From Pedococcus aerophilus (lineage in GTDB: Bacteria > Actinomycetota > Actinomycetes > Actinomycetales > Dermatophilaceae): a stretch of 64,000 bases of DNA. The DNA lies in assembly GCF_039532215.1 (NCBI RefSeq), contig NZ_BAAARN010000003.1, positions 202,485-266,484 on the forward strand, in the 5' to 3' direction. Position numbers and translations under genes: made by a program. The notes beneath the pieces were generated by a model. That model ran no database searches, was not told the DNA's origin, and saw only the letters and a program-made list of their open reading frames with translations. Below are positions 1 through 64,000 of this stretch, piece by piece (the stretch's first letter is position 1; every line of letters begins with the position of its first letter).

Positions 1-10
1 GGCAGCAGGG

Positions 11-868
11 TCAGGCGGCGCGGCGGTCCTTGACCCCGAGCAGCACGCGGGCGTCCTGCGTGGACATCGCCGGGCGCTGCATGACCTCGGCGAGGTGGGC
101 GACGCGCTCGACGAGCTCGCGGTTGTGCTGCACCTGGACCCCGCGCGAGAAGACCACGTTGTCCTCCATGCCCACCCGCAGGTGACCACCGGCCGCGAGC
201 GCGGCAGCCGCAATCGGCAGGTGGGTGCGCCCGATACCGGTCGCTGCCCACGACGTGACCTCTGCCGGGAGCATCGCGACGCCCGCGAGCAGGGCCGCAG
301 GCGTGCCGGGCATGCCGCCGGGGACGCCGGTGACGAAGTCGACGTGCACCTTGCCGCCGAAGGGCAGGCCGTGGGTGTCGATGAGGCGCGCCAGCGCCGC
401 GACGTGGCCGAGGTCGAACAGCTCGAACTCCGGCACCACGTCGCGCTCCTGCGCCTGCACGTAGAGGTCGGACATGAAGCCGTACGGATTGAGGAAGACG
501 TCGTCGCCGAAGTTGGTGGTGCCGCAGGTCAACGAGCAGGAGTCGGGCTCGGCGTCGAGGACGGTCAGCCGCTGCTCGAGCGGGTCGTGGACGCTGCCAC
601 CGGTCGACAGCTGCACGATGAGCGAGGTCTGCTCGCGCAAGGCGTCGACAGCGGCCTTGAGGTGGCCGTGGTCCAGGGTCGGGCGGTGCTCGCCGTCGCG
701 GATGTGCAGGTGGATCATCGACGCCCCGGCGGCCTCGCACGAGACGGCGGTCTCGACGAGCTCCTCGAGCGTGGTCGGCAGCTGGGGGAAGTCACCCTTG
801 GACAGCTCGGCGCCGGTGGGCGCGACGGTGATCAGGGTGCCGGGGGTGGTGGCCATGGCGGACATCAT
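11..868 (-). CDS. BKACE-family enzyme (3-keto-5-aminohexanoate cleavage protein family, DUF849)
   Basis: The 285-residue protein matches the beta-keto acid cleavage enzyme family, zinc enzymes that split a beta-keto acid with acetyl-CoA to give acetoacetate and a new CoA ester. The zinc-binding HLH within MIHLHIRDG near residue 52 and the late VGMEDNVV segment carrying the conserved glutamate are visible. The substrate cannot be read from sequence, because the family is very broad. Several in-frame ATGs lie close together at 868, 865 and 856, so the exact start is uncertain. The gene ends 11 bases from the window edge and is followed upstream by ygfZ on the same strand with a 9-base gap, so the two may be cotranscribed. 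Confidence 0.85.
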   Translation of the reverse strand: MMSAMATTPGTLITVAPTGAELSKGDFPQLPTTLEELVETAVSCEAAGASMIHLHIRDGEHRPTLDHGHLKAAVDALREQTSLIVQLSTGGSVHDPLEQRLTVLDAEPDSCSLTCGTTNFGDDVFLNPYGFMSDLYVQAQERDVVPEFELFDLGHVAALARLIDTHGLPFGGKVHVDFVTGVPGGMPGTPAALLAGVAMLPAEVTSWAATGIGRTHLPIAAAALAAGGHLRVGMEDNVVFSRGVQVQHNRELVERVAHLAEVMQRPAMSTQDARVLLGVKDRRAA

Positions 869-877
869 GGCAGTCCG

Positions 878-1978
878 TCAGGGGGCGACGACCTCGGTCT
901 GGCTGCCGCTGACGCCACCGACGACCAGGGTGGCGTCGAGGGGGGTGTTGCGCTTGACGAGGGCCAGGCCGATCGGTCCGTCCTCGTGGTGGCGCGCCAC
1001 CGAGGTGAGCAGGCCGACCTGCTTGCCGCCGAGCAGCACCGGCTCGCCGCGCTCGGGCAGCGTGTGGCCCGAGCCGTCGAGGTGCAGGAACACCAGGCGC
1101 CGCGGCGGGCGACCGAGGTTGTGCACGCGTGCCACCGTCTCCTGACCGCGGTAGCAGCCCTTGTGCAGGTGGATCGCGGTGCGCAGCCAGTCGGTCTCGT
1201 GCGCGATGGTGCGGTGGTCGGTCTCGAACCCCAGCCGCGGCCGCCAGGCGGCCACACGCAAGGCCTCGGCCGCCCAGGAGCCGGCCAGGTCGCGGTCGCC
1301 CACGGCCGCCTCGAGGTCGGCGACCGGCACGAGGACCTCGCGCCACGCCCGCCCCTGCGCCGGGTGCCCTTCGACCGGACCGTATGCAGCGGTGTCGCCG
1401 ACCAGCCCCGGCCACGGGTCGCGCCAGGCCAGCAGCTCGCCGGGCTGCGCCTCGGCGCCGGAGGGCTCGCCCAGCACGGCCCAGTCGTCGCTGACGTCGG
1501 CGACCTCGACGCGCAGCATGAAGCGCATCGAGTCGAGCCAGGTGACCAGCGGCGTGGCCGCACCCGGCTCGGTGGTGATCCAGGTCGTCTCGCCGTCGTC
1601 GACGAGGTGCAGGTCGTGCTCGATGTGGCCCTTCGGGCTGAGGACCAGGGTCTCGCGGGACTCGCGCGGGGGCAGACCGGTGAGGTGCTGGGTCGTGATC
1701 GAGTGCAGCCAGGACAGGCGGTCGGGACCGGTCACGGTGACCACGCCACGGTGGGACAGGTCGACGACGGCCAGGCCCTCGACGAGGAGCCGCTGCTCAC
1801 GCAGGGGGTCGCCGTAGTGCGCGGCCACACCGGCGTCCGGGCCGTCGCCCTCGACCGCGCCGGGACGCGACAGCAGCACCGAGCGGTGGCGGGGTTCGAC
1901 CGCGGGGCCGCCCGCGCCGTCTGCGGTGTGGTCGGTGGCCTGCTCGGCGGGGACCGGGGTCGTCGGGGTCTGCGTCAT
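878..1978 (-). CDS. ygfZ: Folate-binding protein YgfZ (GcvT-like, CAF17 family)
   Basis: A 366-residue member of the YgfZ/CAF17 family, tetrahydrofolate-binding relatives of GcvT that support repair or assembly of iron-sulfur clusters and affect tRNA modification. The diagnostic KGCYRGQE motif near residue 240 is intact, including its cysteine. The first 40 residues look like a low-complexity extension before the GcvT-like fold begins at roughly residue 50. It starts at an ATG at 1978 and points away from the Fur-type regulator, which is encoded on the same strand 40 bases upstream. The family is well conserved, so the identification is secure; its cluster partners are not visible here. Confidence 0.9.
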   Translation of the reverse strand: MTQTPTTPVPAEQATDHTADGAGGPAVEPRHRSVLLSRPGAVEGDGPDAGVAAHYGDPLREQRLLVEGLAVVDLSHRGVVTVTGPDRLSWLHSITTQHLTGLPPRESRETLVLSPKGHIEHDLHLVDDGETTWITTEPGAATPLVTWLDSMRFMLRVEVADVSDDWAVLGEPSGAEAQPGELLAWRDPWPGLVGDTAAYGPVEGHPAQGRAWREVLVPVADLEAAVGDRDLAGSWAAEALRVAAWRPRLGFETDHRTIAHETDWLRTAIHLHKGCYRGQETVARVHNLGRPPRRLVFLHLDGSGHTLPERGEPVLLGGKQVGLLTSVARHHEDGPIGLALVKRNTPLDATLVVGGVSGSQTEVVAP

Positions 1979-2018
1979 GCGGGGTGCACCTCTGTCGTCG
2001 GGTGGCCGTCCACGGCCG

Positions 2019-2438
2019 TCAGGATCGGCTCGCGCAGGCTGCGCACTGGCCGTGCACCGCCATGTGGGTCACGTCTGCAACAAAGCCGGTGGCGCCGAGA
2101 ACATTCCCGGTGAACGTCTCGGCGAGGCTGCGGTCGCACTGCTCCACCCGTCCGCAGCTGCGGCAGACGAGGTGGATGTGGTCGGCGTGGTCCGCCAGGT
2201 GGTAGCTCGGCGCCCGGTGGTCGAGATGGGTGTGGCCCACGACCCCGAGGGACTCCAGCGCCTCGAGCGCGCGGTAGACCGTCGACGGCGCGAGGGTCGC
2301 TCCCCCGTCCTGCGACACCCGGGCGACGACGTCCTCCGGGGTGGCGTGACCGAGCGTGGCCACGGCGTCGAGCACCCGCTGGCGCTGGGGCGTCATCCTG
2401 CGACCCTGGGCCCGCAACTGCTCGCCGACGTCTTGCAC
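2019..2438 (-). CDS. Fur-family metalloregulator, Nur-like
   Basis: A 139-residue Fur-family repressor: an N-terminal winged helix (GRRMTPQRQRVLDAV), then a dimerisation half with HADHIHLVC, a CRSC pair and a C-terminal CAAC pair forming a structural zinc site. The histidine pattern (HATPED, HLDHRAPSYHLADHADHIHL) resembles Streptomyces Nur, the nickel-responsive regulator, and the neighbours (nitrobindin, YgfZ) also match that locus, so a nickel sensor is the best guess; a Zur or PerR role is not excluded. I place the start at GTG 2438 because TAGAGT (2446-2451) sits seven bases upstream, the pattern of a leaderless actinobacterial promoter. It is divergent from the LCP gene, with only about 70 bases between the starts. 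Confidence 0.8.
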   Translation of the reverse strand: MQDVGEQLRAQGRRMTPQRQRVLDAVATLGHATPEDVVARVSQDGGATLAPSTVYRALEALESLGVVGHTHLDHRAPSYHLADHADHIHLVCRSCGRVEQCDRSLAETFTGNVLGATGFVADVTHMAVHGQCAACASRS

Positions 2439-2498
2439 GAGGACCACTCTACGGTCGCCGCAGGGACCGACTTGCCGGATCTGCCCCGTCGTGCCACT

Positions 2499-2504
2499 TA
2501 CACT
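2499..2504 (+). promoter_or_regulatory. Likely -10 box for a leaderless LCP transcript
   Basis: TACACT ends six bases before the GTG at 2511. A TAnnnT box six to eight bases ahead of a start codon is the usual signature of a leaderless mRNA in Actinobacteria. No convincing -35 box is seen at normal spacing. The region also carries the opposing Nur-like gene's -10 box (TAGAGT on the minus strand, 2446-2451). Confidence 0.5.
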
Positions 2505-2510
2505 TGCCGG

Positions 2511-3527
2511 GTGCTGGACCAATTCGAAGAGACGCAGACCCCGCCCGCGCGCCCCAGGCGTTCCCGCCTGCGGCGGACCTTGGCGATCGTCCTGGCCCTC
2601 GTTCTCCTCGTCGTGGTCGGCGGTTCGGCGGGCTACCTGCTGTTCCTCAACAACAAGGTCAGCTCGAACGTCCAGCGCGAGTCCCTGCTCCCGACACCCG
2701 GTGTCAGCGGCGCGACCGAGGCCCCGACCAAGAAGGCCGCGGCGAAGGACGCCCAGAACTTCCTCATCATCGGCTCCGACGCCCGCTCGGGGCTGGCCGG
2801 CTCGCGTTCCGACGTCATCGTGCTGATGCACGTCTCGGCCGACCGCAAGTCCGTCAACCTCATCCACTTCCCCCGCGACCTCTACGTCGACCTGCCCGGG
2901 CGTGGCAAGGACAAGATCAACGCCGCCTTCGCGTACGGGGGCGCGCCCCTGCTGGTCCAGACCCTCCAGGGACTCGTCGGCGTGCCGATCGACCACGTGG
3001 CGATCATCGACTTCGAGGGCTTCAAGCGCATGACCGATGCCGTGGGCGGCGTCAACGTCTACGTCGAGGAGTCCAGCGCCAGCGGTGGCTACACGTTCAC
3101 CAAGGGCTACCAGCAGATGGGTGGCGCCGAGGCGCTGGCCTTCGTCCGCGAGCGCAAGGACCTCAGCGAAGGCGACATCTCGCGCGGCAAGCGCCAGCAG
3201 GCCTTCATCAAGGCCCTCATGCTCAAGTCGCTCAGCAAGGACGTGCTCGGCAACCCGGTCAAGCTCGCCCAGTTCGTCGAGGCGGGCACCTCCAACCTCA
3301 CGGTGGACGAGGGCTTCTCGACCGGCGACATGCGCAGCGAGGCCGTGGCCATGCGCAACCTGCGCGGCAAGGACATCGCCTTCATCACGGCACCGTTCAC
3401 CGGCTACGGCACCTCCCCCGCCGGCGCGTCGATCGACATCCTCGACGAGCCCGGCATGGCCGCCCTCGGCGAGGCGCTGCAGAACGACGCGATGGACACC
3501 TACGAGGACGTCACCCGCACGCCGTAG
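2511..3527 (+). CDS. LytR-CpsA-Psr (LCP) family cell-wall glycopolymer ligase
   Basis: A 338-residue membrane-anchored LCP protein; the family transfers lipid-linked glycopolymers such as teichoic acids or arabinogalactan onto peptidoglycan. A basic stretch near residues 12-22 is followed by one transmembrane helix (about 23-45) and an extracellular LCP domain. The hallmark segments are visible: NFLIIGSDARSG, DVIVLMHVSADRKSVNLIHF with the arginine in FPRDLYV, a KINAAFAYGG segment and the FVRERKD region. The GTG start gives a normal cytoplasmic tail and fits the -10 box at 2499. It is divergent from the Fur-type gene and converges with the phosphatase gene ending at 3552. Confidence 0.9.
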   Translation: MLDQFEETQTPPARPRRSRLRRTLAIVLALVLLVVVGGSAGYLLFLNNKVSSNVQRESLLPTPGVSGATEAPTKKAAAKDAQNFLIIGSDARSGLAGSRSDVIVLMHVSADRKSVNLIHFPRDLYVDLPGRGKDKINAAFAYGGAPLLVQTLQGLVGVPIDHVAIIDFEGFKRMTDAVGGVNVYVEESSASGGYTFTKGYQQMGGAEALAFVRERKDLSEGDISRGKRQQAFIKALMLKSLSKDVLGNPVKLAQFVEAGTSNLTVDEGFSTGDMRSEAVAMRNLRGKDIAFITAPFTGYGTSPAGASIDILDEPGMAALGEALQNDAMDTYEDVTRTP

Positions 3528-3551
3528 CCGCCGGTCGACCGCCCGCCCCGG

Positions 3552-4139
3552 TCAGGGGCGTGACAACGCCCGGACCACCACGGGCAGGGACGCCCTGATC
3601 TGGTCGGCCATGGCGTCGAACACCTCGGGCTCGCGGCGGTAGGGGTCGACGACGTCCGCCTCGGCAGCCGGCAGCGACGGCACCATGCCGCGCTCGGCCG
3701 CCGCCAACCGCACCGTCCGCACCAGGTGCTCGCGGGCCGAGTCCGCGGGCGCGTCCAGCTCGCCGACCGGGACCGCCGCCACCAGCTGGGCGAACTCGCG
3801 GAACGCGAACACCCGACGCAGGGCGCGCGGGTGCAGGGTCGTGACCCGACCGATGTGGGCCCGCGTCGCGGTCAGGACGAGGTCGGCATCCGCGACCATG
3901 CCCTCCTCGAGGTGCCGGGCGACGAACCCCGAGGCGTCGTATCCCGCGGCCTCCAGCCGCGTGCGCGCCTGCGCCTCCATGCCGTGCCCGGCCAGGGCCC
4001 CCGTCCCGGCGCTGGCGACCTCGACGGCACCGGCCCCCCAGGAACGGTCGAGCTCAGCCTGGAGCGCCCGCTCAAGGAACGGCGAACGGCAGATGTTGCC
4101 GGTGCAGACGGTGAGGATCCGCGCCGGCCGGGCGGTCAA
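3552..4139 (-). CDS. Low molecular weight protein-tyrosine phosphatase
   Basis: A protein of about 195 residues with the LMW-PTP signature at its N-terminus: VCTGNICRSP is the C-x5-R phosphate-binding loop, and VVDPYRRE near the C-terminus supplies the general-acid aspartate of the DPY motif. The length is at the long end for the family. The start is uncertain: the best in-frame choice is TTG 4139, five bases after the nitrobindin stop, because no ATG or GTG occurs closer to the catalytic loop. The gene lies immediately downstream of nitrobindin and is probably translationally coupled to it. Bacterial LMW-PTPs often act on cell-envelope polysaccharide kinases, but no partner kinase is present here. 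Confidence 0.85.
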   Translation of the reverse strand: MTARPARILTVCTGNICRSPFLERALQAELDRSWGAGAVEVASAGTGALAGHGMEAQARTRLEAAGYDASGFVARHLEEGMVADADLVLTATRAHIGRVTTLHPRALRRVFAFREFAQLVAAVPVGELDAPADSAREHLVRTVRLAAAERGMVPSLPAAEADVVDPYRREPEVFDAMADQIRASLPVVVRALSRP

Positions 4140-4143
4140 CGCC

Positions 4144-4641
4144 TCAGCCCACGCGCTTGAGCTCGGCGGACACGTGGCTCTGGAGCTTCTGGCCCACGGC
4201 AGCCATGTCCATGGCCCACAGCAGGTTGGAGTTGACCAGCCCGTAGAGCCGGGTGGCCGCGTTGTACTCCTTGGCGTGCGGGCTGCGGAGCACGCCGTCG
4301 GTGCGCAGCTCGATCTTGGCCGGCTCGGCCTTGCCGAAGTAGAGCTCGACGATGCCTGTGGGGTGGGCCAGCACCAGCTCGACCTCGCCGTCCTCGACCG
4401 GTCGCCAGAACCCGAGCTCGGTGGCCAGCGGGCGCACCTGCTCACCTGCGTCGTTGAGCAGCCAGGTGCGGCTCTGCCACGTGAGGAACGGGCGGCCGTC
4501 GTGGCTGACCTCGATCTCCTGGCCGAAGTTGGCCGACTCGATCGTGGGGTAGCCGACGACCCCGGCACCCTCCCAGCGGCCGATCATCCAGGCCAATGGG
4601 GCGAGCTCACGGGGCAGGTCGGTGTCGAGGTGAAACACCAT
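4144..4641 (-). CDS. Nitrobindin-type heme-binding beta-barrel protein (peroxynitrite isomerase family)
   Basis: A 165-residue protein of the nitrobindin/THAP4 heme-binding domain family, ferric-heme beta-barrels that isomerise peroxynitrite to nitrate. The family pattern GxWxGxG is visible as IGRWEGAG near residue 20, and the late LQSHVSAELK segment contains a histidine where the heme ligand is expected. The length matches the single-domain bacterial form. Its ATG overlaps by one base with the stop of a 32-codon membrane gene upstream, and the tyrosine phosphatase follows directly, so the three genes probably form one transcript. Confidence 0.85.
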   Translation of the reverse strand: MVFHLDTDLPRELAPLAWMIGRWEGAGVVGYPTIESANFGQEIEVSHDGRPFLTWQSRTWLLNDAGEQVRPLATELGFWRPVEDGEVELVLAHPTGIVELYFGKAEPAKIELRTDGVLRSPHAKEYNAATRLYGLVNSNLLWAMDMAAVGQKLQSHVSAELKRVG

Positions 4642-4739
4642 CAGCGGGGCGTCTTCACCAGGCGGTAGACGACGAACCCGGCGAACCAGGTGATGACGAC
4701 GGCGGAGGCGACCAGCAGGCCGATGTAGAAGTAGTGCAC
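4641..4739 (-). CDS. Small single-pass membrane protein (32 residues)
   Basis: A short frame with a GTG start encodes 32 residues: HYFYIGLLVASAVVITWF and the following residues form one strongly hydrophobic helix, ending with the basic tail YRLVKTPR. Its stop overlaps the nitrobindin ATG (TGATG), a coupling arrangement that supports expression. It lies divergent from the DsrE gene, whose start is 24 bases away. I do not recognise a family. A chance frame is possible at this size, but the helix, basic tail and coupling make a real protein more likely than not. Confidence 0.55.
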   Translation of the reverse strand: MHYFYIGLLVASAVVITWFAGFVVYRLVKTPR

Positions 4740-4763
4740 GCACCAGATCGTAGCCTGTGGGCC

Positions 4764-5183
4764 ATGACCGCTCCTCGTGCCCGCCTCGTGGTCAAGGCCA
4801 CCTGCGGCGCCCCTGACTCCCCCACCACCGGCAGCGACACCGACACCGGGTCGGACACCGCGTCGGTCGAACGCCTCAACCAGGCGCTGACCGTGGCTGC
4901 CACCGCGGCGGCGAGCGGCGTCGAGGTCAGCCTGTGGCTGACCGGTGACGCGTCCTGGATGGCGGTCCCGGGGCGGGCCGAGCGGGTCGAGCTCCCCCAT
5001 GCCGCACCCCTGCGCGACCTCGTCGACGCGGTCCTCGCCACAGGCACCGTGACGGTGTGCGGCCAGTGCGCAGCGCGTCGCGACCTCAGCGCGGCGGACC
5101 TCATCGAGGGCGTGGTGGTACGCGGCGCAGCCGCCTTCGTCGAGGAGGTCATGGCCGAGGGCGTCCAGGCCCTCGTCTACTGA
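4764..5183 (+). CDS. DsrE-family protein
   Basis: A 139-residue protein with the alternating hydrophobic strands and helices of the DsrE/DsrF fold, found in small sulfur-carrier and related proteins. The segment GVEVSLWLTGDASWM resembles the central strand-loop of the family, and TVCGQCAARRDL carries the only cysteine pair, at the position often used as the carrier cysteine. The function in this family is often unassigned. The start is ATG 4764, with TAGCCT (4751-4756) seven bases upstream, consistent with a leaderless transcript. It converges with the membrane protein gene ending at 5232. Confidence 0.7.
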   Translation: MTAPRARLVVKATCGAPDSPTTGSDTDTGSDTASVERLNQALTVAATAAASGVEVSLWLTGDASWMAVPGRAERVELPHAAPLRDLVDAVLATGTVTVCGQCAARRDLSAADLIEGVVVRGAAAFVEEVMAEGVQALVY

Positions 5184-5231
5184 GCGACCGCACCCGGACG
5201 AAGAGCCCGGACGGTCTCGCTCGGACGACGC

Positions 5232-6098
5232 TCAGACGAAGAAGGACGAGCGGACCACCACGTAGGCCACCACGCCGACGAGCAGCGAGGACGACGCACC
5301 GACGGCGAGCTGGGCCCGAGGCATCGCCGTGGCCGGCAGAACCGCCATCACCCGGCGGGCCGCGTGCGAGACGGCGGCGGCCAGCAGCCCGAGCAGCGCC
5401 GCCGACCACGGCTTGGGCTCCCCGGCAGCGAACGACACGGCCATCCCGGCGGCGCCACCGATGAACATCGAGATGAACAGGGCCCACTGGCGCAGCCGCT
5501 GGACCTTGATGAGCGGGTCGGCGAGGACACCGACACCCAGCCCGGCCATGCTCGCCGCCAACGCGTGCTCTCCGTCGAGGAACTGCGGGACCGGGGCCAG
5601 CGCGATGCCGGCGGAGATGATGGCCAGCCCCATCACGCTGGCGGACACCGACTCGGTGAGGCGGGGCCTCCCGTCCCGTCGCATCAGCTGGTGCAGGAAC
5701 GCCACGATCACCGAGATCGCCATCGCCGCAGGCATCCACTGGAGGAACGGCTCGTCGCGGGTCAGCAGGACGGTGCCCGTCATGAGGACGGTACCGACCG
5801 TGAGGACCGCGCTGGTGCCCCGAGGGCTGGGCAGGCTGAGCAGCTGGGGCCACCCCCACGCGACCACGAGCCCCGCGAGCGCCACGGCGAGAGCGACGAA
5901 GTCGGGGCTGGCATACCCGGTCAGTCCGACGAGCGCGGCGAACGCGACCGTCGCCGCGATGGTCAGCGGACGCGCCAGCAGTGCTCGCTTCGGCAGGGTG
6001 GTCGGGCTGTTGCTGCTGCGGGCACGGCGTTCGCGTCGGGTCATCGGGGCCGCAGGGGTCGCCGCCTGCTGCTCGGGAACGTCGGACACAGCCCGCAT
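5232..6098 (-). CDS. Multi-pass membrane protein of unknown function
   Basis: A 288-residue protein with a charged cytoplasmic N-terminus (a run of TRRERRAR near residue 22) followed by about eight hydrophobic segments from residue 48 onward. I do not recognise a transporter or enzyme motif. The ATG at 6098 was chosen because it follows the stop of the MoaD-like gene by seven bases; longer frames run back into that gene. The pair therefore looks like a short operon read leftwards from the glnR divergent promoter region. A conserved actinobacterial membrane protein in the GlnR neighbourhood is the most that can be said. Confidence 0.75.
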   Translation of the reverse strand: MRAVSDVPEQQAATPAAPMTRRERRARSSNSPTTLPKRALLARPLTIAATVAFAALVGLTGYASPDFVALAVALAGLVVAWGWPQLLSLPSPRGTSAVLTVGTVLMTGTVLLTRDEPFLQWMPAAMAISVIVAFLHQLMRRDGRPRLTESVSASVMGLAIISAGIALAPVPQFLDGEHALAASMAGLGVGVLADPLIKVQRLRQWALFISMFIGGAAGMAVSFAAGEPKPWSAALLGLLAAAVSHAARRVMAVLPATAMPRAQLAVGASSSLLVGVVAYVVVRSSFFV

Positions 6099-6105
6099 CC
6101 TCGCA

Positions 6106-6375
6106 TCACCCACCGGCGAAGGGCGGCAGGACCTCGAGCACGGACCCGTCGGCCAGGGCGGCGTCGCGGCCGACCGCACGGCCGTCGAGCAGCAGGGTGC
6201 TCACGGCGGCGATCGGCTCCAGTGCCGGGTGCAGGTCCGTGACGGCAGCAACCGCCTCGGCGACGGTCCCACCGGACACCACGTCCTGCTCGGTGCCGGC
6301 GGCGGCACGCGCCCCGGCCCAGTACCGCACCGTCACCGAACCGGCTCGGGTCCCGGGGACCTGCTCGGACGGCAT
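6106..6375 (-). CDS. MoaD/ThiS-family sulfur-carrier protein
   Basis: An 89-residue ubiquitin-like protein ending in PPFAGG; the terminal Gly-Gly is the residue pair that is adenylated and thiocarboxylated in MoaD and ThiS. The N-terminal [15 protein letters not shown] strand-loop matches MoaD-like proteins. The ATG at 6375 was preferred over an upstream ATG because it is preceded by a strong ribosome-binding site (GGAGGAG on the minus strand). Whether it serves molybdopterin, thiamine or another sulfur pathway cannot be decided, as no E1-like or MoaE gene is nearby. It is divergent from glnR. Confidence 0.8.
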
Positions 6376-6390
6376 ACCCAGCTCCTCCCG

Positions 6391-6437
6391 ACCCACCACC
6401 CTCGTGGGGTGGGTCTCATCGTGAGACAAGGGTCTCA
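6391..6437. promoter_or_regulatory. Repeated GTCTCA operator-like cluster between moaD-like gene and glnR
   Basis: Three copies of the hexamer GTCTCA lie at 6413-6418, 6422-6427 (inverted) and 6432-6437, so the first two form GTCTCA-tcg-TGAGAC. An overlapping ACCCACC/GGTGGGT inverted repeat spans 6391-6414. The cluster sits about 50 bases before the glnR ATG and 40 bases before the moaD-like start, a good place for a regulator controlling both. The binding protein is unknown. Confidence 0.45.
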
Positions 6438-6488
6438 GCATGTGTTCGCCCGCTCGAAGGCGACCCCGGCACCGTATCCTTCACAGGC

Positions 6489-7178
6489 ATGGCCCGTCTG
6501 CTGCTGCTGACCAACTCCCTGGCGCCGAGCGCCGAGGTGTTGCCGGCGCTCGGGCTCCTGACCCACCACGTGCGCATCATCCCGGCGGAACCCACCGCCC
6601 TGGTCGATGCCCCGCCCTCCGACGCCGTGCTGCTCGACGCCCGTCGCGACCTGGCCGTGGCGCGCTCGCTGTGCCGCGTCCTGCGCGCCACCGGCATGTC
6701 GGTGCCCCTCATCGCCATCCTCACCGAGGGGGGCCTCGCCGGCATCACCGCCGAGTGGGGCGTCGACGAGGTCCTGCTGGAGTCGGCAGGCCCCGCCGAG
6801 GTGGAGGCACGGCTGCGGCTGGCCGCCGGACGCCTCCAGGAGCAGCAGGAGCCCGACGAGGTCCAGATCACCAGCGGCGACGTCACGATCGACGAGGCGA
6901 CGTACTCCGCCCGCGTGCGTGGTCGCCTGCTCGACCTGACGTACAAGGAGTTCGAGCTCCTCAAGTACCTCGCCCAGCACCCGGGCCGTGTGTTCAGCCG
7001 CGCCCAGCTGCTCCAGGAGGTCTGGGGCTACGACTACTACGGCGGCACGCGCACGGTGGACGTCCATGTGCGACGGCTGCGCGCCAAGCTCGGCTCCGAG
7101 CACGAGGTGCTCATCGGCACGGTGCGCAACGTCGGCTACCGCTTCGTCCCGTCCGAGGACGCGCACGCCGACGCCTGA
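6489..7178 (+). CDS. glnR: GlnR, OmpR/PhoB-type global nitrogen response regulator
   Basis: A 229-residue orphan regulator that closely resembles Streptomyces GlnR: an N-terminal receiver-like domain (residues 1-115, starting [20 protein letters not shown]) and a C-terminal winged helix (130-225) with [18 protein letters not shown] and the recognition-helix segment [15 protein letters not shown]. Asp50 (VLLDARRD) is retained, but the acidic pocket of true receivers is absent, as is typical of GlnR, which acts as an unphosphorylated homodimer. It controls ammonium assimilation genes such as glnA and amtB. TATCCT at 6475-6480 lies eight bases before the ATG, suggesting a leaderless mRNA. A bidirectional terminator follows. 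Confidence 0.93.
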
Positions 7179-7198
7179 CCCGATCCCGAGGCACACGA

Positions 7199-7231
7199 AA
7201 GGCGCCCCTCCCGGTGTGGGAGGGACGCCTT
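7199..7231. terminator. Bidirectional hairpin terminator between glnR and the nucleotidase gene
   Basis: AAGGCG (7199-7204) pairs with CGCCTT (7226-7231) and CCCTCCC (7206-7212) with GGGAGGG (7218-7224), with one mismatch between the two stem parts and a five-base loop. It lies between two convergent genes and carries A/T-rich ends on both sides, so it can serve both. Confidence 0.8.
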
Positions 7232-7240
7232 CGTCGTGCG

Positions 7241-9085
7241 TCAGTTCTTCGTGATGCGGGTCAGCGGACCCGGGGTGTACGGCGAGTTGTCCTCGAGGTA
7301 GTTCGCGAAGCCGTCGATGTCGAGACCACCGAAGTACTTGCCGGTGCCGGAGGTGAAGGCCGGGAAGCCGTCGCCGCCGTCCGCGAGGAAGTTGTTCGTC
7401 ACGACCCGGTAGGACTGGGTGTCGACGAGCGGGACGCCGTTCAGCGTGACCGCCCCGAGCGTCGTGCCCGAGTAGGTGTAGCTGAAGCCCTTGGAGACCT
7501 GGAGGATCTTGGGCGCGGTGGCGTTGAGCCCGGACCACTGCTGGGTGAGCAGCGACTTGATCTGCGCACCGGTGAGGGTCAGCGAGACCAGGTAGTTGTT
7601 GAACGGCTGGACCGTGAAGGCCTCCTCGTAGGTGACGACGCCGTCACCCTCACCCTTGGTGGCCTTGTAGGTCAGGGGCGCCCGGATGCCACCGGGGTTC
7701 ATGAAGGCGATCTGCGGCGTCTGCCCACCGGTGACGACGGTCGGGTCGGCGAGCTGGGCGTCGGCGATGAGGTCACCGAGCTGGGACTCGCCGCCGGCGT
7801 TGACGCTGCCGGGGTTCTCGGTGTTGGAGCGGCCCACGTCGGAGGTGATGGAACCCAGCACGCGACCGGCGATCGGGGCGACGAGCTTCTGGTAGTCGGT
7901 GACGAGCTTGGTCAGCTCGGGCGCCTTGGCGTCGCGCGTGACGACGACGTTGGCGCTCTTCACCGAGGTGCGGACGATGTCCTGGGTGCGACGGTCGTAC
8001 TCGAAGCTCGTGTCGGTGACGAGGCGGCCGAAGGACGACGCCGAGGTGACCATGCGCTGCTGGCCGGCCGGGTCCTTGATGTCACAGACGTACGGCGCGT
8101 GGGTGTGTCCCGAGACGACCATGTCGATGGCCGGGTCGAGGGCGCCCGCGATGTTGACGATCGGCCCGGAGAGGACGCCGCCCTTCTGGCAGGTGTAGTC
8201 GTAGTTGGCGTTGACCGAGTAGGTCTTGCCGGTCGCCGGGTCGGTCCAGTTCTGCTTGGACGCGGGGAACCCGCCCTCGTGGACGAGCACGACGATCGCG
8301 TTGACACCCTGCTTCTTGAGGACCGGGACCAGCTTGTTGGCGGTCTCGACCTCGTCGGTGAAGGTCAGGCCCTCGACACCGGCCTTGGTGACGATGTTGG
8401 GGGTGTCCTCGAGCGTCATGCCGATGAAGCCGATCTTGGCGCCGTTGACGTTCTTGATCTCGTACGGCGGCAGGATGGTCTTGTCGGTGCCGGCGTACTT
8501 GACGTTGGCCGCGAGGAACGGGAAGTCCGCGCCGGTGAAGGACTTGCCGCCGGGGCAGGAGTCCTGGTTGGCGGCGCCCGCGCCGTCGTCGAGGCAGCCA
8601 CCGGCGTCGAGGCGCTGGAGCTCCTTGTAGCCCTCGTCGAACTCGTGGTTGCCGACCGACGTGACGTCGAGGCCGACCTTGTTCATCGCCTCGATCGTGG
8701 GCTCGTCGTGGAACGCCGCCGAGAGCAGCGGGCTCGCGCCGACGATGTCGCCCGCAGCGACGGTGAGGGAGTTCTTGTGGCCCTTGCGCAGCTCGGCCAG
8801 CTTGGTGGCGAGGTACTCCACACCGCCGGCGTCGACGGTGACGTCCGCTGCGGTGGTCACGCCGCCCGCGTCGGTGACGGCCTTGTGGTCGGTGATGATG
8901 CGACCGCCGGACCCGGCCGGGGGCTCGAGGTTGCCGTGGAAGTCGTTGAACGACAGCAGCTGGATGTCGAGGGTGGGGCCGTTCTTCGCGGCGGTGGAGG
9001 TGCCACTCGCGAAGGCGACGCCCGTGGCGGCCAGCGCGGCGACGGCCACAGCGCTGGTCAGCCGCCGGGTGCGGGGTGAGGTCAT
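7241..9085 (-). CDS. Secreted bifunctional metallophosphatase / 5'-nucleotidase
   Basis: A 614-residue exported enzyme. A signal peptide with a twin-arginine-like start (SPRTRRLT) and hydrophobic core precedes a likely cleavage site near residue 33. The calcineurin-type phosphoesterase domain shows SFNDFHGNLEP (metal-binding Asp48 and His50), VGNHEFDEG near 143, VHEGG near 270 and SGHTHAPY near 326; the C-terminal 5'-nucleotidase domain covers roughly 370-580. It releases phosphate from extracellular nucleotides, fitting the phosphate-scavenging genes around it (ppk, pst, pit). It has no membrane anchor. It is divergent from mshD. Confidence 0.92.
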   Translation of the reverse strand: MTSPRTRRLTSAVAVAALAATGVAFASGTSTAAKNGPTLDIQLLSFNDFHGNLEPPAGSGGRIITDHKAVTDAGGVTTAADVTVDAGGVEYLATKLAELRKGHKNSLTVAAGDIVGASPLLSAAFHDEPTIEAMNKVGLDVTSVGNHEFDEGYKELQRLDAGGCLDDGAGAANQDSCPGGKSFTGADFPFLAANVKYAGTDKTILPPYEIKNVNGAKIGFIGMTLEDTPNIVTKAGVEGLTFTDEVETANKLVPVLKKQGVNAIVVLVHEGGFPASKQNWTDPATGKTYSVNANYDYTCQKGGVLSGPIVNIAGALDPAIDMVVSGHTHAPYVCDIKDPAGQQRMVTSASSFGRLVTDTSFEYDRRTQDIVRTSVKSANVVVTRDAKAPELTKLVTDYQKLVAPIAGRVLGSITSDVGRSNTENPGSVNAGGESQLGDLIADAQLADPTVVTGGQTPQIAFMNPGGIRAPLTYKATKGEGDGVVTYEEAFTVQPFNNYLVSLTLTGAQIKSLLTQQWSGLNATAPKILQVSKGFSYTYSGTTLGAVTLNGVPLVDTQSYRVVTNNFLADGGDGFPAFTSGTGKYFGGLDIDGFANYLEDNSPYTPGPLTRITKN

Positions 9086-9166
9086 GGATGCGTCCTTGTG
9101 CGAAAAGGGTGATCCCGGCGGTAGCCGGACCCGTGCACGCTAACCGCGCCGCTCCCCGAAGGGAAG

Positions 9167-10105
9167 ATGCATGGTGCAATGCTTTCCGTGCCTTCTCCTG
9201 CGATTCGCGTCACCGACACCCTGGACGACACACAGCGGCAACAGGTCCGTGACCTGCATGGCCGCGCCACCGCGGAGGACGGGGTGAGCGCCCTCTCCGA
9301 GCAGTCCGTGCTCCACCTCGCCTCCGGCCCGGGCCGGGTCCGCCACCTCCTGGCGTATGCAGCCGAGCAGCTCACGGGGTACGCCCAGCTCGAGGGGGTC
9401 GAGGACGCCGACGCCTCCGGTGAGCTGGTCGTCGACCCGGGGGCGCGGCTGCACGGGGTGGGGACGGCCCTGGCCCGGGCAGCGCTGGAGCACGCCCCGC
9501 AGGCCCGGATCTGGTCGCACGGCCGGCTGCCGGGTGCGGGGGCGCTGGCCGAGCGGCTAGGCCTGACCGCGGTCCGCGAGCTCCACAAGATGTCCCGCCC
9601 GCTCGGTACGGACGACCTCGACCCGGCCGCGAGCGCCCTGCCTGAGGGGTTCTCGGCGCGGGCGTTCGAGCCCGGGCGCGACGAGCAGGCCTGGCTCTCG
9701 ACCAACGCGGCGGCCTTCGCCCACCACCCGGAGCAGGGCCGGATCACGCTGGACGACCTCCGGGAGCGGATGGCGTTGCCGTGGTTCGACGCCGCGGGCT
9801 TCATCCTCGTCGTCGCCGACGACAAGCCCGACGAGGTGGCGGCCTTCCACTGGACCAAGGTCGAGGACGCCGTGGGGGAGGTCTACGTGGTCGGGGTGCA
9901 CCCGGCATACCAGGGGCGCGGGCTGGGCCGTCCTGTCACCGGCCTGGGTCTCGCGCACCTGGCCTCCCGGGGGCTGACGGAGGTGGAGCTCTACGTCGAC
10001 GGCGACAACCAGGCCGCGATACGGACCTACACCGGGCTGGGTTTCGCCAGCATCATGGTGGACGTGATGTATTCGCGCACCGTTCACGAACCACTGTCAG
10101 GATGA
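9167..10105 (+). CDS. mshD: Mycothiol synthase MshD
   Basis: A 312-residue protein of two tandem GNAT acetyltransferase domains, the architecture and length of MshD, which acetylates Cys-GlcN-Ins in the last step of mycothiol synthesis. The C-terminal catalytic GNAT has [19 protein letters not shown] as its acetyl-CoA-binding loop and [19 protein letters not shown] as the final strand-helix. The N-terminal domain is degenerate, as usual. ATG 9167 follows a purine-rich AAGGGAAG; an in-frame ATG at 9179 is the alternative. It ends four bases before ppk, as in other actinobacteria where mshD and the phosphate genes are neighbours. Confidence 0.92.
10071..10092 (+). promoter_or_regulatory. Weak PHO-box-like direct repeat before ppk
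   Basis: Within the end of mshD, ATTCGCGCACC (10071-10081) is followed by GTTCACGAACC (10082-10092). The second unit fits the PhoP-box half-site GTTCAC; the first shares only the TTC core with correct 11-base phasing. It lies 18 bases before the ppk start. It is a weaker match than the pstS site. Confidence 0.3.
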
Positions 10106-10109
10106 GCGC

Positions 10110-12407
10110 ATGAGCGTGTCCAGCGTGCCCAGTGCAGCCGACGAGGCCGGCAGCCTCGCCGCGGAGTCCCACGACGGCAGCAACGACGGCGACTACCCCG
10201 GGCAGGAGGTGTCGATCGCGAGCGCCCAGCCCCGGGCGTCGAACGGCCGCTTCATGCGCGTGGTCCACGCGACGAACCAGCCCGACGACAGCGGCCTGCC
10301 GGGAGACCGGTTCCTCGACCGTGAGATCTCGTGGCTGCAGTTCAACGAGCGCGTCCTCCAGCTCGCTGCCGACGAGTCGGTGCCGCTGCTCGAGCGCGCG
10401 CGGTTCCTCGCGATCTTCACGTCCAACCTCGACGAGTTCTTCATGGTGCGGGTGGCCGGGCTCAAGCGCCGCATCGCCACCGGGCTCGCGATCCGCTCGG
10501 CCTCCGGCCTCGAGCCGCGTGAGGTCCTGGAGCAGATCTCGCTGGTCGCCCACGAGCTGCAGGCCATGCAGAGCGTGGTCTACAAGGACAAGGTCCAGCC
10601 CGCGCTCGAGGACGAGGGCATCTCCATCGTCCGCTGGGACGAGCTCAGCGACCCGGAGCGCGACCTGCTGACCGAGCTCTTCGCCGAGCGGGTGTTCCCC
10701 GTGCTGACGCCGCTGGCCGTCGACCCGGCGCACCCGTTCCCCTACATCTCCGGCCTCTCGCTCAACCTGGCCGTCGTCCTCGTGAACCCCAAGACGGGCA
10801 AGGAGCATTTCGCCCGCGTCAAGGTGCCGCCGCTGCTGCCGCGACTGCTCCACATCGAGCCCGAGAGCGGCGAACCGGCGACGTCCGACCTGTTCTCGAC
10901 GCGGTTCGTGCCGCTCGAGGACGTCATCGCCTCCCACCTCGACATGCTGTTCCCCGGCATGGAGGTGCGTGAGCACTTCACCTTCCGCGTCACCCGCAAC
11001 GAGGACCTCGAGGTCGAGGAGGACGACGCCGAGAACATCCTCACCGCGCTGGAGAAGGAGCTGACCCGTCGCCGGTTCGGACCGCCCGTGCGGCTCGAGG
11101 TCGACGAGCTCATCGACGACCACGTGCTCGACATGCTCGTGCGCGAGCTGGGCGTGAGCGACAGCGAGGTCTACCGCCTCCCGGCACCGCTGGACCTGCG
11201 CGGCCTCAACCTCGTCGCCGACCTCGAACGCTCCGACTTGCGCTTCGAGCCGTTCCGCGGCCAGTCCCACCCCGACCTGGCCCCGGCGGAGACGGCCAAG
11301 GCCGCAGACATCCTCGCCGTCGTCCGCGACAAGGACGTGCTGCTCCAGCACCCCTACGACTCGTTCTCGACGTCGGTGCAGTCCTTCATCGAGCAGGCTG
11401 CCGCCGACCCCAACGTCCTGGCCATCAAGCAGACGCTCTACCGCACCAGCGGCGACTCCCCCATCATCGACGCCCTCATCGACGCGGCCGAGGCCGGCAA
11501 GCAGGTGCTGGCGATCGTCGAGATCAAGGCCCGCTTCGACGAGCAGAACAACATCTCGTGGGCCCGCAAGCTGGAGCACGCCGGCGTCCACGTCGTCTAC
11601 GGCATCGTCGGCCTCAAGACGCACGCCAAGCTCTGCATGGTCGTGCGCCAGGAGAACGACGGCACGCTGCGGCGCTACTGCCACATCGGCACCGGCAACT
11701 ACAACGGCAAGACCGCGCGCATCTACGAGGACTTCGGCGTGCTCACGTCCGACGCCCAGGTCGGCGAGGACCTCGCCCGCCTCTTCAACCAGCTGTCCGG
11801 GTTCGCCCCCCGCAGCAAGTTCAAGCGGCTGCTCGTCGCACCCCGCTCGGTCCGCTCCGGGCTCATCGACCGCATCGAGATGGAGATCGAGCACGCCCAG
11901 GAGGGCCGCGGCGGACTGGTCCAGATCAAGGTGAACTCGATCGTCGACGAGCAGGTCATCGATGCGCTCTACCGCGCTTCGCAGGCCGGCGTGCACGTCG
12001 ACATCTGGGTGCGCGGCATCTGCGCCCTGCGGCCCGGAGTGCCCGGCCTGTCGGAGAACATCGAGGTCAGGTCGATCCTCGGCCGCTTCCTCGAGCACTC
12101 GCGCGTCTTCCTGTTCGGCGGGGGCGGCGAGGAGCTGGAGGTCTACATCGGCAGCGCCGACATGATGCACCGCAACCTGGACCGGCGGGTCGAGGCGTTG
12201 CTGCGCATCTCCGACCCCCGGCACGTCGAGGACCTCCAGTCGCTCATGGCCCGCGGGATGAGCGACGAGTACGCCCACTGGCGGCTCAGCGGTGACGGGC
12301 GCTGGACCCGCACGACCCTCGACGCCGACGGCCAGCCCCTGGCCGACCTCCAGGCGGCGATGATCGAGGTGCACGCCAAGCGACGGCGCAAGGCACGCCG
12401 GCGTTGA
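10110..12407 (+). CDS. ppk: Polyphosphate kinase Ppk1
   Basis: A 765-residue Ppk1, which makes inorganic polyphosphate reversibly from ATP. After an acidic N-terminal extension of about 65 residues the family begins with [18 protein letters not shown]. His505 in GLKTHAK is the expected autophosphorylated histidine, and a second conserved histidine lies in [11 protein letters not shown] (His525). Late motifs include [10 protein letters not shown] and [17 protein letters not shown]. The start at ATG 10110 follows the mshD stop by four bases. Its TGA overlaps the TTG of the downstream Nudix gene, so ppk and that gene are translationally coupled. Confidence 0.95.
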
Positions 12408-13354
12408 CCGCGCCGATCCCCGCCGCGGGCACGCTCCCGTGGCGCCGGCGCCGGGGACAGCTCGAGGTCGCGCTCGTCCACCGGCCGAAGTACGACGACT
12501 GGTCCTGGGCCAAGGGCAAGCTCGACCCGGGTGAGGCCTGGCCGGTCGCCGCGGTCCGCGAGACCGAGGAGGAGACCTCGCTGGAGGTCGGCCTCGGCCG
12601 ACCCCTGCCCACCGCGGAGTACACCGTGCTCGACGCGGCCGGGACCCCCGCGACGAAGACCGTGCACTACTGGGCCGCCGAGGCCACCAAGCCCGCCGGG
12701 GCCCTGCGCAACGAGATCGACGAGGTGCGCTGGCTCGACGTCGTGAGCGCCTCCGACCGCCTGGACTACGCCCGCGACCGCGACCAGCTCCGCGCGCTCG
12801 TGCGCGCCGACAAGGCGGGCACCCTCACCACGTGGCCGCTGGCGCTCGTGCGCCACGCGCACGCCGTGGGCCGCGGCTCGTGGTCCGGCGACGACCGGTT
12901 GCGTCCCCTCGACCGGCCCGGCACGGCCCGCGCCGCCGAGGTCTCCCGGCTCCTCGCTGCATACGGCATCACGCGGCTCGTCAGCTCGCCCTCGGTGAGG
13001 TGCGCCGACACACTGCGCCCCCATGCCGCCGCCCTGGGGGTCCCGCTGCGGACCAAGGACGGACTGAGCGAGGAGGGGTATGCCGCGGACGCCGGCCGCG
13101 CGCCGCGTCACCTCCTGCGGCTGCTCGAGCGCGGCGTGCCCGCGGCGTTGTGCAGCCACGGACCGGTCCTGCCGGACCTGCTCGGCGTGCTGCTGCCGCT
13201 GGTGCACCCCGGCGAGCCCGACGCCGCCCACGTCACCGCGACCCTCGGGACCGCCGCGACGGAGGCGATGGCCAAGGGCGAGGTCCTCGTGGCGCACCTG
13301 GTGGGCCATGGCGAGGCAGCCCGGATCGTCGCGGTGGAACGCCACTTGCCCTGA
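12404..13354 (+). CDS. MutT1-like protein: Nudix hydrolase fused to histidine phosphatase
   Basis: A 316-residue two-domain protein. Residues 1-130 form a Nudix domain with the box GKLDPGEAW...REtEEET (G-x5-E-x7-RE-x2-EE-x-G-like, the last glycine replaced by Thr-Ser). Residues 143-310 resemble a histidine phosphatase, with LVRHAHA replacing the usual RHG/RHA triad and CSHGP late. The architecture matches mycobacterial MutT1, which cleans 8-oxo-dGTP and removes diadenosine polyphosphates. It starts at TTG 12404 overlapping the ppk stop (TTGA), so it depends on ppk translation; this arrangement is conserved in Actinobacteria. Confidence 0.85.
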
Positions 13355-13506
13355 CAGAACCTGCTTCGACAGGCCCTGCCCCCACAGGACCGCACGGACG
13401 CAGGCGGCGCGTCCAGCCGACAGGCCGCTGCTGACCGGGTGCTGACCTGCCGTTCACGTGGAACCCGTCCGGGAGACGGTGCTGCGCCCACCAATGTCTG
13501 GCTGCT

Positions 13507-13561
13507 GTTCACCGTGCGTTCACCCACGACGGGCCACCGTGTCACCCGACCTGCCTACCTT
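13507..13561 (+). promoter_or_regulatory. PHO box and promoter of pstS
   Basis: GTTCACCGTGC (13507-13517) is followed directly by GTTCACCCACG (13518-13528), two in-phase 11-base direct repeats that fit the actinobacterial PhoP box. TACCTT at 13556-13561 is a plausible -10 box, placing the PhoP site at the -35 region as expected of an activator. An isolated GTTCACG also occurs at 13452, five repeat lengths upstream. Confidence 0.8.
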
Positions 13562-13619
13562 CACAGTCGTCGGGCATCCCGCCCGCCCCGAATTTTCCCC
13601 TGTGAGAGGTTTGAACACC

Positions 13620-14738
13620 GTGAAGATCCAGCGTTTCGGCCTGCTGGCCAGCGTCGCCGTGGTCGGCTCCCTCGCGCTGACGGCGTGCGGCTCCGACAAC
13701 AACACCGGCACCGACGCCGCCGCGGGCGGGTCGTCCAGCTCCAGCTCGTCCGACTGCCCCACGGGCACCCTGAACGCAGAGGGTTCCTCGGCCCAGAAGA
13801 ACGCCATCGACGAGGCGATCTCCACCTTCCAGGACACCTGCGAAGGCGCCACCGTGAACTACAACCCGACCGGTTCGGGCGCGGGCATCAAGCAGTTCCT
13901 CGCCGGGCAGGTCGACTTCGCCGGTTCCGACTCCGCGCTCAAGACGGAGGAGAAGGACGGCAAGATCGAGGCGGACGAGGCCGAGACCTACTGCGGCTCC
14001 CCCGCCTGGAACCTCCCCATGGTGACCGGCCCGATCGCCGTGTCCTACAACGTCAAGGGCGTCGACAAGCTCGTCCTCACCCCTGAGGTCATCGCCAACA
14101 TCTTCAACGGCAAGGTGACCACCTGGAACGACGCGTCGATCGCCAAGATCAACTCCGGCGTGACGCTGCCGTCCGAGCCGATCAAGGTCTTCTTCCGCTC
14201 CGACGAGTCCGGGACGACCGAGAACTTCACCAAGTACCTCAGCGCCGCGGCTCCGTCCGCGTGGACCGCCGAGCCGGCCAAGAGCTGGACCGGCAAGGGC
14301 GAGGGCAAGGAGAAGTCCGCCGGTGTCGCGGGTGCCGTGAAGTCCACCGAGGGTGGTATCACCTACGCCGAGTGGTCCTACGCCAAGGACAACCAGCTCG
14401 GCATCGCCCAGATCGACAACGGCGCCGGCCCGGTCGAGCTGACCGGTGAGACCGTCGGCAAGGCCGTCGCCACCGCGAAGGCCGACGGCGAGGGCAACGA
14501 CCTGCGCCTCAAGCTCGACTACGCCACCAAGGAGGCCGGGGCCTACCCGATCAACCTGGTGACCTACGAGATCGTCTGCTCCAAGAGCAAGGATGCCGCC
14601 AAGGGTGCCCTGACGAAGGCCTTCCTCAAGCACTTCGCCTCGGAGGAGACCCAGAGCTCCCTCGAGGAGATCGGTTACGCTCCGCTTCCCGACGAGGTCC
14701 GCACCAAGGTCGACGCGGCCATCGACGCACTGTCCTGA
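13620..14738 (+). CDS. pstS: Phosphate-binding lipoprotein PstS
   Basis: A 372-residue extracellular phosphate-binding protein of the Pst ABC transporter. The lipobox LTAC near residue 22 ends the signal peptide, followed by a Ser-rich linker and the binding domain with AEGSSAQKNAI, YNPTGSGAGIKQF, FAGSDSAL and FFRSDESGTTENF, the loops that hold phosphate. GTG 13620 with GAGAGG ten bases upstream is preferred over an in-frame GTG at 13602, because the latter lengthens the n-region. It is the first gene of pstSCAB, driven from the PHO box at 13507, and is followed by a hairpin before pstC. Confidence 0.95.
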   Translation: MKIQRFGLLASVAVVGSLALTACGSDNNTGTDAAAGGSSSSSSSDCPTGTLNAEGSSAQKNAIDEAISTFQDTCEGATVNYNPTGSGAGIKQFLAGQVDFAGSDSALKTEEKDGKIEADEAETYCGSPAWNLPMVTGPIAVSYNVKGVDKLVLTPEVIANIFNGKVTTWNDASIAKINSGVTLPSEPIKVFFRSDESGTTENFTKYLSAAAPSAWTAEPAKSWTGKGEGKEKSAGVAGAVKSTEGGITYAEWSYAKDNQLGIAQIDNGAGPVELTGETVGKAVATAKADGEGNDLRLKLDYATKEAGAYPINLVTYEIVCSKSKDAAKGALTKAFLKHFASEETQSSLEEIGYAPLPDEVRTKVDAAIDALS

Positions 14739-14745
14739 ACCACCG

Positions 14746-14783
14746 GGTGAGCCGGGGCTGGACACCTCCGGCCCCGGCTCACC
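14746..14783 (+). terminator. Hairpin between pstS and pstC (likely attenuator)
   Basis: GGTGAGCCGGGGC (14746-14758) pairs perfectly with GCCCCGGCTCACC (14771-14783) around a 12-base loop. Lying seven bases after the pstS stop and inside the operon, with no U-rich tail, it is best read as a partial terminator or 3'-end stabiliser that yields more PstS than membrane subunits. Confidence 0.75.
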
Positions 14784-14819
14784 GCTGCTCCTCCTTCCCC
14801 CCACCGCGATAGGCATCAC

Positions 14820-15833
14820 GTGTCATCAGTGACCGGCGTATCCCTGGCCGACAAGACCCCCGGACCCCACGGCGGCGCACCGCTCAGCGGTGACGGCGCC
14901 GGCACCGGCCGCCTCGGCGACCGCCTCTTCGGTGGCGCGGCCAAGGGCGCCGGACTGCTCGTCATCGCCCTCGTGACCCTCGTCGGGGTCTTCCTGCTCT
15001 GGCAGGCGATCCCGGCGATCGCGAACGACAAGGTCAACTTCCTGACCTCGCGCGAGTGGTCGGTCAACGACAGCAACAACCTGCGGTTCGGCATCGTCGA
15101 GCTGCTCTGGACCACCGTGACGGTGAGCGCCATCGCGATGCTGATCGCCGTCCCCGTCGGGGTCGCCGTCGCCCTGTTCATCACGCAGTACGCCCCGACC
15201 TGGCTCTCCCGGCCGGCTGCCAGCCTCATCGACCTCCTGGCGGCGGTGCCGTCGATCGTGTTCGGCATCTGGGGCCTGCGGACGTTCGGCCCCGTGTTCG
15301 AGCCGGTGCAGAACTTCCTGCGCGACACCATCGGCTGGATCCCGCTCTTCAGCGACGCCAACATCAGCGGCGGCAGCACGATCTTGTTTGTTGGCGTCGT
15401 GCTCGCGATCATGGTCCTGCCGATCGTCACCGCCCTGTCCCGCGAGGTGTTCGCCCAGACCCCCATCACCCACCGTGAGGGCGCCCTGGCGCTCGGTGCC
15501 ACCAAGTGGGAGATGATCCGCGTCGCGGTGCTGCCGTTCGGCAAGCCCGGCGTCATCAGCGCCGCGATGCTCGGCCTGGGCCGGGCGCTCGGCGAGACGA
15601 TCGCCGTGACGATCATCCTGTCCACGCTCCCCGACGGGTCGAAGTGGACCTGGTCGCTGCTCAACGGTGGCGAGACCTTCGCCTCGCGGATCGCCAACAA
15701 CGCCGCTGAGTTCGACACCCCGCAGAAGGCGGGCGCGTTCATCGCTGCCGGCCTCGTGCTGTTCATCCTGACCTTCGTCGTCAACGCCATCGCGCGAATC
15801 GTGATCGACCGCAGGAAGGCCTTCACCGAATGA
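14820..15833 (+). CDS. pstC: Phosphate ABC transporter permease PstC
   Basis: A 337-residue inner-membrane subunit of the Pst transporter. About six transmembrane segments are present, the first at residues 42-65, with an N-terminal soluble tail of about 40 residues. The permease hallmark lies in HREGALALGATKWEMIRVAVLP, split by the EAA loop that contacts PstB, followed by GKPGVISAAMLGLGRALGETIAV. The start is GTG 14820; no strong ribosome-binding site is seen. Its last codon overlaps the pstA ATG (ATGA at 15830). Confidence 0.93.
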   Translation: MSSVTGVSLADKTPGPHGGAPLSGDGAGTGRLGDRLFGGAAKGAGLLVIALVTLVGVFLLWQAIPAIANDKVNFLTSREWSVNDSNNLRFGIVELLWTTVTVSAIAMLIAVPVGVAVALFITQYAPTWLSRPAASLIDLLAAVPSIVFGIWGLRTFGPVFEPVQNFLRDTIGWIPLFSDANISGGSTILFVGVVLAIMVLPIVTALSREVFAQTPITHREGALALGATKWEMIRVAVLPFGKPGVISAAMLGLGRALGETIAVTIILSTLPDGSKWTWSLLNGGETFASRIANNAAEFDTPQKAGAFIAAGLVLFILTFVVNAIARIVIDRRKAFTE

Positions 15834-16783
15834 CGACCTCGACTCCCGCCGTGACGTCCTCCGGCTCGACGAAGACCGCCGACTCCACCCCACCGAGCTC
15901 GCGCGGTGGCAGCCCGACGGGCCTGGGTCACAAGGCTCGTGGTCGCGCGGTCAAGGATCAGATCGCCCGCGTGGTCATGTGGGGCGCGTTCCTGCTCGCC
16001 CTGATCCCGCTCGTCTGGATCCTGTGGACGGTCGGCTCGAAGGGGTACCACCTGCTCCTCGACTCGACCTGGTGGACCAACTCCCAGCGCGGCATCACCT
16101 CGCGCCGCGAGGGCGGCGGCGCCGTCCACGCCATCCAGGGCACGCTCATCCAGGGCCTGACCACGGCGCTCATCTCGGTGCCGATCGGCGTCCTCACCGC
16201 CATCTACCTCGTCGAGTACGGGCGCGGACGCCTCGCGAAGACCGTCTCGTTCATGGTCGACATCCTCACCGGTGTCCCGTCGATCGTCGCCGGCCTGTTC
16301 GTCTACGCCCTCTGGGTGACGACGTTCGGGTTCCAGCGCGTCGGCTTCGCCGTCTGCCTCGCACTCGTGCTGCTCATGATCCCGGTCGTGGTCCGCTCGA
16401 CCGAGGAGATGCTCAAGCTCGTCCCGAACGAGCTCCGCGAGGCGTCCTACGCCCTCGGCGTGCCGAAGTGGAAGACGATCATGCGGGTCGTGCTCCCCAC
16501 GGCCTTCTCGGGCATCGTCACCGGCGTCCTGCTCGGCCTGGCCCGCGTCATGGGCGAGACCGCGCCGCTGCTCATCCTCGGGCCGTACACGAAGTCGATC
16601 GCGACGGACCTCTTCGGTGGACTCATGCCGACGCTGCCGACGATGATCAACCAGGACCGGACCGAGTCGCTGCCCGCCGCGGTCGACCGCATGTGGGCTG
16701 CCGCCCTCACCCTGATCCTGCTCGTGCTCCTGCTCAACATCGCCGGTCGCGTCGTCTCGCGCTTCGGCTCCGTGAAGAAGTAA
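15830..16783 (+). CDS. pstA: Phosphate ABC transporter permease PstA
   Basis: A 317-residue permease partner of PstC with about six transmembrane helices after a 45-residue Ser/Thr-rich tail. The EAA loop that docks to PstB is seen as [19 protein letters not shown], and [13 protein letters not shown] is the conserved helix after it. The start overlaps pstC by four bases, indicating translational coupling. The operon order pstS-pstC-pstA-pstB is the standard one. Confidence 0.93.
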
Positions 16784-16799
16784 AGGACGAATTCCCCTC

Positions 16800-17576
16800 A
16801 TGGCCAAGCGAATCGACGTCAGCGACCTGAACGTCTACTACGGCGCGTTCAAGGCCGTCGAAGGCGTGACGATGACCGTGGAACCGCGCTCGGTGACCGC
16901 GTTCATCGGACCCTCCGGCTGCGGCAAGTCGACGTTCCTGCGCACCCTGAACCGCATGCACGAGGTCATCCCCGGCGGTCGCGTCGAGGGCAAGGTCATG
17001 CTCGACGACCAGGACCTCTACGACTCGTCGGTCGACCCGGTGGCCGTGCGCCGCACCGTCGGCATGGTGTTCCAGCGGCCGAACCCGTTCCCGACGATGT
17101 CCATCTACGACAACGTCGCCGCGGGCCTGAAGCTCAACGGCGTCAAGGGCAAGAAGCGGCTCGACGAGGTCGTCGAGAAGTCGCTGCACGGGGCGAACCT
17201 CTGGAACGAGGTCAAGGACCGCCTCAACAAGCCCGGCGCCGGCCTCTCCGGTGGCCAGCAGCAGCGCCTGTGCATCGCCCGCGCCATCGCCGTCGAGCCG
17301 CAGGTGCTGCTCATGGACGAGCCGTGCTCGGCGCTCGACCCGATCTCCACGCTCGCGATCGAGGACCTGATCGGTGAGCTGAAGAGCCAGTACACGATCG
17401 TCATCGTCACCCACAACATGCAGCAGGCGGCGCGCGTCTCGGACCGCACGGCGTTCTTCAACCTCGCAGCGACCGGCAAGCCCGGCAAGCTGATCGAGGT
17501 CAACGACACCCAGCGCATCTTCAACAACCCGAGCGTCAAGGCCACGGAGGACTACATCTCCGGCCGCTTCGGCTGA
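16800..17576 (+). CDS. pstB: Phosphate ABC transporter ATP-binding protein PstB
   Basis: A 258-residue ABC ATPase. Walker A is GPSGCGKST near residue 40, the Q-loop VFQRPNPFP is typical of PstB, the ABC signature is [14 protein letters not shown], and Walker B is [12 protein letters not shown] followed by the H-loop VTHNM. It energises the PstCA channel. An AGGACGAATTCCCCTC stretch before the ATG holds a usable AGGA ribosome-binding site. It is the last gene of the operon; the convergent pit gene lies beyond an inserted cassette. No phoU gene follows; a DUF47 protein lies downstream instead. Confidence 0.95.
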
Positions 17577-17624
17577 CCCCGCCCCGCCCCCTCCCCCTGC
17601 CTCTGCCCCCTCTTCCCCCTCTTT

Positions 17625-17718
17625 CCCCTCGCCCCTCTTCCCCGACTTCGTACCCGCTGTTCCGCTCATCGCCACCGGAATTGCGGGTTTCGGCGGAACT
17701 GCGGGTACGAAGTCGGGG
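17625..17718. repeat. Left hairpin of DUF559 cassette A, with a 46-bp repeat shared in inverse with the right end
   Basis: The 46 bases at 17625-17670 recur as a perfect reverse complement at 18858-18903. The left copy also folds locally: the 26 bases at 17640-17665 pair with 17693-17718 with a single mismatch, around a 27-base loop. The core word GCGGGTACGAAGTCGGGG therefore occurs three times around this one gene. It follows pstB and could end transcription, but its size and the matching right copy point to a cassette boundary. Confidence 0.9.
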
Positions 17719-17815
17719 GAGTTGGGCGTGCACAGGTGAGCTCGGTGCACACGGCCGTCCACAGGCGCGCACGACGACATCGATCTCCCCTTCGCTGATC
17801 GCCCACGATCGGGCA

Positions 17816-18838
17816 GTGCGTCCACCACCCGACCTGACCGCCCTGCCGCCTCTCGTCACCCGGGAGCGCGCGCTCCGGACCCTGACCCGGCACCAGCTCG
17901 ACGGGGCTCTCGCCTCAGGACGCCTCGGGCGGGTGCGGCGCGGCCTGTATGACGATCCGGGCCGCTGCGCGCGCCTCACCACCCCCGCGCGGCATGTCGG
18001 GCTGGCCGAGGCAGTTCAGGCGTCCGAGACGGGGGCGGTCCTCAGTCACGTCTCGGCCGCCCTGGTCTGGGGACTACCCAACCCACGCTGGACCACCCCG
18101 CGCATCCAGCTGACGGTGACCGGACGCGCCCGCACCAGTCGCGCCGGCAGTGCAGTCCTGCTGCACCGCGCCGCGCTGCCGCACCGCCACCGCGCGGTCG
18201 TCGACGGTCTCTGCGTCACCTCCCCGGCCCGGACCGTCCTCGACTGCTTCCGCACCCTCCCTCTGGGCGACGCGCTGGCCGTCGCCGACGCCGCCTTCCG
18301 TCGCGAGCTCCTCGAGGCGGTCCACCTCGAGGATGCCCTTGAACTCATGCACCGGTGGCCGCAGCTGGAACGGGTGCACCGCGGCATACCCCTGATCGAT
18401 CCACGACGCGAGAACTGGCTCGAGTCCTTCTCAGCAGCTGCCCTGGCCACCCATGGCGTGCCTCTCGCTACGCCGCAGGTCGCGGTCTACGACCTGGACG
18501 GCACCTTCGTCGCCCGGGTCGACGCGCTGTGGCAGGAGCACGGCGTCATCGGCGAGGCGGACGGGGCAGGGAAGTACCTCGGGGACTTCGACGAGGCCGG
18601 TGACCGCAGCCCGGAGGCCGTCGCCCGCAGGGTCATCGCAGCCGGGGTCCGGGAGTCGCGGTTGCGCGACCTGGGCTTCGGGGTGGTGCGCTGGGACCCA
18701 CGGGAGATCACGACCAACCCCGCGCGGGTGGCACGCCGCTTCCATGCCACCGCAGCGGCGACAGACCGGTCCAGGATCCGCGCGCTCGTCCGGCTCGAGG
18801 GCTCTCCAGCGGCGACCTCGTACCCGCCAGCCCGCTGA
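17816..18838 (+). CDS. AbiEi-like wHTH protein with C-terminal DUF559/Vsr-like nuclease domain (cassette A)
   Basis: A 340-residue protein of the family often labelled type IV antitoxin AbiEi-domain or DUF559-domain protein. The N-terminal part looks like a winged helix (TRHQLDGALASGRLGRVRRGLY), followed by a middle domain (VLSHVSAALVWGLP ... TSPARTVLD) and a C-terminal PD-(D/E)xK-type region with VGEAD-like GEADGAGKY (Glu247, Asp249) and RLRDLGFGVVRW. It has no partner toxin gene. I chose GTG 17816 because CCACGATCGG precedes it by three bases, exactly as in the second copy at 57354. The 3' end runs into another copy of the repeat arm (CGACCTCGTACCCGC). Its biological role is unknown. Confidence 0.75.
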   Translation: MRPPPDLTALPPLVTRERALRTLTRHQLDGALASGRLGRVRRGLYDDPGRCARLTTPARHVGLAEAVQASETGAVLSHVSAALVWGLPNPRWTTPRIQLTVTGRARTSRAGSAVLLHRAALPHRHRAVVDGLCVTSPARTVLDCFRTLPLGDALAVADAAFRRELLEAVHLEDALELMHRWPQLERVHRGIPLIDPRRENWLESFSAAALATHGVPLATPQVAVYDLDGTFVARVDALWQEHGVIGEADGAGKYLGDFDEAGDRSPEAVARRVIAAGVRESRLRDLGFGVVRWDPREITTNPARVARRFHATAAATDRSRIRALVRLEGSPAATSYPPAR

Positions 18839-18857
18839 AACGCCGCTGTTCCGCCCA

Positions 18858-18903
18858 GATGAGCGGAACAGCGGGTACGAAGTCGGGGAAGAGGGGCGAG
18901 GGG
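18858..18903. repeat. Right end repeat of cassette A
   Basis: Perfect 46-base reverse complement of 17625-17670. Locally, CGCTGTTCCGC just upstream (18844-18854) pairs with GCGGAACAGCG (18862-18872) around a seven-base loop. It lies between the cassette gene stop and the pit stop (18913), and no target-site duplication is apparent outside the two copies. Confidence 0.9.
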
Positions 18904-18912
18904 CCCCGGGGG

Positions 18913-19911
18913 TCAGACGACGAGGTCGACGAGCCAGAAGCTGACGGCGGCGACGATGCCGGCTCCGGGGAAGGTCAGCACCCAGGCGCCGACGATGTTG
19001 CCGGCCACACCCCAGCGCACCGCGGAGAGCCGCTTGGTGGCCCCGACACCCATGATCGCCGAGGTGATCGTGTGGGTCGTCGAGATCGGGGCGCCGAACG
19101 CCAGGCCGGCGACGTAGAGGATGCCGGCCGCGGTCGTCTCGGCGGCGAAACCCTGTGGCGGGTCGAGGTGGATGATGCGTCGGCCGAGGGTACGCATGAT
19201 GCGCCACCCTCCGGCGTAGGTGCCGAGCGAGATGACCACGGCCGAGAGCACGAGCACCCAGATCGGGATGGAGTCGTCACCGGGGGCGTGGTAGCCGCCG
19301 ACCGTCAGGGCCAGCACGACGACACCGGCGGTCTTCGCGGCGTCCTGCAGTCCGTGGCCGAACGCCATCGCCGCGGCGGACGCCGTCTGGGCGTAGCGGA
19401 AGCCTCGCGAGACCCGGCCCGGCTGGGCGTTGCGGAACAGCCACAGGATCGAGGTCATCACGAGGTAACCCACGACGACACCGACGATGGGAGACGCGAT
19501 CATCGGGATGATGATCTTCTCGAAGACGCTGGCCCAGTGGACGCCCGCCGAGGCCGCCAGTGCTGCCCCGCCGAGTCCGCCGATGAGCGCGTGCGACGAG
19601 GACGAGGGCAGGCCGTACCACCAGGTGAGGAGGTTCCAGCCGATGGCGCCGACGAGGCCGGCGCCGCAGATCATCAGGCCGACGTTGCCGCTGGGGGCGT
19701 CGATGACACCGGAGCCGATCGTCTTGGCGACCTTGGTGCCGAAGAAGGCGCCGACGAGGTTGGCGACGGCAGCCATCGCGAGGGCGACCCGAGGGGTGAG
19801 GGCGCGCGTCGAGACCGAGGTCGCGATGGCGTTCGCCGCGTCGTGGAAACCGTTGGTGTAGTTGAACCCCATCGCCAGGGCGATGACGATTCCGACCGGA
19901 AGCCAATCCAT
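18913..19911 (-). CDS. pit: PiT-family inorganic phosphate transporter
   Basis: A 332-residue membrane protein of about ten hydrophobic segments, of the PiT family of low-affinity, ion-driven phosphate (often metal-phosphate) carriers. The signature GFNYTNGFHDAANAIATSV near the N-terminus and a second family repeat near residues 230-260 (TTAAGILYVAGLAFGAPIST) show the two-fold repeat. It is downstream of the DUF47 gene, with an eight-base gap, and converges on cassette A. In Streptomyces the same pair (DUF47-pit) is PhoP-regulated, which matches the PHO-box-like site at 20632. Confidence 0.93.
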   Translation of the reverse strand: MDWLPVGIVIALAMGFNYTNGFHDAANAIATSVSTRALTPRVALAMAAVANLVGAFFGTKVAKTIGSGVIDAPSGNVGLMICGAGLVGAIGWNLLTWWYGLPSSSSHALIGGLGGAALAASAGVHWASVFEKIIIPMIASPIVGVVVGYLVMTSILWLFRNAQPGRVSRGFRYAQTASAAAMAFGHGLQDAAKTAGVVVLALTVGGYHAPGDDSIPIWVLVLSAVVISLGTYAGGWRIMRTLGRRIIHLDPPQGFAAETTAAGILYVAGLAFGAPISTTHTITSAIMGVGATKRLSAVRWGVAGNIVGAWVLTFPGAGIVAAVSFWLVDLVV

Positions 19912-19919
19912 GGGAGGAC

Positions 19920-20546
19920 TCAGGACTCCTTGACCGCGATGCTCTCGACCTTGTGCGCGACGGTCTCGAAGGCGTCGGCGGCGGCCTCGAGCTCCTCGAT
20001 GACCTCCTTGAGCTTCATGATGGTGATCGCGTCGGTGCCGTACTCGCCGTTGAACAGCGCCGCGAGCAGGCCGCGGTAGATCTGGTCGGCCTGGTTCTCG
20101 AGACGGTTGATCTCGATCCAGTACTCCGAGAGGTCCTTCATCGAACGCAGCCGCGGCATCGCCTCGGCCGTCAGCTCGGACATCCGCGACAGCACCTCGA
20201 CCTGGTCGGACACGCCGGCCGGGAGGTCACCGATGCGGTAGAGCACGATCAGGTCGACCGCCGCATCCATGAGGTCCATGCAGTCGTCGAGCGTCGACGC
20301 CAGGCCGTGGATGTCCTCACGGTCGAACGGCGTGATGAACGAGCTGTTCACCTTGCGGATGATCTCGTGCGTCGCCTCGTCGGCGGCGTGCTCGATCTCG
20401 CGCATCCGCGCAGCCACCGTCTCGCGCTCGCTGTGGGCGACACCGAGGATGGTGGTCAGCTCACGGGAGCCGTCGATGAGGTAGGAAGCAGACTTGGCGA
20501 ACAGGTCGTAGAAGCTGTTCTCCTGCGGGGTGAGGCGGAAGCCCAC
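19920..20546 (-). CDS. DUF47-family PhoU-like phosphate-transport regulator
   Basis: A 208-residue all-helical protein of the DUF47 family, distant PhoU homologues usually encoded next to PiT transporters and thought to modulate them. Typical helices carry EIEHAADEATHEIIRKVNSSF with FITPFDREDIHGLA, the family's characteristic segment around residues 60-80, and IEELEAAADAFETVAHKVE at the end. It starts at ATG 20546 and leads the pit gene. No phoU proper is seen in the pst operon, so this protein is the only PhoU-like factor in the window. Confidence 0.9.
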   Translation of the reverse strand: MGFRLTPQENSFYDLFAKSASYLIDGSRELTTILGVAHSERETVAARMREIEHAADEATHEIIRKVNSSFITPFDREDIHGLASTLDDCMDLMDAAVDLIVLYRIGDLPAGVSDQVEVLSRMSELTAEAMPRLRSMKDLSEYWIEINRLENQADQIYRGLLAALFNGEYGTDAITIMKLKEVIEELEAAADAFETVAHKVESIAVKES

Positions 20547-20631
20547 GGTTCTCTCCGGTCATGCGGGGGGATGGCCGGAGACGATGCTACGGGCAACCCG
20601 GCCGGAACGTGCAACCCGGCCGAAGCCTGCC

Positions 20632-20653
20632 GTTCACCGGACGTTCAGGCGTT
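20632..20653 (+). promoter_or_regulatory. PHO-box-like direct repeat near the DUF47-pit operon
   Basis: GTTCACCGGAC (20632-20642) is followed in phase by GTTCAGGCGTT (20643-20653). Both have the PhoP half-site core GTTCA. The repeat lies 85 bases upstream of the DUF47 ATG but reads in the opposite orientation to the operon, and overlaps the last codons of the 72-residue gene. Confidence 0.55.
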
Positions 20654-20863
20654 CTGCCGCTTCCAGATGCGGTGGGCGTGCTCGGTGGCCTCGTCCGGCC
20701 CCTCGCACTGGCCCCGCTCGATCCCCAGCGCCCGGTCGATCTCGTCATCCGTCAGGGGACGCTCGCTCGCCGAAGCAGCCACGACGAGGTCTCCCACGAG
20801 CTCGATCTCGTCCTGGAGCGCGTCGTCGGTGAGCTCTGCACCGGCGTGCGGGTCCGTGGTCAT
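20645..20863 (-). CDS. Small conserved acidic protein of unknown function
   Basis: A 72-residue acidic protein: an N-terminal stretch rich in Asp/Glu (TDDALQDEIELVGDLVVAAS), then a short segment with DDEIDRALG and a basic end. It has no cysteine, membrane segment or enzyme motif. It begins at ATG 20863 with a TAGCGT box on the minus strand (20870-20875) six bases upstream, the leaderless pattern, which supports expression. It stands between the DUF47 operon and a divergent zinc-ribbon-like gene. I do not recognise it. Confidence 0.7.
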   Translation of the reverse strand: MTTDPHAGAELTDDALQDEIELVGDLVVAASASERPLTDDEIDRALGIERGQCEGPDEATEHAHRIWKRQNA

Positions 20864-20940
20864 GGCAAAACGCTAACGGAGTCTGGAGACGACCCGGACA
20901 TTAGTTTGCGATGTCTTGACCAGCGCACGGCACTAACCAC

Positions 20941-20977
20941 CCATCCGGGTCATGCCGGGACCATACGGACTAGTCAC
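20941..20977. promoter_or_regulatory. Bipartite element shared with the bldC-vdh intergenic region (copy 1)
   Basis: CCATCCGGGTCAT (20941-20953) and GGACTAGTCAC (20967-20977) bracket 13 bases. The same two words, with one base changed in the first, recur with a 16-base spacer at 50899-50938. GACTAGTC is palindromic. It lies nine bases before the 75-residue gene at 20986. Confidence 0.5.
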
Positions 20978-20985
20978 TTAGTTCT

Positions 20986-21213
20986 ATGTCGGATGATGGA
21001 GTCATGCCGCCCGAGGTCGACGGCGCCCGCGAGGGCGAGCCGACACACGTCGAGGACAGAGGTTCCTTCAGCCATGCCGTGTGCCACGTGTGCGGGTGGA
21101 CCGGGCCGGGACGACGCGCCCGCCAGGGGTCGCGCCGCGATGCGGCCAAGCACCTGGACGAGCGCCACAGCGGTGCGGCCACCGACGACGGCCGCCGAGA
21201 CGACCGGGGCTGA
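20986..21213 (+). CDS. Small putative zinc-binding protein
   Basis: A 75-residue protein with a compact CHVCGW (residues 34-39), an arginine-rich stretch (GRRARQGSRRDAAKHL) and a HLDERH pair, so a C-x2-C...H-x4-H arrangement that could bind one zinc ion. The C-terminal ten residues are acidic and arginine-rich. The function is unknown. ATG 20986 lies just downstream of the shared bipartite element; no ribosome-binding site is seen, so leaderless expression is plausible. A chance frame cannot be ruled out at this size. Confidence 0.55.
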   Translation: MSDDGVMPPEVDGAREGEPTHVEDRGSFSHAVCHVCGWTGPGRRARQGSRRDAAKHLDERHSGAATDDGRRDDRG

Positions 21214-21260
21214 GGACCAGCACTCCTGACCCCCGCGGGACGCGGTCGTGGGTTCAGGAT

Positions 21261-21357
21261 CGGTGTGTGTGCGCCGGGCCGGGAGCGCCTCACGGCACGA
21301 GGCCGCTCGTAGCGGCTTAATTTGGGACCCGGGGCTACCGCGGCCCGGCGCACACCA
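21261..21357. other. Structured element closed by a 15-bp stem, possible ncRNA or mobile palindrome
   Basis: GTGTGCGCCGGGCCG (21267-21281) pairs perfectly with CGGCCCGGCGCACAC (21341-21355). Inside lies a smaller hairpin, GCCGCT-cgt-AGCGGC (21302-21316), and GGGACCCGGGG, so the element could fold as a multi-branch RNA. It sits in a 270-base gap between two convergently placed small genes (ends 21213 and 21484). It is unlike a simple terminator, and I cannot assign it to a known riboswitch or RNA family. Confidence 0.45.
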
Positions 21358-21483
21358 AACCATAACCCCGCGCACCCGCAGACTGTTCCCCCGTTCGGCC
21401 CCTTGTGGACGACCCGACGTCGGTGTGACCGACCAGGGCGCGAGGGTATGCAGCGTGCGCCGCACGGTGCCGCGCGGAACCTC

Positions 21484-22131
21484 TCAGCGCAGCTCGCCGG
21501 CCCGCCACAGGCGGGCGCACGCCTCGAGGTCGCCGGCGGTCGAGAGCATCGACGCCGCCCGCTGGGTCTGCACCCCGGCAGCCTCGCGGTCCTGCGCGTC
21601 GGTGGTGTGGGCACGATCGGCACGGCCGGCGGCGACGACCCGGCAGAATGCCGCTGCCCGTTGCAGCGCAACGGCAAAGTCGCCTTCGAACACTCCGCGC
21701 AGGATGGCATCGGTGAGCTCTCGCAGCTCTGTCGGACCGGGCGGCTCGGCCACTCCGGCGACCACGTGGTTGACGTCCGTGAACCGGATCCCGGCGGCGT
21801 AGTCGGACGCGGCGTCCTCAGGGCTCCGACGCACCCACTCGCGCAACGCGTAGAGCCGCCACAGCGCGCCGGGCAGGCTGCGCGGCGGGCGGTCGGCCCA
21901 CAGCTCGGCGACCGTCGAGAGGCCAAGGTCGTCGACGAGCGCGACGAGGCGCGCGGTCACGGCCGGGTCGTCCGATGCCCGGCCGGTCCCGACGAGGACG
22001 GCCGCGGTCTCGTGGGCGACCTCGGTCACCTGCGCGGGGTCGGGGACGGTGCCGCCCTGCGACTCCATGGCCGCAGGGCTGAAGAAGGCGGGACGACGGG
22101 GGCCGGGACGACCGCTGGGCTCGTTGTTCAT
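21484..22131 (-). CDS. Conserved hypothetical protein
   Basis: A 215-residue soluble protein. The first 25 residues are basic and proline-rich (SGRPGPRRPAFFS), the rest is mostly helical with LWRLYALREWVRRSPEDAASDYAAG near the middle, a segment also seen in a group of actinobacterial hypotheticals. No catalytic motif or membrane helix is evident. A start at GTG 22137 is equally possible. The 11-bp direct repeat at 22164-22190 lies directly upstream, suggesting regulation. I do not recognise a function. Confidence 0.65.
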   Translation of the reverse strand: MNNEPSGRPGPRRPAFFSPAAMESQGGTVPDPAQVTEVAHETAAVLVGTGRASDDPAVTARLVALVDDLGLSTVAELWADRPPRSLPGALWRLYALREWVRRSPEDAASDYAAGIRFTDVNHVVAGVAEPPGPTELRELTDAILRGVFEGDFAVALQRAAAFCRVVAAGRADRAHTTDAQDREAAGVQTQRAASMLSTAGDLEACARLWRAGELR

Positions 22132-22163
22132 CGACACCAGTGTCCCAGCAGCCCCCGACGTGC

Positions 22164-22190
22164 GCTCAGTTCGCGCTCAGTTCGTGCACC
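22164..22190. repeat. 11-bp tandem direct repeat upstream of the 21484 gene
   Basis: GCTCAGTTCGC (22164-22174) is followed by GCTCAGTTCGT (22175-22185), then GCACC. The register GTTCGCGCTCA/GTTCGTGCACC resembles PHO-box spacing but the core is GTTCG, not GTTCA. It lies 33-60 bases upstream of the minus-strand start at 22131, a place for an operator. Confidence 0.45.
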
Positions 22191-22225
22191 CAGACCCCCA
22201 CGGCCCAGCGGTCGGGGCGGACCGC

Positions 22226-22612
22226 TCAGCCGAAGAGGTCGTCGAGGAACGACTTCTTGCGCTTGCCGTGCCCGTACCCCTGGTTGTGCCCGCCGTAGCC
22301 GTACCCCGGCACCTTCGAGGTCTGGCGGTAGGGAGCCTGCTGGCTGTGCACCGGCGGCTGCTGCCACCCGCCCTGCTGCGGCGGCTGCTGCGCGTACTGC
22401 TGGCCCTGGGCCGGCGCCTGTCCGGGCGGGCCAGCGGGCGGGCCTTGGGGCGGACCGGGCTGATGCCAGGCGTTCTCCGCGGCAACGAGCGCCTCGAGCT
22501 CGCCCCGGTCGAGGAACAGACCACCACAACCGGTGCACTGGTCGACGTGGACACGGTTGCGCTCGTAGGAACGCATGTCGGAGCCGCACTTGGGGCAGGT
22601 CAGGGTGCTCAT
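22226..22612 (-). CDS. TFIIB-type zinc-ribbon protein with Gln/Pro-rich tail
   Basis: A 128-residue protein. The N-terminus is a zinc ribbon: CPKCGSDM then QCTGCGGLFLDRGELEAL (two CxxC pairs), the pattern of the zf-TFIIB domain. The middle (residues 50-105) is low-complexity, rich in Gln, Pro and Gly, and the end is basic (GKRKKSFLDDLFG). Related zf-TFIIB proteins are common but of unclear function. The ATG at 22612 begins exactly at the zinc ribbon. It is convergent with neither neighbour; a divergent membrane gene starts 120 bases upstream. Confidence 0.75.
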   Translation of the reverse strand: MSTLTCPKCGSDMRSYERNRVHVDQCTGCGGLFLDRGELEALVAAENAWHQPGPPQGPPAGPPGQAPAQGQQYAQQPPQQGGWQQPPVHSQQAPYRQTSKVPGYGYGGHNQGYGHGKRKKSFLDDLFG

Positions 22613-22732
22613 GACGAGCCAACGGACCGCCCGGCGACGGGGTTCCGCGCGAGCCGTCGACAAGCGGCTTGAGTGGCGCCGACGGGCCCACGCTCCCCCG
22701 CCCACCGCGCGGCATACGCCATGGTGGGAACC

Positions 22733-23146
22733 ATGACCGACGTGCAGCCGAGCCCGTCCACCCCACCGTCACCGGAGCCCCATCGCGGGCGACGCGTCGC
22801 TGTCACCGTCGTCTCCGCGGTCGTCGTGGTGCTGGGGGTGGCCGGGTTCGCGTTCTTCGGGTTCCTCGCGTGGCTCGGGCTGTGCGGGGTGTCCGGGTGC
22901 TCGGGCGGCGGGTTCGGGCTGTCGACCGATCCGGGAGGGACCCAGCTGATGCTGGCCCTCGCCGGAGCCTGCCTGCTGGTGGGCCTGATGGTGCGAGCAG
23001 CGTTGCGCCGCAACGTTCGCAGCGCCGCGTATGGAGTGCTGCTGGCCCTCGTGGCCACCGTCACCCTGGGCGCCGCCATCGGTGCGGACTGGCGCGGATG
23101 CCCGCGCTCGATCTCCCACGCGACGTGCATGGCGGAGAGCCGCTGA
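22733..23146 (+). CDS. Small membrane protein with three hydrophobic helices
   Basis: A 137-residue protein with a proline-rich tail (residues 1-20) and hydrophobic segments at about 24-45, 70-90 and 98-118. Two cysteine-bearing loops (LCGVSGCSGG and GCPRSISHATC) face the same side. No family is recognised. ATG 22733 is preferred over ATG 22721 because GGTGGGA precedes it at a fair distance. It ends just before a small G+C-rich hairpin (23148-23166) that may terminate the transcript. Confidence 0.7.
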   Translation: MTDVQPSPSTPPSPEPHRGRRVAVTVVSAVVVVLGVAGFAFFGFLAWLGLCGVSGCSGGGFGLSTDPGGTQLMLALAGACLLVGLMVRAALRRNVRSAAYGVLLALVATVTLGAAIGADWRGCPRSISHATCMAESR

Positions 23147-23191
23147 CTCGGCGCGGCCGGCGCCGACGCACGCCGGCGACGCCGGTCACCG

Positions 23192-23863
23192 TCAGGCCCG
23201 GGTGCCCGTGACGCGAGGGGACAGACCCATCCAGGCGAGGTCGGTGAGCGTGGCGACGAAGGCCTCCTCGCTCACCGTCGGGCGGTCGAGCCAACGGTTC
23301 GTCGCGAGCTGGACCATGCCGACGATGGCGTAGGCGACGGTCTCCGCGTCGTCGCTCTGCTCCTCCTGACGGGTCGCGACGAGGACGCCTACTGCGCCGG
23401 CGATGGCCGCCTCGACACTGCCGACGAAGTCGCCACCCTCGCCGAGGTCGTTGTGGGCCATGGCGTACCGGTAGAGGTCGCGCTCCTCCCGGACCAGCGC
23501 GACATACGCCCCGATCGCGGCGCGCAACAGGTCGCGGTCGTCACCATGCACGCGGGCGAGCTCGGTGGTGATGCGCGGGATGAGGAGGTCGGCTGCCACC
23601 TGCTCGAGCACCGCGCGGTGCAGGTCGTCCTTGTCGCGGAAGTGGCGGTAGAGGACGGGCTTGGTGACCTTCGCCTGGCGGCAGACGTCGTCGAGGCTGA
23701 TGTGGGGGCCGACCTGACGGATGGCGGCGATGGCGGCGTCGACGAACTCGCGTCGACGCTCTTCGCGGTGCGCCTTCCACCGCTCGCGGCGCCCGTCGGG
23801 GCGGTTCGCCTCATCGGCCCCACCGTCGTCGACCGACGACCCCTTGACTTCTCCAGACTTCAT
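23192..23863 (-). CDS. TetR-family transcriptional regulator
   Basis: A 223-residue TetR-type repressor: the N-terminal helix-turn-helix (residues 37-83, with RREFVDAAIAAIRQVGPHISL then VCRQAKVTKPVLYRHFRDKDDL) is clear, and the rest is a helical ligand domain. The ATG at 23863 was chosen over 23872 because TACCAT (minus strand, 23871-23876) lies seven bases upstream, the leaderless pattern. It is divergent from the diiron-oxygenase gene, sharing an operator-like region of about 50 bases, and probably represses both. The inducer is unknown, plausibly a fatty acid or hydrophobic compound. Confidence 0.85.
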   Translation of the reverse strand: MKSGEVKGSSVDDGGADEANRPDGRRERWKAHREERRREFVDAAIAAIRQVGPHISLDDVCRQAKVTKPVLYRHFRDKDDLHRAVLEQVAADLLIPRITTELARVHGDDRDLLRAAIGAYVALVREERDLYRYAMAHNDLGEGGDFVGSVEAAIAGAVGVLVATRQEEQSDDAETVAYAIVGMVQLATNRWLDRPTVSEEAFVATLTDLAWMGLSPRVTGTRA

Positions 23864-23873
23864 GCTAAGCATG

Positions 23874-23896
23874 GTAACTGTTACTGACGGTTACAC
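23874..23896. promoter_or_regulatory. Operator-like palindrome between tetR-type gene and diiron oxygenase
   Basis: GTAACTGTTAC (23874-23884) is a perfect 5+1+5 palindrome, and GGTTACA (23889-23895) repeats its half-site. The site overlaps the -10 box of the TetR gene and lies 16 to 38 bases before the oxygenase ATG, as expected of an autoregulated divergent TetR operator. Confidence 0.65.
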
Positions 23897-23911
23897 CTCT
23901 GGAGTCACCCC

Positions 23912-24862
23912 ATGACCACCGTGAACACCGCACCCCCCAGCTCTCACCCGGACGCCGCCGAGCGGCTGGCGCGCATCCAGCCCCGGCACGACCGCGACAC
24001 CACCGCCCGCCGCCTGCTCGCCTCGGCCGCGAAGCACTCGTACGACCCGCAGGTCGACATCGACTGGTCCGAGCCGCTCGAGGCGGGGCTGTACGGCCTG
24101 AGTCCTGAGTGGTCCCCGCTCTACGGGACGCCGCTGTGGGACTCGCTCGACCAGGAGCACCGCATCCGGCTCACGGAGCACGAGTTCTGCTCCGTGTCGG
24201 GAGTGGGGATCTGGTTCGAGATAATCCTCATGCAGATGATCCTGCGCGACGTCTACGACCAGGACCCGGCCACTCCGCACGTGCAGTTCGCGCTCACCGA
24301 GATCGCTGACGAGTGCCGCCACTCGGTGATGTTCGCCAAGACGGCGGAGAAGTACGGGGCCCCTTCCTACCGACCCACCCACGTCTCCCACCAGCTCGGC
24401 CGGCTCTTCAAGACGTTGGCCCACGGCCCGAACCTGTTCGCCTCGATCCTCGTCGCGGAGGAGGTGCTCGACATCTTCCAGCGCGAGCTCATCGCGGACG
24501 AGCGGGTGCAGCCACTGACCCGTGCCGTGAGCCGGATCCACGTCATCGAGGAGGCGCGGCACATGCGGTTCGCCCGCGAGGAGATCGCGCGGCGGGCGGC
24601 GGAGATGTCGCGGGCCCAGCGCGGCCAGCAGCGGGTGGTCCTCGGCATCGTCGCCAACATCATCATCGACAACCTCGTCCACAAGGACGTGTATGCCGCC
24701 GCCGGTCTCGACCCCGACGCAGCCGCTGCGGCTGCGCGGGCCAACGACCACTACGCCGACAAGCTGCGGACGAGCGCGGAGAATCTGACGACGTTCCTCG
24801 CCGATGCCGGCCTGATCGGCGGCCCGTCGCAGCGGCTCTGGAGGCGCGCCCGCCTGGTGTGA
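23912..24862 (+). CDS. AurF-like diiron oxygenase
   Basis: A 316-residue diiron protein of the AurF (p-aminobenzoate N-oxygenase) family. The metal-binding pattern is visible as two helical pairs: EHEFCSVSG (about 87-95), then ADECRHSVMF near 130, EEVLDIFQRE near 187 and EEARHMRF near 212. Relatives oxidise aromatic amines or act on fatty substrates; the substrate here is not predictable. It is translated from ATG 23912, with GGAG about eight bases upstream. It is divergent from a TetR regulator, so its expression is probably substrate-induced. Confidence 0.8.
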   Translation: MTTVNTAPPSSHPDAAERLARIQPRHDRDTTARRLLASAAKHSYDPQVDIDWSEPLEAGLYGLSPEWSPLYGTPLWDSLDQEHRIRLTEHEFCSVSGVGIWFEIILMQMILRDVYDQDPATPHVQFALTEIADECRHSVMFAKTAEKYGAPSYRPTHVSHQLGRLFKTLAHGPNLFASILVAEEVLDIFQRELIADERVQPLTRAVSRIHVIEEARHMRFAREEIARRAAEMSRAQRGQQRVVLGIVANIIIDNLVHKDVYAAAGLDPDAAAAAARANDHYADKLRTSAENLTTFLADAGLIGGPSQRLWRRARLV

Positions 24863-24999
24863 CCGCCGGTCGGGCGGCTGGGTAGGTTCTCCCGGAAAGC
24901 CGGCCGGGCTGCATACTTTTTGCCTTGTTTTGTCCTCGTCCGAACAGGTCGTTCTCCCCGCTAACTCCTCAGCGGGCGCGCCGGGTCGGCCGATGTGGC

Positions 25000-25011
25000 G
25001 ACAACGTTGTC
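25000..25011. promoter_or_regulatory. 12-bp perfect palindrome before the receiver gene
   Basis: GACAACGTTGTC is a perfect palindrome, 48 bases upstream of the ATG at 25060. The intergenic region (24863-25059) also has a short T-rich stretch near 24915 and an otherwise unremarkable sequence. It may be a regulator's operator. Confidence 0.4.
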
Positions 25012-25059
25012 ACCATGGCATGAGCCAGCCCGGCACCGGACCATCACGAGAGGCAGGTC

Positions 25060-25443
25060 ATGGCGGTAGCTCTGGTCGTCGAGCACGACGACGACATCAG
25101 GACCCTGGTGTCCCTGTCCGCGGCGAAGGCCGGCCTCGAGCCGGTGGCGGCGGACTGCGGCGAAGCGGCCATGACCCTCATCGCCGACGGGCTCAAGCCC
25201 GATGTCGTCGTGCTGGACGTGCGTATGCCGGGGCTGAGCGGGCTCGACGTCGTGCGCGCCATGCGGGCGCACACGTACCTCGAGACCACTCCCGTGGTCA
25301 TGCTCAGTGCCATGGCGCGCCCCGAGGACCGGCAGGACGGCCTGGAGGCGGGGGCGGACGAGTACGTGCTGAAGCCGTTCAGCCCCCGCGCCCTCGCCAC
25401 GGTGCTGCGCGACCTCGTGGCTCGCACCCGCCCCTCGACGTGA
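25060..25443 (+). CDS. Single-domain response regulator
   Basis: A 127-residue stand-alone receiver domain, lacking any output domain. The acidic pair (EHDDD), the phosphoacceptor Asp53 in VLDVRMPG, the Thr/Ser of VVMLSAMA and the Lys of VLKPF are all present, so it should be phosphorylated. It may act as a phosphate shuttle or bind a partner protein. GAGAGGCAGGTC precedes the ATG. No kinase is adjacent; the window's kinases are near 42-48.6 kb. Confidence 0.85.
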   Translation: MAVALVVEHDDDIRTLVSLSAAKAGLEPVAADCGEAAMTLIADGLKPDVVVLDVRMPGLSGLDVVRAMRAHTYLETTPVVMLSAMARPEDRQDGLEAGADEYVLKPFSPRALATVLRDLVARTRPST

Positions 25444-25537
25444 TCGGCGGCGGGACCACTCCCCGCCGCCTCCACCGAACGGTCCGGATTCGGGCATTTC
25501 GCACCAACCCGGCCTGACCGGCCGATACCTTCCGGGC

Positions 25538-26857
25538 ATGCGCGCGCGACGACGGCTCCCCTTTCCCCTGGTTGCGGGAATCACCCTGCTCGCCTCGGCC
25601 GCGGCCCTGAGCGCCGGCGCCGCCTCGGCTGCTCCGCTGGTGATCGGCGACACCACCCCGCCCAAGGTCTACACGCAGAACTTCGGTCCGCGCGGCGTCG
25701 ACCTGGCCGCCGGCACCAAGGACGTCGTCATCACCCTGACGACCACGGACGAGACCGGTGCCAGGACGCCGACGGCTGGGTTCAGGGCCGTCAACACGGA
25801 CGAGAGCTTCGGCTTCGGTCCGATGACCCGCGTGTCGGGGACGGCGCAGCAGACGAACTGGCAGCGCCGGATCACCGTCCCGACCTCGGCCCTGCGCACC
25901 TGGTACGTCGTGGTCAACCCGCTCGTCGACACCCTCGGCAACGCCGAGACGCAGTCGCACCCCGACTTCTCAACCATGACCGGCTACAACAGCTCGATCC
26001 CGTCGGCGCCCACAGCCCCGTCCGCGCTGTCCGGCTTCCCCGGGAACACGATGGCCAACATCTACTGCATGGGCGGGCCGGAGTGGAACGGCGGTTCGCC
26101 CATCACGGGTTATCGGGTCACTGCCACCCCCGGCGGCATGACGATGACTGGCACGTCGTGCAACTTCCTCATGAAGGGGCTGACGAACGGGGTCACGTAC
26201 ACGTTCACCGTGGCTGCGATCAATGCCCGTGGCGCCAGCGAGGAGTCCCGTCCCACTGCGCCCATGACCGCGCGGCCGGCCTTCCGCAGGACCCCTCCCC
26301 CTGTCGTCACCGGCGTCGCCAAGGTCGCCTACACCCTCACCGCTGCGCCCGGCACGTGGGAGCCCACCCCGGATCAGCTCACGTATCGCTGGGGCCACCT
26401 CAAGGACGACGGGTCTGGCACGGCCACGCCCATCGCGGGCGCGACCTCCCTGACCTACAAGGTGAAGGAGTCCGACCGCGGACACCGGCTCGCGTTCGAG
26501 GTGACGGCGTCGAAGGTCGGCGGATACCCCACGGTGACCCGCGCCTTCTGGACCACGCGGGTGCCGCTGGGACTCACGGTCAAGCCCACGCCGGTCGTGA
26601 CCGGGACCGCGAAGGTCGGATCCACCCTGACCGCGACGGCGGGGACCTGGGAGCCGGCGCCGGTCACCCTCACCTACCGCTGGTACCGCGTCGCCTCGAC
26701 GGGCAGCACCTCACCGATCTCCGGGGCGACTGCTCGGACCTACACCCCCGTCGCGACCGACGGCGGCTACCGGCTGCAGGTCGTGGTCACGGGGTCGAAG
26801 GCGGAGTACCAGACGGTCCTGCGGCCCTCGGCCGTGACGGCGGCCGTCGCCCGATAG
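25538..26857 (+). CDS. Secreted fibronectin III / bacterial Ig-like repeat protein
   Basis: A 439-residue exported protein. An N-terminal signal peptide (RARRRLPFP then a hydrophobic stretch to about residue 32, ending ASA-AP) precedes an unassigned beta-rich part to about 150, one Fn3-like domain (about 155-245, starting APTAPSALSGFPGN) and two Ig-like repeats at about 250-345 and 350-439 (each containing GTWEP and YRW). There is no membrane anchor or LPxTG tail. The ATG follows TACCTT by six bases (leaderless pattern). A role in adhesion or polymer binding is plausible but unproven. Confidence 0.8.
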   Translation: MRARRRLPFPLVAGITLLASAAALSAGAASAAPLVIGDTTPPKVYTQNFGPRGVDLAAGTKDVVITLTTTDETGARTPTAGFRAVNTDESFGFGPMTRVSGTAQQTNWQRRITVPTSALRTWYVVVNPLVDTLGNAETQSHPDFSTMTGYNSSIPSAPTAPSALSGFPGNTMANIYCMGGPEWNGGSPITGYRVTATPGGMTMTGTSCNFLMKGLTNGVTYTFTVAAINARGASEESRPTAPMTARPAFRRTPPPVVTGVAKVAYTLTAAPGTWEPTPDQLTYRWGHLKDDGSGTATPIAGATSLTYKVKESDRGHRLAFEVTASKVGGYPTVTRAFWTTRVPLGLTVKPTPVVTGTAKVGSTLTATAGTWEPAPVTLTYRWYRVASTGSTSPISGATARTYTPVATDGGYRLQVVVTGSKAEYQTVLRPSAVTAAVAR

Positions 26858-26913
26858 CCTGTCGCCCGCCGGTATGGCGCGCGGCCGCTTGCAGGGGGAC
26901 GCGTCCGGACCGA

Positions 26914-26986
26914 GGGCCTCTAGCTCAATTGGCAGAGCTGCGGACTTTTAATCCGTAGGTTGTGGGTTCGAGCCCCACGGGGCCCA
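26914..26986 (+). tRNA. tRNA-Lys (TTT)
   Basis: A 73-base cloverleaf: acceptor GGGCCTC pairs with GGGGCCC, the D-arm is AGCTCAATTGGCAGAGCT, the anticodon stem GCGGA/TCCGT holds the loop CTTTTAA with anticodon TTT, and the T-arm is GTGGG-TTCGAGC-CCCAC. The 3' CCA is not encoded. It lies between a secreted-protein gene and a hypothetical lipoprotein. Confidence 0.96.
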
Positions 26987-27051
26987 CTCATCTCGCTACG
27001 ACTTCGCCTGATGCGCGACACCTGCTTCGGCTGAAGGGCAACGCGCACGCG

Positions 27052-27438
27052 CTACGCGCAGCCGGGTGGTTCCGCGTCGCCAGCCGTGCGAAGGAAGACC
27101 ACTTCGTCGCCTTCGGCTTCGAAGACCGCCCGCTGCTCCGAGTCGAGCGTGAGGCGACCTTCTTGGTAGGGGTTATCCCACCCGGGCGGAGCCGACCCTC
27201 CGCCGTCACTCGCCAACGGTTTCTCGGCCCGCCACCAGTGGTCGCCGATCCGGGCGTACTCGACACCGCAGTGGGTGAGGACGAAGAACGTGACCGCTTC
27301 ACCCTGGGGCGGCATGACCTGCGTGTAGGCCGTGAGCTCCTCGCGACTGGGCTGCCGATCGCTGCACCCCGAAACCAGCACAGCGAGCCCGACTGCAACC
27401 GCCACCCGCGACCCGGCAACTCTGCGCATCAGCGTCAC
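27052..27438 (-). CDS. Hypothetical lipoprotein
   Basis: A 128-residue protein with a lipobox (LVSGC at about residues 21-25) after a short basic start, so exported and lipidated. The mature part contains FFVLTHCGVEYARIGDHWWRAE, a pattern seen in small actinobacterial lipoproteins, and two cysteines. The function is unknown. ATG 27438 or 27429 are both possible. It runs against the tRNA-Lys transcript and shares no operon with neighbours. Confidence 0.7.
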   Translation of the reverse strand: MTLMRRVAGSRVAVAVGLAVLVSGCSDRQPSREELTAYTQVMPPQGEAVTFFVLTHCGVEYARIGDHWWRAEKPLASDGGGSAPPGWDNPYQEGRLTLDSEQRAVFEAEGDEVVFLRTAGDAEPPGCA

Positions 27439-27533
27439 CCCCTGCCGTCAGGATCGCAGCAGGGCGTGCCGAAGAGGTGCCGAGCAGCGCGAACCGAGCA
27501 CGAATCGTGATGCCCGACGAAGCACCTCAACCA

Positions 27534-27869
27534 TCAGGCGCTGCGTGGCGCGTACATGATCACGGCGACGCCGACCAGGCACACCAGGGCACCGACGACG
27601 TCATACCGGTCCGGCCGGAACCCGTCCACGACCATGCCCCAGAGCAGCGACCCGGCGACGAACACCCCTCCGTATGCCGCGAGGATGCGGCCGAACTGTG
27701 CGTCTGGTTGGAGGGTGGCGACGAACCCGTACAGCCCCAGGGCAATCACCCCGGATCCGATCCAGAGCCACCCGCGGTGCTCACGAACTCCCTGCCACAC
27801 CAGCCAGGCTCCACCGATCTCCGCCACGGCGGCGAGCACGAACAGCAGGACCGATCGGAGCATCGTCAT
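27534..27869 (-). CDS. YnfA/UPF0060-family small membrane protein
   Basis: A 111-residue protein with four hydrophobic helices, matching the YnfA family: [19 protein letters not shown] and [24 protein letters not shown] are typical segments. The family resembles small multidrug transporters, although its activity is debated. The start at ATG 27869 is preferred to longer upstream alternatives. Its stop lies at 27534; the upstream lipoprotein is on the same strand but separated by nearly 100 bases. Confidence 0.85.
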
Positions 27870-27944
27870 CCCGCGATCCTCGCAGTCCCCCCAGCTGTCC
27901 ACGAGCATGGACCCATGGGCGCAGACACCGGGCAGCCACATTCC

Positions 27945-28511
27945 ATGACACGCAAGGACCAGACATCGCGGGCGCTGTTCGTCACGGGAGCAGTGGGTTC
28001 GGGCAAGAGCACGGTGCTCGACCACCTCGGCGACCTGCTCGAGGAGGCAGGCGCGCCGTTCACCCTCGTCGACCTCGACTGGCTCCACCGGACGTGGCCG
28101 CCTCCCCCGGACGACCCCCAGCAGTCACGGCTGGAGCTGGCCAACCTCCAAAGTCTCGTGACGAATGTGCTTGCTGCACAGGGCGACCGGCCTGCACCCA
28201 GCGGCTCGGAGCACAGCTTCGTGCTGGCTGGCGTGCTGGTGGACGACGACCAACGGGCAGCCGTCACCCACGCCTTGGCGCGCCCGATGACCGTCGTGCG
28301 GCTCGAGGTGGAGCCTGACCAGCTCGAGCGGCAGCTTCGCACGCGGTACACCGACCCCGATCGTCGCCGCCACCTCGGGTGGCACCTCGGCGTGGCCGCG
28401 GCGATGGAGGAGCGGCTGCGCGCGTCCTCCGTGGCAGACCACGTCGTGCCGGTGGCCGGCCGGTCACCCCGGCAGGTGGCGAGCGCAGTACTCGCCACCG
28501 CCGGCTGGTGA
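27945..28511 (+). CDS. P-loop NTPase (AAA-type nucleotide kinase-like)
   Basis: A 188-residue protein starting with [22 protein letters not shown], a Walker A motif (GAVGSGKST) very near the N-terminus, followed by [10 protein letters not shown], a likely Walker B. The remainder resembles small nucleoside or aminoglycoside kinase-like proteins that phosphorylate small molecules, with a basic helix ([16 protein letters not shown]). An in-frame ATG at 27915 is the alternative start. It overlaps no neighbour and its substrate is unknown. Confidence 0.7.
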
Positions 28512-28563
28512 GCGACCCCACGACGGCGAGGCCGCGACATACGAGGTCAGCGGCATTGAGTGG

Positions 28564-29307
28564 TTACTTCGTGCCGACGAGGTCGGCGTAGACCACGACG
28601 TTGTCGACGTGGTGGCCGGTCTCGCCGTTGAACACACCACCGCAGGTAATGAGTCGCAACGCAGCCCGGTCGACGGTGCCGTAGACCTTGTCGGTCGGAA
28701 AGTCCTTCTTCGGGTACTGGCCGACATCGGTGACCTTGAAGACGGCGGTCGTCCCGTCCTTGCGGTCGACCTCGATCTGCTGCCCCTTCTTCAGGGCACC
28801 GAGCTCGAAGAACACGGCCGGCTTCTTCTGCCACGTCACGTGGGCCGCGATGACCGACGGACCGAGCTCACCCGGGGTGGGGCTGCCGTCGTACCACCCG
28901 GCGGAGGTCCCGTCCTGGGGCACCTCCATGGTGTTGTCCTTCTGCAGCCCCAACGTGATCATCGAGGCAGACACACCGAGGCCGAGGATGCGGACCTTCG
29001 TCGGCGTCGACCGGTCGAGGATCGTCCCCTTCGGCTCGGCGTATGCAGCGCCGCCGGCGGCCTTGGGCTTCGCGGTCGCCGTGGTCGACGGGGTCGGGTT
29101 CAACGCCTCCACGGGCGGCTGCTCCCACTGCTCACCACCACCGTGGTCGTGCGTGCCGCTCGCGAGCGCCGGTGAGGGCGGCGTGCGTGACTCCTGCTGG
29201 GAGAGCCCGAACCCGAGCAGCCCGATGCCCGCGACGGCCAGGGCCACGACCGCAGCCGGCGCGGTGAGGCGCCGTCCGCGGCCGTGATCGTCCTGTGCTG
29301 TCTGCAC
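28564..29307 (-). CDS. Class F sortase
   Basis: A 247-residue membrane-anchored sortase, a transpeptidase that attaches surface proteins to the cell wall. A basic N-terminus is followed by a transmembrane helix (about 17-35), a Pro/Thr/Ser-rich linker and the sortase core from residue 100. The catalytic His is in IAAHVTW near 160, and the active-site Cys in ALRLITCGG near 222. The Arg usually placed before the N-x-V-V strand is not obvious (GHHVDNVVVYA), so catalytic detail needs care. It lies eight bases downstream of the CHRD-like surface protein gene, its likely substrate. Confidence 0.8.
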   Translation of the reverse strand: MQTAQDDHGRGRRLTAPAAVVALAVAGIGLLGFGLSQQESRTPPSPALASGTHDHGGGEQWEQPPVEALNPTPSTTATAKPKAAGGAAYAEPKGTILDRSTPTKVRILGLGVSASMITLGLQKDNTMEVPQDGTSAGWYDGSPTPGELGPSVIAAHVTWQKKPAVFFELGALKKGQQIEVDRKDGTTAVFKVTDVGQYPKKDFPTDKVYGTVDRAALRLITCGGVFNGETGHHVDNVVVYADLVGTK

Positions 29308-29315
29308 GAGTTCGG

Positions 29316-30113
29316 TCAGCCCTCGACGTTCACGGTCGAACGGCGACGGAAGGCCAGCAGTCCACCCGCACCAGCAAGGGCCAGCGCACCCAGGCCCAGC
29401 GAGCCCTTGGCCTCGATGCCCTCGGACGAGCCACCACCGGTCTCGACACCACCGGTCGGAGCAGCACCGGCGGAGGCGCCGGAGATCGTGCCGCAGGTGG
29501 CCGGGTTGGTGGCCTCCTCCGGGATCCCGTTGACGCCCAAGGACTTGGCGAACGTCGACTCGCCCAGCGCGTCCATGTCGTACTTGTCGTTGCCGTTGGC
29601 GTCCAGGCCGTGCTGCACGACGTGCAGGTTCCTCAGCTTCGCTCCGGCACCCTCGGGCAGCTCGATGGTGCGGCTGTAGGACAGGTTGCCGTCGGCGTCG
29701 GCGACCGGCATGCGGTCGACGGCCAGACCACTCTTGGGGCTGGTGTCGCCCTTGGTGGTCAGCGAGATCATGACGTCGCCGTACATGGGCAGCCCCTCCT
29801 CGACGTTGACCTGGCCGTCGCCGTCCGCGTCAGCGGCCGAGGTCGGGCAGGTGAAGTCCTTGTCGTCGCTGAAGGACCCGTGGAAGTGCTGGGCATGCGG
29901 CGAGTTCGGCGTGAAGCCGGTGCCGTTGATCTTGATCGTCATGCTGTCCCCGTTGAGGGTGACCTGGGCGGTGGACTTCGAGCCGCTGTTGTTGCCCATG
30001 GTGTCGACCAGCGACATCGTGTAGGCCTCGTCAGCGCTCGCGCCGGTGGCCCCCGCAAAGATCAGGGCGCAGGTGGCGGGCGCGGCAAGCGCAAGCTTCG
30101 TCGTTGAACGCAT
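29316..30113 (-). CDS. Secreted CHRD-like surface protein with C-terminal anchor helix
   Basis: A 265-residue exported protein: signal peptide to about residue 28 (GATGASADE), a beta-rich domain resembling the CHRD/superoxide-dismutase-like family (HAQHFHGSF near 75), calcium-binding-like acidic loops (DADGDGQVNVEEG and DANGNDKYD) and, after a Gly/Ser-rich stretch, a hydrophobic C-terminal helix followed by an FRRR tail. That C-terminal layout is sortase-like, yet no canonical LPxTG pentapeptide is visible. A class F sortase gene follows eight bases later, so anchoring by it is plausible. The function of the domain is unclear. Confidence 0.75.
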   Translation of the reverse strand: MRSTTKLALAAPATCALIFAGATGASADEAYTMSLVDTMGNNSGSKSTAQVTLNGDSMTIKINGTGFTPNSPHAQHFHGSFSDDKDFTCPTSAADADGDGQVNVEEGLPMYGDVMISLTTKGDTSPKSGLAVDRMPVADADGNLSYSRTIELPEGAGAKLRNLHVVQHGLDANGNDKYDMDALGESTFAKSLGVNGIPEEATNPATCGTISGASAGAAPTGGVETGGGSSEGIEAKGSLGLGALALAGAGGLLAFRRRSTVNVEG

Positions 30114-30254
30114 TCGCTGTGCTCCTTCAGTTCAGTTCCGCGAGACCCGGTCTCTGAGCCCCTCGGGTGGTGCAGTGCCGAGGCGATTCGGTGCATATGT
30201 CCGTTTGGATTGGTCACGCGGACACCGCGACATGTCGAGGAAGTCGTCAGAGGA

Positions 30255-30282
30255 TGTCGAGGACGCCGTCCCGGCCTCGTTC
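30255..30282 (+). promoter_or_regulatory. Candidate ECF42-type promoter for the YCII-sigma operon
   Basis: TGTCGA at 30255-30260 is a -35 word expected for ECF42 sigma factors; a second TGTCGA lies 22 bases upstream (30233-30238). About 17 bases after the first, CGTTC (30278-30282) is a possible -10. The site is 60 bases before the YCII gene at 30342. The -10 is weak. Confidence 0.45.
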
Positions 30283-30341
30283 TGGGGGTGTCCGTGCACA
30301 GCGCGACCCAGCGCACCGCACCACGACCCGAGGAGCACCCC

Positions 30342-30785
30342 ATGACCCGTTACCTGCTGGTGGTCGACTTCCAGTCCGGCCCCGACGACACCCCCATGGA
30401 CCAGTGGGGGCCGGAGGAGGTGGCCGCCCACCTCGACTACTACCGCGCCCTCAACGCCGAGCTCGAGGCCAGCGGCGAGCTGCTCGAGACCACGATCCTC
30501 ACCGGCCCCGACCTGGCCAAGGTCGTGCGCTCCGACGGCAGCACCTCGGTCGTCACCGACGGCCCCTTCCAGGAGATCAAGGAGTGGGTGGCGGGGTACC
30601 AGGTCGTCGACGTCGACTCCGAGGCCCGCGCGCTCGAGATCGCCGCCCGCGTCTCCGCCGTCCCCGGTCGCGGGGGCGTGCCCACCCAGCAGCCGATCCA
30701 GGTCCGCCGCGTCATGGACGACGGCCCCGGCGACGCAGCGGCGATGGACGACTTCCTCGCGACCGTCACCCACCACGACGGCTGA
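30342..30785 (+). CDS. YCII (DGPF) domain protein paired with ECF sigma factor
   Basis: A 147-residue YCII-related protein: RYLLVVDFQSGPDD begins the ferredoxin-like fold, and VTDGPFQEIKEWVAGYQVV carries the DGPF motif that names the group. Such genes accompany ECF42-type sigma factors. GAGGAGCACCCC precedes the ATG at 30342 as ribosome-binding site. The sigma factor gene begins 11 bases after its stop, so they are cotranscribed. Its biochemical role is unknown; it may serve as a ligand sensor or enzyme that modulates the sigma factor. Confidence 0.85.
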   Translation: MTRYLLVVDFQSGPDDTPMDQWGPEEVAAHLDYYRALNAELEASGELLETTILTGPDLAKVVRSDGSTSVVTDGPFQEIKEWVAGYQVVDVDSEARALEIAARVSAVPGRGGVPTQQPIQVRRVMDDGPGDAAAMDDFLATVTHHDG

Positions 30786-30796
30786 AGCAGCGCCCG

Positions 30797-32020
30797 GTGA
30801 CCGACGAGCGCGAGGTCGAGGACCTGCTGCGCACCCTGGCGCCGCAGGTCCTCGGCGCGCTCGCCCGCCGCACCGGTGACTTCGACGCGTCCGAGGACGC
30901 GGTCCAGGAGGCCTTGCTCGTCGCCTCGCAGCGGTGGCCGCGCGACGGCATACCCGAACGCCCGCGGGGGTGGCTCCTGCAGACCGCCCAGCGCAAGCTC
31001 GTGGACCTGTGGCGCAGCGACGACGCGCGGCGACGTCGCGAGCGCCTGACCGCCACCCACGACGGCGGCGAGCAGCCGGGCGTCGTGCACCACGACGACA
31101 CGTTGACGGTGCTCCTGCTCTGCTGCCACCCCTCGCTCACGCCGGCCTCGGCGATCGCGCTGACCCTGCGGGCGGTCGGGGGCCTCACGACGGCTCAGGT
31201 GGCCAGCGCCTTCCTCGTGCCGGAGGCGACGATGGCCCAGCGGATCAGCCGCGCCAAGGCGACGATCCGCGCGTCCGGCACCGCCTTCGGACCGCCGTCG
31301 CCCGAGGAGCTGCCGCAACGTCTCGGGTCGGTCCTGCACGTCCTCTACCTCGTGTTCAACGAGGGGTATGCAGCCAGTGCCGGGTCGAGCGTGCACCGCA
31401 CCGACCTCACCGGCGAGGCGGTCCGGCTGACGAGGATGGCGCACCGGCTGCTGCCCGACGACCCGGAGGTGACGAGCCTGCTCGCCCTCATGCTGCTCAC
31501 CGACGCGCGTCGACCTGCTCGCACCACTTCATCTGGGGACCTGGTGCCGTTGGCCGAGCAGGATCGCAGTCGCTGGGACGCGGCGATGATCAGGGAGGGC
31601 ACGGCACTGCTCGACAGCACCCTCGGCTCAGGCCGTGGCCGGATCGGCGCCTACCAGCTGCAGGCCGCGATCGCCGCCGTGCACGACCGCGCAGCCACGG
31701 CGTCGGAGACGGACTGGGCCCAGATCCGCGCCCTCCAGGAGATGTTGGAGCGGCTCACCGGCAACCCGTTGGTCACCCTGTCGCGGGCCGTCTCCACCGC
31801 CAGGGTGGACGGGCCGCTGGCGGGTCTGGCGGTCCTCGACGAGCTCGGCGACCGGCTGGGGGACCACCACCGTGTCGAGGCGGTGCGGGGCCACCTCCTC
31901 GAGCTGGCCGGACGACTCGACGAGGCCGCGGCGGCATACCGGCTGGCCGCGGACCGGGCCACCAACCTCCAGGAGCAGCGGCACCTCGCAGCCGAGGCCA
32001 CCCGCCTGCGCGGGCACTGA
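30797..32020 (+). CDS. ECF42-type RNA polymerase sigma factor with C-terminal extension
   Basis: A 407-residue ECF sigma factor. Regions 2 (VQEALLVASQRWPRDG ... RKLVDLWRSDDARRRRE) and 4 (LTTAQVASAFLVPEATMAQRISRAKATIR) are followed by a roughly 230-residue helical, TPR-like C-terminal extension with VFNEGYAAS, DPEVTSLLALMLLTDARRPAR and ERHRLARA-like helices, characteristic of the ECF42 group. No separate anti-sigma factor is encoded here, as is typical for this group. GTG 30797 is used because it follows the YCII stop by 11 bases. The sigma factor may autoregulate through the TGTCGA site at 30255. It converges on a hydrolase gene ending at 32023. Confidence 0.88.
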   Translation: MTDEREVEDLLRTLAPQVLGALARRTGDFDASEDAVQEALLVASQRWPRDGIPERPRGWLLQTAQRKLVDLWRSDDARRRRERLTATHDGGEQPGVVHHDDTLTVLLLCCHPSLTPASAIALTLRAVGGLTTAQVASAFLVPEATMAQRISRAKATIRASGTAFGPPSPEELPQRLGSVLHVLYLVFNEGYAASAGSSVHRTDLTGEAVRLTRMAHRLLPDDPEVTSLLALMLLTDARRPARTTSSGDLVPLAEQDRSRWDAAMIREGTALLDSTLGSGRGRIGAYQLQAAIAAVHDRAATASETDWAQIRALQEMLERLTGNPLVTLSRAVSTARVDGPLAGLAVLDELGDRLGDHHRVEAVRGHLLELAGRLDEAAAAYRLAADRATNLQEQRHLAAEATRLRGH

Positions 32021-32022
32021 CC

Positions 32023-32820
32023 TCACCCGAGGCGACTGGCTGCCCTCACGAGCTCGGCGACCTCGTCGGGGTGGGGGAAGACGTTGTTGTGCGAGCCCAC
32101 GAGCACCTGGGACCTGCCTCCAGCGCCGGCCTTGGCGGCCAGCTGCTCCAACCACTCCGACGGCGCGAACGAGTCCGCCTCGCCGGCCGTCGTCGTCAGG
32201 GGCACCCGCAGCCGCGTGACGCGTTCCTCGGGTCGGTGCCGCAGCCCCGACAGGACCATGCGCACCACGTCGGTGCGCACGCGCGCGAGGTTCTTGAGGA
32301 CGACGAGCTCGGTCGGCGGATCCTTGCGCCACGCGGTCAAACCCGCCGGCACGAGGTGGAGCAACCCCCGTTGCTTCGGCGTGAAGGTCGGCCCGGCCAT
32401 GACGAGGCAGTCGATGCGACCGGTGTGCTGCAGGCCGAGCGCCACCTCGAGCGCCACCTGGGCCCCGGTCGAGTGGCCGAAGACGACCAACGGACCGTGC
32501 GGGGCGAGGCTGGTCCTGGCCAGCTCGGCGACCCACTGCTGGCCAGCAGTGGCAAGGCCCCGGATCGTGGGGCGCACACGCCGCCTGCGGCCGCGGAAGG
32601 CCAGGGCGTCGAAGACGACGACCTCCACCCCGCTCCCGGCCAGAGTGCGGGCCAGCGGCAGGAGGTAGCGCGGCAGCCCGAGCCCGGGGAAGACGACGAC
32701 GCTGCCGGTCACCTCGACACCGTCGGGCGGCGAGAACCACAGGGACCGGACCGGGCCGGCGGCGAGCTCGTGCCAGCGCACGCCCTCGTCGACGGCGGAC
32801 TCCGCCTCACGTGCAGTCAC
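32023..32820 (-). CDS. Alpha/beta-fold hydrolase
   Basis: A 265-residue alpha/beta hydrolase. The nucleophile elbow GHSTG (Ser near residue 114) and the C-terminal VGSHNNVFPHPDEV with catalytic His near 246 are visible; the start VVVFPGLGLPRY forms the oxyanion region. The substrate class is unknown. GTG 32820 is chosen as the first in-frame start after a G-rich stretch. It is divergent from the pirin gene with 57 bases between the starts, and converges with the ECF42 sigma gene with two bases between the stops. Confidence 0.8.
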   Translation of the reverse strand: MTAREAESAVDEGVRWHELAAGPVRSLWFSPPDGVEVTGSVVVFPGLGLPRYLLPLARTLAGSGVEVVVFDALAFRGRRRRVRPTIRGLATAGQQWVAELARTSLAPHGPLVVFGHSTGAQVALEVALGLQHTGRIDCLVMAGPTFTPKQRGLLHLVPAGLTAWRKDPPTELVVLKNLARVRTDVVRMVLSGLRHRPEERVTRLRVPLTTTAGEADSFAPSEWLEQLAAKAGAGGRSQVLVGSHNNVFPHPDEVAELVRAASRLG

Positions 32821-32877
32821 CGCTCCACCCCTCTCTCGGGTCACCCTTCCACAGGGGTCGCGGTGCAGACTGTGCGG

Positions 32878-33867
32878 GTGAGCAACGTCGAGAGCGCACC
32901 AGAGGAGACCGTCTGCGCCGACGGTCCACCGACGACGGACGTGGAGGTCCTCGAGCCCCGCGACGTCCCCCTCGGAGGGCCCCGCGCGATGACCGTGCGG
33001 CGCACCCTCCCCCAGCGCCAACGCTCCCTCATCGGCGCGTGGTGCTTCGCCGACCACTACGGCCCTGACGACGTCGCCGCGTCCGGCGGCATGGACGTCC
33101 CGCCCCACCCGCACACCGGCCTGCAGACCGTCAGCTGGCTGTTCGCGGGCGAGGTCGAGCACCGTGACAGCCTCGGCACCCACGCCGTGGTGCGCCCCGG
33201 CGAGCTCAACCTCATGACGGGCGGCCACGGCATCGCACACTCCGAGGTCTCCACCCCCGGCACGAAGGTCCTGCACGGTGCCCAGCTCTGGGTCGCCCTG
33301 CCGGACGCAGATCGCCACTCCCCCAAGGACTTCCAGCACTTCGTCCCCACCCCGGCCCGTATCGACGGGGCCACCGTCTCCGTCTTCCTCGGGTCGCTCG
33401 CCGGCCAGACCTCCCCCGTCGAGACGTTCACGCCGCTGCTCGGCGCCGAGGTGGTCCTCGACGCGGGGGCCACGGTCGAGCTCGGTCTCGACGCGGCATA
33501 CGAGCACGGGGTGCTGGCGGACACCGACGGGTTCACCGTCGATGGCACGGACCTGGCACGCAGCGCCCTGGCCTACCTCCGTACGGGCCAGACGGTGCTG
33601 ACGCTCACGAACCGCAGCGACGACCCGGCTCGGGCGCTGCTGCTGGGCGGGCCGCCGTTCGAGGAGGAGATCCTCATGTGGTGGAACTTCGTGGGCCGCA
33701 GCCACGAGGACATCGTCGCGGCCCGGGAGGAGTGGATGGCCCACGCCGAGCGGTTCGGCGAGGTGCAGGGGTATGCCGGCGAGGTCCAGCACCTGCCGGC
33801 GCCGACGCTGCCCGCAGTGCGGATCCGCCCACGCCGCAACGCCTCTCGCGCCCCCCAGGACTCGTGA
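32878..33867 (+). CDS. Pirin-family protein
   Basis: A 329-residue bicupin of the pirin family. The N-terminal cupin metal-binding pattern is visible as PPHPHTGLQTVSW and HGIAHSEVSTPG with His and Glu ligands, and a second cupin half runs from about residue 170 to 290. Some bacterial pirins are quercetinases; others bind transcription factors. GTG 32878 is supported by the conserved start and by its place 57 bases from the divergent hydrolase. It overlaps the following membrane gene by four bases (GTGA), suggesting coupling. Confidence 0.88.
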   Translation: MSNVESAPEETVCADGPPTTDVEVLEPRDVPLGGPRAMTVRRTLPQRQRSLIGAWCFADHYGPDDVAASGGMDVPPHPHTGLQTVSWLFAGEVEHRDSLGTHAVVRPGELNLMTGGHGIAHSEVSTPGTKVLHGAQLWVALPDADRHSPKDFQHFVPTPARIDGATVSVFLGSLAGQTSPVETFTPLLGAEVVLDAGATVELGLDAAYEHGVLADTDGFTVDGTDLARSALAYLRTGQTVLTLTNRSDDPARALLLGGPPFEEEILMWWNFVGRSHEDIVAAREEWMAHAERFGEVQGYAGEVQHLPAPTLPAVRIRPRRNASRAPQDS

Positions 33868-34952
33868 GGCTGCCGACCCGCGGTCGTCCTGCACGCCCCA
33901 GGCTGGTCGTGGCCGCCGGTGTTGCGGCAGTCCTGGTGGTGGCTGTGACGGGCGCCTACGTCGCGAGCCCACGGACCGAGGGCCTGGCAGGAGAGTGGTC
34001 GGCACCGTCGAGCGACGGCAAGGTCGTGGCCGGGCGGGCGCTCGTCAGCGGTGGCAACGCCGCCCTCGACCTCCGGACCGGGAAGTCCGTCCGCCTCGGC
34101 TCCGTGGCGGGTGGTGCCGCCACCTACGCGGACGACCGGCTGATCGTGAGCAAGGACGGGCGCGTGGACTCCGTGCGCCTCGACGCCTCGGTGCGGTGGA
34201 CCTGGCGTGCTCCCGCCGGCCACGTCGCCATCCCGCTGGCAGCCGCCGCAGGAAGCACGCTGGTCGCGGACTGTCCCGCCGGGGCCGGGAAGACGTGCCG
34301 GCTGGTCGGCCTCGACAGCGCCGGGAAGCCGGGCTGGGAGTCCACCGATGCGGGCCGACCCGTCGACCAGCCCGAGCCCTCCCTGCCGCGGATCCACGCC
34401 GAGTCGGTCGAGGGTGGCGGCGTGCTGCTCACCGACCCGGTGAGCGGACGGTCCACCCTCCAGCCGGGGACGTCGTTCACGGCTGTCCCCGACGGCCCGG
34501 TCGTCGTGCCCGTGCAGCAGGGCGGGCAGTGCGTCGTGTCGCTCTTCGCCTCGCCGGACCCGCTGTGGACCCAGGTCCTCGGCCCCTGCCCCGGCGGAAA
34601 GGTCCCCGAGGTCTCTGTGTCCGAGGGCGCCGTCCTGCTCTCCTGGCCGGGGCGCACCGAGCGCCTCGCGACCGACACGGGCGCCACCCTGCCTCGACCC
34701 ACCACCACGCCGGTCCCCGAGGCCGTGGCGAGCAGCGACGGGCTCGTGGCCACGCGCCATACCGCTGCGTCGCTGCTCGACCCGCGCCGGTGGGGAGAGG
34801 ACGACCACATCCTCGAGCTCCGGGACACCCGCTCCCGTGAGGTGCGGGCGCGACTGGTGACCGAGTCCCCGGTCACCGTGCTCCTGCTCGACCGCGATTC
34901 CCTCGTGGTCCGCGAAGAAGGACGAGTCGTGAGGTACACGCTCGAGGACTGA
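33864..34952 (+). CDS. Membrane-anchored beta-propeller-like protein (PQQ/WD-type)
   Basis: A 362-residue protein with a short basic N-terminus (RLPTRGRPARPR), one transmembrane helix (about residues 15-35) and an extracellular part of repeating short beta strands with GNAALDLRTGKSVRLGS, YADDRLIVSKDG and RWTWRAP, resembling PQQ-like propeller blades. It contains several cysteines (DCPAGAGKTCRLVG, GPCPGGK) that may form disulfides. No enzyme motif is seen. The start is GTG 33864, overlapping the pirin stop. Confidence 0.65.
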   Translation: MRLPTRGRPARPRLVVAAGVAAVLVVAVTGAYVASPRTEGLAGEWSAPSSDGKVVAGRALVSGGNAALDLRTGKSVRLGSVAGGAATYADDRLIVSKDGRVDSVRLDASVRWTWRAPAGHVAIPLAAAAGSTLVADCPAGAGKTCRLVGLDSAGKPGWESTDAGRPVDQPEPSLPRIHAESVEGGGVLLTDPVSGRSTLQPGTSFTAVPDGPVVVPVQQGGQCVVSLFASPDPLWTQVLGPCPGGKVPEVSVSEGAVLLSWPGRTERLATDTGATLPRPTTTPVPEAVASSDGLVATRHTAASLLDPRRWGEDDHILELRDTRSREVRARLVTESPVTVLLLDRDSLVVREEGRVVRYTLED

Positions 34953-34986
34953 CCGGGCACCACACCCGATCGGTCACACTGGTGTC

Positions 34987-35217
34987 ATGAGCCCCGCGCC
35001 CGGCGACCGCACCGCCAACCGTCGACCGTTCCTCGTCCCGTTCCTGCTCGGCCTGTGCAGCCTCATCCTGGTCCGCGAGGGCCTGGACCGGTTCGCCCCC
35101 GACCTCAGCTACTGGATCGTCTTCATCGCCGGCCTGGCCGTGGGCTGGACGGTCTTCACCGTCGCCGAGCGCGTCATCGCCAAGCGCAACGCCACCAAGC
35201 AGGACGGCCTGCGGTGA
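34987..35217 (+). CDS. Small two-helix membrane protein
   Basis: A 76-residue protein with two hydrophobic helices (about residues 14-30 and 41-60) separated by DRFAPDLSYW, and a basic tail (KRNATKQDG). I do not recognise it. It ends by overlapping the SDR gene (GTGA at 35214), so the pair is translationally coupled. Confidence 0.7.
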   Translation: MSPAPGDRTANRRPFLVPFLLGLCSLILVREGLDRFAPDLSYWIVFIAGLAVGWTVFTVAERVIAKRNATKQDGLR

Positions 35218-36065
35218 GCGGCTCCACCCACAGCGCCCCGACCGGCCCGGTCCTCGTCACCGGCTGCTCCTCGGGGATCGGCGCCGCGACCGCCGACTTC
35301 CTCGTCAAGGCCGGCCACACGGTCTACGCCACCGCCCGCCGCCCCGAGACGCTCCGGTCGCTCGAGCTCGCCGGCGCCCGCACGCTCGCGCTCGACGTGA
35401 CCTCCGAGGACTCGATGGCCGAGGCCGTCCGCGCGGTCGAGGACGAGCACGGCCGGGTCGGGGTCCTCGTCAACAACGCCGGGTACGGCGAGTACGGCAC
35501 GATCGAGGAGGTCGAGCTCGACCGGGTGCGCACGATGTTCGAGACCAACGTCTTCGGGCTCTCCCGGATGACCCAGTTCGTGCTGCCCGGGATGCGCGAG
35601 GCCAAGGCCGGGCGGATCGTCAACATCGGCTCCATGGGTGGCCGCTTCACCTGGCCGGTCGGCGGGTACTACCACGCGACCAAGTACGCCGTGGAGGCCA
35701 TCACCGACGCCCTGCGCAACGAGGTCCGCCCCTTCGGCATCCACGTCAGCCTCATCGAGCCCGGCCTGATCCGGACCCGCTTCGAGGAGACTGCCCTCAC
35801 CTCCGACGCCGCGACCGTCGACGACTCCTCCCCGTATTCAGCGCTGCTGGCTGCCAGCGCGCAGGCCACCGCGGGCGGTTACTCGAACCCGCGCCTGGCT
35901 GCCGGCCCGGAGTCCGTGGCCCGTGCGGTGCTCAAGGCGATCGAGTCGAGCAACCCGAGGTCGCGCTACGTCATCACGCCCGCGGCCCGCGCCATGATCG
36001 CGGCACGCACGCTCGGTGGCGACCGGGTCTGGGACGGCATCGTGAAGCAGCAGTTCAAGGCCTGA
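35214..36065 (+). CDS. Short-chain dehydrogenase/reductase
   Basis: A 283-residue classical SDR. The coenzyme-binding TGCSSGIG (residues 15-22), the NNAG motif (near 80), catalytic Ser of GSMGG (about 142) and the YxxxK pair (YHATK, about 152-156) are intact, so it is probably active with NADP(H), as TARRPET suggests. Substrate unknown. GTG 35214 is preferred because it overlaps the upstream stop; the longer frame upstream would read through the membrane gene. Confidence 0.88.
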   Translation: MSGSTHSAPTGPVLVTGCSSGIGAATADFLVKAGHTVYATARRPETLRSLELAGARTLALDVTSEDSMAEAVRAVEDEHGRVGVLVNNAGYGEYGTIEEVELDRVRTMFETNVFGLSRMTQFVLPGMREAKAGRIVNIGSMGGRFTWPVGGYYHATKYAVEAITDALRNEVRPFGIHVSLIEPGLIRTRFEETALTSDAATVDDSSPYSALLAASAQATAGGYSNPRLAAGPESVARAVLKAIESSNPRSRYVITPAARAMIAARTLGGDRVWDGIVKQQFKA

Positions 36066-36105
36066 CCCGCAGACGAACCGGGACCACGCCCGGGGACGCG
36101 CCTAG

Positions 36106-37557
<1,452 letters not shown>

Positions 37558-37572
37558 GCAAGGGATCCACCC

Positions 37573-38625
37573 GTGGTTGCCACAGTCACCCCGCTCTCGG
37601 CCCCTGTCGCGCCCGACGAGGCGCTGCGACGCATCGCGTTCCTGCTGGAGCGGGAGCGGGCGGGCTCCTACCGTGTCGAGGCGTTCCGCAAGGCCGTCGT
37701 CACGGTGCGCGAGACGCCTGAGGACGAGCTCGCCTCGCGTGCCGAGGAAGGCACCTTGCAGGACCTCGCCGGCATCGGGAAGTCGACCGCCGGCGTCATC
37801 GCGGAGGCAGTCGCCGGTGAGCTGCCCGCCTACCTGGACACGTTGCAGGACAAGGCGAAACCACTCGTCACCGGTGGCGAGCAGCTGTTCGCTTCCCTGC
37901 GCGGCGACTGCCACTCGCACTCGAGCTGGTCTGACGGTGGCAGCCCCATCGAGGAGATGGTCCTCACCGCCGTCGAGCTCGGCCACGAGTGGCTCGTCCT
38001 GACCGACCACTCGCCGCAGCTGCGCGTCGCGAACGGCCTGACCGCCGAGCGGCTGACCAAGCAGCTCAAGGTGGTCGACGCCGTGAACTCCTCACTGGGG
38101 GAAGGGTTCCGGCTCCTCAAGGGCATCGAGGTCGACATCCTCGACGACGGCGGGCTCGACCAGACCGACACGATGCTCGGTCAGCTCGACCTCGTCACGG
38201 CCAGCGTCCACTCCAAGCTCAAGATGAACGCTGCGCCCATGACGAAGCGGATGGTTGCCGCCGTCTCCAACCCCCGGGTCAACGTCCTCGGCCACTGCAC
38301 CGGCCGCCTCGTCGAGGGCAGCCGCGGGACCCGGCCCCAGTCCGAGTTCGACGCCCGCGCCGTCTTCGAGGCCTGCGCCGAGCACGGGACCGCCGTCGAG
38401 ATCAACAGCCGCCCCGAACGCCAGGACCCTCCTGACGACCTGCTCCTGATGGCCTTGGAGATCGGGTGCCTGTTCGCCGTCGACTCCGACGCGCACGCTC
38501 CGGGCCAGCTCGAGATGAAGGCCTACGGCTGCGAGCGCGCAGAGCGCCTCGGCGTCCCGGCCGACCGGATCGTCACGACGTGGGACGTCGACCGGCTGCT
38601 TGCGTGGACCCGAGGAGAGGCGTGA
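37573..38625 (+). CDS. PHP-domain phosphoesterase with helix-hairpin-helix N-terminus
   Basis: A 350-residue protein combining a DNA-polymerase-X-like N-terminal helical part (residues 15-110, with the helix-hairpin-helix LQDLAGIGKSTAGVI) and a PHP phosphoesterase (about 108-345) with CHSHSSWSDG, VLTDHS, GIEVDIL, SVHSKL and DSDAHAPG metal-binding motifs. It resembles PolX-type proteins without the polymerase core. Such enzymes act on phosphodiesters, possibly 3'-ends. GTG 37573 was used. Its stop overlaps the GntR gene start (GTGA, 38622). Confidence 0.85.
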   Translation: MVATVTPLSAPVAPDEALRRIAFLLERERAGSYRVEAFRKAVVTVRETPEDELASRAEEGTLQDLAGIGKSTAGVIAEAVAGELPAYLDTLQDKAKPLVTGGEQLFASLRGDCHSHSSWSDGGSPIEEMVLTAVELGHEWLVLTDHSPQLRVANGLTAERLTKQLKVVDAVNSSLGEGFRLLKGIEVDILDDGGLDQTDTMLGQLDLVTASVHSKLKMNAAPMTKRMVAAVSNPRVNVLGHCTGRLVEGSRGTRPQSEFDARAVFEACAEHGTAVEINSRPERQDPPDDLLLMALEIGCLFAVDSDAHAPGQLEMKAYGCERAERLGVPADRIVTTWDVDRLLAWTRGEA

Positions 38626-38996
38626 GCAGCCCCCGCATCACGGTCGACGAGTCGATGGGTGTCGCGCCCTACGAGCAGGTCCGTGACCAGTTCGCCGACC
38701 TCATCGCCTCCGGCGAGCTCGCCGAGGGCGACAAGCTCCCCACGGTGCGCGGCCTGGCCGCCGACCTCGTCCTCGCTCCGGGCACCGTCGCCCGCGCCTA
38801 CAAGGAGCTCGAGGCCCAGGGCCTGGTCGTCTCGCGCAGCCGGGCCGGCACGGTCGTGGCACCGCGCGCCCAGTCGGTGGAGATCGCCCTGCGGCACCTC
38901 GCCGACTCGTTGGTGCAGCGGGCGGTCGAAGCAGGCGTGGACGACGCAGCGGTGCTGTCGATCGTCCGCGCGGCGCTCGGCGACGTGCGCCGCTGA
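38622..38996 (+). CDS. Small GntR-family (YtrA-type) regulator
   Basis: A 124-residue GntR protein of the YtrA type: the winged helix spans residues 15-80 (YEQVRDQFADLIASGELAEG and VRGLAADLVLAPGTVARAYKELE) with only about 35 residues of C-terminal helix, too short for a ligand domain. Such regulators commonly control ABC transporters; none is adjacent. GTG 38622 overlaps the PHP stop by four bases. It is the last gene before the tRNA-Glu and tRNA-Asp genes. Confidence 0.85.
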   Translation: MSSPRITVDESMGVAPYEQVRDQFADLIASGELAEGDKLPTVRGLAADLVLAPGTVARAYKELEAQGLVVSRSRAGTVVAPRAQSVEIALRHLADSLVQRAVEAGVDDAAVLSIVRAALGDVRR

Positions 38997-39071
38997 CCGG
39001 GCCGAACGCCATACCGACGAACGGTCCGGACGTCCGCCCTGAGCACGATTCCGGCCCGCGGTGACCCCGTT

Positions 39072-39101
39072 TTGGAGTTCACGGCATTCAACCCCTATGC
39101 T
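39072..39101 (+). promoter_or_regulatory. Promoter of tRNA-Glu/tRNA-Asp
   Basis: TTGGAG (39072-39077) and TATGCT (39096-39101) are separated by 18 bases and lie 60 bases before tRNA-Glu, a typical vegetative promoter. The region between (39102-39160) is the presumed 5' leader. Confidence 0.6.
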
Positions 39102-39160
39102 TTCCGAGTCCTCGACGGATCCGAGCTGCTGCTCGCTAGCGGCGAGGGACCGTTCGTACG

Positions 39161-39233
39161 GTCCCCATCGTCTAGCGGCCCAGGACCCCGCCCTTTCACG
39201 GCGGTAGCACGGGTTCGAATCCCGTTGGGGATA
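39161..39233 (+). tRNA. tRNA-Glu (TTC)
   Basis: A 73-base cloverleaf: acceptor GTCCCCA/TGGGGAT (first pair G-T wobble), anticodon stem CCGCC/GGCGG holding CTTTCAC with anticodon TTC, and T-arm ACGGG-TTCGAAT-CCCGT. The CCA end is not encoded. It is followed by tRNA-Asp after 20 bases. Confidence 0.95.
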
Positions 39234-39253
39234 CGCACCACCAGCATCATCAA

Positions 39254-39327
39254 GGCCCCGTAGCGCAGTTGGTTAGCGCGCCGCCCTGTCACGGCGGAGG
39301 TCGCCGGTTCGAGCCCGGTCGGGGTCG
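39254..39327 (+). tRNA. tRNA-Asp (GTC)
   Basis: A 74-base cloverleaf: acceptor GGCCCCG/CGGGGTC with one wobble, anticodon stem CCGCC/GGCGG around CTGTCAC with anticodon GTC, and T-arm GCCGG-TTCGAGC-CCGGT. The CCA is not encoded. It is followed by a strong terminator. Confidence 0.95.
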
Positions 39328-39336
39328 CTCGAGAAA

Positions 39337-39370
39337 CAAGAAGGCCCACACGAGAGTGTGGGCCTTCTTG
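39337..39370. terminator. Bidirectional terminator after tRNA-Asp
   Basis: CAAGAAGGCCCACAC (39337-39351) pairs perfectly with GTGTGGGCCTTCTTG (39356-39370) around a GAGA loop. The stem's A-rich and T-rich ends give tracts in both directions, so it ends the tRNA transcript and probably that of the convergent oxidoreductase gene. Confidence 0.9.
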
Positions 39371-39383
39371 CGTTGCTCGTCCG

Positions 39384-40307
39384 TCAGCTGCTGACGGAGA
39401 TGATGACCTTGCCGCGCACGTGGCCACCGGCGCTCGTGGTGAACGCATCGGCGGTCTGCTCGAGCGGGAAGACGTCGGCGACGGGGACCGTCAGCTTGCC
39501 GGCGTCAGCGAGGTCGGCCAGAGCCGCGAGGTCGTCCGGGTTGGGGCGCACCCACAGGTACAGCCCACCGTCCTCCTGGACCTCCGCCTCGACGATGGAG
39601 CCGTGGCGGCCGCCGTCCGCGAGGACCGCCTTCGTCGTGTCGCGCACGCCACCGACGAAGTCCGCGACGACGTCGACACCCTCGGGCGCGAGCTCCCGCA
39701 CGCGCTCGGCCAGCCCGTCGCCATACGTCACCGGCTCGGCACCCAGCTCGCGCAGGAAGTCGTGGTTCTTCTCGCTCGCCGTGCCGATCACGCGCGCCCC
39801 GAAGGACTTCGCGATCTGGACCGCGAGGATGCCGACGCCACCGGCTGCAGCGTGGACGAGGACCGTGTCCCCGGACTTCGTGCCGAGCCGCGTGAGTAGC
39901 TGGTATGCCGTGAGACCGGCGAGCGGGAGGCCAGCGGCCTGGTGCCAGTCAAGGGCCTTCGGCTTCTTCGCGACGGTGCGCGCAGGGGCGGTGACGAGCT
40001 CGGCGTAGGTGCCGCCCTTGACCCAGTCCTTGCGGGCGTAGGCGATGACCTCGTCGCCGACCTCGAACTCGGGGGTGTCGAAGCCGACGGCCTCGACGAC
40101 GCCGGAGACGTCCCAGCCGGGGATGGCGGGGAGCTCGACGTTCATCATCGGGTCGAGGTAGCCCGCCACGATCTTCCAGTCGACGGGGTTGACCGACGCG
40201 CTCTTCACGCGGATCAGGACCTCTCCCGGGCCGACCTTGGGCTCAGGGACGTCGGAGAGGGTGAGGACGCTGGGGTCGCCGTACTCGGCGTAGGTGATGG
40301 CCTTCAT
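39384..40307 (-). CDS. Zinc-free MDR-type quinone/NADP oxidoreductase
   Basis: A 307-residue medium-chain dehydrogenase/reductase. The N-terminal GroES-like part starts MKAITYAEYGDPSVLTLSD, and the Rossmann part has VLVHAAAGGVGILAVQIAK (GxGxxG-like) and VIGTASEKN. It lacks the zinc-binding cysteines, so it resembles quinone oxidoreductases. ATG 40307 was chosen because the family begins at MKAITYA. It lies between the tRNA-Asp and tRNA-Phe genes, on the opposite strand, with its own promoter region presumably near 40308-40380. Confidence 0.88.
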   Translation of the reverse strand: MKAITYAEYGDPSVLTLSDVPEPKVGPGEVLIRVKSASVNPVDWKIVAGYLDPMMNVELPAIPGWDVSGVVEAVGFDTPEFEVGDEVIAYARKDWVKGGTYAELVTAPARTVAKKPKALDWHQAAGLPLAGLTAYQLLTRLGTKSGDTVLVHAAAGGVGILAVQIAKSFGARVIGTASEKNHDFLRELGAEPVTYGDGLAERVRELAPEGVDVVADFVGGVRDTTKAVLADGGRHGSIVEAEVQEDGGLYLWVRPNPDDLAALADLADAGKLTVPVADVFPLEQTADAFTTSAGGHVRGKVIISVSS

Positions 40308-40473
40308 GCACTCGTCAACGGGCCTCCACGGGCCGCCATTCCGCGCGGACACCTCGATGTGAGGAGCATCGCCCTGATCGGCTATCATCGTGCCGTCGCG
40401 ACGGTCCGCCACGGGCTCAGGCCCACAAGGATCGCCGCGAACTGCATGTCCAGCCCCACCCCAGCACCACCCA

Positions 40474-40550
40474 GGCCAGGTAGCTCAGTTGGTACGAGCG
40501 TCCGACTGAAAATCGGAAGGTCGGCGGTTCGACCCCGCCCCTGGCCACCA
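40474..40550 (+). tRNA. tRNA-Phe (GAA)
   Basis: A cloverleaf of 74 bases plus an encoded CCA (40548-40550): acceptor GGCCAGG/CCTGGCC, anticodon stem TCCGA/TCGGA around CTGAAAA with anticodon GAA, T-arm GGCGG-TTCGACC-CCGCC. TATCAT at 40383-40388 is a possible -10 box, though it lies rather far upstream. Followed by a terminator. Confidence 0.95.
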
Positions 40551-40552
40551 CA

Positions 40553-40588
40553 GAAGCCGCTGTCACCCTCCAGGGTGACGGCGGCTTC
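40553..40588. terminator. Terminator after tRNA-Phe
   Basis: GAAGCCGC (40553-40560) pairs with GCGGCTTC (40581-40588) and GTCACCCT (40562-40569) with AGGGTGAC (40572-40579), separated by a single mismatch and a two-base loop. It ends the tRNA-Phe transcript and may also serve the convergent lipoprotein gene. Confidence 0.85.
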
Positions 40589-40610
40589 GTCGTTCGTGCG
40601 GCAGGGGACG

Positions 40611-41075
40611 TCAGGAGTCGCGGCCGCAGCCGACGTTCCGGCCCTCCCACCACGTCCCGGCGACGAGCACGAACAACCGCGTCGACGACGAGATGTCGCA
40701 CCCCGCCGGAGGGGGGCCGCCGTCGAAGGCGATCAGCGGCACGAAGTCGTGCCCGTCGACCGGCGAGGTCCGGACGGTCGTCACGCCGAAGGTCCGTGAG
40801 CCGTCGGACGCCTCACGCATCTCGCAGAGGGTGACGGCCGCGTCCCTCAGCCCCTCGGCGTCCTTGCGCAGGATCCTGCTGGCACCCGCCACCGTCGCGT
40901 CATCGCAGGGTGCCGGTGGTGCGGTCGCTGCACCACCAGCGCCGGAGGTCGGCGTAGGCGTCACCGCCGCCGTCGTCGCCGTCGTCGCCGCCGCCGTCGT
41001 GTCGACGCCACTGCAGCCGCACAGCAGGGCAACCAAGCCACCCACCCAGAACCCTGAGGACGTTGTCGCTCGCAT
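40611..41075 (-). CDS. Hypothetical lipoprotein
   Basis: A 154-residue exported lipoprotein: signal segment with lipobox LLCGC (about residues 17-21), a Thr/Ala-rich linker (residues 24-52) and a mature part with paired cysteines (PCDD, LCEMRE, GCDISS, VGCGRDS). No family is recognised. ATG 41075 follows a poor leader. It runs towards tRNA-Phe and shares no operon with neighbours. Confidence 0.7.
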   Translation of the reverse strand: MRATTSSGFWVGGLVALLCGCSGVDTTAAATTATTAAVTPTPTSGAGGAATAPPAPCDDATVAGASRILRKDAEGLRDAAVTLCEMREASDGSRTFGVTTVRTSPVDGHDFVPLIAFDGGPPPAGCDISSSTRLFVLVAGTWWEGRNVGCGRDS

Positions 41076-41170
41076 GGTCACCCCCGGATCACCTGTCCTG
41101 CCGATCCGAGCGTGACACATCCAGACGCCGCAGGGCCCGCGGCAGTCGCGACAGCGGCAGCCGGGGACGC

Positions 41171-41476
41171 TCAGGCGGGGTCGGGCTGCAGCTCGGCACG
41201 CAGGGCGGCGAGGTCGTCCCTCAAGGCGACGGGCGGGGGCGAGCCGGCGGCAATGGCGTCGTCGAGCGCCAGCTCGATCTGACGTGCCAGGCGGGACGCC
41301 TCCGCATACCCGAACGTCCCCGCAGCACCGGCCACGGCGTGGGCGACGGCCCGTCCGCTCTCGACGTCCTCGGGAGAGGCACCGTCCGCGAGCGCCGGCT
41401 CGATCTGGTCGGTCCGCGCCAGGTTCGTCGTGCGGGCGCGCTCACGCATCCGCGCGAACATCTCTTCCTCGGTCAT
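41171..41476 (-). CDS. Stand-alone HPt phosphotransfer protein
   Basis: A 101-residue helical protein of the HPt fold. The motif AHAVAGAAGTFGY contains His46 with the G and G/F spacing (H-x3-G-x3-G) of HPt domains, so it should accept phosphate from a receiver. It overlaps the receiver gene upstream by four bases (41473-41476), so the two are translationally coupled, as is expected of a phosphorelay. It reads away from the kinases at 42.1-48.6 kb. Confidence 0.85.
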   Translation of the reverse strand: MTEEEMFARMRERARTTNLARTDQIEPALADGASPEDVESGRAVAHAVAGAAGTFGYAEASRLARQIELALDDAIAAGSPPPVALRDDLAALRAELQPDPA

Positions 41477-41874
41477 GCGGTCCACCCCAGCAAGGTGCTC
41501 AGCTGCGCAGGCAGGGTCATCGGGTCGAACGGCTTGGCCAGCACGCCCACGACCGGCAGCCCCGACTTCTGGGCGTCCTCGGCGGCCTGGGCCTTGGCCG
41601 TCAGCAGCACGACGGGGATGTGGCTGATCGCGGGGTCCTGCGACATCAGGATCGCGGCGGTCGAGCCGTCCATGCCCGGCATCATCACGTCCATCACCAC
41701 AGCGTCCGGGAGCTCGCGGGCGCAGCGGTCGAGGGCCTCCTGGCCGCCGGTGGCGGTGGTGACCTCCCAGCCCCCGACCATCGAGAGGCTCATCTCGGCC
41801 ACCTCGAGGATGAGCTCGTCGTCGTCGACCACCAGGACCCGTCGCGGGCCACCGGGAGACGGCGCGGGACTCAT
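41473..41874 (-). CDS. Single-domain response regulator
   Basis: A 133-residue receiver. The acidic pair of VLVVDDDEL (Asp17-19), phosphoacceptor Asp62 in VVMDVMMPGMDG, Thr of VVLLTAK and Lys of LAKPFD are all intact. It has no output domain, so it probably relays phosphate to the coupled HPt protein. A proline-rich tail of ten residues precedes the fold. It is divergent from the kinase gene at 42115. Confidence 0.88.
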   Translation of the reverse strand: MSPAPSPGGPRRVLVVDDDELILEVAEMSLSMVGGWEVTTATGGQEALDRCARELPDAVVMDVMMPGMDGSTAAILMSQDPAISHIPVVLLTAKAQAAEDAQKSGLPVVGVLAKPFDPMTLPAQLSTLLGWTA

Positions 41875-42114
41875 GAGAGCGGAGGGAGAGATCCCCCGGG
41901 TCGGCGCGGCATGACGACATAGTGCATCAACCCGAGGCCGACCGGGGCAACTGCACGCAACATCCTGTCCGTAGGGCCGATCGACGGCTCGCCTCTACGG
42001 GCTGACCCGCTACCCGGAGTCCCCGCAAACAGGACATACGCGACTGCGGGGTCGATAGCCTCACCCTCGTTGGTCACAGTCACGGATGACAGACCACGCA
42101 CCCATAGGAGCGAC

Positions 42115-45100
42115 ATGTCGGTGGCAGGGGAAGGACCCTTCACCCAGTGGTCCGAGCGCCCCGTCCTCGTCCAACCCGAGGGCGAGGCCCTGGCCCACCG
42201 TCTCGGCGTGGCCGTCTACGTGGCCGAGCCGGGCATCGACGGCCGATGGCTCTACGTCAGCCCGGCCGTCACCGCCATGACCGGTCTCACCCCCGAGGAG
42301 TTGATCGCGCAGCCGGAGCTCTGGTGGGCCAACGTCCACCCCGACGACCGGGACGAGGCCGTCGCCAAGGAGCTGCAGCTGCACCTCGAGGGTCGCGTCC
42401 GCTTCGAGTACCGCATGATCCGCCCCGACGGACGCATCGTCTGGCTCGTCGACGACTCGGCCATGGCCCGCACCACCGAGGGCCTCATCCTCCAGGACGG
42501 CTTCGTCGTCGACATCACCGAGCAGAAGCGCGCCGAGCTCATGCTGGCGACGCAGGCCGAGCTCGTCGAGGCGGTGGCCGGCCCCGCGGACCTCGTCGAC
42601 GTGCTCGCCGGGCTGGCGAGCGGGGTGATGGGTATGGCGTCCGCGGTGCGCTGCACGATCACCGTCCACGGCCTGCCGCCGATCGTCCACCCCATGCACG
42701 TCGTCGACGATCCCGGTGCCCAGGACGGCGAGGCCGGTCCTCAGGGCGCCGGCTCGAAAAGCCCCACCACCGTCACCGCCCCGGTCATCGCCCCCGACGG
42801 CACCCACCTCGGCTGCCTCTCCGTGCACTACGCACCGCACACCCACCCGCCGGAGTCGGACCTCGGCCTTCCCGACTGGGCGGCCCACCTCGCCGCGCTC
42901 GCCGTCACCCGGACCCGCGAGCGCGAGCGCGCCGCCACGTCGCACGCCCTCCTCGCAGCGACCCTGGAGTCGACGGTCGACGGCATCCTCGTCGTCGACC
43001 GCGACGGGCACATCGTCGGGCACAACGCCCGGTTCCTCTCCATGTGGCGCATCGATCCCGAGGTGATGGCTGCCGGCGACGACAGCCAGGTCATCGCGTT
43101 CGTGCTCGAGCAGCTGGTAGACCCCGACGGCTTCGTCAACGGCGTGCGTGACCTCTACGACCACCCCGAGCAGACCAGCTTCGACGAGCTCGTCTTCCAC
43201 GACGGCCGCATCTACGAGCGCTACTCCCAGCCCCAGCGGGTCGACGGCAGGACGATGGGACGGGTCTGGAGCTTCCGGGACGTCAGCGACGAGCGCCGTC
43301 TCCAGGCCGACCTGCGGCACAGCGAAGCGAACCTCGACATGCTCGTCGGCCAGGTCCGCGACTACGCCATCCTCAACCTCGACGCGCACGGCCACGTCAT
43401 CACCTGGACCGAGGGCGCGGTACGCATCCACGGCTTCACCGAGTCCCAGATCCTCGGACGCTCGCACGCTGCCTTCTACCCACCCGAGGACCTCGAGGCG
43501 GGACGCCCGTGGCAGCTGCTCGAGCAGGCCCGCGCCGAGGGCCGGGCCACGGACGAGGGCTGGCGCGTGCGCCAGGACGGCTCCCGCTTCTGGGCCAGCG
43601 TCGTGCTCACCGCCCTGCGCGACGAGACCGGAGCCCTGCGCGGCTTCGGCAAGGTCACCCAGGACATCACCGAACGCCACGAGGCCGAGCTCGCCCTGGC
43701 GCGCCAGGCCCGCACACTCGAGCTGCTCGGCACCGTGGCGACCGCCTCCAACGGCGCCTCCGGCGTCGAGGACGCCCTCATGGCGGCGCTGGAGGCCTTC
43801 TGCGGGTACGGCGGCTGGCAGCTCGCGCACGCCTACCTCGCCGACCACGACACCGGGGTCCTCCAGCACTCCGAGTGGTACGCCACCGGGACCTGCTGCC
43901 CCGACTTCCGGGCCAGGACCGAGGCCTTGCCCGTGTCCGAGCTGGGGCTGCCCCGCACCGTGTTCGAGCAGGCCAAGCCGCAGTGGATCGACCGCCTGGA
44001 CGAGCGGGCCCAGAAGGGGCGCGCCGTCGAGGGCACCAAGGCCGGGCTCGTGTCGGGGTGCGCGTTCCCGCTGATGATCCGCGAGGAGCCCGTCGGCGTC
44101 CTGGAGTTCTTCAGCACCGAGATGCGCGAGCTGGACAGCGCAACCATCCAGATCATGCGCCACCTCGGCACCCAGCTCGGCCGCGTCGTCGAGCGAGCCC
44201 GCGCGGAACACCACCTCGGTCGGCACGCCCGCGAGCTGCGTCGCCTCTCCAAGCGCCTCGAGACGGTGCTCAACTCCGCCGGTGAAGGCATCTACGGCGT
44301 CGACGACGACGACCACGTGACCTTCATCAACGAGGCCGGCGCCGCCCTGGTGGGTCGTCGCCGCGACGAGATCATCGGACAGCTCGTCGACGCCGTGCTC
44401 CCGGCCGAGGTGGACACCACGCCACGGCGCCTCCCGGCTGGGACCCAGCCCGGCGCCATACGTCCGGTCCCGACCACACCCACGCAGCCGCCGGACGGCG
44501 CGCCCGTGCCCCAGGCCACGCGGGTGGTGGGTCGGCACACGCGCGCCGACGGCACGTCGTTCGACTCCGAGTGGATCTCCGCCCCCATCGTCACCGAAGG
44601 GGTGGAGAGCGGCGCCGTCGTCGTGTTCCGCGACGTGAGCGAGCAGCGCGCCGTCGAGCGCATGAAGGACCAGTTCCTCGCGGTGGTGAGCCACGAGCTG
44701 CGTACGCCGCTCACCTCCATCCGGGGCGCCCTCGGGCTGCTCGGTGGCGGGGCCGCCGGCGAGCTGCCCGTCGCGGCCGGGCGGATGGTGGACCTGGCCA
44801 CGGTGAGCACCAACCGGCTGATCCGCCTCGTCACCGACATCCTCGACATCGAGCGCCTCGCCGCGGGCCAGATGACGCTCTACCCGCAGCACGTGGACAC
44901 GGGGACGGTCGTGACGGCCTGCGTCCAGGACACCGCAGCCGTCGTGGCCGAGCGACGGGTGAGGGTCGTCGTCGACGGCGAGCCGGCCCAGGTGGTGGCC
45001 GACCCGGACCGGGCCATCCAGGTGCTCACCAACCTCATCACCAACGCCGTGAAGTTCTCCGAGCCCGGCTCCGTCGTCGAGGTCAGCACCAGGACGTCCG

Positions 45101-45363
45101 GTCGCCACGTCACCTTCGCGGTGCGCGACCACGGACCCGGTGTGCCCGGCGACCAGCTCCAGGTCATCTTCGAGCCGTTCCGGCAGGCCGACGCCTCCGA
45201 CACCCGTCGCCACGGCGGCACCGGGCTGGGGCTCGCGATCTGCCGCGGGCTGGTGGAGCAGCACGGAGGCCAGATCTGGGGCGAGAACCACCCCGAGGGC
45301 GGCGCACTGTTCTCGTTCACCCTCCCCCTGGCACCAACCGAAGAGATGATTTCCAGCGTTTGA
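42115..45363 (+). CDS. PAS/GAF multi-sensor histidine kinase
   Basis: A 1,082-residue soluble kinase without membrane helices. Order: PAS near residues 25-130 (LYVSPAVTAMTGLTPEEL), GAF-like 140-270, PAS 280-400 (GILVVDRDGHIVGHNARFL), PAS 405-530 (TEGAVRIHGFTESQILGRSH), GAF 545-700 (GYGGWQLAHAYLADH), PAS 710-820 (GEGIYGVDDDDHVTFINEAG), HisKA with His860 in VVSHELRTPL, and an ATPase domain with NLITNAVKF (about 972), DHGPGVP and GGTGLGLAI (about 1035). Start ATG 42115 with AGGAG four bases away. It is followed after 19 bases by the hybrid kinase, so they are probably co-expressed. Confidence 0.9.
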   Translation: MSVAGEGPFTQWSERPVLVQPEGEALAHRLGVAVYVAEPGIDGRWLYVSPAVTAMTGLTPEELIAQPELWWANVHPDDRDEAVAKELQLHLEGRVRFEYRMIRPDGRIVWLVDDSAMARTTEGLILQDGFVVDITEQKRAELMLATQAELVEAVAGPADLVDVLAGLASGVMGMASAVRCTITVHGLPPIVHPMHVVDDPGAQDGEAGPQGAGSKSPTTVTAPVIAPDGTHLGCLSVHYAPHTHPPESDLGLPDWAAHLAALAVTRTRERERAATSHALLAATLESTVDGILVVDRDGHIVGHNARFLSMWRIDPEVMAAGDDSQVIAFVLEQLVDPDGFVNGVRDLYDHPEQTSFDELVFHDGRIYERYSQPQRVDGRTMGRVWSFRDVSDERRLQADLRHSEANLDMLVGQVRDYAILNLDAHGHVITWTEGAVRIHGFTESQILGRSHAAFYPPEDLEAGRPWQLLEQARAEGRATDEGWRVRQDGSRFWASVVLTALRDETGALRGFGKVTQDITERHEAELALARQARTLELLGTVATASNGASGVEDALMAALEAFCGYGGWQLAHAYLADHDTGVLQHSEWYATGTCCPDFRARTEALPVSELGLPRTVFEQAKPQWIDRLDERAQKGRAVEGTKAGLVSGCAFPLMIREEPVGVLEFFSTEMRELDSATIQIMRHLGTQLGRVVERARAEHHLGRHARELRRLSKRLETVLNSAGEGIYGVDDDDHVTFINEAGAALVGRRRDEIIGQLVDAVLPAEVDTTPRRLPAGTQPGAIRPVPTTPTQPPDGAPVPQATRVVGRHTRADGTSFDSEWISAPIVTEGVESGAVVVFRDVSEQRAVERMKDQFLAVVSHELRTPLTSIRGALGLLGGGAAGELPVAAGRMVDLATVSTNRLIRLVTDILDIERLAAGQMTLYPQHVDTGTVVTACVQDTAAVVAERRVRVVVDGEPAQVVADPDRAIQVLTNLITNAVKFSEPGSVVEVSTRTSGRHVTFAVRDHGPGVPGDQLQVIFEPFRQADASDTRRHGGTGLGLAICRGLVEQHGGQIWGENHPEGGALFSFTLPLAPTEEMISSV

Positions 45364-45382
45364 GCCCGCTTGACCACCATTG

Positions 45383-48643
<3,261 letters not shown>

Positions 48644-48667
48644 CCGACAGCCCCCTGAACGCCGCAG

Positions 48668-48711
48668 CCCTCCACCACGGGCCTGAGGACACGCAGGCGG
48701 GTGGTGGAGGG
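48668..48711. terminator. Bidirectional hairpin after the hybrid kinase
   Basis: CCCTCCACCAC (48668-48678) pairs with GTGGTGGAGGG (48701-48711) around a 22-base loop. It lies in a 158-base gap between convergent genes (stops at 48643 and 48802). No T-tract is evident. Confidence 0.65.
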
Positions 48712-48801
48712 CGGGCAGTACGTGGGTCCGGGGTCGACCGCGGGAGGTGATGGTCCTCGGGAGCGGGTCAGGGAGTGGACCCGCAGAGCGTTGGCGCTCG
48801 G

Positions 48802-49182
48802 TCAGACGGCTTCGACGTCCCAGCGCTGGGCCGGGGCGGCGAGGTAGCCACCGGTGCGGGCACCGAGGGCCAGGCGGCGACGCAGCTCGCTCATGAGCTC
48901 GTCGTTCGACGCGAGGAGCAGCGTCTCGGTGGGGTTCATCGGCGCCATGACGTGCAGGCCGCAGCCCTCGGCTGCGCGCAGGACGATCTCGCGCACCGGC
49001 ATGGAGAAGGCCCGGGCGAGGGCGAGGATGTCGTCGGTGTCGGGCGAGCCTGCCAGGACGTGGGAGTCCAGGATCGTGGCGATGGTCCACTCGTCGATCC
49101 CGGTGCGCTCGGCGAGCACGGCACGGTTCCAGCCGAGCAGGCTCATCTGGTCCTGGACGAAGACACCGAGGCTGTTGATCAC
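48802..49182 (-). CDS. XRE-like helix-turn-helix protein
   Basis: A 126-residue protein with an N-terminal HTH similar to the Cro/CI-type fold (LLGWNRAVLAERTGIDEWTIATIL, residues 13-36), followed by LALARAFSMPVREIV and a variable C-terminal half. The C-terminal part is unassigned. GTG 49182 was chosen because AGGGAG lies six bases upstream on the minus strand; a longer form from GTG 49203 is possible. It is convergent with the hybrid kinase. Confidence 0.75.
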   Translation of the reverse strand: MINSLGVFVQDQMSLLGWNRAVLAERTGIDEWTIATILDSHVLAGSPDTDDILALARAFSMPVREIVLRAAEGCGLHVMAPMNPTETLLLASNDELMSELRRRLALGARTGGYLAAPAQRWDVEAV

Positions 49183-49302
49183 TGCGGACTCCCTAGAAAT
49201 CACGTGCGTAAGTTATGACCTCATCGAACACGGTGCGGGGATGTCGGGGGTATGCACTTTGCCAATACTTGAACAGGATGTCGTCCGTTCGGCCCAGCAC
49301 CT

Positions 49303-50457
49303 CTAGTCCGTCCTCGGAACGGCGTCATCCGAAGCGCCCGCGACGCCTTCGCCCGGCTCGCCCGGCTCGCCCGGCTCGCCCGGCTCGTCCGGCTCGCCCC
49401 GGTTTGCCCCGGGAGTGCGCGAGAACCGGGGCACGGATCCCGGCTGGACCGGCTCACCGGGCCGTGCCACATACGTGTGGCGCGCGACGAGGTGTGGGTC
49501 GTGGCGGGCCTCCTCGAGGGTGAGCACGGGTGCCACGCAGGCGTCGAGACCCGCGAACACCCCGGTCCACTCGTCCTGGGTCCGGGTCGCGAACCGCTCG
49601 GCGAGCACCGCACTGGTGCGGCTCCACCCGGCGGGGTCGAGCTGGGCCCCCAGGAGGTCGGCAGGCTCGAGCCCGAGGCCGGTCAGCAGCCGCGCGTAGA
49701 ACACCGGCTCGATCGCGCCGACGGCCATCCAGCGGTCGTCGAGGGTGCGGTAGCAGCGGTAGAACGGCGCCCCTCCGTCGAACAGGTTCTCCCCACGAGG
49801 CCTCGACCAGCCACCACCGGCCACGAGCGACTGCTGCATGGCCGTCATGGCAGCCACTCCGTCGACGATGGCCGCGTCGACGACCTGCCCCTCCCCCGTG
49901 GCACGCGCGTGCAGCACGCCGGCGAGCACCCCGAAGGCCAGCAGCGACCCGCCGCCACCGAAGTCCCCGAGCAGGTTCAGCGGTGGCACCGGCCGTCCGC
50001 CCTCGCCCGTGAACGCGTCGAGGACACCGCTGACCGCGAGGTAGGTGATGTCGTGGCCGGCCAGCGCTGCATACGGGCCGTCCTGGCCCCATCCCGTCAT
50101 CCGCCCGTAGACGAGACGAGGGTTGCGCGCGAGGGCGACGTCCGGCCCGAGCCCGAGCCGCTCGGCGACGCCGGGCCGGAACCCCTCCAGGAGCACGTCG
50201 CTGCGCTCGACGAGACCCAGCACCTCGTCCCGGCCGTGCCCGGACTTGAGGTCAAGGACCATCGAACGGCGACCGCGCAGGAGCACCGCGTGGGTGCCAC
50301 TGAGGTCCTCACCCGGCCGGTCGACGCGCACGACGTCCGCGCCGAGGTCGGCCAGCAGCATCGCCGCGAAGGGCACGGGACCGATCCCTCCGACCTCGAC
50401 CACGGACACGTCCGTGAGCGGTCCACGACGGGCACCGGCGAGATCCTGGTCAGGCAT
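49303..50457 (-). CDS. CaiB/BaiF family CoA-transferase or alpha-methylacyl-CoA racemase
   Basis: A 384-residue class III CoA-transferase-fold protein. LSVVEVGGIGPVPFAAMLLADLGADV-type N-terminus, GHDITYLAVSGVLDAF (resembling the racemase-type active site region near residue 125) and GENLFDGGAPFY match alpha-methylacyl-CoA racemases, so a racemase is more likely than a transferase. The C-terminal tail has five GEP-type repeats. ATG 50457 is preferred because TACGTT (50464-50469 on the minus strand) precedes it by six bases (leaderless pattern). Confidence 0.82.
   Translation of the reverse strand: MPDQDLAGARRGPLTDVSVVEVGGIGPVPFAAMLLADLGADVVRVDRPGEDLSGTHAVLLRGRRSMVLDLKSGHGRDEVLGLVERSDVLLEGFRPGVAERLGLGPDVALARNPRLVYGRMTGWGQDGPYAALAGHDITYLAVSGVLDAFTGEGGRPVPPLNLLGDFGGGGSLLAFGVLAGVLHARATGEGQVVDAAIVDGVAAMTAMQQSLVAGGGWSRPRGENLFDGGAPFYRCYRTLDDRWMAVGAIEPVFYARLLTGLGLEPADLLGAQLDPAGWSRTSAVLAERFATRTQDEWTGVFAGLDACVAPVLTLEEARHDPHLVARHTYVARPGEPVQPGSVPRFSRTPGANRGEPDEPGEPGEPGEPGEGVAGASDDAVPRTD
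49352..49396. repeat. 9-bp tandem repeat in the C-terminal codons of the CoA-transferase gene
   Basis: CCCGGCTCG is repeated five times (the last unit with one base changed), encoding a GEP-rich tail. This is a slippage-prone microsatellite within the coding sequence, so its length could vary between strains. Confidence 0.9.
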
Positions 50458-50646
50458 GACCGCAACGTACCGTCGCGGACGCGCCTGGAGGTCGCGACCG
50501 GGGTGGTGCCGGTCCGGGTCCGTTCGACGGACCCGGACCACACCGGCCTTCCCGAGCCGGTGCTGACCTCACCCGGAGGTGAGCGGTGATGGAGAGCGGC
50601 TGTCTTTCCGGCGCCCGGGCCCTGCCCCCGGACGGCGGCCAGCGGC

Positions 50647-50835
50647 TCAGATCACGTCAGAGAGAAGAGCGCGAACCTCGGCCTCCCGGTAGCGGCGGTG
50701 ACCGCCGAGCGTGCGGATCGAGTTCAGCTTTCCGGCCTTGGCCCAACGGGTGACCGTCTTGGGGTCGACGCGGAACAGCGACGCGACTTCAGCGGGGGTG
50801 AGCAGCTTCTCAACCTCGGTGGTGCGAGTAACCAT
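50647..50835 (-). CDS. bldC: BldC-type MerR-like DNA-binding protein
   Basis: A 62-residue single-domain protein with the BldC signature: TPAEVASLFRVDPKTVTRWA (winged helix) and SIRTLGGHRRYREAEV. BldC is a developmental regulator in Streptomyces, with near-identical homologues in other Actinobacteria that bind DNA cooperatively at direct repeats. ATG 50835 has GGAGAAATC upstream as ribosome-binding site. Its position next to vdh is the same as in Streptomyces. Upstream lies the shared element at 50899. Confidence 0.93.
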   Translation of the reverse strand: MVTRTTEVEKLLTPAEVASLFRVDPKTVTRWAKAGKLNSIRTLGGHRRYREAEVRALLSDVI

Positions 50836-50898
50836 GATTTCTCCTCGTGCAGGGGACGTCTCTCCATAATCGGACAACCCGCCCCCTTTGGGAACATT

Positions 50899-50938
50899 CC
50901 ATACGGGTCATCCCCCATGGCCCGTTGGGACTAGTCAC
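50899..50938. promoter_or_regulatory. Bipartite element shared with the region before 20986 (copy 2)
   Basis: CCATACGGGTCAT (50899-50911) and GGACTAGTCAC (50928-50938) bracket 16 bases in the bldC-vdh divergent promoter region. The first word matches copy 1 (20941) in 12 of 13 positions and the second is identical. The GGGACTAGTC part superficially resembles a DosR box but is two bases shorter between its arms. Confidence 0.5.
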
Positions 50939-51035
50939 CCGACCAGCAGGTGGTCGGGAATACGCTGGGGTGGGCGCGAGACCCGCGCCGCCCCCGTCCC
51001 GTCCCGCGCCCCACCGAGCTCCAGGAGTCACCACC

Positions 51036-52169
51036 GTGACCACGTCCTCGTCGCCCTCGCCCTCCACCCCGCTGCCTGCCACGACCCCGGCCACCTCGGC
51101 CGCCTCGATGGCCGAGCACGAGCAGGTCGTGTTCTGCCACGACCGCGCCACCGGGCTGCGCGCCATCATCGGCATCTACAGCACCGCCCTCGGCCCGGCC
51201 CTCGGCGGGACGCGCTTCTACCCGTACGCCAGCGAGGAGGCCGCCCTCGCCGACGTCCTGCGCCTCTCGCGCGGCATGGCCTACAAGAACGCCGTGGCCG
51301 GGCTCGACCTCGGCGGCGGCAAGGCCGTCATCATCGGCGACCCGGCGACCGACAAGACCCCCGAGCTGCTGCGGGCCTACGGCCGCTTCGTCGAGAGCCT
51401 CGGAGGCCGCTACGTCACGGCCTGCGACGTGGGCACCTACGTCGCCGACATGGACGTCGTGAGCGAGACCACGCGGTTCGCGACCGGCCGGTCCGAGGCC
51501 AACGGCGGGGCGGGCGACTCCTCCGTCCTCACCGCGTACGGCGTGTTCCAGGGCATGCGCGCGTGCGCGCAGCACCTGTGGGGCGAGCCGACGCTCAAGG
51601 GCCGCACCGTCGGCATCGCCGGCGTCGGCAAGGTCGGCCGCATCCTCACCGGTCACCTGCTCGAGGACGGCGCCCACGTCGTCGTCACCGACGTCAACGA
51701 GCAGGCCGTGGCCGCCCTCAAGGCCGCCCACCCCGAGATCGACGTAGTCGCCGAGACCGCCGCCTTGGTCCGCGCGGACCTCGACGTCTACGCCCCGTGC
51801 GCGCTCGGTGGAGCGCTCGACGAGCAGACCGTCGCGTCCCTGCGCGCGACCGTCGTCTGCGGCGGGGCCAACAACCAGCTGGTCACCGAAGGCCCGGGCG
51901 GCACCGCCGACCAGCTCAAGGCCCGCGGCATCACCTACGCCCCCGACTTCCTCGTCAACGCCGGCGGCGTCATCCAGGTCAGTGACGAGCTGCACGGGTT
52001 CGACTTCGAGCGCGCCAAGAAGGGCGCGACGGCGATCTTCGACCACACCCTCGAGGTGCTCGAGACGGCGACGGCCCGCGACATCACCCCCGCCGCCGCA
52101 GCCGACCACATCGCCGAGGAGCGGATGGCCGCGAAGGCGGCCGGCGGGATCTGGCTTCCGGCCGGCTGA
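51036..52169 (+). CDS. vdh: Valine (Leu/Phe/Val) dehydrogenase
   Basis: A 377-residue Glu/Leu/Phe/Val dehydrogenase. [34 protein letters not shown] (catalytic Lys96 in GGGKAV), the Rossmann [13 protein letters not shown] and [13 protein letters not shown] match valine dehydrogenase of Streptomyces, which deaminates valine oxidatively with NAD. The start is GTG 51036, with AGGAG eight bases upstream; the first 25 residues are a Ser/Thr-rich extension. It is divergent from bldC, and a strong hairpin ends its transcript. Confidence 0.9.
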
Positions 52170-52176
52170 GGACGCA

Positions 52177-52213
52177 GGTATGGCGCCGCGGTCCCGACCG
52201 GCGGCGCCATACC
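52177..52213 (+). terminator. Terminator after vdh
   Basis: GGTATGGCGCCGC (52177-52189) pairs perfectly with GCGGCGCCATACC (52201-52213), only seven bases after the vdh stop. No T-tract follows, but a long G+C stem is usual in this genome. Confidence 0.8.
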
Positions 52214-52407
52214 GCTCCTGGGGGGTGCTCGGTGAATGCTTCGGCGTCCGTCCCGCGGGAGTCCTGCCGCCAAACTTGCCACGCTCATGTAGCGTTGGGC
52301 CCACGACATATACACGATTCCCGGGACCGCTCCGCGGAGTCGAGCCGTCATCACGATGACTCGACCCGAGCGATGCCGTCCCGGCAGACGCATGAGGGGG
52401 TCACGCC

Positions 52408-52605
52408 ATGGGGCGCGGCCGGGCCAAGGCCAAGCAGACGAAGGTCGCTCGGGAGCTGAAGTACTTCTCCCCGAACACCGACTTGAGTGCGCTTGAGCGA
52501 GAACTGCACGGGTCTTCCTACGCGGAGCCGGAGCGAACCTCCGACACCTCCGAGGGCGAGGACGAGTACGACGAGTACGGAAAGTGGGCTTCGGGCCAAG
52601 GTTGA
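52408..52605 (+). CDS. DUF3073 family protein
   Basis: A 65-residue protein of the actinobacterial DUF3073 family. The basic start GRGRAKAKQTKVARELKYFSP is highly characteristic, and the acidic end is GEDEYDEYGKW. It has no known function but is widely conserved and abundant in actinobacteria. In Streptomyces it lies directly next to purM; here it lies between vdh and a permease. Confidence 0.9.
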   Translation: MGRGRAKAKQTKVARELKYFSPNTDLSALERELHGSSYAEPERTSDTSEGEDEYDEYGKWASGQG

Positions 52606-52743
52606 CCCGAGGACCTGACTGACCACACCACCTCATGCGCGGGCCTCGGTTCGTGTGTCATCACCGCCGCACCACGGCACGTCGTCATGGCGTCGTGCCG
52701 TGGCGCATGAGTGTTGGCATCCGGATGGGCCTACGCTCGCGGC

Positions 52744-54294
52744 ATGAGCACTGACACGGGCGCGCACACCCAGCCCGACGCGCGCGAGCAGACGCGTCGT
52801 CTCGGGGTCGAGACCACCGGCATCGAGATCATCGACGAGGCCGACCGCACCGCAAGGCCCTCGGACCTCTTCTGGCCGTGGTTCGCGGCCAACGTCTCCG
52901 TGTTCGGGCTGTCCTACGCGGGGTTCGTCCTCGGGTTCGGCATCTCGTTCTGGCAGGCGTTCGTCGTCACCGTCGTCGGGGTCGTCGTGTCCTTCGCCCT
53001 CTGCGGCGTCATCGCCATCGCCGGCAAGCGCGGGTCCGCCCCGACCATGGTGCTGTCGCGCGCCGCGTTCGGCGTGACCGGCCAGAAGGTGCCGGGCGTC
53101 ATGTCTTGGCTGACCTCGATCGGCTGGGAGACGTTCCTGGTCATCACGGCCACCCTGGCGACCGCCACGATCTTCACCCAGCTCGGGTGGAGCGGCGGCA
53201 CCGCGACCAAGATCGTCGCGAGCCTGGTCACCGCGGCCCTCGTCGTCGCGGCCTCGGTCGCCGGCTACCACGTGATCATGCGGCTCCAGTCCTGGCTCAC
53301 CTGGATCACCGGCGCCGTGAGCATCGTCTACGTCGCCCTCACCGTCGGCGACGTCGACTGGGACACCGTCTCCGCGATCCCCTCCGGGTCCACCCAGCAG
53401 GTGGTGGGAGCACTCGTCCTCGTGATGACCGGCTTCGGCCTCGGGTGGATCAACATCGCCGCCGACTGGTCGCGCTACCAGCGTCGCGACGCGTCCGGCG
53501 CCTCGATCGTCGGCTGGAACACCTTCGGCGGCGCCCTCGCCCCCATCCTGCTCGTCGTCTTCGGCCTGGCCCTGGCGGGGTCCGACCAGAAGCTCCGTGA
53601 CGGGATCCAGTCCGACCCCGTCGGGACGCTGGCCACCATCCTGCCCACGTGGTTCCTCGTGCCGTTCCTGCTCGCGGCGATCCTGGCCCTGGTGAGCGGC
53701 GCCGTCCTCGGCATCTACTCCTCGGGCCTGACGCTGCTCTCGCTCGGCGTGAAGATCTCCCGCCCCAAGGCCGCCTTCGTGGACGGCGTCATCCTCACCC
53801 TCGGCACGATCTACGTCGTCTTCTTCGCCGACAGCTTCATCAACCCGTTCCAGTCGTTCCTCATCACCCTCGGCGTCCCGCTCGCCTCCTGGGCGGGGAT
53901 CATGATCGCCGACATCGTCCTGCGCAGGCGCGACTACGACGAGCAGGCGCTGTTCGACCCGCGCGGCCGCTACGGAGCCTGGGACTGGGCCTCGATCGGC
54001 ACGATGGTCGTCGCGTCCGTCGTCGGCTGGGGACTCGTGGTCAACAACTTCGCCGCGGACGCCTCCTGGAACAACTGGCAGGGCTACCTCTTGGAGCCCC
54101 TCGGTCTCGGCACCTTCGTCGACGACCCCGCCGGCGCCTACTGGGACGGCAACTGGCCCTACGCCAACCTCGGCGTCCTGCTCGCCCTCGTGCTGTCGTT
54201 CGTCGCGACCCTGGTGCTGCGCCGGGGGACGGTCCGCCGCCAAGAGGCTGGCACCGAGTCCGGCACCGAGGCTGGTGCCGGGACCCGCGCGTGA
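52744..54294 (+). CDS. NCS1-type purine/cytosine permease family transporter
   Basis: A 516-residue membrane transporter with about twelve hydrophobic segments and the NCS1 (nucleobase:cation symporter) pattern (FGLSYAGFVLGF, GLGWINIAADWSRYQ, SGAVLGIYSSGLTL). It likely imports cytosine, hypoxanthine or a related nucleobase or vitamin. TACGCT lies six bases before the ATG (leaderless pattern). It overlaps the downstream hydrolase by four bases, so the two are coupled, suggesting uptake followed by degradation of the same compound. Confidence 0.88.
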   Translation: MSTDTGAHTQPDAREQTRRLGVETTGIEIIDEADRTARPSDLFWPWFAANVSVFGLSYAGFVLGFGISFWQAFVVTVVGVVVSFALCGVIAIAGKRGSAPTMVLSRAAFGVTGQKVPGVMSWLTSIGWETFLVITATLATATIFTQLGWSGGTATKIVASLVTAALVVAASVAGYHVIMRLQSWLTWITGAVSIVYVALTVGDVDWDTVSAIPSGSTQQVVGALVLVMTGFGLGWINIAADWSRYQRRDASGASIVGWNTFGGALAPILLVVFGLALAGSDQKLRDGIQSDPVGTLATILPTWFLVPFLLAAILALVSGAVLGIYSSGLTLLSLGVKISRPKAAFVDGVILTLGTIYVVFFADSFINPFQSFLITLGVPLASWAGIMIADIVLRRRDYDEQALFDPRGRYGAWDWASIGTMVVASVVGWGLVVNNFAADASWNNWQGYLLEPLGLGTFVDDPAGAYWDGNWPYANLGVLLALVLSFVATLVLRRGTVRRQEAGTESGTEAGAGTRA

Positions 54295-54863
54295 GCGGGG
54301 CGCCGTGGTTCGTCGGGATCGACTTCCAGCGCGTGTTCGGCGACCCGTCCAGCCCGTGGTGCGCTCCCCGGTATGCGGCCGCGGCCGGTGCCGCGCGCCG
54401 GCTCGCCGACGCCCATCCCGGACGGACGGTGCTGACCCGCTTCGTCGCACCCGCCGAGCCCGCCGGGGCGTGGAGGCCGTACTACGAGGACTTCCCGTGG
54501 GCGCTGGTCGGCGACGACGACCCGCTGTACGCGCTGACCGACGATCTGGCCGACCCGTCGGCCGTCCCTTCCACCGGGGGCGTCACCTCGGCTGAGGTCG
54601 TCACCGCGTCGACGTTCGGGAAGTGGGACGTCCTGCGACCGGTGGTCGGCGAGCACCCGCACCTGGTCGTGGCCGGTGTCGCGACCGATTGCTGCGTCAT
54701 CTCGACGGTGCTGGCCGCCGCTGACGCAGGAGCGTCGGTCACCGTGGTGACAGACGCCTGCGCCGGCTCGTCGGACGCCAACCACGCCAAGGCGCTGGAC
54801 CTCATGGCCCTCTACGCGCCCCTCGTGCGTCTGGCCAGCACCGCCGAGGTGCTGGCGGGCTAG
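54291..54863 (+). CDS. Isochorismatase-family cysteine hydrolase
   Basis: A 190-residue cysteine hydrolase. The catalytic triad of the family is visible: Asp11 in VGIDFQ, Lys111 in TFGKWD and Cys135 in VATDCCVI. Such enzymes hydrolyse amides, including nicotinamide-like and pyrimidine breakdown products, so a role downstream of the nucleobase permease is likely. GTG 54291 overlaps the permease stop (GTGA). Its stop shares bases with that of the convergent 54860 gene. Confidence 0.85.
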   Translation: MSGAPWFVGIDFQRVFGDPSSPWCAPRYAAAAGAARRLADAHPGRTVLTRFVAPAEPAGAWRPYYEDFPWALVGDDDPLYALTDDLADPSAVPSTGGVTSAEVVTASTFGKWDVLRPVVGEHPHLVVAGVATDCCVISTVLAAADAGASVTVVTDACAGSSDANHAKALDLMALYAPLVRLASTAEVLAG

Positions 54864-55393
54864 GACCCGCCGCCGCCCGTACCCCAGCTGGTCACGGTGA
54901 GCCCGTGACCGTAGGCGAACGCCTTGCCGGCCGCCGCCGGGTCCCCGCGGTCGACGGCATGGGCGCCACCGTGGTCCACGCCCACGTCGGCGGGCTCGGG
55001 CTCCGCACCGTCCCACGCCGCATACCCGGTGAAGAGGCCGAACACGGCCTCGCTGTCCACCACCGCCTGCGCCAACCGACGGCGTGCGACAGACGGGCAG
55101 GCGGTCAGGAAGGCGCCGGGTGACCGGCGTTCGCCCGCGGTCACCAGCCTGGCCATCGCGCCGGTGTCGGCCGTCGTCAGCCGCTGGCCGGCGACGAGCG
55201 CGTCCTGGACGGTGGCGAGGACGGCGGCGCGCACGTCCTCGGGGACTGCTTCCAAGGCCTGCGCGTGGGCTGCCTCGAGCGCGTCGACGGGCGCAGACCG
55301 CAGCAGGAAGCGGTACTGCCGCTCGACCGGGTCCTCCGTCCGTGGGTGCGGCGTGGACGGCTGGTCGGCGTGGGTCCCCCCGAACTTCCTCAT
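54860..55393 (-). CDS. Tandem paralogue 1 of an unknown protein family
   Basis: A 177-residue soluble, mostly helical protein with no recognised domain. Its core (QYRFLLRSAPVDALEAAH ... RRRLAQAVVDSEAVFGLF) aligns with the next gene (54-% style identity by eye in the 100-residue core, no gaps needed). Its C-terminal tail is Gly/Asp-rich. ATG 55393 with TACCCT five bases upstream is a leaderless pattern. It lies 49 bases downstream of its paralogue and convergent with the hydrolase gene. Confidence 0.7.
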   Translation of the reverse strand: MRKFGGTHADQPSTPHPRTEDPVERQYRFLLRSAPVDALEAAHAQALEAVPEDVRAAVLATVQDALVAGQRLTTADTGAMARLVTAGERRSPGAFLTACPSVARRRLAQAVVDSEAVFGLFTGYAAWDGAEPEPADVGVDHGGAHAVDRGDPAAAGKAFAYGHGLTVTSWGTGGGGS

Positions 55394-55442
55394 GGCTGAG
55401 GGTAGGACTCTCACCCCGCCTGGTGCCAGCGTCTGGGCTGAC

Positions 55443-55886
55443 TCAGGCGCCCTTGCGCAACGACTCCGGCAGGCGTTCGATGGTCGTCGCGCGGTCGGGC
55501 TCCAGACCGTCCCAGGCGTCGTAGTCGTCGAGCAGACCGTTCCTGGCCGCCGGTCGCAGCACCGCCCTGGCCAGCCGTTCGTGGGCGATGTCGACCAGGG
55601 CCGAGATCAGCACCCCCGGCGTGCGGACCTCGGCGACCGTGATGAGCCGGGCGAGGTGGCGGGTGTCGTCGACGGTGAGGTCGCGGCCGGTCTGGAGACG
55701 TTCCTGCGCGGTGCGCAGGATGATCGCCCGGACCGCCGGGTCGAGGACGGCCAGCGCCTCGCGGTGCAGGTCGTCCAACGCCTCCGGCGAGGCGGTCCGC
55801 AGGAGGTAGCGGTACTGGCGGAGCTCGGACCGCTCGACCGGGGGCGCGTCGTCCGGCTGCCTGCGCAGGAAGTGCATGAGGCTCAC
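55443..55886 (-). CDS. Tandem paralogue 2 of the same unknown family
   Basis: A 147-residue protein sharing the pattern QYRYLLRTASPEALDDLH ... RERLARAVLRPAARNGLLDDYDAWDGLEP with the neighbour at 54860, including the ending Y-x-AWDG-x-EP. No active site is evident. GTG 55886 has TAGCCT (55893-55898 on the minus strand) six bases upstream, so each paralogue seems to have its own leaderless promoter. The function is unknown. Confidence 0.7.
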   Translation of the reverse strand: MSLMHFLRRQPDDAPPVERSELRQYRYLLRTASPEALDDLHREALAVLDPAVRAIILRTAQERLQTGRDLTVDDTRHLARLITVAEVRTPGVLISALVDIAHERLARAVLRPAARNGLLDDYDAWDGLEPDRATTIERLPESLRKGA

Positions 55887-56028
55887 CGTTCGAGGCTAGG
55901 CAGGCACCCGGACCCGAGGCTCGTCCAGAACGCGCGCGAGAGGTGCGCCGGATGGAGGAGATGCTGCGCCGGTATGCCGGGATCATCCCGGGATCGCCCA
56001 GAGTCCCTTAGAGCCGCCCAACTCGCGG

Positions 56029-56092
56029 CTCTGCCGTTCGATGGCTCTGCTGTTCGGTCGCTCTGCTGTTCTGTCGCTCTGCGGCTCGACCG
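56029..56092. repeat. 16-bp imperfect tandem repeat after purM
   Basis: Four units of 16 bases each begin with CTCTGC (56029, 56045, 56061, 56077), and the middle two differ by one base. They lie between the purM stop (56109) and the paralogue genes. The array is too short for a phage or CRISPR and may serve as a weak terminator or a slippage site. Confidence 0.75.
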
Positions 56093-56108
56093 CGCGCGGC
56101 GGCTCGAC

Positions 56109-57224
56109 TCAGGCGGAGGGGTGGTCGCCGACCATCTGGACGGAGCCACCGTCGACGCCCTTGGCCCCGTGGACGACCTCGACCCCGTCCTCGACGGGAG
56201 CGCCCTCCAGGTCGCTGACGTCCCCGATGGCCCAGGCCTGGATGCCGCGTGCGGCCAGCTCCCGGGTGGCTGTGTCGACCTGGTCGGCCGGCAGCATCGC
56301 CACGAAGCCGACCCCCATGTTGAGGGTGCGCTCGAGGTCGGTTCGTGGCACGCCGCCGAGGTCGCCGACCGTGCTGAAGACGGCGGGCGGCGTCCACGTG
56401 CTCCGGTCGAGGCGTGCGAAGGCCCCCGTCGGGAGGACCCGGGCGAGGTTGGCGGCCAGGCCGCCACCGGTCACGTGAGACAACGCGTGGACGTCGATGC
56501 CGTCGGTGCGGATGAGGTCGAGCAGGTCGGCGGAGTAGACCCGGGTCGGGGTGAGGAGCTCCTCCCCCAACGTGTGGCCGAACTCGTCGACGTGGCGGTC
56601 GAGCTGCCACCCTGCGGCACCGATGACCTTGCGCACCAACGAGTACCCGTTGGAGTGCAGACCGCTCGAGCCGAGAGCCAGCACCACGTCACCGGAGGTG
56701 ACGCGGTCGGGACCCAGCACGTCGGCATACTCGACGACCCCGGTCGCGGCACCGGCCACGTCGTACTCGTCCGCCTCGAGCAGTCCCGGGTGCTCGGCCG
56801 TCTCGCCACCGACGAGGGCGACGCGCGCCTGCTCACAGGCAGCAGCGATACCGGACACGATCGCCGCGATCCGCTCGGGCACGACACGGCCGGTGGCGAT
56901 GTAGTCGGTCATGAACAGCGGCTCGGCGCCGCACACGACGATGTCGTCGACGACCATGCCGACGAGGTCGAAGCCGATCGTGTCGTGCCGGTCCATCGCC
57001 TGCGCGATCGCGACCTTGGTGCCGACGCCGTCCGTGCTCGTGGCCAGGACCGGGCGGGTCATCCGCGCGATGGCACTGGCGTCGAACATGCCGGCGAATC
57101 CGCCCAGGCCCCCGAGCACCTCGGGACGGGTGGCCCGGCGCACCGAGGCCTTCATCAGCTCGACGGCCTTGTCACCGGCCTCGACGTCGACGCCGGCGGA
57201 GGCATAGGTGATCGGTTCGCTCAC
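56109..57224 (-). CDS. purM: Phosphoribosylformylglycinamidine cyclo-ligase PurM
   Basis: A 371-residue AIR synthetase, step five of purine synthesis. TRPVLATSTDGVGTKVAIA and VGMVVDDIVVCGAEPLF (ATP/Mg-binding), VALVGGETAEHPG and GSSGLHSNGYSLVRKV are family landmarks. GTG 57224 is preferred: TAGGCT (57232-57237 on the minus strand) precedes it by seven bases, so purM may have its own leaderless promoter in addition to read-through from purF. It is separated from purF by cassette B. Confidence 0.92.
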   Translation of the reverse strand: MSEPITYASAGVDVEAGDKAVELMKASVRRATRPEVLGGLGGFAGMFDASAIARMTRPVLATSTDGVGTKVAIAQAMDRHDTIGFDLVGMVVDDIVVCGAEPLFMTDYIATGRVVPERIAAIVSGIAAACEQARVALVGGETAEHPGLLEADEYDVAGAATGVVEYADVLGPDRVTSGDVVLALGSSGLHSNGYSLVRKVIGAAGWQLDRHVDEFGHTLGEELLTPTRVYSADLLDLIRTDGIDVHALSHVTGGGLAANLARVLPTGAFARLDRSTWTPPAVFSTVGDLGGVPRTDLERTLNMGVGFVAMLPADQVDTATRELAARGIQAWAIGDVSDLEGAPVEDGVEVVHGAKGVDGGSVQMVGDHPSA

Positions 57225-57310
57225 GGTCCCCAGCCTAGACCGCCGCCACCCCTGCCCCGTTCCGAGTCCACCGCCCCGCCCCTCCCGCCGTCCCGCCGCT
57301 CCCCGCCCGG

Positions 57311-57352
57311 TCGATGTAGACGCGCCGGGGAAACGCGGCGTGTCCACATCGA
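57311..57352. repeat. Left hairpin of DUF559 cassette B
   Basis: TCGATGTAGACGCGCC (57311-57326) pairs with GGCGTGTCCACATCGA (57337-57352) apart from one mismatch and one G-T pair, around a ten-base loop. It directly abuts the cassette gene's stop (57354). The word TCGATGTAxACGCGCC recurs in the right hairpin. Confidence 0.9.
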
Positions 57353-57353
57353 C

Positions 57354-58280
57354 TCAACTGGCCCGGCGGCGGGACAAGGCCGCATGGGCCGCACAGACCT
57401 GGTCCATGAAGCGCTCGGAGTCCAGGCGCAACCCCATCAGCGTCATGCGCAGCACCCGGTCCCCGCTGATGACCAAGGCGTTCTGGCGAAACTGGTCGTC
57501 GGTCGGAGCGAGTCCCCACTGGTGCTGCGACCCGTCGATCTCGACGACGAGCCCGATGTCCTCCCAGGCGGCGTCGAGGTACGCCCTGCCCCACCCGAGT
57601 CGCCGGACGACCTGCTTGGTCGGTGCCGGCAGACCTCGGGCACGACACATCGTGGCGAAGTCCAGCTCGCCGAGGCTCTGCGCACCGTCGGCGATGTCCC
57701 GCGCGACGGTGGGGATGAAGGCGCGTCGCGTCCTTCCCCTGACGGCGCGCGTTGCCGCCATGAGCTGAAGACCGGTGACCAGTCGTTGCTGCACGGGCAT
57801 CACCAGCAGCAAGGCTGCCTGCCTGTCGCTGACCGCCCAGTGAGCAGCCCGCACCGCGGCCACGGCAGGCACGGTGCGAGGCATGCCACTCACGGCCAGC
57901 TCGCGCTCCACCCGGCGAACGACCTTGTGAAGAGTCACGCCCTCGACGGCAGGGACGTGGGCGTTGTGCACCACCGAGACATGGACCCGGTCGTCCTGGT
58001 AGCCGGTGAGCCCGGCAACCTGCAGCGCCGTCACGCCGTCGAGCGCCGCAATCCGGCGACCCGTCCCCCAGAGGGCCCGCCACCGCAGGCCCTCGACGCC
58101 CAGCGGTGCGGTGTGCAGGGCCACAGTCTGCTGTCCGTGCGCCGCCCAGCGCCCTGCTGCCACCTGACGGGCGACAGCGCCTCGGTCCCAGCCGTACAGC
58201 GCGAGCTCGGCCCGCGACAGCACGAGGTCGTGCGCCAGCTGTCGCAGCTCGTCGACGCGCAGACGGCGGTGGGAGGTCAT
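57354..58280 (-). CDS. AbiEi-like wHTH protein with C-terminal DUF559/Vsr-like nuclease domain (cassette B)
   Basis: A 308-residue protein of the same family as the 17816 gene. The N-terminal wHTH region is RAELALYGWDRGAVARQVAAGRW, the middle includes AALDGVTALQVAGLTG, and the C-terminus is a DUF559 nuclease core: LVVEIDGSQHQW (Glu247, Asp249, His253 in the ExDGxxH pattern) followed by DDQFRQNALVISGDRVLRM. The acidic residues appear intact, so it may be catalytically active. CCACGATCGG lies three bases before its ATG (58284-58293 on the minus strand), matching the first copy. No partner toxin or methylase is adjacent. Confidence 0.78.
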   Translation of the reverse strand: MTSHRRLRVDELRQLAHDLVLSRAELALYGWDRGAVARQVAAGRWAAHGQQTVALHTAPLGVEGLRWRALWGTGRRIAALDGVTALQVAGLTGYQDDRVHVSVVHNAHVPAVEGVTLHKVVRRVERELAVSGMPRTVPAVAAVRAAHWAVSDRQAALLLVMPVQQRLVTGLQLMAATRAVRGRTRRAFIPTVARDIADGAQSLGELDFATMCRARGLPAPTKQVVRRLGWGRAYLDAAWEDIGLVVEIDGSQHQWGLAPTDDQFRQNALVISGDRVLRMTLMGLRLDSERFMDQVCAAHAALSRRRAS

Positions 58281-58351
58281 CGACCGATCGTGGCGAAACC
58301 GGCACCACCGACCCGTCAGTCATCCACAGCCCGCCCCGCCACCTCGCCGTG

Positions 58352-58393
58352 TCGATGTAAACGCGCCCTGAATTGGCGGCGCGTTTACATCGA
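58352..58393. repeat. Right hairpin of DUF559 cassette B
   Basis: TCGATGTAAACGCGCC (58352-58367) pairs perfectly with GGCGCGTTTACATCGA (58378-58393) around a ten-base loop. The 16-10-16 geometry equals that of the left hairpin. It lies 72 bases before the cassette gene start and 46 bases downstream of the purF stop. In this orientation it could also end the purF transcript. Confidence 0.92.
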
Positions 58394-58438
58394 ACCGGCA
58401 GTGGAGTGGGGGGACCGGCGGAGAGGGAGGCGAGAGGG

Positions 58439-59977
58439 CTAGGGGCGGGTGAGGGCGTCCTGGGCGCCGCCGCCGACGCCGAGGGTCACGCCGTCGACGT
58501 CGAGGGGCAGCGTCTCGAAGAGGTTCTTGCCGAGCCGGCTCGCCTCAGGCAGCTCGAGCGGGTACTTGCCCGAGAAGCACGCGGTGCAGAGCTGGTCGCT
58601 CGGCTGCTCGGTGGCCGCGATCATCCCCTCCTCGCTGATGTAGCCGAGGGAGTCGGCGCCGATGGAGGTGCAGACCTCCTCGACCCCGATGCCGGTGGCG
58701 ATCAGCTCGGCGCGGGTCGCGAAGTCGATGCCGTAGAAGCAGGGCCAGCGCACCGGCGGGCTCGAGATCCGCACGTGCACCTCGGCGGCCCCGGCCTCGC
58801 GGAGCATCCGGACCAGCGCGCGCTGGGTGTTCCCGCGGACGATCGAGTCGTCGACGACGACGAGGCGCTTGCCCTTGATGACCTCGCGCAGCGGGTTGAG
58901 CTTGAGCCGGATGCCGAGCTGGCGGATCGTCTGCGACGGGGCGATGAAGGTGCGCCCGACGTAGGAGTTCTTGACCAGGCCCTGGCCGTAGGGGATCCCC
59001 GATTCCTGGGCGTAGCCGATCGCCGCCGGGGTGCCGGACTCCGGCGTCGGCATGACGAGGTCGGCCTCGACAGGGTGCTCCCGGGCCAACGTCCGGCCCA
59101 TCTCGACCCGCGACTCGTGGACACCACGGCCGTTGATCGTCGTGTCCGGGCGGGCGAGGTAGACGTACTCGAAGACGCAGCCCTTGCGCGCCGTCTCGGC
59201 GAACCGCTGCGAGCGCAGACCCTCCTCGTCGATCGCGATCAGCTCGCCGGGCTCGACCTCACGGATGAGGGAGGCACCGACGATGTCGAGGGCGGCGGTC
59301 TCGGAGGCGACCACCCAGCCGCGGTCGAGGCGGCCGAGGACCAGGGGACGGATCCCTTGGGGGTCGCGGGCTGCATACAGGGTGTGCTCGTCCATGAAGA
59401 CGAAGCAGAACGCGCCCTGCAGCTTGGGCAGGATGTCCATCGCCGCGGCCTCGAGCGACCGGTCGGGGTCGTCGGCGAGCAGGGCGGTGACCAGGGCCGT
59501 GTCCGTGGTGTTGCCTCGCACCAGCTCGCCGCCACCGTGGGCGAAGCCCTCCTCGGCGCGGGAGGCGACGAGGTCGCGCAGCTCGGCGGAGTTGATGAGG
59601 TTGCCGTTGTGCGCCAGGGCCACGGTCGACTCGGCGTGTCCGCCGAGGGTGGGCTGGGCGTTCTCCCACGTCGAGCCGCCGGTCGTGGAGTAGCGGCAGT
59701 GGCCGACGGCGAGGTGCCCGCGCAGCGAGGCGAGCGAACGCTCGTCGAAGACCTGGGACACGAGCCCCATGTCCTTGTAGACGAGGATGCTGCGCCCGTC
59801 CGAGGTCGCGATGCCGGCCGACTCCTGCCCACGGTGCTGCAGGGCGTAGAGGCCGTAGTAGGTGAGCTTGGCGACCTCCTCACCGGGAGCCCAGACACCG
59901 AACACCCCGCAGGCGTCCTGCGGGCCCTTCTCGCCTGGGAGGAGATCGTGCGTCAGCTGTCCGTCGCCACGTGCCAC
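58439..59977 (-). CDS. purF: Amidophosphoribosyltransferase PurF
   Basis: A 512-residue enzyme of the first step of purine synthesis. Residue 23 (DACGVFG) would be the N-terminal nucleophile after a 22-residue propeptide is removed. The glutamine amidotransferase domain (QHRGQES, GHCRYSTTG, HNGNLIN) is followed by the PRPP-binding VVVDDSIVRGNT and the iron-sulfur-type cysteines (LCTACFSGKYP). GTG 59977 starts it. It is normally upstream of purM; here cassette B separates the two. Confidence 0.93.
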   Translation of the reverse strand: MARGDGQLTHDLLPGEKGPQDACGVFGVWAPGEEVAKLTYYGLYALQHRGQESAGIATSDGRSILVYKDMGLVSQVFDERSLASLRGHLAVGHCRYSTTGGSTWENAQPTLGGHAESTVALAHNGNLINSAELRDLVASRAEEGFAHGGGELVRGNTTDTALVTALLADDPDRSLEAAAMDILPKLQGAFCFVFMDEHTLYAARDPQGIRPLVLGRLDRGWVVASETAALDIVGASLIREVEPGELIAIDEEGLRSQRFAETARKGCVFEYVYLARPDTTINGRGVHESRVEMGRTLAREHPVEADLVMPTPESGTPAAIGYAQESGIPYGQGLVKNSYVGRTFIAPSQTIRQLGIRLKLNPLREVIKGKRLVVVDDSIVRGNTQRALVRMLREAGAAEVHVRISSPPVRWPCFYGIDFATRAELIATGIGVEEVCTSIGADSLGYISEEGMIAATEQPSDQLCTACFSGKYPLELPEASRLGKNLFETLPLDVDGVTLGVGGGAQDALTRP

Positions 59978-60007
59978 GTGGGTCAGTCTCCCACAGGGGG
60001 AACGGCG

Positions 60008-60235
60008 TCAGTCGCGGCGTTCCAGAAGCACGGCGAGGACGGCGGCCACGAGGCCGAAGAGGCAGGCCCCGAGGAGGCCGAGGAACATCACCGACGAGGC
60101 CACGCCGAAGTTGCGCCCGGTCTGCGTGGTGTTGCCGCCGCCGAAGTAGGCGAAGGCCGAACCGACCACGAACCCGAGGATCACGCCGGTCGAGATGAAG
60201 GCGACGAAGTTGGGGTAGCGACGGGTGGGAGGCAC
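60008..60235 (-). CDS. Small two-helix membrane protein
   Basis: A 75-residue protein with two hydrophobic segments (about residues 10-30 and 48-70) and a basic cytoplasmic start (PPTRRYPNF). GTG 60235 is used. It lies 30 bases upstream of purF on the same strand and may be cotranscribed. I do not recognise a family beyond this arrangement. Confidence 0.65.
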   Translation of the reverse strand: MPPTRRYPNFVAFISTGVILGFVVGSAFAYFGGGNTTQTGRNFGVASSVMFLGLLGACLFGLVAAVLAVLLERRD

Positions 60236-60300
60236 GGCTCAACGCTACCTCGCCCCCGCGGCGCGCCCGCAGCCACCGGTGCGACGACCGCCGGTCCGAC

Positions 60301-60328
60301 CCATCCGTCGACCCCCGCGGGTACGAAT
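60301..60328 (+). promoter_or_regulatory. SigK-type promoter of the molybdopterin oxidoreductase
   Basis: CCATCC (60301-60306), 17 bases, then CGAAT (60324-60328) matches the mycobacterial SigK consensus exactly. The expected transcription start, seven or eight bases later, is the ATG at 60336, so the mRNA is leaderless. The sigK gene lies 2.6 kb downstream. Confidence 0.75.
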
Positions 60329-60335
60329 GGAGGTC

Positions 60336-61946
60336 ATGCACCCCACATCGAAGAGCCAAAGCCTCAGGTATGCCGTGAGCGGGCTGCTCGCGGCCCTCAC
60401 CGGCATGGCCGTGGGTCACCTCGTCGCGGCCTTCGTGAACCCGGCCGCCTCGCCCGTCCTGTCGGTGGGCTCCACCGTCATCGACGCCACCCCGACCCCC
60501 GTGAAGGAGTGGGCGGTCCAGAACTTCGGCAACGCCGACAAGCCCATCCTGCTCGGCAGCGTCGGGCTGGTGACCGCGCTCGCGGCCATGGTGATCGGCC
60601 TGGTGGCCCGCAAGCGCCCGAGTGCGGCCGGCGTCCTCGTCGTGCTGCTCGCCGGTCTCGCCGGACTCGCTGCCATGCTGCGCCCGACCGCCGGCCCCGT
60701 CGACATCCTCCCGGCCTTCGCCGCAGCCGTCGTCGGCGCCGCGGTGCTGTTCGGGCTGCTGCGCCTGCTGGGCAGCGGCACCACCACCGCGGCCGAGCGC
60801 TCCACGGACTCGGGACGCGCCTCCGGGAGCAGCCCGACCCCGGAGTCGCCGCTCGACCACTCGGCCCAGGCCCCCGGCGTCCCCAGCACGACCGGTCGCC
60901 GCAACTTCCTCCTCGGCGCCGCAGGTGCCACCGTCGGCGCCGCCGCCGTGGGTGCGCTCGGCCAGAAGCTGGCCGCCGCCCCCACGCTGCCCTCGTCGGT
61001 CGCCCTGCCTGCGCCCCAGAACACCGCAGCAGCCCTGCCCGCCGGGCTCGAGACCAAGGTCAAGGGCATCAGCGCCTTCAGCACCCCGATCAAGGAGTTC
61101 TACCGGGTCGACACGGCCCTGGTGATCCCGCGCATCGACGTGCAGACCTGGGAGCTCGAGATCACCGGTGACGTCGACAAGCCCTACACGCTCACGTTCG
61201 ACGAGCTCATCAAGATGCCGATGATCGAGAAGCACATCACCCTCAACTGCGTCAGCAACGAGGTCGGCGGCCCCTACATCTCCTCCACCCTGTGGCAGGG
61301 AGTGCTGGTCAAGGACCTGCTCGAGCGCGCCGGCGTGAAGAGTGGCGTGGACCAGATCCTCAGCGAGTCCACCGACGGCATGACCATCTCGACGCCGATC
61401 GAGGCTCTGACCGACGACCGTGAGGCGATGATCGCGGTGGCCATGAACGGCGAGCCGCTCCCGGCGCGCCACGGGTTCCCCGCCCGCATGGTCACGCCCG
61501 GCCTCTACGGCTTCGTCGGGGCGACGAAGTGGGTGACCAAGCTCACCGCCACGACCTACGCCAAGGACGAGGCCTACTGGACCAAGCGCGACTGGCTGAT
61601 CGACGGCACCGTGAAGACCCAGGCCCGCATCGACACCCCGCGCGGTCTCGCGACGTACAAGCCCGGGAAGATCGCCATCGGCGGAGTGGCCTGGGCCCAG
61701 CGCCGCGGCATCAAGGAGGTCGAGGTCCGCGTGGACGACGGCCCGTGGCAGAAGGCCACCCTGGGCCCGGACGGCGGCACCGACTACTGGCGCCAGTGGT
61801 ACTGGGAGTGGGATGCCAAGAGCGGTCGCCACGACCTCACCGTCCGCGCCACCGACGGCACCGGCGAGGTTCAGACCGAGAAGAGGGCCGACCCCTTCCC
61901 CGGCGGAGCCTCCGGCTACCACTCGATCGTCGTGCTGGTCTCCTGA
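60336..61946 (+). CDS. Membrane-anchored molybdopterin-dependent oxidoreductase (sulfite-oxidase fold)
   Basis: A 536-residue protein. About four transmembrane segments occupy residues 12-150, then a Ser-rich linker, a second N-terminal-like hydrophobic segment with RRNFLLGAAGATVG (Tat-like) and a sulfite-oxidase-type Moco domain from about 245 to 430 with HITLNCVSNEVGG (molybdenum-ligand Cys near 307) and GFPARMVTPGLYG; a C-terminal Mo-co dimerisation-like domain follows with VAWAQRRGIKEVEVRVDD. It may reduce or oxidise sulfur or nitrogen oxides or methionine sulfoxide. The ATG at 60336 was chosen from the SigK promoter; an ATG at 60327 overlaps the -10. Confidence 0.82.
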   Translation: MHPTSKSQSLRYAVSGLLAALTGMAVGHLVAAFVNPAASPVLSVGSTVIDATPTPVKEWAVQNFGNADKPILLGSVGLVTALAAMVIGLVARKRPSAAGVLVVLLAGLAGLAAMLRPTAGPVDILPAFAAAVVGAAVLFGLLRLLGSGTTTAAERSTDSGRASGSSPTPESPLDHSAQAPGVPSTTGRRNFLLGAAGATVGAAAVGALGQKLAAAPTLPSSVALPAPQNTAAALPAGLETKVKGISAFSTPIKEFYRVDTALVIPRIDVQTWELEITGDVDKPYTLTFDELIKMPMIEKHITLNCVSNEVGGPYISSTLWQGVLVKDLLERAGVKSGVDQILSESTDGMTISTPIEALTDDREAMIAVAMNGEPLPARHGFPARMVTPGLYGFVGATKWVTKLTATTYAKDEAYWTKRDWLIDGTVKTQARIDTPRGLATYKPGKIAIGGVAWAQRRGIKEVEVRVDDGPWQKATLGPDGGTDYWRQWYWEWDAKSGRHDLTVRATDGTGEVQTEKRADPFPGGASGYHSIVVLVS

Positions 61947-61988
61947 CCGATCTGCTACTGCCACAACGCCACTCACCCGGCGTGCACC

Positions 61989-62027
61989 CAGCGCCCCTGC
62001 GCGGCCCCACGGCCGGCAGGGGCGCTG
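61989..62027 (+). terminator. Terminator after the oxidoreductase gene
   Basis: CAGCGCCCCTGC (61989-62000) pairs perfectly with GCAGGGGCGCTG (62016-62027), followed by TCGTTGCG. A second small hairpin, CGCCACA/TGTGGCG (62034-62064), lies next to it. Together they separate the oxidoreductase transcript from the fasciclin gene's own promoter. Confidence 0.75.
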
Positions 62028-62116
62028 TCGTTGCGCCACAAGGACATTCGCCCCCCCTGTGGCGAGGCGATTCCGTGCTCGGCAGGAAGAAACCTCGAAA
62101 AAGTTTCGCCCGGGCC

Positions 62117-62143
62117 CAATCCGCTTCCTGCACAGGGCCGAAT
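62117..62143 (+). promoter_or_regulatory. SigK-type promoter of the fasciclin gene
   Basis: CAATCC (62117-62122; five of six bases of CCATCC), 16 bases, then CGAAT (62139-62143) fits the SigK consensus. The start codon is 40 bases downstream, with AAGGAG as ribosome-binding site. Confidence 0.65.
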
Positions 62144-62182
62144 GCCAGATGTCAGAACGTCACTGAAACAAGGAGCCACATC

Positions 62183-62821
62183 ATGCGACTCGCACGCCGC
62201 AGCACCATCGCCGTCCTCGGCCTCGCCCTTCCCCTGAGCCTCGCCGCCTGTGGGAGCTCCGACTCCGACACCGCCGCGTCCCCCTCGGCCTCGATGACGA
62301 GCAGCTCGAGCTCCTCCTCCTCGTCGTCCTCCACCACCGACGAGATGGCTTCCAAGCCCTTCGGTGACGGCTGCGCCGCTGTCCCGGCCGACGGCAAGGG
62401 TTCCTTCTCCGGCATGGCCACCGACCCGGTCGCCACCGCCGCCAGCAACAACCCGGTCCTGTCCACCCTGGTCACCGCCGTCGGCGAGGCCGGCCTGGGC
62501 GAGACCCTGAACTCGGCCAAGGACATCACCGTCTTCGCCCCGAGCAACGACGCGTTCAAGGCCGTCCCGGCCGCCACGATGGACGCCGCGATGAAGGACC
62601 CGAAGGGTCTGCTCACCAAGGTCCTCACCAACCACGTCGTCGAGGGTCGCCTGACCCCGGAGACCCTGGCCGGCGAGCACAAGACCCTGGGTGGCGGCAC
62701 CATCACCGTCGAGGGTTCCGGCGAGTCCTTCAAGGTCGGCACGGCCAACGTGATCTGCGGCAACGTGCAGACCGCGAACGCCACCGTCTACATCATCGAC
62801 GGCGTCCTGCTCCCCAAGTAA
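62183..62821 (+). CDS. Fasciclin-domain lipoprotein (MPT83/MPT70-like)
   Basis: A 212-residue exported lipoprotein: lipobox LAAC (about residues 20-23), a Ser/Thr-rich linker (about residues 25-55), and one fasciclin domain from about 75 to 212 with NNPVLSTLVTAVGEAGLGETL and ITVFAPSNDAFKAVP. In mycobacteria the fasciclin antigens MPT70 and MPT83 are encoded next to SigK and controlled by it, and the same is likely here. ATG 62183 has AAGGAG eight bases upstream. Confidence 0.9.
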   Translation: MRLARRSTIAVLGLALPLSLAACGSSDSDTAASPSASMTSSSSSSSSSSSTTDEMASKPFGDGCAAVPADGKGSFSGMATDPVATAASNNPVLSTLVTAVGEAGLGETLNSAKDITVFAPSNDAFKAVPAATMDAAMKDPKGLLTKVLTNHVVEGRLTPETLAGEHKTLGGGTITVEGSGESFKVGTANVICGNVQTANATVYIIDGVLLPK

Positions 62822-62894
62822 CACCGGATCAGCGATGATGGTGTCCATGGCAGCGACTTCCTCAGGTCCCAACCCGACTTGGGGAGGTCCTGCC

Positions 62895-63443
62895 ATGGCA
62901 CCGGACCTCGGAGAGCTCTTGCGGATGTGTTCCCTCGGGGACGAGTCCGCATTCGCCCGGTTGTACGACGCGGTGTCCTCCCGGATCTACGGGCTGGTCC
63001 TCCGAGTCGTGCGTGACCCGGCACAGTCCGAAGAGGTCGCCCAGGAAGCCTTGCTCGACATCTGGCGCACCAGCGCCCGGTTCGACCCCGAGCGTGGGAG
63101 CCCGGTGAGCTGGATGCTCACCATCGCCCACCGCAAGGCGGTCGACCGGGTGCGGTCCGCCCAGGCGTCCACGGATCGCGAGGACAGCTACGGTTCACGC
63201 AACCAGGAGCGGTCCTTCGACCAGACGGTCGAGGCCGTAGAGCGCAACCTCGACGCCCAGCGCGTGCGCAACGCGATGGACTCCCTTACGGAGACCCAGC
63301 GCAAAGCGGTCGAGCTGGCCTACTTCGGTGGTTACACGCACACCGAGGTCGCTTCCCTCCTCGGCGTTCCCCTGGGAACGGCGAAGACCCGAATACGTGA
63401 CGGATTGATCCGTCTGAGAGACACCCTGGGGGTGCAGCAATGA
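62895..63443 (+). CDS. sigK: ECF sigma factor SigK
   Basis: A 182-residue ECF sigma factor like SigK: region 2 (FARLYDAVSSRIYGLVLRVV ... EEVAQEALLDIWR ... MLTIAHRKAVDRVR) and region 4 (TETQRKAVELAYFGGYTHTEVASLLGVPLGTAKTRIRDGL). ATG 62895 is chosen over upstream ATGs because GGGGAGG precedes it by seven bases. The stop overlaps the rskA start (ATGA), so the pair is coupled. It directs the promoters found at 60301 and 62117. Confidence 0.9.
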   Translation: MAPDLGELLRMCSLGDESAFARLYDAVSSRIYGLVLRVVRDPAQSEEVAQEALLDIWRTSARFDPERGSPVSWMLTIAHRKAVDRVRSAQASTDREDSYGSRNQERSFDQTVEAVERNLDAQRVRNAMDSLTETQRKAVELAYFGGYTHTEVASLLGVPLGTAKTRIRDGLIRLRDTLGVQQ

Positions 63444-64000
63444 GTGCCGACGTCCACAGCCTGGTCGGCGCCTATGCCGTCGATGCGATCGACGAGCAGG
63501 AGCGCGCTGCGTTCGAGCTCCACCTCCGTGAGTGCCCAGAATGCATGGACGAGGTCTCCAGCCTGCGTGCTGCCGCGTCCAGCCTCTCCCTCGTCAGCGA
63601 GGTCGTCCCGCCCGCGTCGATGCGTGACGCGGTGCTGGCCGGCATCCGCACTGTCCGCCCCCTTCCCCCGCTCGAGACGAGCGGAACAGCAGGGCACACT
63701 CTTGACTCCTCCTCCGACGAGGGCCCGACCGGTCCGGTCGGCCCCGGTGGATCTGGCGCCTCGAGCTCGGTCCGCACCAATGGCACCGGCACAGACGGCT
63801 CCCCTGCCCACACCGGCGCGGTCCAGCAGGACCTGCCGTCCAACGTCGTCCCGATGCGTCGCCGCCGCCCGGTGGCCGAGTGGCTCGTCGGGGCAGCCGC
63901 CGCGGTCGCGCTGATCGCCGGCGGGATCGCCTGGAGCCCGTGGTCCTCCGGACCCGACACCCAGCAGATCTCTGCCTCCGAGCGGGTCCTCGAGGCCTCC
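63440..64000 (+). CDS. rskA: Anti-sigma-K factor RskA (cut by the window end)
   Basis: The visible 187 codons cover a cytoplasmic zinc-finger-like segment (FELHLRECPEC, an H-x3-C-x2-C pattern) with RDAVLAGIRTVRPLPP, a long Ser/Pro/Gly-rich linker (about 75-135), and a transmembrane helix starting near residue 155 (VAEWLVGAAAAVALIAGG). The protein continues past the window. RskA binds and holds SigK at the membrane until proteolysis. Its ATG overlaps the sigK stop. The linker is longer than in mycobacterial RskA as far as I recall. Confidence 0.85.
   Translation, partial: MSADVHSLVGAYAVDAIDEQERAAFELHLRECPECMDEVSSLRAAASSLSLVSEVVPPASMRDAVLAGIRTVRPLPPLETSGTAGHTLDSSSDEGPTGPVGPGGSGASSSVRTNGTGTDGSPAHTGAVQQDLPSNVVPMRRRRPVAEWLVGAAAAVALIAGGIAWSPWSSGPDTQQISASERVLEAS

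Follow-up and report, generated by a model that had tools for sequence, protein, structure and literature searches.

A palindrome-bracketed gene for a predicted AbiEi- and Vsr-like nuclease in the purF-purM gap of Pedococcus aerophilus, a candidate palindrome-spreading unit

The gene between purF and purM and its predicted product

The window analysed is a stretch of 64,000 nucleotides from Pedococcus aerophilus (contig NZ_BAAARN010000003.1 of assembly GCF_039532215.1, positions 202,485 to 266,484), whose genome is called G000 where it is compared with those of its congeners. The window contains the host genes purF (58439..59977, minus strand) and purM (56109..57224, minus strand), both supported by Pfam, and between them a gene encoding a protein of 308 aa (57354..58280, minus strand, ATG start), all three being co-directional. 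This gene is bracketed by two palindromic repeats of one family, the ATGT family: TCGATGTAGACGCGCC-10-GGCGTGTCCACATCGA at 57311..57352, separated by 1 nt from the stop codon of the gene, and TCGATGTAAACGCGCC-10-GGCGCGTTTACATCGA at 58352..58393, 71 nt upstream of its start. The whole unit lies directly after the purF stop codon. The first hairpin has a 16-10-16 layout with Watson-Crick pairing at 14 of the 16 arm positions (by eye), and the second is paired at 16/16. As single-stranded DNA folds, both beat 200 of 200 shuffles (z of -3.2 and -7.5, respectively), and the two palindromes, compared as copies of 52 nt, are 75% identical to each other. An earlier note on this DNA had described a gene between two hairpins, inserted between purF and purM in their direction, and both parts of this description are confirmed.

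As these hairpins are stable and situated just after stop codons, they could be topology sites or transcription terminators of the host, namely common terminators acting in both directions that have an intergenic gene between them by chance. A search for T-tract terminators within 56900-58700 gave none, which argues against this explanation, although actinobacterial terminators may lack a T tract.

The predicted protein comprises an AbiEi-like part (residues ~1-200) and an EDxHD/Vsr-like nuclease of the DUF559 type (residues ~201-308). The Pfam match to DUF559 is weak, scoring 18.7 bits where the cut-off is 20.6, but a profile search retrieved 3hrl (E 7e-5) and, weakly, PvuRts1I (E 0.009). An AlphaFold2 model (pLDDT 94.7, from an input of 63 sequences comprising the protein itself and those of the fetched loci) was compared with the PDB using Foldseek; the best matches were the AbiEi antitoxin 6y8q, Rv2827c (1zel) and the catalytic domain of I-Bth0305I (3r3p), with Vsr (1cw0) at rank 10, all with weak E-values, none below 0.001. 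Across the 63 aligned sequences, the 308-aa protein included, E205, D236, E247, H253 and D262 show no variation, and D249 is retained in 89%. The earlier assignment to a DUF559-type nuclease retaining Glu247, Asp249 and His253 therefore stands, and the predicted nuclease is supported by profile and fold searches together with conserved active-site residues. No Pfam match to a Y1/HUH transposase domain of the IS200/IS605 type was obtained in this enzyme at E-values up to 1. The N-terminal part is more variable than the nuclease, with a mean major-residue frequency of 0.50-0.53 vs 0.62, which would fit a changing DNA specificity. The gene is under purifying selection, since dN/dS is 0.12-0.19 in all seven pairs computed, including 0.18 against the copy of the congener G007.

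The PADLOC models of AbiEi match the N-terminal part with an E-value of 0.003 in this protein and down to 2.6e-19 in more distant members of the family. Together with the best fold match being an AbiEi antitoxin, this is compatible with an AbiE-like regulator or a lone defence nuclease, for which the upstream palindrome would be an operator for autoregulation, the downstream palindrome a terminator, and any dispersed copies the sites of a small regulon. AbiEi proteins bind inverted repeats. However, no gene for an AbiEii nucleotidyltransferase toxin is adjacent at this locus, where the neighbours are purF and purM.

Matched palindrome pairs and dispersed copies

The window contains a second unit, for which the earlier note had reported matched hairpins of a sequence of its own; this proved correct. 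Its gene (17816..18838, plus strand) encodes 340 aa if translation begins at the GTG at 17816, a guessed start, and searches used the sequence from 17819 on. A palindromic repeat of the CTTCGTACCCGC family, which is also dispersed, lies 5' of the unit at 17640..17718, and another covers the 3' end of the gene at 18813..18885, with the stop codon inside the repeat. The PADLOC models identify an AbiEi-like N-terminal part in the product, and no Pfam family matches it above its cut-off. Seven palindromes of this family, with arms 55 bp apart, were seen by eye in the genome, two of them at the unit. When six genes of the AbiEi/DUF559 type in G000 were compared, namely five of the eight places matching DUF559 and the 17.6-kb gene, all six showed a matched repeat on both sides, different for each gene (scores of 20.5 to 68.5).

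Besides the two units of the window, these six comprise the genes at L035, L036, L037 and L022, each with its own matched flanking repeat. At the other three DUF559 places, L039, L040 and L041, no matched pair was seen in a hairpin scan, the one search applied to them.

Scanning a single genome for each species yielded at least 74 loci. Leaving out L183, a short alphaproteobacterial match, 73 loci were analysed, of which 67 had enough flanking sequence on both sides. A matched repeat (local alignment score of at least 20) is present on both flanks of the gene in 54 of these 67 loci, among the matches listed. In contrast, windows shifted within the same loci matched in 0/63 cases and mismatched flank pairs in 24/1005, the highest scores of the latter coming from loci of related species, several of them at purF-purM. 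Three of the 13 loci without a matched repeat at this threshold are at purF-purM (L123, L137 and L171); L051, the counterpart of L171, has hairpins on both sides. Hairpins are thus present at most homologous DUF559 loci, and the proposal that the two units of the window belong to a single class of cassettes that differ in hairpin sequence extends to all the G000 genes compared and to most listed loci elsewhere. The hosts are Actinomycetota, mainly Intrasporangiaceae, among the matches listed. The sequence of the repeat is specific to the unit and differs from one unit to another, and repeat similarity tracks protein identity (Spearman 0.42, 0/2000 permutations, 52 of the 54 matched units). Palindrome and protein have therefore diversified together. 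For a regulator with an operator upstream of its gene, the matched repeat on the 3' side of these units is unexpected.

The ATGT palindrome is dispersed. At least 14 copies of 42 nt are present in the G000 assembly (4.02 Mb, 10 contigs), two at the unit and 12 elsewhere, full palindromes having been sought only where a search with the arm gave a match. All 12 solo copies lie at most 50 nt from an ORF stop, or overlap it, according to a mechanical ORF call (at least 90 codons, GC3 above 0.80) made without a background control. This distribution, with the copies not fronting one gene, is difficult to reconcile with the sites of a small regulon. Six of the 12 lie between converging nearest ORFs (by eye), as would suit bidirectional terminators. 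No GTAG-type tag was seen by eye directly beside the 14 copies, within flanks of 30 nt. At L031:1967-3045, an ORF of 300 aa, not of the DUF559 type by eye and possibly encoding a secreted phosphodiesterase, lies between two ATGT palindromes that are 1037 bp apart.

In the two congeners with an ATGT-bearing unit at purF-purM, a strict ATGT pattern occurs 11 times (G000) and 13 times (G007), and among the other nine congeners six times in G001, once each in G003 and G005, and not at all in the remaining six; the reversed control pattern gave 0 in all eleven genomes. The pattern leaves five stem pairs free. In the 32 strict copies, two of the five vary by paired changes (0/1000 shuffles each), whereas the other three vary little and without excess pairing (52, 1000 and 247 of 1000 shuffles), in shuffles that ignore the relatedness of the copies. 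The loop pairs of the same 32 copies show no excess of paired changes.

Other palindrome families are distributed in a similarly uneven manner. In G001, G005 and G006 the GGTATT family accompanies the unit and is present at two, five and three further places, respectively. GGTATT hairpins without an intact cognate unit found were seen in G007 (eight), in G000, G002 and G003 (one each) and in G004 (two), and none in G008, G009 and G010, all these counts being made by eye. The repeat of a distant unit, that of Tetrasphaera australiensis, is present at this unit and at five other places in the genome, as a palindrome at three and as a single arm at two; six other genomes lack it. Copy numbers are low, at ~4-14 per palindrome family where counted. 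A pattern allowing three mismatches was too noisy to count, with paired arms seen only in G004 among the matches listed, and a broad hairpin tally mixed true palindromes with coding noise, again among the matches listed.

The 3' end of metH, the one solo site compared between genomes, carries an ATGT palindrome in G000 and in none of the ten congeners. Hairpins of other sequence are present there in G002, G004, G005 and G010 (by script) and in G006 (by eye). A family of ~75 bp, CCACTTGTTGCCA...TGGCAACAAGTGG, follows metH in two congeners, G006 and G010, and in G010 is also present in the purF-purM gap (L190:2170-2242, L198:2167-2239 and L089:298-370), with no cognate gene identified. A GTATGCCGYG arm, possibly of another hairpin family, is found downstream of metH in G004, G003 and G002 (L192, L193 and L197). 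The absence of the metH palindrome from the same host gene in congeners is not what would be expected of host terminators, which also leave unexplained the unit-specific matched ends, their co-variation with the protein and the uneven dispersal between genomes. We consider it quite improbable that the hairpins are ordinary terminators or topology sites.

G001 carries its six strict ATGT copies although no intact gene cognate to them was found there; a search of this genome for a decayed gene bracketed by two palindromes (L199) was also negative. G007 likewise holds GGTATT palindromes without an intact cognate gene found. Such genomes would be accounted for if the palindromes were genuine REPs whose movement depends on a different enzyme, for instance a RAYT encoded elsewhere, the nuclease gene being a passenger or parasite. 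Nevertheless, it is the nuclease-type gene that is bracketed, and the palindrome of the unit changes together with the nuclease-type protein, which makes this explanation highly improbable.

The purF-purM gap as a recurrent site

A unit lies directly after the purF stop codon in seven of the 11 congeners, G000 included. It is co-directional with the pur genes in G000, G004 and G007 and opposite to them in G001, G003, G005 and G006. The gap is empty in G002, where it measures 48 bp and holds nothing else, and in G008, G009 and G010 it contains other sequence and no unit. Among the 73 listed loci, 13 are beside purF or purM, six in the same direction and seven in the opposite one, four of the 13 being congeners already counted. 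The gene is thus found at this position in other genera; it occurs there in both orientations and does not form one clade. In a tree of 72 proteins (six of 78 were dropped for stops or shortness), a single clade for the 15 purF-purM copies is rejected (lnL difference of 144, p-AU 4.4e-5), bearing in mind that copies that left purF-purM would break the clade too, and four orientation changes are needed for these copies. The AU test therefore rejects the alternative of one ancestral insertion having persisted at purF-purM. Units of more than one lineage, in either orientation, occupy the gap, which makes it a recurrent site. This variation of place and orientation between genomes adds to the points against an AbiE-like regulator or lone defence nuclease, which we regard as unlikely.

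Between G000 and G007, the unit gene is 75% identical, compared with 94% for purF and 90% for purM. Broken copies of the gene are present in G006 (two), G010 and G007. No clear target-site duplication was seen by eye at purF-purM or metH, where the empty sites are too diverged.

Carriage by plasmids was rejected, with 0 matches at E 1e-5. Spread by phages was also rejected, the matches being one unannotated faecal scaffold and four partial, distant ones in IMG/VR. The scaffold, MT837139, deposited as "Bacteriophage sp." from human faeces, encodes a homolog with 45% identity (L205:3501-4328) and has its own matched repeat pair; it may be a bacterial contig rather than a phage.

A possible mechanism and its relation to known systems

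Based on these observations, we propose that the gene and its palindromes form a compact unit, selfish or partly domesticated, whose nuclease would recognise the palindrome belonging to it and thereby promote the spread of that palindrome; we give this reading a probability of about 0.65. The AbiEi-like part would probably bind the palindrome of the unit, as a duplex or as an extruded hairpin, and the EDxHD/Vsr-like nuclease would cut or nick there. Through repair or re-joining, new places could then acquire a copy of the palindrome or, more rarely, of the complete unit, and positions immediately following host stop codons would probably be favoured. What the data show is the dispersal of the palindromes and their co-diversification with the protein; recognition, cleavage and the resulting movement with its route are our inference. 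No transposition event, no target duplication and no cleavage was seen, which counts against this reading, as do the palindromes of G001 (ATGT) and G007 (GGTATT), the low copy numbers, the 13 loci without a matched repeat at the threshold, the stem and loop pairs lacking excess paired changes, and the weak Foldseek E-values. The dispersed copies are not identical to the ends of the unit, so any movement would be old or slow.

Binding, cutting and copying of a palindrome would make the unit a functional counterpart of a REP-RAYT system in which a PD-(D/E)XK-type nuclease takes over the role of the Y1 (HUH) transposase. As described by Nunvar et al. 2010 (PMC2817692), a RAYT gene is flanked by palindromes, one of which often directly follows its stop codon, the cognate palindromes are dispersed, and the gene co-evolves with them and evolves faster than its neighbours. 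The units described here resemble this description in having the gene of one predicted DNA-cutting enzyme between two palindromes at most listed loci, in a palindrome often placed directly behind the stop codon, in the dispersal of cognate palindromes in the genome of the gene, G001 and G007 being exceptions, and in a gene that outpaces its neighbours in divergence and co-evolves with its palindrome. In contrast to REPs, which usually exceed 100 per genome according to the same paper (PMC2817692), the present palindromes are few, and they measure 42 to ~80 nt without a GTAG directly beside them. Furthermore, the place and orientation of the units vary from genome to genome, whereas the paper (PMC2817692) reports no location changes for RAYTs. 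The hosts are Actinomycetota, and the enzyme combines AbiEi-like and EDxHD/Vsr-like parts. With an unrelated enzyme and units that differ in place, this is not a RAYT system and probably works like one.

The catalytic-domain fold match and the active-site pattern suggest a likeness to Vsr and to the EDxHD homing endonucleases of the I-Bth0305I family, and the spreading of a nuclease gene that lies between genes would resemble homing. Unlike these endonucleases, the gene encodes an AbiEi-like fusion, is bracketed by palindromes and lies between genes rather than in an intron or intein. The AbiEi-like N-terminal part is shared with AbiE type IV toxin-antitoxin systems, which differ in having an AbiEii toxin beside the gene, no fused nuclease domain and no dispersed palindromes. 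The nuclease domain is common to DUF559/MTES_1575 proteins, with 3hrl and PvuRts1I as solved relatives; these names cover the domain only, and an abstract-level literature search found no palindromic unit described for them. The same search, covering the best matches and few subscription journals, found no literature linking DUF559/Vsr-like genes with palindromic repeats.

We tentatively suggest that these units may belong to a novel class of mobile elements in prokaryotes, in which each AbiEi and EDxHD/Vsr-like nuclease spreads its own palindrome. Within Actinomycetota they would form a REP-RAYT counterpart of independent origin, with several distinct palindrome families side by side in one genome. 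If so, unrelated enzymes would have given rise to bacterial palindromic repeats on at least two occasions, and the actinobacterial genes of the DUF559/AbiEi type would gain a function. Each unit would provide a nuclease-palindrome pair of distinct sequence, testable in vitro, and the differences in the purF-purM gap between related actinobacteria would be partly explained.
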